Assembly: GCA_947475845.1 (NCBI GenBank)
Contig: CANJMO010000022.1
Coordinates: 1-36,036, forward strand
DNA length: 36,036 bases
Direction of reading: 5' to 3'
DNA from: Caulobacteraceae bacterium
GTDB lineage: Bacteria; Pseudomonadota; Alphaproteobacteria; Caulobacterales; Caulobacteraceae
The notes beneath the pieces were generated by a model, which worked only from the letters and a program-made list of their open reading frames with translations, ran no database searches and had not been told where the DNA came from. Below, piece by piece: positions 1-36,036 of this stretch. Position 1 is the stretch's first letter. Each line of letters starts with the position of its first letter. Position numbers and translations under genes: made by a program.

Positions 1-363
1 CCGTTTCAGCAGCTTCAAGGCCGCCCCGGTATCCCGATTTCGTTGCATGACAAGGTCTAGCACCTCGCCTTCGTCATCGACCGCGCGCCACAGATACATA
101 CGCTTGCCGCCGACCGTGCAGACCATCTCATCCAGGTGCCAGCGCGGCGATGGCGCCGGCCGGCGCCGCTTCAGGTTCCTAGCGATCAGAGGGCCGAACT
201 TGATCGTCCAGCAGCGGATGGTCTCATAGCTGACCTCGATCCCGCGCTGGGCCAGCAACTCCTCGACGTCGCGAAGACTTAGGGTGAAGCGGAAATACAA
301 CCAGACGGCATGGCGGATGACGTCCGCCGGAAAGCGATGGCGCTTGAACGAGATCGGCCGCAT
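1..363 (-). CDS. IS6-family DDE transposase, N-terminal 121 residues (partial)
   Basis: Cut-and-paste/replicative transposase of the IS6 (IS26-like) group. The minus-strand frame from the ATG at 363 is open to the window edge and begins MRPISFKRHRFPADVI, the usual opening of the alphaproteobacterial IS6 transposases. An N-terminal helix-turn-helix region (about residues 25-60, with VSYETIRCW) is followed by the start of the DDE catalytic domain: WHLDE carries the first Asp (residue 78), and RAVDDEG about 18 residues later carries the second (about residue 96). The third acidic residue lies beyond the window. Nothing in the visible part is broken, so the element may be intact. Confidence 0.88.
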   Translation of the reverse strand, partial: MRPISFKRHRFPADVIRHAVWLYFRFTLSLRDVEELLAQRGIEVSYETIRCWTIKFGPLIARNLKRRRPAPSPRWHLDEMVCTVGGKRMYLWRAVDDEGEVLDLVMQRNRDTGAALKLLKR

Positions 364-433
364 AAAATCCTTGTCCCACAACGGCCTGCACGGCCAAAAA
401 GTGGAGACCTTTTAGCGTTAGACTGACAGCACC
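1..433 (-). mobile_element. IS6-family insertion sequence, one end only
   Basis: The 5' end of an insertion sequence runs off the left edge of the window. It holds the start of an IS6-type transposase on the minus strand. Reading the minus strand, the outermost bases of the proposed end, GGTGCTGTCAGTC (433 down to 421), resemble the IS6-family terminal repeat, which typically begins GGnnCTGT. Placing the boundary at 433 makes the disrupted methyltransferase stop exactly after codon 32, which supports it. The other end and the usual 8-bp target duplication lie outside, so the boundary is inferred from a single end. The flanking octamer 434-441 would be one copy of that duplication. Confidence 0.72.
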
Positions 434-529
434 CATCGGGTTGTCATAGGCGTCGTACAGCTTCGCCCAGCGGTCGTAGGCGTCGGCGACGGACAGGTGG
501 ACGGCGTCTTGGTTTGGGCCCGGGGTCAT
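434..529 (-). pseudogene. Class I SAM-dependent methyltransferase, 5' remnant cut by the IS element
   Basis: Thirty-two codons from the ATG at 529 encode the typical N-terminus of a small class I methyltransferase, with the motif AYDRWAKLYDAYDNPM. After this Met the frame runs into the proposed IS terminal repeat and goes on through the IS out of its own frame, ending near 224. The SAM-binding domain is therefore missing here. The rest of the gene may lie beyond the IS, outside the window. It was divergent from hdaA. The family call rests on one short motif; the truncation itself is clear. Confidence 0.6.
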
Positions 530-554
530 GCCTGGAAAGTCCGAAGTGGCGGCA

Positions 555-572
555 GGGTTAACCCAACCTTAT
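555..572 (+). promoter_or_regulatory. Palindrome and CtrA-like box upstream of hdaA
   Basis: The sequence holds a perfect 10-bp palindrome GGGTTAACCC (555-564). It overlaps TTAA-N7-TTAT (558-572), one base from the TTAA-N7-TTAA consensus of the Caulobacterales cell-cycle regulator CtrA. It lies about 100 bp upstream of the hdaA start, in the gap between divergent genes. This is a motif match only: such short motifs occur by chance, although AT-rich half-sites are rare in a genome this GC-rich. Confidence 0.25.
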
Positions 573-672
573 GTCAACACCGCGCATAGTCCCGGCCGAC
601 CGGCGGCGCAATCGACGCCTCCGCTCCGGTTTGCTAGTTTTTCGCCCTGACACTCGTTCGCTGGACCCTCCA

Positions 673-1353
673 TTGAGCCGACAGTTCCGACTAAAGCTCG
701 ACCGGCTCGAGGGCTTCCGCCGCGAGGACTTCGTGGTGTCTCCCTCCAATACCGAAGCGGTGAAGGCGCTCGACGCCTGGCCGTCCTGGCATGCCGGCTG
801 CCTGGCCCTGATCGGACCGGAGGGCGTGGGCAAGAGCCATCTGGCGCTGAGTTGGGCGCGCGAGATCGGCGCGGCGATCCTGCCGGCCAAGGGGCGTGTC
901 GAGCTAGGGTCGCTGCAGGGCCGGCCGGTGCTGTACGAGGACGCCGACCGCGACCGCGCGCGCCGCGACGAGATCCTGTTCCATCTGATCAACATGGCCG
1001 GCCAGCCCGGCGGCGGCCTGCTACTGACCGGCCGGACGACGCCGTCGGGATGGGCCGCGGCCCTGCCCGACCTGCACTCGCGGCTGAACGCCCTGCCGGT
1101 AGCGCAGATCGACGAGCCGGATGATCTGATCCTCGAAAGCGTGCTGCGCAAATTCTTCCGTGAACGGAATATTCGCCCAACCGAGGATGTATTCCCATAC
1201 CTGCTGCGCCGTATTGAGCGGTCTGCGCCCAAGGCTTTGGCCATGGTCAAGCGGCTGGACGAAGCCGCCGACGCCGAAGGACGCGCCGTCTCGCGCGCAT
1301 TGGCCAGGCAGATCCTGGAAGCAGAACCGCCAACTTTGAATCTATTCGAGTAA
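673..1353 (+). CDS. hdaA: DnaA-inactivator homologue HdaA/Hda
   Basis: Hda-type AAA+ protein that, with the DNA-loaded sliding clamp, stimulates ATP hydrolysis by DnaA and prevents re-initiation of replication. The open frame extends upstream to an ATG at 571, but that 34-residue extension is Arg-rich and unlike the family. The TTG at 673 gives the usual short N-terminus with a clamp-binding motif, QFRLKL, at residues 4-9 (the family has QLxLPL). A P-loop GPEGVGKS follows at 48-55, then a Walker-B-like LYEDAD (87-92) and a DnaA-like lid region. At 226 residues it matches the family. Unlike DnaA it has no C-terminal DNA-binding domain. It is 63 bp upstream of ppk, in the same direction, an arrangement common in alphaproteobacteria. 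No strong Shine-Dalgarno precedes the TTG. Confidence 0.88.
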   Translation: MSRQFRLKLDRLEGFRREDFVVSPSNTEAVKALDAWPSWHAGCLALIGPEGVGKSHLALSWAREIGAAILPAKGRVELGSLQGRPVLYEDADRDRARRDEILFHLINMAGQPGGGLLLTGRTTPSGWAAALPDLHSRLNALPVAQIDEPDDLILESVLRKFFRERNIRPTEDVFPYLLRRIERSAPKALAMVKRLDEAADAEGRAVSRALARQILEAEPPTLNLFE

Positions 1354-1416
1354 CCCGCATGTAACCCGGCTGGCGCTGACTTGATGGCGTCACAAACCTA
1401 AGCGACAACCTTTGCC

Positions 1417-3648
1417 ATGAGCCCCGCCGACGACCTGACCGAAACAGTGGCCCGCATCGCGCAGGCCGCGGCGGCGGCTGTGCCCCATACGGCGGTCGAA
1501 CCGCCGCTGATGAGCGAACCGCAGCGCTTCTTCAACCGCGAGACCTCGTGGCTGGCGTTCAACGAGCGGGTGCTGGAGGAAGGCGAGAATCCGCGCCATC
1601 CACTGCTGGAGCGGGTGCGCTTCCTGTCGATCTCGAGCACCAACCTGGACGAGTTCTACATGGTCCGCGTGGCCGGCCTGAAGGGCCAGGTGCGCGAGGG
1701 CGTGCGCAAGGAGAGCGAGGACGGTCTCAGCCCGCAGGAGCAGCTGGACAAGGTCAACGCTGAGGCGGCCAAGCTGGTGGCCAACCAGCAGAAGCTGTGG
1801 CGCAAGCTGAAGGCGGAATTGTCCGAAGAAGGTCTGAAGCTGGTCTCGCCCAGCGAAGTGACCAAGGCCGAGCGACGCTGGTTGGAAGAAGTGTTCCTGT
1901 CCCAGCTGTTCCCGATCCTGACGCCCCTGGCGATCGATCCGGCGCACCCGTTCCCATTCATCCCCAACCTCGGCTTCTCGATGGCGCTGAAGCTGAAGCG
2001 CCGGGGCGACGGCAAGCAGCTCTACGCCCTGGTCCCGGTGCCGGGGCAGATCGCGCGGTTCTGGGAGTTGCCGCAGGCGCCGGCGCGCGGGGGCGTGCGC
2101 TCGACGAAACGCCGGTTCCTGACGCTGGAAGGCCTGCTGTCGCTGTTCCTCGACCATCTGTTTCCCGGCTGCGACGTGGAAGCTCAAGGCGTGTTCCGCC
2201 TGATCCGCGACAGCGACGTGGAAATGGAAGAAGAGGCCGAAGACCTGGTGCGCGAGTTCGAGATGATGCTCAAGCAGCGTCGTCTGGGCGGGGTGGTGCG
2301 GGTCAAGATCGAGGCCGGGATGGCCGCGGACCTGCGCGACTTCATCATCGAGGCGCTGCACGCCGAGCCGCAGGACGTGATCCTGATCGACGGCATGCTG
2401 GGGCTGGGGCAACTGTCGCAACTGATCCCCGCCGACCGGCCGGAGCTGAAATTCAAGCCGTTCGAGCCGCGCTTCCCCGAGCGTATCCGCGATCACGGCG
2501 GCGACTGCTTCAGCGCTATCCGCGAGAAGGACATCCTGGTCCACCACCCGTTCGAGAGCTTCGACGTGGTGGTGCAGTTCCTGCGCCAGGCGGCGCGTGA
2601 CCCGAACGTGGTGGCGATCAAGCAGACGCTCTACCGCACCTCCAAGGACAGCCCGATCGTGGCGGCCCTGATCGAGGCGGCGGACAACGGCAAGAGCGTC
2701 ACCGCCCTGGTGGAGATCAAGGCGCGCTTCGACGAGGCGGCCAATATGAAATGGGCGCGCGACCTGGAGCGGGCCGGGGTGCACGTCGTGTTCGGCTTCA
2801 TCGAGTACAAGACCCACGCCAAGCTGAGCCTGGTGGTGCGGCGCGAGGCGGACGTGCTGCGCACCTACTGCCACTTCGGCACCGGCAACTATCACCCGGT
2901 GACGGCCAAGGTTTACACCGACCTGAGCCTGTTCACCTGCGATCCGGCGCTGGGCCGCGACAGCGCGCGGCTGTTCAACTTCATCACCGGCTACGCCCGG
3001 CCCGAACGGCTGGAGAAGCTGTCGTTCTCGCCGGTGACGCTGAAGGCGGACCTGCTGAACATGATCGGCCAGGAGGCGGAGAACGCCCTGGCCGGCAAGC
3101 CCGCCGCGATCTGGGGCAAGCTCAATTCGCTGGTCGATCCGATCGTGATCGACGCGCTGTACCGGGCCAGCCAGGCCGGGGTGTCGATCGACCTGGTGGT
3201 CCGCGGCATCTGCTGCCTGCGCCCGGGCGTGGCGGGGCTGTCGGACAACATCCGGGTCAAGAGCGTGGTCGGACGGTTCCTGGAGCACTCGCGGATCGTC
3301 GCCTTCGCCTGCGGCCACCCGATGCCGAGCCCGCACGCGCGGGTGTTCATCTCGTCGGCCGACTGGATGCCGCGCAACCTGGATCGCCGGGTGGAGAGCC
3401 TGGTGCCGATCGAGAACCCGACGGTGCACCAGCAGGTGCTGCAGCAGATCATGGTCGCCAACCTCAACGACGAGGCCCAGAGCTGGACGCTGGACGCCCA
3501 GGGCGCCTACCACCGCGATCCGCAGTGGCAGAACCCCAAGGCCTTCTCGGCCCACGAGTATTTCATGACCAACCCGAGCCTGTCCGGCCGGGGCCAGAAG
3601 GTGCGCGACCTGCCCCGCGCCTTCGATCACGTCGGCTCGCGCCGCTGA
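1417..3648 (+). CDS. ppk: Polyphosphate kinase 1
   Basis: Membrane-associated kinase that reversibly transfers the gamma-phosphate of ATP onto polyphosphate. At 743 residues it has the full PPK1 architecture: N-terminal domain opening with [17 protein letters not shown] and the [11 protein letters not shown] signature, a head domain, and two phospholipase-D-like C-terminal domains. The autophosphorylated His is His486 in [10 protein letters not shown], and the second catalytic His is His624 in FLEHSR. A roughly 35-residue Ala-rich extension precedes the conserved start; an in-frame ATG lies just before [10 protein letters not shown], so the true start could be about 30 codons further in. It is followed 74 bp downstream by ppx, so the two enzymes that build and degrade polyphosphate are probably co-transcribed. 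Confidence 0.97.
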
Positions 3649-3656
3649 TCCCTATT

Positions 3657-3683
3657 GGCGCTTCGGCTATCGGCGCGAAGCGT
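3657..3683 (+). other. Hairpin between ppk and ppx
   Basis: CGCTTCG (3659-3665) and CGAAGCG (3676-3682) form a perfect 7-bp stem with a 10-nt loop, 11 nt after the ppk stop. No T-run follows, so it is not a standard intrinsic terminator. It could be a processing or mRNA-stabilising element that tunes ppk versus ppx expression, or chance in GC-rich sequence. Confidence 0.35.
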
Positions 3684-3722
3684 CTAGAAGGGCGCCTGTA
3701 AGCTTGCAACGATGAGAGCGCG

Positions 3723-5243
3723 ATGACCGCCGACCCCGGCGTCCACTTTCAGCTATCGCGCCCCAGCCCAACGCTGGACGCCGCGGTGCTCGACGTCGGC
3801 TCCAATTCCGTCCGTCTGGTGATCTACCGTGTCGAAGGCCGGGCGATCTGGAGCCTGTTCAATGAGAAGGTGCAGGCCGGGCTCGGCCGCGGCGTCGAAC
3901 AGACCGGCCTGCTGGACCCCGACGGCATCGACGCGGCGCTGACGGCGCTGCGCCGGTTTCGCGCGGTGCTCGACGCGGTGCAGCCCCATGCGCTCTACAC
4001 CGCCGCCACCGCCGCCGTGCGCGAAGCCGCCGACGGCCGCAACTTCGTCGAGCGGGTCAAGGCGCAGACCGGGATCACGCTCAACATCCTGGACGGCGAA
4101 CAGGAGGCCCGTTTCGCCGCGCTGGGCGTGCTGGCCGGAGCGCCGGAGGCGCAGGGCGTGGTCGGCGATCTGGGCGGGTTCAGCCTGGAGCTGGTGCGGC
4201 TGGACAAGGGCCGGCCTGGGATCGGGGTGACCCTGCCGCTGGGGCCGTTCGCGCTGGGCCAAGGCAAGCCGTTCGACGCGGCCCTGGTGCGCAAGGAAGT
4301 CAACCGCAAGCTGGAGGGGGCCTATCCGTTCCGCACGCCGTGCTTTTACGCGGTCGGCGGCGCCTGGCGCACCCTGGCCCTGGTGCACATGAGGTTGGCG
4401 GATTACCCGCTTGAAATCCTGCATCAATACGAAATGACGGCGGCTGACGCCCTGGACACCGCGCGGTTCATCGCCCGCCAGTCCAAGGCCTCGCTGGAGC
4501 GGATCGAGGGCGTGTCCAAGAAGCGCGTCGACGCCCTGCCCTATGCCGCGGTCCTGCTGGAAGCGCTGGTGGAGCGGCTGGAGCTGGAGCGGGTGCAGGT
4601 GAGCGCCTATGGCCTGCGCGAAGGGCTGATCTATGAGGCGATGCCGGCGGACCTGCGGGCGCTCGACCCGCTGATCGAAGGCTGCGCGGCGCTGGGCGCG
4701 CGGCAGGCGATCGCCGAGGACCTGGGGCATGCCCTGGAGGACTGGCTGGCCCCGGCCATGAACAGCCTGGCGCCGGTATTTTCACCCGGGCGCGACCCGG
4801 TGCTGCTGGCCGCCGCCTGCCGCCTGGCGGATCTGGGCTCGCGTCTGCATCCCGACCACCGCCCGCATCTTGTGTTCGAGCAGGTGCTGCGGGCGCCGAT
4901 CGCCGGCATGAGCCACGCCGAGCGGGCGTTCCTAGCGGTCGCTCTGTTCGCCCGGCACACCGCCTCGCTCAACATTCCCGAGCCGCGCATCCTGTCCCGG
5001 GTGCTGAGCCCCGAGCGGACCGTGCGGGCGCGGGCCCTGGGCGCGGCGATGCGTCTGGCGTGCGATCTGTCGGGCCGCAGCGCGGCGCTGCTGGCGCGAT
5101 CCTCGCTCCGGATGACCGGCAACCGGCTGGTGCTGAGCGCCGAACCGGCCGCCGCCGACCTGCTGCTGGGCGAACAGGCGTCGCGGCGCGGGGCGACCCT
5201 GGCGGGCATCCTCGACCGGGAACTGAAGATCGAGCGGGACTAG
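3723..5243 (+). CDS. ppx: Exopolyphosphatase, Ppx/GppA family
   Basis: Releases terminal phosphate from polyphosphate; GppA-type members also hydrolyse pppGpp. The ASKHA-fold N-terminus shows the phosphate-binding loop LDVGSNSVRLVIYR (about 23-36), then TAATAAVREA and DGEQEARF with the catalytic Glu region, and a second phosphate loop VVGDLGGFSLELV. The C-terminal half (about 310-506) corresponds to the helical HD-like domain of long family members. At 506 residues it is a full-length, long-form protein. The ATG at 3723 follows GATGAGAGCGCG; the first 20 or so residues are not conserved-looking. Its position directly after ppk favours polyphosphate as the main substrate. Confidence 0.95.
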   Translation: MTADPGVHFQLSRPSPTLDAAVLDVGSNSVRLVIYRVEGRAIWSLFNEKVQAGLGRGVEQTGLLDPDGIDAALTALRRFRAVLDAVQPHALYTAATAAVREAADGRNFVERVKAQTGITLNILDGEQEARFAALGVLAGAPEAQGVVGDLGGFSLELVRLDKGRPGIGVTLPLGPFALGQGKPFDAALVRKEVNRKLEGAYPFRTPCFYAVGGAWRTLALVHMRLADYPLEILHQYEMTAADALDTARFIARQSKASLERIEGVSKKRVDALPYAAVLLEALVERLELERVQVSAYGLREGLIYEAMPADLRALDPLIEGCAALGARQAIAEDLGHALEDWLAPAMNSLAPVFSPGRDPVLLAAACRLADLGSRLHPDHRPHLVFEQVLRAPIAGMSHAERAFLAVALFARHTASLNIPEPRILSRVLSPERTVRARALGAAMRLACDLSGRSAALLARSSLRMTGNRLVLSAEPAAADLLLGEQASRRGATLAGILDRELKIERD

Positions 5244-5253
5244 GGGCGCAGCG

Positions 5254-6900
5254 ATGACCGCGCCGCGCGATTTCGGGGATTTCGATTTCATCGTGGTGGG
5301 CGCCGGCAGCGCGGGCTGCGTCGTGGCCAACCGGCTGAGCGCCGATCCGCGCCACCGGGTGCTGCTGCTGGAGGCCGGCGGCAAGGACGACCACCCCTGG
5401 ATCCACATCCCGGTCGGCTACCTCTACACCATGGGCAATCCGCGTACGGACTGGTGCTACCGCACCGAGGCTGAGGCCGGGCTGAACGGACGCGCCCTGA
5501 ACTATCCGCGCGGACGGGTGCTGGGCGGCTCGTCCTCGATCAACGGCATGATCTACATGCGCGGCCAGGCGGGCGACTACGATCATTGGCGGCAGCTGGG
5601 CAATATCGGCTGGGGTTGGGACGACGTCCTGCCGTTCTTCAAGCGCTCGGAAGACCACTACGCAGGGGCGAGCGAGATGCACGGCGCGGGCGGCGAGATG
5701 CGGATAGACAAGCAGCGGCTGCACTGGGCCCTGCTGGACGCCTTTCGCGACGCCGCCGAGCAAGAGGGCGTGGCCAAGGTCGAGGACTTCAACACCGGCG
5801 ACAACGCGGGGTCGTCCTACTTCCAGGTGACCCAGAGGAACGGCCGCCGCCTGAGCGCGGCCGGCGCTTTCCTGAAGCCCGTCTTGAACCGAGCCAACCT
5901 GCGGCTGCAGACCGGAGCAACGATCCAGCGGGTTGTCATCGAGGACGGCCGGGCGACCGGCGTTGAGTTCGATCTCGACGGGATGGCGATGACGGCCCGC
6001 TGCCGGGGGGAGGCAGTACTCTGCGCCGGGTCGATCGGCTCGCCGGCGATCCTGGAGCGCTCGGGGATCGGCGACGGCGAGCTGCTGCGTGCCTTGGGTA
6101 TCGCGGTGGCGGCACATGCGCCGGGGGTGGGCGAGAACCTGCAGGACCATCTGCAGATCCGCTGCGCCTACAAGGTGACGGGAGCGGCGACCCTGAACAC
6201 CCGCGCCGCGTCATGGGCGGGCAAGGCGGCGATCGCCCTGGAATACGCGGTCTCGCGGTCGGGCCCCATGTCGATGGCCCCGAGCCAGTTGGGACTGTTC
6301 GCCCGATCCTCGCCGCGTTTCGTGACCGCCAACCTGGAGTATCACGTCCAGCCCTTGAGCCTGGCCAGCTTCGGCGGGGCGCTGGACCCCTTCCCCGCCT
6401 TCACCGCCAGCGTCTGCAACGTGCGACCTGAGAGCCGGGGAGCGAGCCACATCGCATCGGCGGACCCGCACCAAGCCCCTCTGATCCAGCCCAACTACCT
6501 GTCGGCGGCGGCGGACCGGCAGGTAGCGGTGGACTCCGTACGCCTGACGCGGCGGATCGTGGCGCGCCCTGCCCTCCAGCCCTATCGACCCGAGGAATTC
6601 CGGCCCGGCCCCGGCATCGACAGCGAGGCGGAGATCGAGCGGGCCGTGGGCGATATCTCCACCACCATCTTCCACCCGGTAGGCACGGCGGCGATGGGCG
6701 CGGTTGTCGACGCGCGGCTGCGGGTGATCGGCGTGGAGGGCCTGAGGGTGATCGACGCCTCGGTGATGCCGGCCATCACCTCGGGCAACACCAACGCGCC
6801 GACGGTGATGATCGCCGAGAAGGGCGCGGCGATGGTGTTGGCGGATTCGCTCTCCGGCGCCTCTGTCGATGAGGGTTTTGGGCCGCGCAACCGTACCTGA
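5254..6900 (+). CDS. GMC-family FAD-dependent oxidoreductase (choline/alcohol dehydrogenase-like)
   Basis: Flavoprotein of the glucose-methanol-choline family, oxidising a primary or secondary alcohol. The N-terminal FAD-binding fold is FIVVGAGSAGCVVANRLS with the Glu of LLLEAGG closing the dinucleotide site. The GMC signature follows as PRGRVLGGSSSINGMIYMRG. The catalytic pair sits at the C-terminus: His474 in IFHPVGTAAMG and the Asn of SGNTNAP (512 or 514). At 548 residues it is complete. There is no signal peptide, so it is probably cytosolic or loosely membrane-associated. It starts 10 nt after the ppx stop but has no obvious link to polyphosphate. No betaine-aldehyde dehydrogenase or choline transporter is nearby, so choline is not specifically supported; the substrate remains open. 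Confidence 0.9.
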   Translation: MTAPRDFGDFDFIVVGAGSAGCVVANRLSADPRHRVLLLEAGGKDDHPWIHIPVGYLYTMGNPRTDWCYRTEAEAGLNGRALNYPRGRVLGGSSSINGMIYMRGQAGDYDHWRQLGNIGWGWDDVLPFFKRSEDHYAGASEMHGAGGEMRIDKQRLHWALLDAFRDAAEQEGVAKVEDFNTGDNAGSSYFQVTQRNGRRLSAAGAFLKPVLNRANLRLQTGATIQRVVIEDGRATGVEFDLDGMAMTARCRGEAVLCAGSIGSPAILERSGIGDGELLRALGIAVAAHAPGVGENLQDHLQIRCAYKVTGAATLNTRAASWAGKAAIALEYAVSRSGPMSMAPSQLGLFARSSPRFVTANLEYHVQPLSLASFGGALDPFPAFTASVCNVRPESRGASHIASADPHQAPLIQPNYLSAAADRQVAVDSVRLTRRIVARPALQPYRPEEFRPGPGIDSEAEIERAVGDISTTIFHPVGTAAMGAVVDARLRVIGVEGLRVIDASVMPAITSGNTNAPTVMIAEKGAAMVLADSLSGASVDEGFGPRNRT

Positions 6901-6952
6901 CCCAAGAGTGTCGCGCCGAACATCGGCGCCAGACGCCTCGGGGGAGCGCAAC

Positions 6953-7129
6953 ATGACCATCAACAGCGCGCAGGCGCGCCTGCTTTCGAACTCGTGCCTT
7001 GCCGGCTTGTCAGTGCTGGCCGTCGCCTCTGCGGCGCGTGCCCAGTCCGCACCGGGTGAGGTTTCGGGGATCCAGGTGATCGGCGCCCCCAGCCGCTCCG
7101 TTCCACCACCTGAAATTCCGCAGCCTTGA
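6953..7129 (+). pseudogene. 5' remnant of an exported protein gene
   Basis: The ATG at 6953 has a GGGGGAG-like ribosome-binding site and encodes a clear Sec signal peptide, LLSNSCLAGLSVLAVASAARAQ, then about 25 residues ending in a Pro-rich run. The 58-residue product would be essentially a signal peptide with a stub. From about 7101 onward the opposite strand matches a Crp-like protein, so the last 9 codons are antisense to that gene and not native sequence. I infer that the 3' part was deleted. The original protein cannot be identified; the stub SGIQVIGAP would fit several outer-membrane or periplasmic families. It follows the GMC gene by 52 bp. Confidence 0.5.
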
Positions 7130-7493
7130 TGGCGGCGCACCTGAACCGTTCGCTGGTCTTGTAAAGGTCGCGGCAGGCCTGAGCGCCGACCCGCCAAGCC
7201 ATGCCGTTGGCCTGGACCACGCCCCTTGACCGCATCACGCCGCTGCCCAAGGCCTCGGGAAGCGCCGCGGCGCCTTCCGTTCCCGTGACGCCGCCCTCGG
7301 CGGCCTCGCCATTGGCGGCCTCGGTAATGATCGAAATGACCCCGCTCTCGGGGAAATAGACGTGGGTGACCGGGTGACCGGGCTGCAGGACCGTCTCGCC
7401 GAAGATCAACGGAAATTGCCGCGCGCCGGCCAGCAATACCCTCCGCTCTTCGTCGTCCAGGGACGAGAGGATGAAGTTCTGATGGTCGGTCAT
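6960..7493 (-). pseudogene. Crp/Fnr-like regulator, truncated: cNMP-binding domain without the helix-turn-helix
   Basis: From the ATG at 7493, residues 1 to about 131 look like the sensor half of a Crp/Fnr-type regulator: SSLDDEERRVLLAGARQFPL, the beta-roll YFPESGVISIITE, VTGTEGAAALPEALG and the start of the dimerisation helix (RFRCAAIKAAEFQVVE). Family members run to about 230-250 residues, with a winged HTH after this helix. Here the similarity stops near 7101 and the frame continues for about 46 residues antisense to the signal-peptide ORF, giving an Arg/Pro-rich tail. The DNA-binding domain is gone, so this cannot act as a normal transcription factor. It is convergent with the remnant on the plus strand. 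Confidence 0.7.
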
Positions 7494-7686
7494 GACACGG
7501 GCGATCCAGTTTAGGTCTAGGCTGCAGACTACAACGCATCAGAGCCGCGCCCGTTCGAAGGCAAAGCTTCCGGCGGTGGTGTTGGAAGATCGGACATAGG
7601 GTGAACTTCCCTGGCAGGACCGAGGGGAACGGGCTTAGAATGGGGACAGAGCGCCACAGAGCGCGTCCTTTAGCGGAGGGACCTCC
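7494..7686. other. Divergent intergenic region, no gene seen
   Basis: This 193-bp gap separates the truncated Crp-like gene (minus) from the exported-protein gene at 7687 (plus). No ORF or RNA gene is apparent. It must hold the promoter of the 7687 gene. A good Shine-Dalgarno, GGAGGG at 7675-7680, sits 6 nt before its ATG. I see no convincing -35/-10 pair. Confidence 0.5.
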
Positions 7687-8403
7687 ATGAAGCAGACTGT
7701 CATCGGGCTTGGCCTGGCGTTTTCATTGCTCACCGCCGGCTATGCCGTGGCCCAGAACCAGGGGGGCACGATCGTGCGGCCGCCCATGCTGTTCCATGAA
7801 GGCTTCAGCGACGGATTCAACGAAGATCCTGTGACGCAGAAGAGCTTGGAAACCAAGGATTTGCGGATCGCCACCTACGGCCCCGGCAAGGATCTGTGGT
7901 CCAAGACCTGGCACCCCAAGGCGCCGATGGTCGGCAGCTTCATGTGGACCGGCGCCTGCACCCAGGTGTGCGGCATGACCCTGGCATATCCCGACTCCTA
8001 CATGGACCTGCGCGGATGGTCGAAAATCACCTGGCGCACGGCGGAAACTGGGCTGCACCAGCTGCGCCTGCTGATCAAGACCGCCGACGGCAAGCTGTTG
8101 ATCAGCGACCAGTACGTCGGCTCGACCAGCGACTGGCAAGTTTCGGACCTGGTGATCGGCGACCTGCGCTGGCGCGAATTGGACGTGAAGAACCTGAACG
8201 ACCTCAATCCTCCGGGGAACACCCAGTTCCTGCCGCAGCCGGACCTGTCGCGGGTGGCGGAGATCGGCTTCACCGACCTGATGCCCGGCAGCGGCCACGG
8301 CGTGCAGGCCGGCTCGTCGCGGGTCGACTGGATCGAAGTGTACGGCAACAAGGTGTCGAAAAAGACCGCCGACGCCGCAGCCAAGCCCGCCAACGGAGGC
8401 TGA
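7687..8403 (+). CDS. Uncharacterised exported protein, probably beta-sandwich
   Basis: The 238-residue product starts with a Sec signal peptide, VIGLGLAFSLLTAGYAVAQ, cleaved around residue 22-23, so it is periplasmic or secreted. The mature part is rich in Trp, Tyr and alternating hydrophobics. Segments such as YMDLRGWSKITWRT and SRVDWIEVYG look like strands of a galactose-binding-like or carbohydrate-binding sandwich. That reading is from pattern only; no catalytic motif is recognised. A Cys-x3-Cys pair (CTQVC, about residues 97-101) could form a disulfide. The tail is Lys/Ala-rich. Its own ribosome-binding site and a downstream terminator suggest a single-gene transcript. It faces another exported protein of unknown function. 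Confidence 0.8.
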   Translation: MKQTVIGLGLAFSLLTAGYAVAQNQGGTIVRPPMLFHEGFSDGFNEDPVTQKSLETKDLRIATYGPGKDLWSKTWHPKAPMVGSFMWTGACTQVCGMTLAYPDSYMDLRGWSKITWRTAETGLHQLRLLIKTADGKLLISDQYVGSTSDWQVSDLVIGDLRWRELDVKNLNDLNPPGNTQFLPQPDLSRVAEIGFTDLMPGSGHGVQAGSSRVDWIEVYGNKVSKKTADAAAKPANGG

Positions 8404-8424
8404 TCGGCCAATTGAGCTGAAGCG

Positions 8425-8455
8425 AGGGGCGCATCCGCGAGGGTGCGCCCTTCTT
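8425..8455 (+). terminator. Bidirectional intrinsic terminator
   Basis: GGGCGCA (8427-8433) pairs perfectly with TGCGCCC (8444-8450) across a 10-nt loop, followed by TTCTT. The stem can extend by a G-T and an A-T pair. It lies between two convergent genes, 24 nt after the plus-strand stop and just beyond the minus-strand stop, so it probably serves both. The T-tract is better on the plus strand. Confidence 0.75.
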
Positions 8456-8456
8456 G

Positions 8457-9254
8457 CTAGTGCGTTCTGGCGTTGCCGTCGGCGTCCGGAGCGTTCCGGT
8501 TGTTCTCCTCGCACACATATTCCATCAGGCGATGGCCGTAGTCCCACCTGAAGGCGGCGCGCGCCGTCCAGGGCCTGGTGTAGGCGATGGGATCGTCGAT
8601 GGTGATCATGTTCTCGAGAACCCGGCCGCCATCGACCTTGCGCAGGCGTTCAGTGACCTGCATCTCGTCGGAGTGGGGCGTGCCGAGCACATCCATGATG
8701 CTGGCGTCGGAAACACCCTTGGTGTGGACGACCAGGGTGTCGCCTTCCCAGTGGCCGACCGAGTATCCCATGAGGGTGATCGGAACCTTGGCCGGCATCG
8801 GCCGGTCCATATGGATCAGGCGGACGTTGTGGTTGATCGCGAACAACAAGGTCACCAGGCCCTTGGTCTGCACGATCTGGACGCCATAGGGCGCGACCAT
8901 GATGCGGGGCACGCCGTGAGGCATGCACCGGGTCGACAGATCGACGAAGGGCTTGCCGCTGAGGTTTTTGGCCAAGGCGGAGTCGAACCTGGCTTTGCCC
9001 CAGGCGGTGAACGGCGGCATCTTGTCGTCGGTCGGCCACAGCACGGTGCTGTTTACGATGTCATCGGGCGCATCGCGCCGGGTGACGGTCAGGTCGCGGG
9101 TGAGGTGCGGCAGGCCGCCGGTATCCCAGGTGCCCTGGAAGTCGCGCGGGTCGCTGCTGGGGGGCGTCCCGGTCTGGGCGGCGGCGGCCCCGGCGAGGAC
9201 CACGGCCATGGCCATGACGGCGCCTCGAACTATGGACCGACAATTCCCCCGCAT
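8457..9254 (-). CDS. Uncharacterised exported protein of the WEGDTLVV/YVCEEN type
   Basis: The frame is open from 9317, but the ATG at 9254 is preferred. It follows AGAGCGGGG and begins directly with a signal peptide ending VVLAGAAAAQ. This gives 265 residues. The mature protein has FQGTWDTGGLP near its start, then HWEGDTLVVHTKGVSD, PHSDEMQVTERLRKVDGG, MITIDDPIAYTRPW and YVCEENNRN near the C-terminus. These blocks recur in a large group of uncharacterised exported proteins that I recall from Acidobacteria, sphingomonads and caulobacters. No function is known to me. The architecture (repeated extended strands, GTW opening) suggests a beta-rich, lipocalin-like fold, but this is a guess. It is transcribed toward the 7687 gene and lies downstream of rnd with a 129-bp gap. 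Confidence 0.8.
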   Translation of the reverse strand: MRGNCRSIVRGAVMAMAVVLAGAAAAQTGTPPSSDPRDFQGTWDTGGLPHLTRDLTVTRRDAPDDIVNSTVLWPTDDKMPPFTAWGKARFDSALAKNLSGKPFVDLSTRCMPHGVPRIMVAPYGVQIVQTKGLVTLLFAINHNVRLIHMDRPMPAKVPITLMGYSVGHWEGDTLVVHTKGVSDASIMDVLGTPHSDEMQVTERLRKVDGGRVLENMITIDDPIAYTRPWTARAAFRWDYGHRLMEYVCEENNRNAPDADGNARTH

Positions 9255-9383
9255 CCTACCCCGCTCTTTTAAGACCCTTGTTCTCATCAAGGCAGTCCAT
9301 CGCTCGAGGGCTGTCAAGGGGCGCGGAACGCTTGCAGCGGTTGAAGGGGCCGACGAAGACGGCTCGTGGCTCGCGCCAGCAGC

Positions 9384-10556
9384 CTAGGCCGGCCGCGGGG
9401 CGCGCTTGACTTCGACCGCCCTCACCCGTCCGCCATCCAGCACCAGGGCTATCTCGCCGCGCTTGAGCTTGAGGGCGTCCTCGCCGAAGGCTTCGCGGCG
9501 CCAGCCTTGGAGGGCGGGGGTCTCGGCTTCGTCGTCCCCGGCGATCTTTTCCAGGTCGGAGACGGTCGCGATCAGCTTCGAGGCGACGCCGGCGTCCTCG
9601 GAGCGAGCCTTGAGCAGCACCTTGAGCAGTTCGACCACCGCGCCGTTGGCCGGCTGGGCGTAGGCCTTGGGCTTGTCGAGCACCGGAGCGTAGCCCTCCG
9701 GATCGACCAGGGCGGCCTTGATGGCGTCGAGCAGTTCGGGGCCGAAGCGCGAGCCGGAGAAGCCCTTGGGCACCGAGCGCAGGCGGTTGAGGCCGTCGGC
9801 GTCGATCGGCAGCTGGGTGGCGATCTCTTCGATGCCCTCGTCCTTGAGGATGCGGCCGCGCGGCTGGTCGCGGGTCTGGGCGGTGCGTTCGCGCCAGGCG
9901 GCGACGGCCTTGAACACGGCCAAGTACTTGGCGGTGTTGCGCTTGGGCTTGAGGCGCTTCCAGGCGTTCTCGGGCTCGACATCGTAGTTGGCCGGATCGC
10001 CGAGGTTCTGCATCTCGCCGGAGACCCAACCGAGGCGGCCTTCGGATTCGAGGCGCTCGCGCAGCAGCGGATAGAGCTTGGCCAGGTAGGTGACGTCGGC
10101 CAGGGCGTAGGTCAGCTGGTTCTCGCTGAGCGGGCGGCGGGCCCAGTCCGTGAAGCGGCTGGATTTGTCGAGGTCGACCTTGAGCATCTGGCGGACCAGG
10201 GCGTCGTAGGCGACCTGCTCGCCGAAGCCGGCGGCCATGGCGGCGATCTGGCTGTCGAACAGCGGGGTCGGCATGGCGCCGAGATTGACGAAGATCTCCA
10301 GGTCCTGCCGGGCGGCGTGGAAAACCTTCATGATCTTCGGATTCTTGAGCACCTCTAGGAACGGCGTCAGATCCAGGCCCTCGGCCAGGGGATCGATGCA
10401 GGCGCCCGTGCCGTCCGGCGCTTCGGCCTGGATCAGGCAGAGCTTGGGCCAGTAGGTGGTTTCGCGCATGAACTCGGTATCGACCGCCACGAAGGGCTGG
10501 GTACTGATGCGTTCACAAAAAGCCGCGAGGTCGGCTGTGGTGGTAATCGGCGTCAT
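9384..10556 (-). CDS. rnd: Ribonuclease D
   Basis: 3'-5' exoribonuclease of the DEDD-y group that trims tRNA and other stable RNA 3' ends. The exonuclease domain (1-180) shows all acidic ligands: Asp26 and Glu28 in [11 protein letters not shown], Asp85 in [11 protein letters not shown], and Asp154 in [15 protein letters not shown] with its Tyr. An HRDC RNA-binding domain follows (about 210-290). The last 90 residues are variable. Length 390 is normal for the family. Alphaproteobacterial rnd is often close to hdaA, ppk and ppx; here it is on the opposite strand and separated from ppx by the accessory stretch. It is divergent from purM, with a strong dyad in the 80-bp gap. Confidence 0.96.
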
Positions 10557-10565
10557 CGGCTAGCT

Positions 10566-10616
10566 ATACCCCGGCATCGCGCGGGGTATGCAAGGCCTTA
10601 ATCCGCCCGCGATGCC
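10566..10616 (+). promoter_or_regulatory. Dyad and alternative pairing in the rnd-purM intergenic region
   Basis: ATACCCCG (10566-10573) and CGGGGTAT (10582-10589) form a perfect 8-bp inverted repeat with an 8-nt loop. The loop plus one flanking base, GGCATCGCG (10573-10581), is perfectly complementary to CGCGATGCC (10608-10616), which ends 11 nt before the purM Shine-Dalgarno GGAG (10628-10631). If transcribed in the purM leader the two pairings would compete or form a pseudoknot. Alternatively the dyad is simply an operator shared by the divergent promoters. No known riboswitch consensus is recognised. Confidence 0.45.
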
Positions 10617-10636
10617 TGGAAGTGCACGGAGTTGTC

Positions 10637-11662
10637 ATGACGGAACGGCCCAACGGCCTCACCTACGCCCAGGCGGGCGTGGATATCGACGCGGGCGACG
10701 CCCTGGTGGAAGCGATCAAGCCGCTGGCCAAGGCGACCCGCCGGCCGGGGGCGGACGCCTCGCTGGGCGGATTCGGCGCCCTGTTCGATTTGAAGGCAGC
10801 CGGGTTCGAAGATCCGCTGCTGGTGACCACCACCGACGGGGTCGGCACCAAGTTGAAGGTGGCCATCGAATCGGGTCGCCACGACACCGTGGGCATCGAC
10901 CTGGTGGCTATGTGCGTGAACGACCTGCTGGCGCAGGGCGCCGAGCCGCTGATGTTCCTGGACTACTACGCCACCGGCAAGCTGGAGGTGGAGGTCGCCA
11001 AACGCGTGGTCGCCGGCATCGCCGAGGGCTGCAAGCAGGCGGGCGCGGCCCTGGTGGGCGGCGAGACGGCCGAGATGCCGGGGATGTACGGCGAAGGCGA
11101 CTATGACCTGGCCGGGTTTTCGGTGGGCGCGGTGGAACGCGGCGCGGTGCTGCCGCGGCTGGACGACCAGCGCGAGGGCGACATCCTGATCGGGCTCGGC
11201 TCGTCGGGTCCGCACTCCAACGGCTATTCGCTGATCCGACGCATCGTGGAGCGCTCGGGCCTGCGCTGGGAGCACCCTGCCCCGTTCGAAGAGGGCAAGA
11301 GCCTAGCGGCGGCGCTGATGGCCCCGACCCGCATCTATGTGAAGAGCCTGCTGCCGCTGTTGAAGGCCGGGCTGGTCAAGGGCGGCGCCCACATCACAGG
11401 CGGCGGCCTGATCGAGAACCCGCCGCGCTGTATCGCCGATGGGCTGGTAGCGCAGTTCGACTGGGACAGCTGGGCCCTGCCCCCGGTGTTCGCCTGGCTG
11501 CAGGAGATGGGCGGGGTGGCCGACCATGAGCTGCGCCGGACGTTCAACTGCGGGATCGGCTTCCTGATCATCGTGGCGCCGGAGGATGCCGAGCCGGTGC
11601 TGGCGGCCCTGCTCAACGCCGGCGAGACCGCCTTCATCTGCGGCCAGCTCGCCAAGGGATGA
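10637..11662 (+). CDS. purM: Phosphoribosylformylglycinamidine cyclo-ligase (AIR synthetase)
   Basis: Fifth step of de novo purine synthesis: ATP-dependent ring closure of FGAM to aminoimidazole ribonucleotide. The ATG at 10637 has GGAG at 10628-10631 and gives the family N-terminus [23 protein letters not shown]; an earlier in-frame start at 10622 has no such site. The glycine-rich region [15 protein letters not shown], the ATP/FGAM-binding [23 protein letters not shown], and the C-terminal block [16 protein letters not shown] are all present. At 341 residues it is full length. It overlaps purN by 4 bp (ATGA), so the two are translationally coupled. Confidence 0.97.
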
Positions 11663-12246
11663 GCGAGGCTAGGGTCAAGGTCGGGGTGCTGATCTCCGGC
11701 CGCGGCTCCAACATGAAGGCCCTGATCGAGGCGGCGGGGGCGGCGGATTATCCGGCGCAGATCGTGGCTGTCGTCTGCAACAAGCCGGGCGCCGAGGGGC
11801 TGAATATCGCGTCGGACCTCGGCGTGTTCGCCGTGGCTATCGACCATGGCCTGTTCGCAGAGCGCGAAGGCCATGAGCGGGCGATGGACGCGGTGCTGCG
11901 CGACGCGGGCGTGCAGGTGATCGCCATGGCCGGGTTCATGCGCGTGCTGACGCCGTGGTTCATCGAGGCCTGGGCCGGGCGCATGATCAACATCCATCCG
12001 AGCCTGCTGCCGCTCTATCCGGGCCTGAACACTCACGCGCGAGCGATCGACGCCGGCGACGCGGAGGCCGGCTGCACCGTGCATGAGGTGACGCTGGGGG
12101 TCGACGAGGGGCCAGTGCTGGGCCAGGCGCGCGTGCCGGTGCTGGCGGGCGACGACGCGGCGAGTCTGGCCGCGCGGGTGCTGGAGGCCGAGCACGCGCT
12201 CTATCCGGCGGCGCTGGCGGCGTTCTGCGAGCGGTTCCGGCAATAA
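11659..12246 (+). CDS. purN: Phosphoribosylglycinamide formyltransferase
   Basis: Third step of purine synthesis: transfers formyl from 10-formyl-tetrahydrofolate to GAR. The 195-residue protein starts with [18 protein letters not shown] (phosphate-binding loop). It has the catalytic Asn-x-His in [18 protein letters not shown] and the folate-site Asp in VDEGPVLGQ. The start codon overlaps the purM stop (ATGA). An intrinsic terminator shared with the convergent ndk follows immediately after its stop. Confidence 0.97.
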
Positions 12247-12277
12247 AAAACCTCTCCCCCGCGAGGAGGAGAGGTTT
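12246..12277. terminator. Bidirectional intrinsic terminator between purN and ndk
   Basis: AAACCTCTCC (12248-12257) pairs perfectly with GGAGAGGTTT (12268-12277) around a 10-nt loop. Read on the minus strand the stem is followed by a run of six T (plus strand A 12245-12250, partly within the stem), an ideal ndk terminator. On the plus strand the TTT belongs to the stem and little T-tract follows, so for purN it is weaker. It starts directly at the purN stop. Confidence 0.85.
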
Positions 12278-12302
12278 GATCGTTCAGCCGTGAAACGGCT
12301 GA

Positions 12303-12722
12303 TTAGCCGACGATATCTTCCGGCTTGAAGAACTGGACGATTTCGAGGGCGGCGTTTTCGGCGCTGTCCGAACCGTGGACCGAGTTCTCGCCGACCGATT
12401 CCGCATAGAGCTTGCGGATGGTGCCCTCGTCGGCGTTGGCCGGGTTGGTGGCGCCCATGACTTCGCGGTAGCGGGCGACGGCGTTGTCGCCTTCCAGGAC
12501 CTGAACCACGACGGGCTCGGAGATCATGAATTCGACAAGTTCGCCGAAGAACGGGCGTTCCTTGTGGATCTCGTAGAACTTTTCCGCCTGGGCGCGGGAC
12601 ATCTGGATGCGGCGCTGGGCGACGATGCGCAGGCCGGCGTTCTCGATGACCGTATTGACCTTGCCGGTCAGGTTGCGGCGGGTCGCGTCGGGCTTGATGA
12701 TGGAGAAAGTGCGTTCGGCCAT
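12303..12722 (-). CDS. ndk: Nucleoside diphosphate kinase
   Basis: Transfers the gamma-phosphate between nucleoside tri- and diphosphates through a phospho-histidine, balancing NTP and dNTP pools. The 139-residue protein begins [19 protein letters not shown] and has the catalytic His116 in NSVHGSDS, the family signature, with the Kpn-loop region [17 protein letters not shown]. It ends with [11 protein letters not shown], typical of alphaproteobacterial enzymes. The upstream promoter and a strong terminator suggest a single-gene transcript. Convergent with purM-purN and divergent from the ABC-F gene. Confidence 0.98.
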
Positions 12723-12760
12723 GGGAGGTCTGCTTCTGGTAACTTGAATAAGAGGCGGCG

Positions 12761-12789
12761 CTTATAGACGGCTGATGCAGCCACGCCAA
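12761..12789 (-). promoter_or_regulatory. ndk: Candidate sigma-70-type promoter for ndk
   Basis: On the minus strand TTGGCG (12789-12784) is followed after exactly 17 nt by TATAAG (12766-12761), about 39 nt upstream of the ndk start codon. The two hexamers and spacing fit a housekeeping promoter. It is one of few such pairs I could see, but GC-rich alphaproteobacterial promoters are degenerate, so this is a prediction. Confidence 0.45.
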
Positions 12790-12883
12790 GGCGGTCCCAA
12801 AAGGTTCATTGGACCCCCAAGTTGTTCTTTAGAGAGTGTGGCGCCTTGCCCCCGGACCCCATTTCGGGCCACAGGCTCGCGCC

Positions 12884-14764
12884 ATGCTGCTTATCAAGGA
12901 ACTCACCCTCGACGCCTGGGGCCGCCGCTTCTTCGAAGATGCGAGCGCCACGATCCCGTCCGGCTCCAAGGTCGGGCTGGTGGGCCGCAACGGAATCGGC
13001 AAGTCGACCCTGTTCAAGGTGATCCTCGGCGAGCTGGGCACGACCTCGGGCGAAGTGACCTTCCCCAAGGGCTACCGGGTCGGCACGGTGGATCAGGAAG
13101 CCGCCGCCTCGCCGATCAGCCTGCTGGCCACGGTGCTGCAGGCGGATTGGGAGCGGCACAGCCTGCTGACCGAGCTGGAAACGGCGCCGCCGGAACGGAT
13201 CGGTGAGATCCACGGCCGGCTGATCGAGATCGGCGCCGACCGGGCGCCGTCACGGGCGGCGGAAATCCTGTCGGGCCTGGGTTTCTCGCAGGACGACCTG
13301 GACCGGCCGATGGCGGAGTTCTCCGGCGGCTGGCGGATGCGGGTGGCGATGGCCTCGGCCCTGTTCGCCGAGCCCGACCTGCTGCTGCTGGATGAGCCGA
13401 CCAACTATCTCGACCTCGAAGGCGCGCTGTGGCTGGAAGCCAAGCTGAAGCGCTATCCGCACACCGCCATCATCATCAGCCACGACCGCGAACTGCTGAA
13501 CAATTCGGTGGATTCGATCCTGCACGTCGCGGGCGGCAAACTCGACTACTACACCGGCGGTTACGACGATTTCGAACGGATGCGGGCGGAGAAGCTTCGG
13601 CTGAATGCGGCGGCGCGGAGCAAACAGGACGCCGAGCGCGCCCACCTGCAGGCCTTCGTCGACCGCTTCAAGGCAAAGGCGTCCAAGGCCGCACAGGCGC
13701 AGTCGCGGATGAAGCGGCTGGCGAAATTGCCGCCGATCGCCGCCATCGGCGCGGAGAGCGTGCAGGGCTTCACCCTGCCCTCGCCGGAAAAGGCCATGGC
13801 GCCGCCGCTGATCCGGCTGGAGGGCGTGACCGCCGGCTATGACGACAAGGTCATCCTCAGGGACATGACCCTGCGGCTGGACGTCGACGACCGCATCGGC
13901 CTGCTGGGCGTCAACGGGGCCGGCAAGTCGACCTTCGCTAAGCTGATCGCGGGCGCCTTGCCGAAGATGAGCGGGGCGATGCACCGCGACGGGCGGCTGA
14001 AGGTCGGCTGGTTCCACCAGCACCAGATCGAAGCGCTGGAGCCGCTGGACACCCCGCTGGACCTGATGCGCCAGCACCTGCCGCAGGCGACAGAGGCCAG
14101 CCGCCGGGCGCGGCTGGCGCAGTATGGGCTGAGCGCCACCAAGGCGGAGACCCAGCACAAGGACCTGTCGGGCGGCGAGCGGGCTCGCTTGCTTCTGAAC
14201 CTAGTGGCGGCGCAGGCCCCGCACCTGCTGATCCTGGACGAGCCGACCAACCACCTGGACATCGACAGCCGCCGGGCCCTGCTGGACGCGCTCAACGACT
14301 ACGAGGGCGCCGTGGTGCTGATCACCCACGACCGCTCGCTGATGGAACTGGTGGCCGACCGGCTATGGCTGGCGGCGGACGGCTCGATCAAGCCGTTCGA
14401 CGGCGATCTGGACGACTATTCCAAGTTCGTGCTGGACCGCGCCAGGCGAGCCGCCAAGGCCGGCAAGGAGGCATCGTCCCCAGCCGCGCCGCGCAACGAC
14501 AAGAAGGCCGCGGCCGCAGCCCGCGCCGCCCTGGCCCCGATGAAGAAGGAACTGGACGCGGTGGAGGCCAAGGTGGCGCGCATCACCCGCACTCTGGTCG
14601 AGACCGACGCGGCCCTGGCCGATCCGAAGATGTTCAAGCGGCAAAACGAGATGATCCAGCTAGGCAAGGACCGCGCCCGCGCGCTCGATAACCTGGCCAA
14701 GGCGGAAGCCGAGTGGCTGGAGAAGGCCGAGCAGTACGAGGCGGCCAAGGCGGGGGCGGCGTGA
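12884..14764 (+). CDS. ABC-F family ATPase (Uup/YheS-like)
   Basis: Duplicated ATP-binding protein without membrane segments; ABC-F proteins act on ribosomes (translation factors) and not in transport. The ATG at 12884 gives the family start LLIKELTLDAWGRRFFEDAS; the frame extends 16 codons upstream, but that part is not conserved-looking. First cassette: Walker A GRNGIGKST (34-42), signature FSGGWRMRVAMA, Walker B LLLLDEPTNYLD. Second cassette: GVNGAGKST, LSGGERARLLL, LLILDEPTNHLD. The P-site linker between them is Lys/Arg-rich. The C-terminus (about 530-626) is a charged two-helix coiled coil, as in Uup and YheS. 626 residues is typical. The next gene starts inside its stop codon (GTGA), so the two are co-translated. 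Confidence 0.93.
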   Translation: MLLIKELTLDAWGRRFFEDASATIPSGSKVGLVGRNGIGKSTLFKVILGELGTTSGEVTFPKGYRVGTVDQEAAASPISLLATVLQADWERHSLLTELETAPPERIGEIHGRLIEIGADRAPSRAAEILSGLGFSQDDLDRPMAEFSGGWRMRVAMASALFAEPDLLLLDEPTNYLDLEGALWLEAKLKRYPHTAIIISHDRELLNNSVDSILHVAGGKLDYYTGGYDDFERMRAEKLRLNAAARSKQDAERAHLQAFVDRFKAKASKAAQAQSRMKRLAKLPPIAAIGAESVQGFTLPSPEKAMAPPLIRLEGVTAGYDDKVILRDMTLRLDVDDRIGLLGVNGAGKSTFAKLIAGALPKMSGAMHRDGRLKVGWFHQHQIEALEPLDTPLDLMRQHLPQATEASRRARLAQYGLSATKAETQHKDLSGGERARLLLNLVAAQAPHLLILDEPTNHLDIDSRRALLDALNDYEGAVVLITHDRSLMELVADRLWLAADGSIKPFDGDLDDYSKFVLDRARRAAKAGKEASSPAAPRNDKKAAAAARAALAPMKKELDAVEAKVARITRTLVETDAALADPKMFKRQNEMIQLGKDRARALDNLAKAEAEWLEKAEQYEAAKAGAA

Positions 14765-15651
14765 CCCGAAAGGGCGGCAAGCTTGCCGCCTACGCGCTGC
14801 TGACCCTATCCGGCCTGTGCTGGGGCGCCGGGTTCCCGATGGGCAAGCTGGCGCTGCGCGAAACGGACGCGGTGCACATGGTGCTGCTGCGGTTCGCCGT
14901 GGCGGCCCTGGTCGCCTTGCCGTTCGCGTTGCGCAGCCGCGAGGCCCGCGCCCTGTTCCGCTGCCCGCCCGTGCTGTGGTCGGGGGTTTTCTACGGCATC
15001 GCCTTCGTCATTCAGTTCGAAGGGTTGGCGCGGACCAGCGTCGCCCTGTCGGCCCTGCTGGTGGGGGCCATGCCGGCCATGATCGCCCTATGCGCGCCGC
15101 TGGTGGGCGAGAAGGTCAGCCGGATATCATGGATCGGAGTGGCGGGCGCGACCGTGGGCGCGGCCCTGATCGCGGGGCGGCCTGAAGGCGCCGGCACGCC
15201 GCTCGGCGTGGCGCTGTCGCTGGGATCGCTGCTGGTGTTCCTGGCCTGGCTGCTGGTGCTGCGCCGCGCGCCCGCCTCACCGCCGCCGATGGCGATTCCG
15301 GCGGTGGGGGTAATCGTGGCGGCGCTGACGGTGCTGCCGATCGCCCTGGTCATGCACGGACCGCCGAACCTGGCGTTGAGCCCGGGCGCCTGGGCCGCCA
15401 TCGCCGGCCAAGGGGTGTTCTCCACCTTGATCGCCACCGCCGCCTGGCAGGCGGGCTCCGCGCAGGTCGATAGCGCCAGCGCGGGGGTATTCATCAACAT
15501 CGAGCCGCTGATGGGCGCGGCGCTGGGGGTGCTGCTGTTCGGCGACCGCCTGACCATGGCGCTGGGCCTGGGCGGCCTGCTGATCCTCGGCGGCAGCTTC
15601 GTCACCGTGCTGGGCGAGGCCAAGGCGCCGGCCTCTCCGACACCGGCCTAG
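14761..15651 (+). CDS. DMT-superfamily transporter, EamA domains
   Basis: Inner-membrane protein of the drug/metabolite transporter superfamily with two repeated EamA units of about five helices each (roughly 10-140 and 150-290). The first helix is AAYALLTLSGLCWGAGFPMGK, with the usual Trp-Gly. The second repeat has the conserved tail FINIEPLMGAALGVLLFGDRL. The GTG at 14761 overlaps the ABC-F stop (GTGA) and is favoured over an ATG at 14713 inside that gene. 296 residues is normal. Substrate unknown; members export amino acids, nucleosides or drugs. It converges on holC with only 9 bp between stops and no terminator visible. Confidence 0.88.
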   Translation: MTRKGGKLAAYALLTLSGLCWGAGFPMGKLALRETDAVHMVLLRFAVAALVALPFALRSREARALFRCPPVLWSGVFYGIAFVIQFEGLARTSVALSALLVGAMPAMIALCAPLVGEKVSRISWIGVAGATVGAALIAGRPEGAGTPLGVALSLGSLLVFLAWLLVLRRAPASPPPMAIPAVGVIVAALTVLPIALVMHGPPNLALSPGAWAAIAGQGVFSTLIATAAWQAGSAQVDSASAGVFINIEPLMGAALGVLLFGDRLTMALGLGGLLILGGSFVTVLGEAKAPASPTPA

Positions 15652-15660
15652 ACTCCTTGC

Positions 15661-16122
15661 CTAGGCCTGCTTCTCCCAACGCCCTTCGGGGCTTTGCTTC
15701 CAATAGGACAGGGCCGCGCCGGCCCCTTTCAGCGCCGACCACTGCTTGCGCGCGAGACCGAGCTGGTCGTCGTCCTTGCCGTCGAACAGGACCAGGCAGC
15801 GGGTGTAGCCCGTCAGTTCACCTGGCTCGGCCCCGTCGATCAGGAACAGGGCCTCGGCACCGTTGGGGTTGTCGTCGGTAGTGGTGAGCAGCACCGGCTG
15901 GCGGGCGGCCTCGGGCTCGGAAGCCAGGCCGTGGGGCAGGAAGCTGTCGTCGCGGTAGCTCCACAGCCAACCGTCCAGATGCTCCAGCCGATCGGCGGAC
16001 CCCGAGCGGACGATCGCCTTCCAGCCGCGCGCCAGGGTTTTGTCCAGCAGTTCGGGCAGGGCCTGATCCAGCCCCGTGCGCTCCAGGTGGTAGAACCAGA
16101 CCTCGCAGGACGGCTCAGCCAA
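15661..16122 (-). CDS. holC: DNA polymerase III chi subunit
   Basis: Clamp-loader accessory subunit that links the replisome to single-strand-binding protein. The product carries VWFYHLERTGLDQALPELLDK near the N-terminus, GWKAIVRSG, LDGWLWSYRDDSFLPHG (the most conserved chi block), PVLLTT and the C-terminal GAALSYWKQSPEGRWEK. The preferred start is the TTG at 16122, preceded by GAGAGG at a suitable distance; it gives 153 residues, as in the family. An ATG at 16149 in frame would add nine residues. It lies downstream of pepA on the same strand, a widespread pepA-holC neighbourhood, but a plus-strand gene separates the two here. Confidence 0.88.
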   Translation of the reverse strand: MAEPSCEVWFYHLERTGLDQALPELLDKTLARGWKAIVRSGSADRLEHLDGWLWSYRDDSFLPHGLASEPEAARQPVLLTTTDDNPNGAEALFLIDGAEPGELTGYTRCLVLFDGKDDDQLGLARKQWSALKGAGAALSYWKQSPEGRWEKQA

Positions 16123-16391
16123 GACGGGAAACCTCTCAATATGTTGCAAGTATTGCGATGCTGAAGTGTATTCAGAAGCTCTGTGTGGCCCATAAAGCTC
16201 AAGATTCGAACAAGAATCGGCAAATCCCGAGGGATCGACGTTTTCTGGTCGTAAAGTAGATGTACGGCCGGTAATCGGACGTCACCGTTGGGAAAATCGA
16301 TTCCTGGCGGTTCCCCCCGGCTTCGCCCGCCGACTGCCTGACGCAGCGACGGACGCTGGATTGTAGTCAACCTCGGTCTGTGGATTCAAAC
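16123..16391. promoter_or_regulatory. AT-richer divergent region with four GANTC sites
   Basis: This 269-bp gap between holC (minus) and the DUF1236 gene (plus) has lower GC than its surroundings and no ORF that looks real. It carries four GANTC sites, the target of the Caulobacterales cell-cycle methyltransferase CcrM: 16203-16207, 16214-16218, 16299-16303 and 16383-16387. The first two form the arms of an inverted repeat, GATTC-N6-GAATC (16203-16218). It must hold promoters for both flanking genes; I cannot assign the -35/-10 elements with confidence. Confidence 0.45.
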
Positions 16392-16706
16392 ATGAAGATG
16401 TATTTTGTGGCCGCCGCTTTCGTGGCCCTGGCGTCGACCTCCGCCTACGCGCAAGCCAAGGAAGACAAGGCCCCGGCCGCCGCCGCGTCCGCCGAAGTTC
16501 CGGCCGAACTGAAGGCCTACGTCACGACCCACGCCAACGCTTCGACCCCGACCACCTATAACGGCAAGGTCCTGATGGGCCATCGCCTGGACGGCGACAT
16601 CGTGTGGTCGGCCCTGCCCGGCTTCCCCGCCTATCGCTGGACCAACCTGAACGGTCAGCAGGTCGTGCTCGAAAAGAAGACCAACTTCGTCGTCGGCGTT
16701 TTCTAG
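16392..16706 (+). CDS. Small exported protein, DUF1236-like
   Basis: The 104-residue protein has a signal peptide, MYFVAAAFVALASTSAYAQ, then a Lys/Ala/Pro-rich linker (about 22-40) and a compact C-terminal domain of about 60 residues: TYNGKVLMGHRLDGDIVW, LPGFPAYRWTNLNGQQVVLE and the ending TNFVVGVF. This pattern (a V-x-G-hydrophobic start, then tyrosine-containing strands and an RRVV-like end) is that of DUF1236, a small periplasmic domain of unknown function common in alphaproteobacteria. The ATG at 16392 is chosen because the signal peptide starts there; a GTG at 16380 is also in frame. It is inserted between pepA and holC in the opposite direction and ends at a strong terminator. Confidence 0.78.
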   Translation: MKMYFVAAAFVALASTSAYAQAKEDKAPAAAASAEVPAELKAYVTTHANASTPTTYNGKVLMGHRLDGDIVWSALPGFPAYRWTNLNGQQVVLEKKTNFVVGVF

Positions 16707-16728
16707 GAAACCCACGCTTAGCGAAAAC

Positions 16729-16768
16729 AAGGGCCGGCTCCACGCCTGAAGTGTGGGCCGGCCCTTTC
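16729..16768. terminator. Strong bidirectional intrinsic terminator
   Basis: AAGGGCCGGC (16729-16738) pairs perfectly with GCCGGCCCTT (16757-16766), an 18-nt loop between them that can itself pair in part (CCAC with GTGG). The plus-strand exit is TCTATGTT; the minus-strand exit reads TTGTTTTCGC, a better T-tract. It terminates both the DUF1236 gene and convergent pepA. Confidence 0.85.
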
Positions 16769-16773
16769 TATGT

Positions 16774-18255
16774 TCAGTCCTCGTAGCTGTCCGCCACCAG
16801 CCTGTTGAGCAGGCGAACGCCGAAGCCCGAAGCGCCATCCGGGATGACGGCGCGCGAGGACGGCTTCATCCAGGCGGTCGAGGCGATGTCCAGGTGCGCC
16901 CAGGGCAGGCCGTTGACGAACTTCTGGATGAACAGGGCCGCGGTGATCGATCCGCCCGCGCGGCCGCCGATGTTCTTCATGTCGGCGCCCATGCTGTCGA
17001 GCATCTTGTCGTACTGCGGCGGCAGCGGCATCCGCCACAGGTTCTCGCCCTCGGTGGCGCCGGCCGCCAGCAGGTTTGCGGACAGCTCGTCGTTGTTGCT
17101 GAACAGGCCGGCATAGTCGTTGCCGAGCGCGATGATGATGGCCCCGGTCAGGGTCGCCAGATCAACCATGAACTTGGGTTTGAAGCGGTCCTGGCAGTAC
17201 CAGAGGGCGTCGGCCAGAACGAGGCGACCCTCGGCGTCGGTATTGATCACCTCGATGGTCTGGCCGGACATGGAGGTGACGATGTCGCCGGGACGCTGGG
17301 CGTTGCCGTCAGGCATGTTCTCGACTAGGCTGAGAATGCCGATGGCGTTGACCTTGGCCTTGCGCGCGGCCAGGGCGTACATCAGGCCGGCGACGGCCCC
17401 TGCCCCGCCCATGTCCCACTTCATGTCCTCCATGCCCTCGGCGCCCTTGATGGAGATGCCGCCGGTGTCGAAACAGACGCCCTTGCCGACAAAGGCGACG
17501 GGCTGGGTCGCATGGTCGGCGGCGCCCGTCCACTGGATCACCACCAGCTGGCTCTCGCGCACGCTGCCCTGGCCGACGCCCAGCAGCGCGCCCATGCCGA
17601 GCTTGGCCATGGCGGGCTCATCGAGAATTTCGACCACCAGGCCGAGGCGCTCCAACGCCTTCACGCGCTGAGCGAATTCGACCGGGTAGAGGATGTTGGC
17701 GGGCTCGGAGACCAGGTCGCGTGTGAATGCGATGCCCTCGGCCAGGCCGGCCAGGGGCTCGAAGGCGGCGATGACGGCGTCTGGGTCTTCGGCCGCAACG
17801 ATCGTGGTCTGGATCGACGGCTTCTTCTCGGGCTTTTCGCGGGTCAGGTACTTGTCGAAGCGGTAGGCCGCAAGGCGGACGCCGAAGGCCGCCTGGGCCA
17901 GAAGATCGGGGCCGAGATCGAAGCGCAGGTCCAGCACCGTCGAGCCCGAATTCTTGAGCGCCTTGTAGGCCTCGGCTCCGGCGGCTTCCGCGCCCTGGGC
18001 GTTGAAGGCGTCCTTGGGACCAGCCCCGATCAGCAGCAATTGGGCGGCGTGCAGGTTGGCCGGGGCCACCAGTTCGACCGCCTGGCCCTTGGCCCCTTTG
18101 AAGCGACCGGCCAGGGCCCGCGACACCGCGCCGCCGGTTTCAGCGTCCAGCGCCTCGGCCGCGGCGGACAGGACGGGCCCCTCGAACACCAGGACGGCGA
18201 TGGCCGAAAGGGGCGCGCCGGCGACCGGGCCGGCTGTCTGGAATTGGATCTGCAT
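16774..18255 (-). CDS. pepA: Leucyl aminopeptidase (M17 family)
   Basis: Cytosolic two-metal aminopeptidase that removes N-terminal residues from peptides; some PepA proteins also bind DNA. The C-terminal catalytic domain shows [16 protein letters not shown] (metal Lys and Asp), [11 protein letters not shown], and the family signature [14 protein letters not shown] with its metal Asp and Glu plus the catalytic Arg. It ends with HLDIASTAW. The N-terminal macro-like domain is shorter in motifs but complete. The ATG at 18255 follows GGAAAGTGA and gives MQIQFQTAG, the usual short start; an in-frame ATG at 18282 would add nine residues. 493-494 residues is standard. Divergent from lptF. Confidence 0.95.
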
Positions 18256-18330
18256 GCTGTTCACTTTCCGAAGCGTCGTCACAGTTGAAAGGCGCCAATG
18301 CCACGGCGCCGTTATTGTTACCGCAGGCTG

Positions 18331-18360
18331 TTGTCCCGGCCCGCCGGGCGCGTGTAGAAG
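18331..18360 (+). promoter_or_regulatory. Candidate promoter upstream of lptF
   Basis: TTGTCC (18331-18336) and TAGAAG (18355-18360) are separated by 18 nt, placing a start site about 40 nt before the lptF ATG. The hexamers are only moderate matches. It sits in the 150-bp gap between divergent pepA and lptF, where a promoter for the envelope operon is expected. Confidence 0.25.
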
Positions 18361-18405
18361 ATGGCGCGCCCAGCTGGGGCCTGCAACGCCGACTTACGGC
18401 CCCCT

Positions 18406-19545
18406 ATGAAGCTGATCGACAGGTATCTGTTCCGCCAACTGCTGGGCCCTACGATCCTGGCCACGCTCTCCCTATCGGGTGTGGCTCTGCTGAGCCAGAG
18501 CCTGCAGGCGCTCGACCTGATCGTGAATCAAGGCCAGAGCGCTTCGGTATTCATCAAGATCACGCTTTTGGGATTGCCGTCCCTGGTGTCGATGATTCTG
18601 CCGATCGCCATCTTCGTCGCTTCGTTGGTGGCCCTGAACCGCCTGCAAACCGAGCAGGAGCTGGTGGTCTGCTTCGCCGGGGGGATGAGCCGATGGCGGG
18701 TGATCTCGCCGACCATCCGGCTGGCGGTGTTTGCCACCCTGGTCGCCCTGATCATCAATCTGTGGATCCAGCCGCTGTGCTCGCGCCTGATGCGCGTTGA
18801 ACTGGTCAAGGTGCGCACCGACCTGGCCTCGACCCTGGTGCAGGAGGGGCAGTTCACCCAGCCCTCACCCGGCTTGACCGTCTACGCCCGCCAGGTGCTG
18901 CCGCACGGCAATCTGAAAAACCTGTTCGTCGATCAGGAGAAGCCCTCGGGCGAGTCCAGCACCTTCACCGCCAAGGAAGGCCAGATCGCCGACCGCAACG
19001 GCGTCCCGGTGCTGGTCATGCGCCACGGCTCCAACCAGCAACTGTCCAAGACCGGCGTGCTCGATTACGTCGCCTTCGAGGAATACACCTTCGACCTGTC
19101 GCCCTTTCTGCCCGGCGGCGAAGGCGTCCACTACAAGGCCTCCGACCGCTATCTGCACGAGCTGTTGTGGCCTGACCTGGCCCAGACCTGGGAGCAGCAG
19201 AACGAGCTTAAACTCTATGCCGAGGGCCATGCGCGACTGTCCGGCCCGCTGTACAATATCGCCCTGGTCGCCCTGGCTCTGGCCGCAGTGCTCGGCGGCG
19301 GCTTCAGCCGCATGGGCTATGGCCGGCGCATCGCCACCGCCGCGGGCCTAGCCGCCCTGACGCGTATCGTCGGCGTGGGCGTGCAGGCGCTGTGCGACGA
19401 CAACATCTGGTTCAACATCCTGCAATATGCCGTGCCCCTGGCCGCGGTGGCCTGGGCGATGTCGCGCGTGTTCCGCCAAAGCACCAGCCGACACAGGACC
19501 CTACGCCCGCCCGAACCCCTGAGCCCCACGCCGCAGGCGGCATGA
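18406..19545 (+). CDS. lptF: LPS export permease LptF
   Basis: One of two inner-membrane permeases of the LptB2FG transporter, which extracts lipopolysaccharide and drives it across the periplasm. Six transmembrane helices in the family arrangement: three N-terminal (starting LIDRYLFRQLLGPTILATL), a periplasmic beta-jellyroll of about 150 residues (130-270), and three C-terminal helices (from LSGPLYNIALVALALAAVLGG). The coupling-helix region after helix 2 reads NRLQTEQELVVCFAGGMS. The ATG at 18406 gives the conserved MKLIDRYLFRQ start. 379 residues is typical. It overlaps lptG by 4 bp. LptB, A and C are not in this window. Confidence 0.95.
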   Translation: MKLIDRYLFRQLLGPTILATLSLSGVALLSQSLQALDLIVNQGQSASVFIKITLLGLPSLVSMILPIAIFVASLVALNRLQTEQELVVCFAGGMSRWRVISPTIRLAVFATLVALIINLWIQPLCSRLMRVELVKVRTDLASTLVQEGQFTQPSPGLTVYARQVLPHGNLKNLFVDQEKPSGESSTFTAKEGQIADRNGVPVLVMRHGSNQQLSKTGVLDYVAFEEYTFDLSPFLPGGEGVHYKASDRYLHELLWPDLAQTWEQQNELKLYAEGHARLSGPLYNIALVALALAAVLGGGFSRMGYGRRIATAAGLAALTRIVGVGVQALCDDNIWFNILQYAVPLAAVAWAMSRVFRQSTSRHRTLRPPEPLSPTPQAA

Positions 19546-20645
19546 TGATCGGCCTGTCACGCATCCAGCTCTATATTCTGTGGCGCACCCTCTCGGCGCT
19601 GATCGTGGCCCTGCTGGTGATCATGGCGGTGGAGCTGCTGGTCGATTTCGTCTCGGTGTCGCGGGACGTCGGCGCGCGGGTGGATATCACGCCGTCCGAA
19701 GTGCTGGGCCTGACCCTGATGAAGGCTCCCAGCGTGCTGCTGGTGCTGCTGCCGTTCGTTTTCCTGTTCGGCACCCTGGGGGCGTTCGTCGGGCTGAACA
19801 GGCGCAGCGAACTGATCGCCATGCGCGCGGCCGGGATTTCCGCCTGGCGCTTCATCTTCCCCGCCGCCGCGGCGGCCTTCATCTGCGGCATCCTCGCCGC
19901 CACCGCCTTCAACCCGGCCGCCTCGGCGCTGAACCTGCGCTACGAGAAGACCCGCGCCGAGCTGATGAAGGACTACCTGGCTACCGCACCCAAGGAAGTG
20001 TGGCTGCGACAGGGCGGCGCACGGGGCCAGACCGTGATCCACGCGAGGTCCAAGACCGACGGCGAAAACACCGTCCTGCACGGGGTTTCGGTGTTCTTCT
20101 ACACCATGGACAAGCAGGGCGTGCCGCAGTTCGACCGCCGGGTCGAAGCCAGGGAAGCGCGTCTGGGCACCGGCGGCCTTATATTGACCGACGTCAACAG
20201 CACGCGGCCCGGCGGCTTCCTGGAGCACTCCGAAAGGCTGGTCCTGCCATCGACGGTGCGCGACGCTTCCGGCCTGCTCAATATCGGCTCGGTCGAGGCC
20301 ATTTCGTTCTGGGATCTGCCGGGCGCCATCCGCCGCGCCGAGCAGGCGGGGCTGACCTCGACCGCCTATCAGATCCAACTGCAGCAACTGCTTGCCACGC
20401 CCCTGCTCTACAGCGCGATGGCGGTGCTGGCCGCCGCCTTCTCCCTGCGCCTGTTTCGCCTGGGCGGCCTGGCGGGGCTGGCCGGAGCCGGCGTGGCCCT
20501 GGGGTTCGGCGTCTTCTTCTTCAATCAACTGTGTGGTGCGCTCGGCCGGTCGGGCGTCATTCCGACCTATGCGGCCGCCTGGGCTCCACCCATACTCGCG
20601 CTGCTGTCTGGACTGACCTTGCTTTGCTATACCGAGGACGGCTGA
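19542..20645 (+). CDS. lptG: LPS export permease LptG
   Basis: Partner of LptF in LptB2FG. It starts in the ATGATG at 19542-19547, overlapping the lptF stop; the first ATG is given. Helix 1 is LYILWRTLSALIVALLVIMAV and helices 2-3 follow. The coupling segment is GLNRRSELIAMRAAGIS, the hallmark of the LptF/G (YjgP/YjgQ) family. The periplasmic jellyroll covers about 115-255. The C-terminal helices begin TPLLYSAMAVLAAAFSLR. 367 residues, full length. It precedes lptD by 25 bp, so export pump and outer-membrane translocon are probably made from one mRNA. Confidence 0.95.
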   Translation: MMIGLSRIQLYILWRTLSALIVALLVIMAVELLVDFVSVSRDVGARVDITPSEVLGLTLMKAPSVLLVLLPFVFLFGTLGAFVGLNRRSELIAMRAAGISAWRFIFPAAAAAFICGILAATAFNPAASALNLRYEKTRAELMKDYLATAPKEVWLRQGGARGQTVIHARSKTDGENTVLHGVSVFFYTMDKQGVPQFDRRVEAREARLGTGGLILTDVNSTRPGGFLEHSERLVLPSTVRDASGLLNIGSVEAISFWDLPGAIRRAEQAGLTSTAYQIQLQQLLATPLLYSAMAVLAAAFSLRLFRLGGLAGLAGAGVALGFGVFFFNQLCGALGRSGVIPTYAAAWAPPILALLSGLTLLCYTEDG

Positions 20646-20670
20646 TCCGCGTGGAACGTTTGGGATCGGC

Positions 20671-23073
20671 ATGTTTCGACGGGGGATGGGGCGTTTGACC
20701 GAGCTTTGGAATACACGACTGCTGGCCGGCGCCGCTGCCTGTGCGCTGGGCTGCACGCTCGGCTCGCAGTCGATCGCCCAAGCGCAACCAGTCGGCGACG
20801 CCCCTGCCACAGCCGCCGACACGACCCCGCCGGATAGCCGCGGCCGGCTTGGCTTCCGCGATCGGGCGTCACGCGATCAGGCGCTGGCGACCCCCGTCGT
20901 CCGCCCGGTGCGTCCGGCCGATGTCAGCGCTGACCAATTGATGGGCGATCAGGCCTTCTACATGGAGGCCGACACCGTCGTCGGCGACGACGAGCGGAAA
21001 ATCTGGACCGCGCGCGGCTCAGTCGAGGCCCGCTACCAAGGCCGCACCCTGCGGGCCAATGAACTGATCTACAACACCGTCAACGGCGTGGTCACGGTAC
21101 GCGGCGACGTGCAGTTGGTGAACTTGGACGGCACCGTCGAATTCGCCAAGGCCATGACCGTGGACAAGGATTTCTCCACCGGCATAGCGGTGGCCTTTTC
21201 CACCCGGCAGAAGCTGAACACCAAGCTGATGGCCGATGAGGCCGTGCGCCTGAACAAGAACGCGATGGAGCTGAACAAGGCGGTGTTCACCGTCTGCGAC
21301 ATCTGCGCCGAGGACGGCACGCCGAAGGAACCGACATGGTCGATCCAGGCCGCCCAGGTGATCCAGGATCACAAGCGCCAGATCGTCTACTACAAGAATG
21401 TGGTCATCCGGGTGAAAGGCATCCCGGTGATGGCGGCGCCGCTGTTCTGGCACGCCGATCCGACCGCGGTGCGCCAATCCGGCCTGCTGGCGCCCAAGAT
21501 TGCGCTCGATTCGCGGCGCGGCTTCTCCTACGAGCAGCCCTATCTGTTCGTTATCGATCCCTCACAAGACCTTGTTCTTTCTCCGCAAATCAACACCAAG
21601 GTCAACCCCTACCTAAACGGGGAATACCGCAAGCGCTTCTACAGCGGCGAGATCGACGCCCGCTTTGGCTACGGCTACGACGCCCAGTTCGATAGCAACG
21701 GCAAGCGCTACGACAACGTCACCTCCCGCAGCTACATCCTGGCCCAGGGCGCCTTCGCCCCGACAGAAAACTGGACCTACGGCTTCTCGGCCGAACGAGT
21801 CACCGATCCACTGCTGTTCAACCGCTACAACGTGCCCAACGTCTACGACCAGCGGGGGCTGTATTCGACCGACGACCAGCGCCTGCTGAGCCAGGTCTAT
21901 GCGGTCGAGCAGAACGCCAACTCCTACCTCTCGGTCGCCGCCCTCAGTGTCCAGGGCCTGCGCGTCGGCGACAACAACGGCACCTTCCCGCTGGTCGCGC
22001 CGCTGGTGGAAGCGCATTACGAGCCGAACATAAAAATCCTCGGCGGACGGCTGCGGCTGGACGGCGGCGGGGTCATCCTGACCCGCGATCGCGACGTGCT
22101 CCTCAACCACGCTCCCGGCCAGGACAGCCGCCGCGCCAGCTTCGGCGGCGATTGGCGCGGCAGCTACACCTTGAGCCCCGGCATCCGGCTGGAGCCGTTC
22201 GTCAACGCCCGCACCGACGTCTACAACGTGGACGAGATCAGCCTGGCAGATCGGTCGATCCATACCACCACCCGCGCCCTGGCGACGGCGGGCATGGACA
22301 TGAGCTGGCCGTTCTTCCGCCGCGAGGGCGACGCCACCCTGATCCTGGAGCCGCTGGCCCAGATCGCGGTTTCGCCCCGGGCCACGATCAACCCGCTGAT
22401 CCCCAACGAGGACAGCCGTGTCTTCAGCTTCGACGAGGCCACCCTGTTCGACGCCAACAAGTCGCCTGGGTTCGACCATTACGAAGGCGGCGCGCGGATC
22501 AACGCCGGCGGACGGGCGACGCTGAACTGGGATCAGGGCGGCACCGTCCAGATCATGGCCGGCCGCAGCTATCGCACCGCGATGGACCCCACTATGCCGG
22601 TGGGCACCAGCCTAAACCGCACGTCCTCCGACTGGGTGGTGGCGGCGACAGTGCAGCCCAGCTCGCAGTTCACCGGCTACATGCGTTCGCGCCTGGATGG
22701 CGTGACCGGCAAGGCCAATGTGTTCGAAGCCGGCTTGAACGGCTCCAGTCCCCGGGCCAATGGCTTCGTCCGCTACTTCTACGACACCGTCGACACCCCC
22801 GGCGTGAAGACGCAGAACGTCCAGGCCGGCGGGCAATTCCTGATCAGCAAGCGCTGGGGCTTTGTCGCCTCGACGTCCTACGACATCGCCGCCAACGTGC
22901 CTGTGCTGCAGGAGTTCGGGCTGCTCTATCAAGACGAGTGCACCCACTGGGAACTGGTCTTCCAACACGACGGGACGTTTGACCGCACCCTGCGTCCGTC
23001 GGACAAGATTATTCTGCGCCTAATGCTCGCCACATTGGGTGGTACAGGGTACCAGAGGTCGGACTTCCGTTAA
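20671..23073 (+). CDS. lptD: LPS-assembly outer-membrane protein LptD
   Basis: Outer-membrane beta-barrel that, plugged by LptE, inserts LPS into the outer leaflet. A signal peptide (LLAGAAACALGCTLGSQSIAQ) is followed by a linker and an N-terminal OstA/LptA-like jellyroll (about 85-230, with YMEADTVVGDDERKIWTARG and ANELIYNTVNGVVTVRGDV). The LptD-specific Cys pair is present as VCDICAEDG, then the barrel domain starts at MAAPLFWHADP. The C-terminal Cys lies in YQDECTHWEL, so the disulfides that activate LptD can form. 800 residues is typical. ATG at 20671 or 20686 could be the start; neither has a clear ribosome-binding site. Between lptG and surA, the chaperone needed for its folding. Confidence 0.96.
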   Translation: MFRRGMGRLTELWNTRLLAGAAACALGCTLGSQSIAQAQPVGDAPATAADTTPPDSRGRLGFRDRASRDQALATPVVRPVRPADVSADQLMGDQAFYMEADTVVGDDERKIWTARGSVEARYQGRTLRANELIYNTVNGVVTVRGDVQLVNLDGTVEFAKAMTVDKDFSTGIAVAFSTRQKLNTKLMADEAVRLNKNAMELNKAVFTVCDICAEDGTPKEPTWSIQAAQVIQDHKRQIVYYKNVVIRVKGIPVMAAPLFWHADPTAVRQSGLLAPKIALDSRRGFSYEQPYLFVIDPSQDLVLSPQINTKVNPYLNGEYRKRFYSGEIDARFGYGYDAQFDSNGKRYDNVTSRSYILAQGAFAPTENWTYGFSAERVTDPLLFNRYNVPNVYDQRGLYSTDDQRLLSQVYAVEQNANSYLSVAALSVQGLRVGDNNGTFPLVAPLVEAHYEPNIKILGGRLRLDGGGVILTRDRDVLLNHAPGQDSRRASFGGDWRGSYTLSPGIRLEPFVNARTDVYNVDEISLADRSIHTTTRALATAGMDMSWPFFRREGDATLILEPLAQIAVSPRATINPLIPNEDSRVFSFDEATLFDANKSPGFDHYEGGARINAGGRATLNWDQGGTVQIMAGRSYRTAMDPTMPVGTSLNRTSSDWVVAATVQPSSQFTGYMRSRLDGVTGKANVFEAGLNGSSPRANGFVRYFYDTVDTPGVKTQNVQAGGQFLISKRWGFVASTSYDIAANVPVLQEFGLLYQDECTHWELVFQHDGTFDRTLRPSDKIILRLMLATLGGTGYQRSDFR

Positions 23074-23103
23074 AACGTCGTGCGAACCGGATTCAAACCT
23101 TCC

Positions 23104-24525
23104 ATGTTCCAATCCCATAGCCGCCGCGCCGCCTTGATGGCCGCTGTCATGCTGCTGCCGCTTCTCGCCGAAGGGAACGCCCAGGCGCAACTTCGTGCAC
23201 CCTCCGCGCCAGCCGCGCCGCGCTCGCGCGTGGTCACCCCGACGGTGGACCTGCCCAAGGACGTCACGCCCGTGGCGCCCGCCGAAGTGGTCGCTCCGCC
23301 CACCGCGCCGCCCGCCCCGGCCTTCAACCCGCTGAACGAAGGCGTGGCCGCGGTCGTCAACGACGACATCATCTCGACCTATGATCTGCGCCAACGCCTG
23401 CGCCTGCTGGTGCTGACCAGCGGCGTGCAGCCGAGCCAGGAGAACGTGCAGCAGCTGGAGCAGCAGGCCCTGCGCTCTCTGGTGGACGAGCACCTGCAGA
23501 CCCAGGAACTGCGCAAGGTCGGCAAGCGCCAGAAGGTCGACCTGATTGCCGAGAACAAGGACGTCGACGAAGAAATCAGCGACCTGGCCAAGCAGAACAA
23601 CCTGACCCTGCCGCAGATGAGGAGCTCCTTCGCTCAGTCGGGCGTGGACATGGAGACCCTGCGCGACCAGATCCGCACCCAGATCAGCTGGCAACGGCTG
23701 ATCAGCGGCCTTTACGGCAGCCGCGTGCGCGTCGGCGACGCCCAGGTCGAGGGTCAGCTACAGCGTATCAACGCCCAGGCCAGCCAGACCCAGTATCTGG
23801 TCGGCGAGATCTTCCTGGATTCCAACCGCGCCGGCGGCGCCGCGCCGGCTCTGGAAGGCGCCAACCAGCTGATCGCCCAACTGCAGCAGGGCGCGCCATT
23901 CGCCGCGGTCGCGCGCCAGTTCTCGTCCGGCCCGACCGCCGCCAACGGCGGCGACACCGGCTGGATTTCCGCCGCCCAGGCGCCGCCCAAAGTGGCCGCC
24001 GCCCTCGAAGGCCTGCGTCCCGGCCAGCTGTCGGCGCCGATCCCGGTCAGCGACGGGGTCTACATCGTCTATCTTCGCGAAAAGCAGGCCGCTTCGGGTC
24101 AGACCATGGTCAGCCTGAAGCAGTTGGCGGTGCGTCTGGAGAAGGACGCCTCCGCCGATCAGGTCGCGGCCGCCAACGCCGCCCTGCGCGCCCTGCGCCC
24201 GCAGATCACCGGCTGCGACAACCTGGAAGCCGTCGCCGGCAAGGTGCCGGGCGTGGTGTCCGCCGATCTGGGTGAGGCGGAGATCAGCGATCTGCGCGGC
24301 CCGTTCAAGGAAGCCGCCGAGCAGCTGCAGGCCCATCAGGTATCCGATCCGATCCGCACCGACGTGGGCGTTCACCTGGTGGCGGTATGCTCCAAGCGCG
24401 CCGGCGGAGCCAAGCTGCCGACCAGGGCCGATGTGCAGAACCGGCTGTTCGCCGAGCAGCTGTCGGTGATGTCCCGCCGCTACCTGCGCGACCTTCGCAC
24501 CTCGGCGACCATCGAGGCGCGATAG
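23104..24525 (+). CDS. surA: Periplasmic chaperone / peptidyl-prolyl isomerase SurA
   Basis: Chaperone that delivers unfolded barrel proteins, including LptD, to the BAM complex. A signal peptide with twin Arg (SRRAALMAAVMLLPLLAEGNAQAQ) is followed by a Pro/Ala-rich linker of about 50 residues. The SurA N-domain is at about 75-235, starting EGVAAVVNDDIISTYDLRQRL. A parvulin domain (about 235-345) has FAAVARQFSSGPTAANGGDTGWI. A second, degenerate rotamase unit (about 345-445) includes two Cys (TGCDNL and VAVCSKR) that could pair. The ATG at 23104 starts the signal peptide; a GTG at 23080 is also in frame. 473 residues. It lies 30 bp after lptD. Confidence 0.92.
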   Translation: MFQSHSRRAALMAAVMLLPLLAEGNAQAQLRAPSAPAAPRSRVVTPTVDLPKDVTPVAPAEVVAPPTAPPAPAFNPLNEGVAAVVNDDIISTYDLRQRLRLLVLTSGVQPSQENVQQLEQQALRSLVDEHLQTQELRKVGKRQKVDLIAENKDVDEEISDLAKQNNLTLPQMRSSFAQSGVDMETLRDQIRTQISWQRLISGLYGSRVRVGDAQVEGQLQRINAQASQTQYLVGEIFLDSNRAGGAAPALEGANQLIAQLQQGAPFAAVARQFSSGPTAANGGDTGWISAAQAPPKVAAALEGLRPGQLSAPIPVSDGVYIVYLREKQAASGQTMVSLKQLAVRLEKDASADQVAAANAALRALRPQITGCDNLEAVAGKVPGVVSADLGEAEISDLRGPFKEAAEQLQAHQVSDPIRTDVGVHLVAVCSKRAGGAKLPTRADVQNRLFAEQLSVMSRRYLRDLRTSATIEAR

Positions 24526-24526
24526 T

Positions 24527-25540
24527 TTGGCGGCGCCCGCGCCGCTGGCCCTCACCCTGGGCGATCCCGCAGGCGTCGGTCCCGAGATCATCGTCAAGGC
24601 CTGGCAGGCGCTGCGCGGCGGCGGCGAGCCGTTTGTCGTGATCGGCGATTTCCAGGCCCTGGCCGCCGCCTCTCCGGCCGGCGCATCGATCCTGACGCGT
24701 GTCGGTTCGGTCCAGGAAGCCGGCGCGCTGTTCGCCGCCGCCCTGCCCGTGCTCGACATGCCCTTGTCCGCCCCCGTGGTGGCCGGCAAGGCCTCCTCGG
24801 CCCATGCCGCCATGATCGTGCGCTGGATCGAGACGGCGGCGGGTCTGGCCCTGTCCGGCGCCGTGAGCGGGGTTGTGACCGCCCCGATCGCCAAGGCGCC
24901 GCTTTACGAGGCCGGCTTCGGCTTTCCGGGGCACACCGAATTCCTGGCAGAGCTGACCGCCCTGGCCCCGCTGAACGGCGCTCGGGGGCCGGTGATGATG
25001 CTGGCCGCCGCCGACCTGCGCACCGCGTTGGTGACCATTCACGATCCCTATGTCGAAGTCCCTGCCTTATTGACCGTCGAGCGGATCGTACGCACCGGCG
25101 AGGTGACGGCGCAGGCGCTGAAGCGCGACTTCGGTATCGCGGCCCCTCGGCTGGCGGTGACGGGTCTGAACCCGCACGCGGGCGAGAGCGGCTCCATCGG
25201 CCGCGAGGAGGTGGATGTGATCATCCCCGCCGTGCAGGCCTTGCGGGCGCGGGGCATCGACGCGGTGGGGCCGAAACCGGCCGACACCCTGTTCCATCCC
25301 GAAGCCCGCGCCACCTATGACGCGGCGATCTGCATGTACCACGACCAAGCCCTGATCCCGGTCAAGATGCTGGACTTCTGGGGCGGGGTGAACCTTACGC
25401 TGGGTCTGCCGATCGTGCGCACCTCGCCCGACCATGGAGTTGGCTACGATATCGCCGGACGGGGCGTGGCGCGGGCCGAAAGCATGATCGCCGCGATCCG
25501 GATGGCTTCCGAGATCGCTCAGCGCCGGCTGGCCGCATGA
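24527..25540 (+). CDS. pdxA: 4-hydroxythreonine-4-phosphate dehydrogenase
   Basis: Oxidises 4-phosphohydroxy-L-threonine in the DXP-dependent pathway to pyridoxal phosphate. The three metal-binding His are seen in FPGHTEFLAEL, GLNPHAGESG and MYHDQALIPVK. The N-terminal substrate loop LTLGDPAGVGPEI and the C-terminal NLTLGLPIVRTSPDHG are intact. The start is TTG at 24527, one base after the surA stop; no ATG lies upstream of the conserved LTLGDPAGVG block. 337 residues is full length. It overlaps rsmA by 4 bp (ATGA). The surA-pdxA-rsmA order is widely conserved. Confidence 0.95.
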   Translation: MAAPAPLALTLGDPAGVGPEIIVKAWQALRGGGEPFVVIGDFQALAAASPAGASILTRVGSVQEAGALFAAALPVLDMPLSAPVVAGKASSAHAAMIVRWIETAAGLALSGAVSGVVTAPIAKAPLYEAGFGFPGHTEFLAELTALAPLNGARGPVMMLAAADLRTALVTIHDPYVEVPALLTVERIVRTGEVTAQALKRDFGIAAPRLAVTGLNPHAGESGSIGREEVDVIIPAVQALRARGIDAVGPKPADTLFHPEARATYDAAICMYHDQALIPVKMLDFWGGVNLTLGLPIVRTSPDHGVGYDIAGRGVARAESMIAAIRMASEIAQRRLAA

Positions 25541-26391
25541 GCACGGCTGCGCTGGAGGCCCTGCCGCCGCTGCGCGACGTGCTGGCGGAGCACGGCATCC
25601 TCGCCAACAAGGGCTTTGGTCAGCACTTCCTGCTGGACCTCAACATCACCCGCAAGATCGCAAGGCTGGCCGGACCGCTGGACGGCTGCGTGACCATCGA
25701 GGTCGGGCCGGGGCCGGGAGGCCTGACGCGGGCCTTGCTGGAAGCCGGCGCGCGCGTGGTGGCGGTGGAGAAGGATCCGCGCTTCCTGCCGCTGCTGGCG
25801 CAATTGGCCGAGGCCGCGCCGGGGCGGCTGACAGTGGTCCAGGCCGACGCTTTGCAGGTGGACGAGCGGGCCCTGGCCGACGCGGTAGAGCCTGGCGCAC
25901 CCGTCCGGATCGTCGCCAACCTGCCGTACAACGTCGGCACGCCGTTGCTGATCAAATGGCTGACCGGACCGCTGTTGCCCGAGAGCATGAGCCTGATGTT
26001 CCAGAAGGAAGTCGCCCAGCGCATCGTCGCCGAGGTCGATGCCGACGCCTACGGCCGCCTTGCGGTGATAAGCCAGGCGATCGCGGACGCCGAGATCGTC
26101 ATGGACCTGCCGGCACGCGCCTTTACTCCGCCACCCAAGGTCGCCTCGGCCGTGGTGCGGGTGACGCCGAAGGCGGATCGGCCGCCAGAGGCGGTGCTCA
26201 AGACCCTTCAAGCGGTCACCCACGACGCCTTCGGACAGCGCCGGAAGATGTTGAAATCCAGCTTGAAAACGCTCGGCGGATCAGATCTGTGCGAGGCCGC
26301 CGGAATCAATCCGGAAGCGCGCGCCGAGACCATCGACGTGGCCGGATTCCTACGGCTGGCGGAGGCGGTCAAAGGCTTGACCGCCCCTTAG
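25537..26391 (+). CDS. rsmA: 16S rRNA (adenine1518-N6/adenine1519-N6) dimethyltransferase
   Basis: KsgA-type enzyme that dimethylates two adjacent adenines in the 3'-terminal 16S hairpin, a late check in 30S assembly. The N-terminus has KGFGQHFLLDLNITRKIA, the SAM site is IEVGPGPGGLTRALLEAGA with VAVEKDPRF, and the catalytic motif is NLPYNVGTPLL. The C-terminal helical domain has FGQRRKMLKSSLK and ends with RAETIDVAGFLRLAEAV. 284 residues, complete. It is the last gene of the tightly coupled lpt-surA-pdxA run. Also known as ksgA. Confidence 0.96.
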   Translation: MSTAALEALPPLRDVLAEHGILANKGFGQHFLLDLNITRKIARLAGPLDGCVTIEVGPGPGGLTRALLEAGARVVAVEKDPRFLPLLAQLAEAAPGRLTVVQADALQVDERALADAVEPGAPVRIVANLPYNVGTPLLIKWLTGPLLPESMSLMFQKEVAQRIVAEVDADAYGRLAVISQAIADAEIVMDLPARAFTPPPKVASAVVRVTPKADRPPEAVLKTLQAVTHDAFGQRRKMLKSSLKTLGGSDLCEAAGINPEARAETIDVAGFLRLAEAVKGLTAP

Positions 26392-26428
26392 ATTGGGCGC
26401 GCCATCGTTCGCTTACGAGGGGACGGCG

Positions 26429-26782
26429 ATGTTTAAAGCCTGGGAGAAATACGCGGTGTTCAGCGGCCGCGCGGGGCGGCGCGAGTTCTGGCTGTTCATG
26501 TTGCTGAATGCGCTTGTCTGCCTGGCCGGGGCGATCGTGGACTCTGTCCTGTTCCCTCGCCTGCACCTGTCCGAGACCGCAGCCACTCTGGCGTTCCTGA
26601 TCCCCAGTTCGGCGGTGTCGTTCCGGCGCCTGCACGATATCGGCCGGTCCGGCTGGTGGTTCCTGCTGATGCTGGTCCCGGTCATCGGCTGGATCGTGCT
26701 GCTCGTCTGGCATCTGACGCCTAGCGCGCCGGGGCCGAACCAGTTCGGCGCGCCTCCTAGCGCAGAAAACGTTTCGGCCTGA
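26429..26782 (+). CDS. DUF805 small membrane protein
   Basis: 117-residue inner-membrane protein of the DUF805 family: the start FKAWEKYAVFSGRAGRREFW (the family has a W-x-Y-x2-FxGRAxRxEFW block), three hydrophobic segments (about 20-40, 47-65 and 76-97), and RRLHDIGRSGWWFLL, the family's RRLHDxGxSGWW hallmark. The function of DUF805 proteins is unknown. The ATG at 26429 is preceded by GAGGGGA, a good ribosome-binding site, and an upstream in-frame start at 26393 is not needed. It follows rsmA by 37 bp. Confidence 0.9.
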   Translation: MFKAWEKYAVFSGRAGRREFWLFMLLNALVCLAGAIVDSVLFPRLHLSETAATLAFLIPSSAVSFRRLHDIGRSGWWFLLMLVPVIGWIVLLVWHLTPSAPGPNQFGAPPSAENVSA

Positions 26783-26786
26783 CCGA

Positions 26787-26866
26787 GACCGGGCGTGACT
26801 CCGCGACGCTTGACGGGTCAATTGCGACCATAACAAATCATCGGCAAGCCACGTCACGCCCAGGTC
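26787..26866. promoter_or_regulatory. Long imperfect dyad upstream of the RND gene
   Basis: GACCGGGCGTGAC (26787-26799) and GTCACGCCCAGGTC (26853-26866) are reverse complements except for one bulged base. Nine bases, GGGCGTGAC/GTCACGCCC, match perfectly. The arms are 53 nt apart, in the 151-bp gap before the RND permease start. It could be a pair of operator half-sites in inverted orientation or a long stem in the leader. It is too widely spaced, and lacks a T-run, for an intrinsic terminator. Confidence 0.4.
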
Positions 26867-26933
26867 GCCCCTGCGACTGACGGATCGGCGCTGGAACAAC
26901 CGTCGCCTGAACAGGCGAAACCGGGGGCGACAG

Positions 26934-29900
26934 TTGAATTTCTCGGAGCACTTCATCCGCCGTCCGATCGCCACCTCGCTGATGGCGGCGGCGATGCTGG
27001 CGATTGGCGTGATCGCCTTCCTGCGCCTTCCGGTCTCCGCCCTGCCCCAGGTGGATTTCCCGACCATCCAGGTGACCGCGAGCCTGCCGGGGGCCAGCGC
27101 CGAGACCATGGCCTCGAGCGTGGCGACACCATTGGAGCGGCAGCTGTCGCAAGTTCCCGGGCTGACGCAGATGACGTCGAGCAGCTCCACGGGTTCAACC
27201 CAGGTGACGATGCAGTTCGAGTTGTCGCGCAAGCTCGACGCGGCCGCCCAGGACGTGCAGGCGGCGATCAGCGCGGCTGCAGGCCAGTTGCCGGCGAACC
27301 TGCCTAGCCCGCCGACCTTCCGCAAGGTCAACCCTGCCGACTCGGCGGTGTTCGTGATCGCGATGTCGTCGCAGACCCTGCCCGCCAGCGTGGTCGACGA
27401 CTATGCGGAGAACATCGTCGGCGCGAAGGTTTCGCGCATGGCCGGGGTCGGGGTGGTCAACATCGCGGGCGGGCGCAAGCCGGCCATGCGCATCCAGATC
27501 GACCCCCTGAGGGCGGCGGCGCGGGGGCTGCAGCTGGACGCGATCCGCACCGCCATCACCCAGGCCACGGCCAACGGGCCCAAGGGCCAACTGATCGACG
27601 GCGCCCGGGCGACCAGCTTCTACGCCGACGACCAGATCCTCGACGCCGAGACCTGGAACCAGACCATCGTCGGTTACCGCAACGGGGCGCCGATCCGCAT
27701 CCGCGATGTGGGCCAGGCCGTGGCCGGGGTCGAGAACAACCAGACCGGCTCCTATAGCCAGCCTGGGCGCACCAGCCATTTCGAGACCTTGAAGGCCGGG
27801 CCGGTGATCGGGGTGCTGATCTTCAGGGAGCCCGGCGCCAACATCATCAAGACGGTGGAGGCGGTGAAGGCCGCGCTGCCGGAACTGCGCGCGGCGGTGC
27901 CGGCGGGCATCGACATGAGCGTGCTGGCCGACCGTACGGTATCGATCCGCGCCTCAGTGCATGACGTGGAGATCACGTTGCTGATCACCATCGTCATGGT
28001 GGTGGCGGTGATCTTCCTGTTCCTGCGCGACCTGTGGGCGACGGTGATCCCGAGCGCGGTGATCCCGGTGTCGCTGATGGCCACGGCGGCGCTGATGCTG
28101 CCGGTGGGGTTCAGCCTCGACAACCTCAGCCTGATGGCGATGACGATCGCGGTCGGGTTCGTGGTCGACGACGCCATCGTCATGGTCGAGGGCATCTGGC
28201 GGCGAATCGAGCACGGCGAGGCGCCGTTCCAGGCCGCCCTGAACGGCTCGCGCGAGATCGGCTTCACCATCCTGACCATCTCGCTGTCGCTGATCGCGGT
28301 GTTCACGCCGCTGATGTTCATGGGCGGCGTGGTCGGGCGGATGATGCAGGAGTTCGCCCTGGTGCTGAGCGCCGCGGTGGTGGTGTCGGTGTTCCTGGCC
28401 CTGACCCTGACGCCGATGCTGTGCGGCCGGTTCCTGCAGCAGCCCGCGCCGCCGCGAAGCCGGTTCATGAAGGGGCTGGAGCGCGGGTTCGCCAATATCG
28501 AAAGCGGCTATGCGCGGGCGCTGGATGCGGTGCTGCGCCACAAGATCGCGACCATGGCCGTGTTCTTCATCACCATGGCCCTGACGGTCTGGCTCTACGC
28601 CACGGCCAAGACCGGCTTCTTCCCTCTGCAGGACGCGGGCTTCCTCGGCGGCAACATGGTCACGGCCCAGGGCTCGTCCTACGCCAACACCGACGCCAAG
28701 ACGCGCGAGGTGCTGAAGATCATCGCCGACGATCCGGACGTCGAGGAGGCGCACTACACCGTCAATGCGATGGATACCTCGCAGGCGATCCTCAACGTGG
28801 CGCTGAAGCCGCGCGCCGAGGGACGCAAGGCGAGCGCCAGCGACATCATCAACCGGCTGCGGCCCAAGCTGGCCAATGTGGTGGGGGCCCAGGCGATCCT
28901 GCAGGCCAGCCAGGACATCAACATCGGCGCCCGGCCTGCCCGCGCCCAGTACCAGTACACCCTGTCGGACGGGGACCTGGACGAGCTGAACAGCTGGACC
29001 CCGCGACTGGTGGCCGTGCTGCAAAAGCTGCCTGAGCTCAGGGACGTCAATTCCGACCAGCAGTCGGCGGCCCCGAGCAACACCCTGACCATCAACCGCG
29101 ACGCAGCGGGCCGGTTCGGCATCGCGCCCGCCGACATCGACGCGGCCCTGTACAATCAGGTCGGCCAGCGCCAGGTGGCGCAGTACTTCACCCAGTTGAA
29201 CACCTATCGCGTGATCCTGGAGGCGCCGCCGGGGATGCAGGCGACACCGGAACTGCTCAACGCGGTGCATCTGATGTCGCCGCGCACAGGCAAGCCGGTG
29301 CCACTGTCGAGCCTGGTGACGCTGGACCCGTCCAGGGTGCACAGCCAGACCATCACCCACCAGGGCCAGTTCCCGGCGGCGACCATCTCGTTCAACCTGG
29401 CGCCGGGCGTATCATTGGGCGCGGCGACCGAGGCGGTGGAGGCGGCGCGGGCCAACCTCGGGGCGCCGGTGACCCTGAACGGCGCGTTCCAGGGCGTGGC
29501 GCAGGCGTTCCAGGACTCCCTGAAGGACGAGCCGGTGCTGATCGCGGGGGCGCTGCTGGCGGTCTATGTGATCCTGGGCATGCTCTACGAGAGCTACATC
29601 CACCCGCTGACGATCCTGTCGACCCTGCCCTCGGCGGGGCTGGGCGCCCTGCTCGCTCTGCGCCTGACCGGGCGGGATCTCGACGTGATCGGCATCATCG
29701 CCATCATCCTGCTGATCGGCATCGTCAAGAAGAACGGCATCATGATCGTCGATGTCGCGCTGCGCCTGGAGCGTGAGAACAACCTGGAGCCGGAAGAGGC
29801 GGTGCGGCTGGCCTCGCACCAGCGGCTGCGGCCGATCCTGATGACCACCGCCTGTGCCATGCTGGGCGGACTGCCGATGATCCTGGGCTCGGGCACGGGC

Positions 29901-30074
29901 TCAGAATTCCGCCAGCCGCTGGGCTGGGCCATCGTCGGCGGCCTGGCGGTGTCGCAGGTGCTGACGCTGTTCTCGACGCCTGTGGTCTACATCTACCTGG
30001 ACCGGCTGCAGCGCTATCTGGACAGGAAGTTCCCGCAGCGGCGCGGCAAGAGGACCGAAGCCCCGGCGGCTTAG
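26934..30074 (+). CDS. RND-family multidrug efflux permease, MdtB/MdtC-like
   Basis: Trimeric inner-membrane proton/drug antiporter of the hydrophobe/amphiphile efflux-1 family. It begins NFSEHFIRRPIATSLMAAAM (first helix) and has two large periplasmic loops (about 40-335 and 555-870). Proton-relay residues are in place: Asp412-Asp413 in GFVVDDAIVMVEG and Lys932/Lys933 in IGIVKKNGIMIVD. 1046 residues is full length. The start is TTG at 26934, chosen because it opens the conserved N-terminus. The sequence resembles MdtC/MuxC, which normally act as heteromers with a second RND and an adaptor, but neither an adaptor (MFP) gene nor an outer-membrane channel gene is present here. Its stop codon overlaps the stop of convergent gmk. 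Confidence 0.93.
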   Translation: MNFSEHFIRRPIATSLMAAAMLAIGVIAFLRLPVSALPQVDFPTIQVTASLPGASAETMASSVATPLERQLSQVPGLTQMTSSSSTGSTQVTMQFELSRKLDAAAQDVQAAISAAAGQLPANLPSPPTFRKVNPADSAVFVIAMSSQTLPASVVDDYAENIVGAKVSRMAGVGVVNIAGGRKPAMRIQIDPLRAAARGLQLDAIRTAITQATANGPKGQLIDGARATSFYADDQILDAETWNQTIVGYRNGAPIRIRDVGQAVAGVENNQTGSYSQPGRTSHFETLKAGPVIGVLIFREPGANIIKTVEAVKAALPELRAAVPAGIDMSVLADRTVSIRASVHDVEITLLITIVMVVAVIFLFLRDLWATVIPSAVIPVSLMATAALMLPVGFSLDNLSLMAMTIAVGFVVDDAIVMVEGIWRRIEHGEAPFQAALNGSREIGFTILTISLSLIAVFTPLMFMGGVVGRMMQEFALVLSAAVVVSVFLALTLTPMLCGRFLQQPAPPRSRFMKGLERGFANIESGYARALDAVLRHKIATMAVFFITMALTVWLYATAKTGFFPLQDAGFLGGNMVTAQGSSYANTDAKTREVLKIIADDPDVEEAHYTVNAMDTSQAILNVALKPRAEGRKASASDIINRLRPKLANVVGAQAILQASQDINIGARPARAQYQYTLSDGDLDELNSWTPRLVAVLQKLPELRDVNSDQQSAAPSNTLTINRDAAGRFGIAPADIDAALYNQVGQRQVAQYFTQLNTYRVILEAPPGMQATPELLNAVHLMSPRTGKPVPLSSLVTLDPSRVHSQTITHQGQFPAATISFNLAPGVSLGAATEAVEAARANLGAPVTLNGAFQGVAQAFQDSLKDEPVLIAGALLAVYVILGMLYESYIHPLTILSTLPSAGLGALLALRLTGRDLDVIGIIAIILLIGIVKKNGIMIVDVALRLERENNLEPEEAVRLASHQRLRPILMTTACAMLGGLPMILGSGTGSEFRQPLGWAIVGGLAVSQVLTLFSTPVVYIYLDRLQRYLDRKFPQRRGKRTEAPAA

Positions 30075-30715
30075 ACCTCTTCGGCCTGCAGCCCGTCCAT
30101 GAACGGGATCAGCCAGGGGTTGCGGGCCCGCTTCAGCCGTTCGGCATGGTAGATGTGGGCCAGCTCGGCATAGGCCATGTCGAAGTCTTCGTTGACGATG
30201 ACGTAGTCGTAGCGATCCCACATCAGGATCTCTTCCTTGGTGCGCGCCAGACGGCCCTCGATCACCTCGGCCTCGTCCTGGGCGCGGGCATAGAGACGGC
30301 GGCGCAGGTCGGCGATGGACGGCGGCAGGATGTAGACGGTGACCACGTCGTCGGGGACGTTGTCGACGATGCTCATGGCGCCTTGCCAGTCGATGTCGAA
30401 CAGCACGTCCTGACCGGCGGCCAGGGACTGCATGATCGGCTCGCGCGGGGAGCCGTAGCAGTTCTCGTGGACCTCGGCGTACTCCAGGAACTCGTTCTTC
30501 TGGGCCATGGCGTCGAAGGTGGGGCGATCGACGAAATGATACTCGCGGCCGTCCTTCTCGCCCGGGCGCGGGGCGCGGGTAGTGGCGGAGATCGACAGGT
30601 CCAGATCGGCGTGATCGGCCACCAGCCGGCGCGACAGCGAGGTCTTGCCGGCGCCCGAGGGGCTGGACATGACGAAAAGCAGGCCGCGGCGGCCCGGATG
30701 CGCGTGCGTGGTCAT
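30071..30715 (-). CDS. gmk: Guanylate kinase
   Basis: Phosphorylates GMP to GDP, essential for GTP supply. P-loop SSPSGAGKTSLSRR (about 17-30), the GMP-binding region SISATTRAPRPGEKDGREYHFV, and VLFDIDWQGAMSI in the core, then YILPPSIADLRRRLYAR. 214 residues is normal. Start ATG at 30715. The last codon overlaps the stop of the convergent RND gene (TTAG at 30071-30074 encodes both stops), leaving no room for a terminator between. In many alphaproteobacteria gmk follows mltG and a yicC gene; here yicC is absent and the neighbour is a divergent acetyltransferase. Confidence 0.96.
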   Translation of the reverse strand: MTTHAHPGRRGLLFVMSSPSGAGKTSLSRRLVADHADLDLSISATTRAPRPGEKDGREYHFVDRPTFDAMAQKNEFLEYAEVHENCYGSPREPIMQSLAAGQDVLFDIDWQGAMSIVDNVPDDVVTVYILPPSIADLRRRLYARAQDEAEVIEGRLARTKEEILMWDRYDYVIVNEDFDMAYAELAHIYHAERLKRARNPWLIPFMDGLQAEEV

Positions 30716-30777
30716 GCTTCGATGTAGCGGAACTGGTACCTAGAGCCAACCACTAGAGGGGCGAGCGGAGGTTCGTG

Positions 30778-31269
30778 ATGGCGTTGTCGACGATCACTAT
30801 CAGGCCGGCAACTGCGTCCGACGCGCCGGCGCTGGGACGCATGGGCGCGATGCTGGTCGCGCTGCATCACCAGTTCGACCCTGAGCGGTTCATGGAGGCG
30901 ACGCCCAACACCCAACGCGGGTACGGCGATTTCCTGGGCAGCCAGCTAGGCAAGCCGGACGTGATCGTGCTGGTGGCCGAGCAGGCGGGCGCGGTGGTCG
31001 GCTATAGCTACGCCGGGCTGGAGGGCAACGACTACATGGTCCTGCGCGGGCCCGCGGGGGTGGTCTACGACCTGCTGGTGGAGCCCGAGCGGCGGGGCGA
31101 GGGCATCGGGCGTCTGCTGCTGGACGCGGTGCTGGCGGCGCTGGTGGAGCGTGGGGCGCCGCGGGTGGTGCTGTCGACCGCTGAGCGCAATCCGGGAGCG
31201 CAGAAGCTGTTCGCGGAGAAGGGTTTCCGGCGGACGATGGTGGAGATGACCTGGGAGGCGGAGGGGTGA
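30778..31269 (+). CDS. GNAT-family N-acetyltransferase
   Basis: 163-residue acetyl-CoA-dependent acetyltransferase. The start at 30778 is favoured because GGAGG (30767-30771) lies 6 nt upstream; the GTG at 30775 would be too close. Typical fold: TITIRPATASDAPALGRM (strand 1 and helix 1), VLVAEQAGAVVGYSYAGL, the acetyl-CoA pyrophosphate loop VEPERRGEGIGRLLLDAVL (R-x2-G-x-G), and NPGAQKLFAEKGFRRTMVEM at the C-terminus. Substrate cannot be told. Divergent from gmk by 62 bp and followed by a REP-like repeat 12 nt after its stop. Confidence 0.9.
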   Translation: MALSTITIRPATASDAPALGRMGAMLVALHHQFDPERFMEATPNTQRGYGDFLGSQLGKPDVIVLVAEQAGAVVGYSYAGLEGNDYMVLRGPAGVVYDLLVEPERRGEGIGRLLLDAVLAALVERGAPRVVLSTAERNPGAQKLFAEKGFRRTMVEMTWEAEG

Positions 31270-31281
31270 GTTTTCAACAGC

Positions 31282-31313
31282 CGCTCATCCCGGTGAATGC
31301 TGGGACCCAGATC
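31282..31313 (+). repeat. REP-like 32-nt palindromic element, copy 1
   Basis: This 32-nt stretch matches the reverse complement of 31834-31865 at 28 of 32 positions by eye. Its core, CCCGGTGAATGCTGGG, is an imperfect palindrome. The segment ending GGGACCCAGATC resembles the intergenic palindromes with a TCATCCCGG...CCGGGA pattern that are scattered through many proteobacterial genomes. It begins 12 nt after the GNAT stop codon. Confidence 0.65.
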
Positions 31314-31418
31314 ATGGGGTGCTAAGTTCGTCCGAGGATTTGTTCTGAAGTTGACGGCGACCGTCAATCGCCTCCTCATAGTTCTCCAAAGCCTAGCGGC
31401 TGGACCCCGGATGAGAAA

Positions 31419-31814
31419 TTGATCGTTGCTCTAGCGCTGATCCTCACAGGTTTTGTCCTCGCTTCCCCTCTCTTCGCGATTGGCGGATTTTTTGGCGCAG
31501 TGTTCAGTTTCAGGAAAACCCAAGCGCCCGGGCGGGCCCGTTTGCCGTATCTGGGCCTACTAGGGGCCTACCCAATCGGAGCTTGGTGCTGGGGTTACCT
31601 TTTTCAGGTCAGGCCCAATACCCTCATAGCTCCGTGGTGGACGACGGGCTTCCTCGCCTTGTTGGTAGCCATAAGCGTCGCGACGCTCGTTATCCTCCAT
31701 AAGTTCATGCGCGGCGCCCCGCTGTTTGCGATGTCGATTGGTACAATGTGCGTGGGCCTAACGACTATCGCAGCCATCCTTGCTCAGACAGCAATAACGG
31801 GAATGTGGCCCTAG
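31419..31814 (+). CDS. Unrecognised small membrane protein in a lower-GC island
   Basis: 131 residues with four hydrophobic segments (about 2-28, 44-62, 70-92 and 102-127), so probably a four-helix inner-membrane protein. It belongs to no family I recognise. Trp, Cys and Phe are frequent in the second and third helices. The start is TTG at 31419; an ATG just upstream (31411) hits a stop after three codons. Base composition and codon choice (many A/T third positions, TTA-, ATA- and CCT-type codons) are clearly unlike the neighbours, pointing to horizontal acquisition. It sits between two inverted REP-like copies, with a degenerate piece of the same repeat (31401-31415) directly before its start. 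It may or may not be expressed. Confidence 0.5.
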   Translation: MIVALALILTGFVLASPLFAIGGFFGAVFSFRKTQAPGRARLPYLGLLGAYPIGAWCWGYLFQVRPNTLIAPWWTTGFLALLVAISVATLVILHKFMRGAPLFAMSIGTMCVGLTTIAAILAQTAITGMWP

Positions 31815-31833
31815 CTTAGCCTCGGCGGCATAC

Positions 31834-31865
31834 GATCTAGGTCCCGGCATCCGCCGGGATGAGCG
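31834..31865 (-). repeat. REP-like 32-nt palindromic element, copy 2 (inverted)
   Basis: Inverted partner of 31282-31313. Here the core TCCCGGCATCCGCCGGGA is a perfect 6-bp stem with a 6-nt loop. It lies 9 nt beyond the mltG stop codon, a position typical of REP elements (3' ends, mRNA stabilisation or termination). The arms are too short, and the pattern too common in genomes, to call transposon terminal repeats from this window. Confidence 0.65.
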
Positions 31866-31874
31866 GGGTTTGGG

Positions 31875-32924
31875 TTATTTCCCCTTCAGCGACTGGGCGA
31901 TCTGGCGCCAGCGGACGACGTTGCGCTCGTGCTGTTCGAAGGTCTGGGCGAAGACGTGGCCGCCGGAGCCGTCGGCGACGAAGAACAGGTCGTCGGTGGC
32001 GATGGGGTTCAGGGCCGCTTCGATGGACGCCCTGCCGGGGTTGGCGATGGGCGTGGGGGGCAGGCCGGCGTTGGCGTAGGTGTTGAACGGGTTGGCGGTA
32101 TCGATGACGTCGGCGTGGGTCAGGGTCCGGCCGAGCGGGCGGCCCTTGGTCAGGCCGTAGATGATGGTGGGGTCGGCTTCCAGGCGCATGCCCTTGGCCA
32201 GGCGATTGAGGTAGACGCCGGCCACATGCGGGCGCTCGGCGGCCAGGGCGGTTTCCTTCTCGACGATGGAGGCCATGGCCAGGGCCTGCTGCTTTGATTT
32301 GTAGGGCAGGCCCGGCTTGCGGCCAGCCCACAGGCTGTCGACCAGCTTGGTCTGGGCGTCGACCATGGTCTGCAGGGCGTCGTTGCGGTCGTCGCCGCGC
32401 TGGACATCGTAGGTCTGCGGCATCACCGAGCCCTCGGCCGGCGGCTGGACGTGGCCGGTCAGCACCGGATTGTTGTTGAGCAGGTCGGCCACCTGGGCCG
32501 AGGAGAAGCCCTCGGGCACGGTGACGAAGTGGTGCACGATCTTGCCCGAGCGGATCATGCTCAACACCTGGAACACCGAGGCGCGGGCCGGGATGGCGTA
32601 TTCACCCGCGCGCAGACGCCCTGCCCCGCCGGTCGCCTTGGCGGCCAGGGCGAAGGAGAACGGCAGGCGGACCACGCCGGCGTCGGCCAGGGCCTGGGAG
32701 ATTTCCGGCAGGTTGGAGCCGCGCTTGAGCACGACGGTGGTTTCGGTGCCGCCCTCGCGGGGACCGGGACCGGGGCCGAAGCAGAGCCAGGCGAAACCGG
32801 CCGCGCCGAGCAACGCCACGAGGATCAGCAGTTTGAAGAGACCGGAGCCCCCGCGGCGGGGCGGAGGCGGCGCAGGCGCGCGGCGGGCCTTGGATGGACC
32901 GGCCTTGCGCCTGGGCTGGCTCAC
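31875..32924 (-). CDS. mltG: Endolytic peptidoglycan transglycosylase MltG
   Basis: Membrane-anchored lytic transglycosylase (YceG-like family) thought to terminate nascent glycan strands. A Pro/Arg-rich cytoplasmic tail (1-28), one transmembrane helix (29-48), a LysM-like region, then the catalytic domain with Glu222 in MASIVEKETA, corresponding to the catalytic Glu of E. coli MltG. It is followed by GVYLNRLAKGMRLEADPTIIYGL and NPFNTYANAGLPPTPIANPG, both family blocks. 349 residues is normal. The start is GTG at 32924, overlapping the fabF stop (GTGA), so it is coupled to the fatty-acid genes. Copy 2 of the REP-like repeat follows its stop. Confidence 0.95.
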   Translation of the reverse strand: MSQPRRKAGPSKARRAPAPPPPRRGGSGLFKLLILVALLGAAGFAWLCFGPGPGPREGGTETTVVLKRGSNLPEISQALADAGVVRLPFSFALAAKATGGAGRLRAGEYAIPARASVFQVLSMIRSGKIVHHFVTVPEGFSSAQVADLLNNNPVLTGHVQPPAEGSVMPQTYDVQRGDDRNDALQTMVDAQTKLVDSLWAGRKPGLPYKSKQQALAMASIVEKETALAAERPHVAGVYLNRLAKGMRLEADPTIIYGLTKGRPLGRTLTHADVIDTANPFNTYANAGLPPTPIANPGRASIEAALNPIATDDLFFVADGSGGHVFAQTFEQHERNVVRWRQIAQSLKGK

Positions 32925-34204
32925 GGCACGCGCTTGAGCACGAGGGCCGCGTTGGTGCCGCCGAAGCCGAAGCTATTGGACAGGGCCACGTCGATCTTCA
33001 TCGGCTTCTTCTTCAGAGGCACGAGGTCGATCGGGGTTTCAACCGAGGGATTTTCCAGGTTCAGGGTCGGCGGAGCGACCTGATCGCGGATGGCCAGGGC
33101 GGTGAAGGCGGCCTCGATGGCGCCCGCGGCGCCGAGCAGGTGCCCGGTGGCCGACTTGGTCGAGGACATGGTCACCTTGGACGCGTGCTCGCCGAGCATG
33201 CGCTCCACGGCGCCCAGTTCGATCTCGTCGCCGAGCGGCGTGGATGTGCCGTGGGCGTTGATGTAGTCGATATCCTCAGCGGTGATGCCCGCGTGCTTCA
33301 TGGCCATCTTCATGGCGCGGAAGCCGCCGTCGCCGTCCGAAGCCGGGGCGGTGATGTGATAGGCGTCGCCCGACAGGCCATAGCCGACCACCTCGGCGTA
33401 GATCTTGGCTCCGCGCGCCTTGGCGTGCTCGTATTCTTCCAGGACCAGGACGCCGGCGCCCTCGCCCATAACGAAGCCGTCGCGGCCCTTGTCGTAGGGG
33501 CGGCTGGCCTTTTCCGGGGTCTCGTTGAAGTCGGTCGAGAGGGCGCGGCAGGCGATGAAGCCGGCGATGCCGACCTTGACCACCGCCGCCTCGGCCCCGC
33601 CCGCGATCATCACGTCGGCGTCGCCATACTGGATCAGGCGGCTGGCGTCGCCGATGGCGTGGGCGCCGGTGGCGCAGGCAGTGACCACGGAGTGGTTGGG
33701 GCCCTTGTAGCCGTAGCGGATCGAGACCTGGCCCGAGGTCAGGTTGATCAGGGACGAGGGAATGAAGAACGGGCTGACCCGGCGCGGGCCCTCCTTCTCC
33801 AGCTTGATGGCTGTGTCGGCGATGGTGCCGAGGCCGCCTATGCCGGAGCCGATGATGACGCCGGTGCGCTCCAGCTCCTCGGGATCGGTCGGCGTCCAGT
33901 CCGCGTCCTTCACGGCCTCGTCGGCGGCGGCGATGGCATAGAGGATGAAGTCGTCGACGCGTTTGCGGTCCTTGGCGGACATCACGGCGTCAGGATCGAA
34001 GGAGCCTTCGATATCGGGGCCGCCGCCGCCGCGTCCGTCGACACGGGGCACTTCACAGGCGACCTGGCAGGCGTAGTCGGTCGGATCGAACGCGGTGATG
34101 CGGTTGGCCCCCGACTTGCCCTCGAGGATCTTCTTCCAGGACAGCTCGCGGCCGTTGGCGAGGGGGGTGACTAGGCCGATCCCAGTGATGACGACACGGC
34201 GCAT
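32921..34204 (-). CDS. fabF: 3-oxoacyl-ACP synthase II (KAS II)
   Basis: Elongating beta-ketoacyl-ACP condensing enzyme. The Cys-His-His triad is intact: Cys177 in VTACATGAHA, His318 in INAHGTSTPLGD and His355 in KSATGHLLGAAG, numbered from the ATG at 34204. That start is preferred over a TTG at 34210 because GGAG lies 8 nt upstream and it gives MRRVVITGIG. A glycine-rich insertion (DGRGGGGPDIEG, about 56-67) is slightly unusual. 427 residues. It is downstream of acpP in the fab cluster and overlaps mltG. Confidence 0.96.
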   Translation of the reverse strand: MRRVVITGIGLVTPLANGRELSWKKILEGKSGANRITAFDPTDYACQVACEVPRVDGRGGGGPDIEGSFDPDAVMSAKDRKRVDDFILYAIAAADEAVKDADWTPTDPEELERTGVIIGSGIGGLGTIADTAIKLEKEGPRRVSPFFIPSSLINLTSGQVSIRYGYKGPNHSVVTACATGAHAIGDASRLIQYGDADVMIAGGAEAAVVKVGIAGFIACRALSTDFNETPEKASRPYDKGRDGFVMGEGAGVLVLEEYEHAKARGAKIYAEVVGYGLSGDAYHITAPASDGDGGFRAMKMAMKHAGITAEDIDYINAHGTSTPLGDEIELGAVERMLGEHASKVTMSSTKSATGHLLGAAGAIEAAFTALAIRDQVAPPTLNLENPSVETPIDLVPLKKKPMKIDVALSNSFGFGGTNAALVLKRVP

Positions 34205-34238
34205 AGGCAAAGCTCCAAATACGACAACGCGACCGCTA

Positions 34239-34281
34239 CCGAATACGATTCGGCGACGGCCGCGCTGGGGAGTCTCGAATC
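34239..34281. promoter_or_regulatory. GANTC cluster and palindrome between acpP and fabF
   Basis: The 81-bp acpP-fabF gap contains three GANTC sites (34247-34251, 34270-34274, 34277-34281), the target of CcrM in Caulobacterales. It also has a perfect palindrome CCGAAT-ACG-ATTCGG (34239-34253) overlapping the first. No intrinsic terminator is visible, so read-through from acpP is likely. A methylation-sensitive promoter for fabF is possible but unproven. Confidence 0.35.
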
Positions 34282-34285
34282 AGGT

Positions 34286-34525
34286 TCAGGCGCCGAGGCG
34301 TTCCGCGATGAACTTCACCGCATCGCCAACCGTCTGGATGTGTTCAGCGGCGTCGTCCGGGATTTCGATATCGAATTCCTCTTCGAAGGCCATGACCAGT
34401 TCGACATTGTCCAGGCTGTCAGCGCCTAGGTCATCGATGAAGCTGGCCTTTTCGGTGACCTTTTCGGGATCAGCGTCGAGGTGCTCGATCACGATCTTAC
34501 GGACGCGTTCGAGGATGTCGGACAT
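34286..34525 (-). CDS. acpP: Acyl carrier protein
   Basis: 79-residue acidic carrier of growing acyl chains. The phosphopantetheine attachment site is Ser37 in [17 protein letters not shown]. The ATG at 34525 gives the classic [11 protein letters not shown] start; the frame is open upstream, but that part is leader. The preceding AAGGGG is a plausible ribosome-binding site. Lies between fabG and fabF, as in most proteobacteria. The 200-bp leader holds a hairpin (GCCGCC/GGCGGC, 34549-34562) and a possible terminator (34611-34644), suggesting that acpP has its own promoter for high expression. Confidence 0.98.
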
Positions 34526-34610
34526 ACGCAGTAGCCCCTTGTTTATCAGCCGCCACGGCGGCCAGGCAGAGTTGAAAACAACGGCTCCGATCCACCGGAA
34601 TAGAGCCATT

Positions 34611-34644
34611 CAAAAAGGCGGGCCGCGCAGGGTGGAGACGCCTT
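34611..34644 (-). terminator. Possible terminator or attenuator between fabG and acpP
   Basis: On the minus strand AAGGCG (34644-34639) can pair with CGCCTT (34620-34615) across an 18-nt loop, followed by a T-run (plus-strand A 34612-34616). The stem is only six base pairs and the loop is GC-rich. It would end fabD-fabG transcripts before acpP, or attenuate them. Confidence 0.4.
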
Positions 34645-34725
34645 GATACCGTTCGGTCGGGCCTTGGCTACCACGTTCCTTTTCGGGAGACTAGCGCCCC
34701 GTCACACCGTGGCCGACCCGTAATT

Positions 34726-35466
34726 CTAGACCATCACCATGCCGCCGTTGACGTGCAGTGTCTGCCCGGTGACGTACGCAGCTTCGTCGCTGGCCAGATA
34801 AACGCACGCGGCGGCGATTTCGCTCCCTTCGCCCAGACGGGCGGCGGGGATCTTGGTCAGGATGCCGCTGCGCTGAGCCTCGTTGAGCACGTCGGTCATG
34901 GGGCTGGCGATGAAGCCGGGGGCCACGCAATTGACCGTGATGCCGCGGCTGGCGACTTCCTGGGCTAGGGACTTGGAGAAGCCGATCATGCCGGCCTTGG
35001 AGGCGGCGTAGTTGGTCTGGCCGGGATTGCCGGTCACGCCGACGATGGAGGTTACGCCGATGATGCGGCCGAAGCGGCGCTTCATCATCCCACGCATGGC
35101 GGACCGCGATAGGCGGAAGTAGGCCTCAAGATTGACCCGGATCACGGTGTCCCAGTCCTCATCCTTCATCCGCATCAACAGGCCGTCGCGGGTGAGGCCG
35201 GCGTTGGACACGAGGATATCGACCGGGGCGCCGGCGGCGGCCTCAGCGTTGTCCATCAGCCCGTCGACCGAGGCGGCGTCGCCGAGGTTTGCTGTGACCA
35301 GGGAGGTGCGGGGACCGAGCTGGGCGGCCAGGGTCTCAAGCGCTTCAAGGCGGGTGCCGGATAGGACAACGTGGGCGCCCTGGGCGTGCAGCTGCTCGGC
35401 GATGGCCTTGCCGATGCCTCCGGAAGCCCCGGTGACCAGGGCGGTCTTGCCTGAAAGATCGAACAT
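34726..35466 (-). CDS. fabG: 3-oxoacyl-ACP reductase
   Basis: NADPH-dependent short-chain dehydrogenase performing the first reduction of each elongation cycle. The Rossmann motif TGASGGIG is at 12-19, NAG at 88-90, and the catalytic Ser140-Tyr153-Lys157 lies in VTSIVGVTG and NYAASKAG. The C-terminus has APGFIASPMTDVL and ends YVTGQTLHVNGGMVMV, the usual FabG ending. 246 residues. AGAGG precedes the ATG at 35466. It begins 9 nt after fabD. Confidence 0.97.
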   Translation of the reverse strand: MFDLSGKTALVTGASGGIGKAIAEQLHAQGAHVVLSGTRLEALETLAAQLGPRTSLVTANLGDAASVDGLMDNAEAAAGAPVDILVSNAGLTRDGLLMRMKDEDWDTVIRVNLEAYFRLSRSAMRGMMKRRFGRIIGVTSIVGVTGNPGQTNYAASKAGMIGFSKSLAQEVASRGITVNCVAPGFIASPMTDVLNEAQRSGILTKIPAARLGEGSEIAAACVYLASDEAAYVTGQTLHVNGGMVMV

Positions 35467-35475
35467 GGCGGCCTC

Positions 35476-36036
35476 TTAGAGGGTTTTGGCGAAGGCTTCG
35501 AGATCGTCGGGGGAGTTCAGGGCCACGCCTTCGGCGTCCGGCGCGATGCGCTTGGCGATGCCGGTCAGCACCTTGCCCGAGCCAAGCTCGGCGAAGCGGG
35601 TGACGGCGCCCTCCTCGGCCAGCCACTGGATGCTCTCGCGCCAGCGGACGCGGCCGGTGACCTGCTGCACCAGCAGATCGCGGATCGCTTCGGGATCCAG
35701 CGTCGGGCGGGCGGTGACGTTGGTCACCAGGGGGGTGCGCGGCGCGGCGATCAGGGTCGAGGCCAGGGCGCGCTGCATTTCCTCGGCGGCGGGGGCCATC
35801 AGCGGGCAGTGAAACGGCGCCGAGACGTTGAGCGGAATGGCGCGGGCGCCCAGTTCCTTGGCCTTCTCGATGGCGCGGTCGACGGCGGCCTTGGCCCCGG
35901 AGATGACGACGTTGCCAGCGTTGTTGTCGCTGGCGACGACGCAGACGCCCAGTTCCGAGCCGGCCAGGGCGGCTTCCTCGGCCAGGGCGACGTCGGCCTT
36001 GGGCCCGATCAGGGAGGCCATAGCCCCCTCGCCTAC
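35476..36036 (-). CDS. fabD: Malonyl-CoA:ACP transacylase, C-terminal part
   Basis: Loads malonyl units onto ACP. The frame is open to the right edge, so the gene is cut by the window: about 186 codons are visible of the roughly 310 expected. The visible part has VASDNNAGNVVISG, the catalytic His in LNVSAPFHCPLM, TNVTARP, and the C-terminal FAELGSGKVLTGIAKRI. The nucleophile motif GHSLGE would lie outside. Its stop is 9 nt before the fabG start, consistent with one operon fabD-fabG. Confidence 0.96.
   Translation of the reverse strand, partial: VGEGAMASLIGPKADVALAEEAALAGSELGVCVVASDNNAGNVVISGAKAAVDRAIEKAKELGARAIPLNVSAPFHCPLMAPAAEEMQRALASTLIAAPRTPLVTNVTARPTLDPEAIRDLLVQQVTGRVRWRESIQWLAEEGAVTRFAELGSGKVLTGIAKRIAPDAEGVALNSPDDLEAFAKTL

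Follow-up and report, generated by a model that had tools for sequence, protein, structure and literature searches.

Inverted REP-like palindromes around a low-GC block in a Caulobacteraceae genome, possibly the ends of a GIY-YIG nuclease system

Between the genes mltG and gmk of a Caulobacteraceae bacterium lie two REP-like palindromes in inverted orientation, and between them a stretch of low GC content holding one orphan open reading frame. How did such a block come to stand there, and did the repeats carry it in? The question was addressed in the window (the whole stretch of 36,036 nucleotides that was analysed), in the rest of its genome and in related bacteria. The features concerned are the following.

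30071 to 30715, minus strand: gmk (guanylate kinase), the left landmark.
30775 to 31269, plus strand: GNAT acetyltransferase gene, an accessory neighbour outside the arms, with a host-like GC3 of 0.90.
31281 to 31313, plus strand: left arm, a REP-like palindrome, with the GCTC tag outside, a stem-loop, then CCCAG and ATCATG.
31314 to 31833, no strand: cargo between the arms, 520 bp, 56.7% GC.
31401 to 31415, no strand: degenerate arm-like fragment, upstream of the TTG ORF.
31419 to 31814, plus strand: orphan ORF of 131 aa that starts with TTG, GC3 0.65, predicted to be a membrane protein of three to four helices.
31834 to 31866, minus strand: right arm, inverted copy and head-to-head partner of the left arm, then ATCGTA.
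31875 to 32924, minus strand: mltG (YceG-like), the right landmark.

The arms are 33 nt long each, 88% complementary (29 of 33 positions matching) and separated by 520 nt. Their pattern had 2 matches in the window, compared to 0.00 expected from 100 shuffles, which bears out the two inverted elements of about 32 nt, identical at 28 of 32 positions, that had been claimed for this place. The enclosed DNA is also lower in GC, as the original prediction had it: 56.7%, compared to 67.2% for the window, with 8 of the 1776 sliding 520-bp windows at or below 58%. The left arm starts 11 bp after the GNAT stop codon and the right arm ends 8 bp from that of mltG. Within the cargo, the stretch at 31401-31415 (CTGGACCCCGGATGAG) has the look of two arm pieces joined together. 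Examined as a classical transposon, the unit had no target duplication by eye in the flanks read, and its long ORF had no family match above cut-off. The only target-site signature visible by eye in the flanks was a tendency, T before and A after.

Folded with RNA parameters, each arm gives a short hairpin with a 4-nt loop; the left arm has a stem of 7 bp and the right arm one of 8 bp. The arms read CCGCTC-ATC, GCTC being the tag. The left arm, like most other arms, carries a CCA tail (...GGGACCCAG), which has drifted to CCTAG in the right one.

In the source assembly (2.65 Mb, 101 contigs, 98.67% complete), 9 motif sites were found with up to 3 mismatches, compared to 1 for the reversed control pattern. 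Three of them are single, and 6 form three head-to-head pairs, every one of which encloses an ORF: the 131-aa ORF in the window, a 95-aa membrane ORF after a gene that we take to be miaA-like (pair C34), and a GIY-YIG nuclease ORF (PF01541, E 5.7×10−15) in the third (pair C26). The arms of this last pair, 30 nt long and with a 7-bp stem, are identical, and the pair lies upstream of a presumed catalase (katE-like) gene, not between convergent genes. Chance would yield 0.016 pairs within 600 bp, and the probability of 3 or more is 7×10−7. The repeats are REP-like and dispersed, as predicted, and two thirds of the sites (6/9) are paired rather than single copies unrelated to cargo. Short doublets, i.e. 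pairs enclosing less than 150 nt, are absent from this genome, all 3 pairs holding ORFs. The window arms belong to another subtype than the C26 arms: they match those around the GIY-YIG genes of two relatives (G002 and G011), and not those of the nuclease of their own genome. Forms of the nuclease from Caulobacter sp. S45 and Phenylobacterium (L181, L179) likewise have arms of the window subtype.

Is the 131-aa ORF a gene? Its case is weak because dinucleotide shuffling of the cargo gave a frame as long in 53 of 2000 cases; it could be a chance frame, and its coding status is putative. Its GC3 is 0.65, compared to 0.90-0.92 in the GNAT gene, gmk, mltG and the gene that we take to be fabF. Among 39 other genomes, it had weak matches alone, in 9 of them (E 0.058 to 0.93), so that conservation of a membrane ORF across the family was not found. 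No relative was confirmed in a scan of 84,980 species, in which close relatives only are detectable, nor was any found among the plasmids or phages searched. No Pfam or NCBIfam model scored above cut-off, EhaL and PEF-CTERM being weak matches below it, and no PHROGs or PADLOC family was found at E 0.1. An orphan four-helix protein had been announced here: the TTG frame does exist and has no confirmed relative, but the four helices come from a low-confidence structure model (mean pLDDT 58.6, too poor for a fold search), whereas hydropathy with a strict cut-off gives three strong segments.

The same place was then read in a sister genome, G002, another species of the same genus with 83% DNA identity over mltG-fabF. 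Here only 63 nt separate mltG from gmk, and this gap contains neither an arm nor an ORF, neither the GNAT gene nor yicC, which supports the view that the block (arm pair and low-GC cargo) is not fixed at the gmk-mltG place. This empty site rests on one sister genome, as the contig of the other congener, G001, ends inside mltG and is uninformative. The island may be either an addition in the source genome or a loss in G002. Intergenic sequences are too diverged for exact junctions or target duplications.

It had been proposed that the island, with the GNAT gene, stands in place of yicC. The gene order gmk, GNAT, mltG is indeed as stated, and no yicC match (PF03755) was found anywhere in the source assembly. 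The replacement itself we reject: yicC is missing from all three genomes of the genus that were covered, G001 and the island-free G002 included, so its loss is independent of the island. In the family, yicC is found in 44 of 60 genomes and absent from 16, and several other genera have it in the mltG-gmk interval. The GNAT gene is patchy, being present in 2 of the 60 family genomes, the source genome included, and the single other homologue has no arms within 1.5 kb. It lies outside the arms and has a host-like GC3, and may or may not be a member of the arm unit.

To see the repeat in a wider setting, 65 loci, mostly of Caulobacteraceae and relatives, were picked for one exact arm. Among 62 neighbouring arm pairs less than 1 kb apart, 61 were head-to-head, 1 was tail-to-tail and none was in tandem. 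Most head-to-head pairs (52/61) were short doublets; one short doublet, folded as above, formed a single long hairpin. Four of the 5 pairs enclosing 250-1000 nt hold a GIY-YIG gene, one of them in the G002 assembly, and the fifth (L162) holds just ORFs of 62-100 aa. None of the 9 pairs of this set that enclose 150-1000 nt had a recognisable passenger ORF apart from GIY-YIG; among all pairs inspected, such ORFs were recognised only in the source genus, in the window, in C34 and in two further loci. One of the latter, in G002 (L137, 1294-2068), has head-to-head arms around an orphan 184-aa ORF with a GC3 of 0.65, a length reached in 24 of 2000 shuffles. In the other, in G001 (L138, 1404-3725), the head-to-head arms are separated by 2.3 kb, which code for a protein of 646 aa containing an RTX calcium-binding repeat (PF00353). 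Of six cargo ORFs examined, four have a GC3 of 0.58-0.73 and the others 0.82 and 0.86, compared to at least 0.90 in the four window neighbours.

In G001 and G002, 5 of 6 short doublets have unlike arms and the cargo pairs have alike ones. Alike arms as a mark of cargo pairs had to be dropped, since 37 short doublets of the wider set have alike arms, 8 have unlike arms and 7 are unclear.

The place of the C34 unit was also compared. In three genomes of a neighbouring genus (G003, G040, G061), the miaA-like gene stands beside a gene presumed to be ilv-like, with no arms. In G002, part of the right arm survives at the 3′ end of what we take to be a lipoprotein gene, the C34-equivalent gene end (L261, near 1479), so the C34 unit probably arose before these species separated, and is fossil-like. 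This part-arm lies at a synteny break, the miaA-like gene being on another contig; arms may possibly serve as rearrangement breakpoints.

Presence or absence at a given place was also compared for short doublets. Twenty of them were fetched from one genome (G081); they measure 125-134 bp, their outer edges are nearly identical and their spacers partly alike. Of 29 related genus loci compared at the first site, which lies between convergent genes, a single one (L244) has a doublet in the matching position and 28 have no arm. Ten loci could be matched on both flanks: 7 have 5-24 nt where G081 has 159, and the other 3 have 57, 118 and 363 nt of other sequence. At the second site, none of 29 related loci has an arm, and the 27 matched on both flanks have gaps of 63-387 nt with varied other sequence. 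The junctions are too diverged to prove target duplication. These comparisons show that, at one and the same site, some related species have a short head-to-head doublet and others lack it.

Several other loci deserve mention. The 363-nt stretch in place of the first G081 doublet (L250, about 1150-1513) has a possible small membrane ORF. At the second site, six loci (L234, L235, L237-L239, L241) have another repeat-like sequence with a common CACAACGAACACAACGAGGCACGA-like core. Two Phenylobacterium loci that are 88-91% identical (L158 and L183) share a doublet, and differ by about 1.45 kb (L158 2613-2629, L183 1835-3291) about 1 kb away from it. A longer doublet of about 212-214 bp, with a palindrome-rich spacer, was seen at four loci of Phenylobacterium MAGs (L173, L179, L192, L201).

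The gene met repeatedly inside the larger pairs is that of the GIY-YIG nuclease. Genes of the C26 type are present in 43 of 60 relatives. In a set covering the order, 23 of 30 GIY-YIG loci have inverted arms within 400 nt on both sides, and the 21 arm-flanked loci that were checked all have an inner hairpin; the same flanking was seen at 0 of the 29 gmk loci taken as controls and at 1 of 2000 random places. The 7 loci without arms at this threshold include one just below it (L104) and one that is incomplete (L099). We conclude from these counts that the small one-domain GIY-YIG genes (UPF0213-like) of Caulobacterales are mostly bracketed by inverted palindromes.

Nuclease and arms also vary together: across 21 loci, nuclease similarity correlates with arm similarity (Mantel r 0.59, p 10−4), a result that shared descent could produce as well. 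In 36 family genomes, the nuclease is present in 24 of 26 with the motif, compared to 3 of 10 without it (p 4×10−4); with one genome per genus, p is 0.054. In two of the 3 genomes with a nuclease and no motif of this type (G007 and G017), the gene is surrounded by other palindromes. The C26 nuclease resembles the UPF0213 chains 1ywl and 1zg2, and shares 58% identity with a frame of Neisseria gonorrhoeae sitting among ten ATTCCC(N8)GGGAAT palindromes in 1.7 kb, the pattern given for dRS3 in PMC3898611. Outside the order, an Azospirillum lipoferum plasmid (L276) carries, within the suf cluster, a GIY-YIG homologue that is placed between sufB and sufC and has inverted palindromes of its own, and a Shinella plasmid (L277) has a GIY-YIG gene between inverted repeats of about 140 nt, each with two palindromes of another type.

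What can be said of the window is then the following. Its arms are shown by comparison to be a head-to-head pair of a dispersed CGTC-like REP, and pair, cargo and GNAT gene are absent from the same place in G002; both the identity of the repeat and this absence are well supported. For the origin of the block, a family of nucleases offers a lead. A 2025 Nature Communications paper reportedly describes Ssn, site-specific single-strand GIY-YIG nucleases with cognate (NTS) repeats, first in Neisseria, and is said to give them a role in transformation. We see an even chance that the window unit is an old, decayed, passenger-bearing cassette with REP ends, and that these ends belong to a GIY-YIG nuclease system, probably of the Ssn type. 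The arms would be the recognition ends of the system. A nuclease of the Ssn kind would cut the arm hairpins in single-stranded DNA, for instance during replication or DNA uptake, and whatever two arms enclose (a spacer of 60 nt, the gene of the nuclease or an unrelated passenger) would then be lost from, or placed into, intergenic sites. The process would resemble that of RAYT/IS200 elements, with another enzyme.

The window copy would be an old one, because its arms have drifted (29/33) compared to the identical arms of the C26 pair, and it has probably lost its mobility, since arms of its subtype surround the nuclease of relatives and not that of its own genome. The original prediction that the repeats may have mediated the insertion is kept in part: they are REP-like and dispersed, and the block has no fixed presence at this place; that the cargo came in by way of the arms, through a GIY-YIG nuclease, we infer with about equal expectation of being right and wrong. 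No direct movement of a passenger-bearing pair was seen among the loci compared, and it is possible that G002 lost the block rather than the source genome gaining it, which would go against the cassette. Also against it count the mismatch between the window arms and those of the nuclease in their own genome, the restriction of recognised passenger ORFs other than the nuclease to the source genus among the pairs inspected, the 7 GIY-YIG loci without arms and the p of 0.054 with one genome per genus. A broader reading can be put forward only tentatively, and we regard it as doubtful: CGTC-type REPs at large may be the ends of a mobile system driven by a GIY-YIG nuclease, in which the nuclease pair would be self-sufficient, the short doublets miniature forms and the pairs around other genes cargo-carrying. 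This would make a transposon-like class with a GIY-YIG enzyme, and not an HUH, DDE, serine or tyrosine recombinase.

Two rivals are serious. A short REP doublet may have settled between mltG and the GNAT gene, with ORF-bearing foreign DNA entering it later and the arms remaining passive. Short doublets are by far the commonest form (52/61 head-to-head pairs below 1 kb), as this sequence of events would have it, but the source genome has none, while its 3 pairs all carry ORFs. The unlike arms of the G001 and G002 doublets (5/6), set against the alike arms of cargo pairs, also spoke against it, an argument that was not upheld in the wider set. All in all, we find later entry improbable, though less so than the reading that follows. 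This second one sees in the repeats just shared sequence for homologous recombination with incoming DNA, as proposed for Neisseria dRS3/NIME, with no unit being excised or inserted. The excerpts of PMC3898611 suggest that neighbouring loci are exchanged more readily where there are repeat arrays, and that pilC1 may have been integrated or deleted at identical copies of dRS3; the G002 part-arm at a synteny break fits as well. Against plain exchange stand the nearly invariant head-to-head order (61/62) and the doublets that some genomes have, and others lack, between gene pairs that otherwise match, both of which suggest a moving unit; we judge plain exchange unlikely.

Two further readings fare worse. 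The arms could be two independent single REPs acting as mRNA ends at the 3′ ends of convergent genes, with an unrelated gene between them: they do follow two stop codons closely, that of GNAT by 11 bp and that of mltG by 8 bp, and REPs favour unidirectional and convergent gene ends according to the excerpts of PMC3733652, but chance pairing is very unlikely (P 7×10−7), the orientation is fixed and the C26 pair is not between convergent genes, which makes this reading very improbable. Least credible of all, hardly to be entertained, is movement of the repeats by a RAYT-type (Y1 tyrosine) transposase: although RAYTs are proposed, in the same excerpts, to move GTAG-type REPs in other bacteria, the search for such a gene found no Y1_Tnp match (PF01797) in the source genome (G000), G001 or G002, and 32 of 38 motif-bearing family genomes lack one, the 9 of 60 family genomes with a match being 6 of 38 with the motif and 3 of 22 without it (p 1.0).

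Coming back to the nuclease-bound cassette, the enzyme that moves CGTC-type palindromes, which are found in alphaproteobacterial orders and, as dRS3, in Neisseria, is left open in the excerpts of PMC3733652. The GIY-YIG nuclease is a candidate because its gene lies inside the pair, arms vary with the nuclease, RAYT is absent and some pairs contain passenger ORFs. If this is true, a new kind of enzyme would join the movers of small DNA units, and one route would be given for orphan genes into intergenic places.

How does the system compare with those already known? Like Ssn, the C26 system has a one-domain GIY-YIG protein, its own palindromic repeat around the gene (here with identical arms) and many genomic copies. 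A Neisseria homologue, putatively Ssn, is 58% identical. Ssn is not known to have passenger genes enclosed by inverted sites like those in Caulobacteraceae. The link between nuclease and repeat may already be in print; among the matches listed in the openly licensed literature, no paper joined GIY-YIG nucleases to REPs, which is no proof that the link is unpublished.

The repeats themselves are closest to the CGTC-tagged REPs of Di Nocera et al. 2013 (PMC3733652). In the excerpts of that paper, these have a stem of 8-9 bp, a loop of 4-5 nt and mostly CCA tails, occur mostly as head-to-head pairs and mostly in alphaproteobacteria, and include dRS3 of Neisseria as CGTC-1; they seem to be without a dedicated transposase, no RAYT/IS200 gene of such species being flanked by them. 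With the CGTC-1 REPs as there described, the window arms share the 4-nt loop, the CCA tail, the predominance of head-to-head pairs with negligible tandem ones, the alphaproteobacterial host and the position at convergent gene ends; their stem has 7-8 bp, compared to 8 bp in CGTC-1. The CGTC-1 tag is CGTC, TGTC or CCTC; as that of the window arms reads GCTC, we call them CGTC-like, a variant and not members of CGTC-1. The pairs of the source genus differ from the CGTC-1 REPs of these excerpts by their gene-sized cargo and by the nuclease gene often lying inside the pair, and gene-sized passenger cargo between CGTC-type arms in place of the nuclease was not met in the portions of the literature covered.

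As in the neisserial NIME/dRS3 exchange, palindromes border the genes concerned, and one array of this kind contains a GIY-YIG frame of Neisseria; NIME/dRS3 are arrays of many repeats in the excerpts of PMC3898611, whereas the source genus has single pairs. Finally, REPIN/RAYT and IS200/IS605 resemble the arm pairs in that paired palindromes form a large hairpin, the units are small and polymorphic and the enzyme gene is bracketed. Their enzyme is a Y1 transposase, not found in the source genus, where the candidate is a GIY-YIG nuclease.
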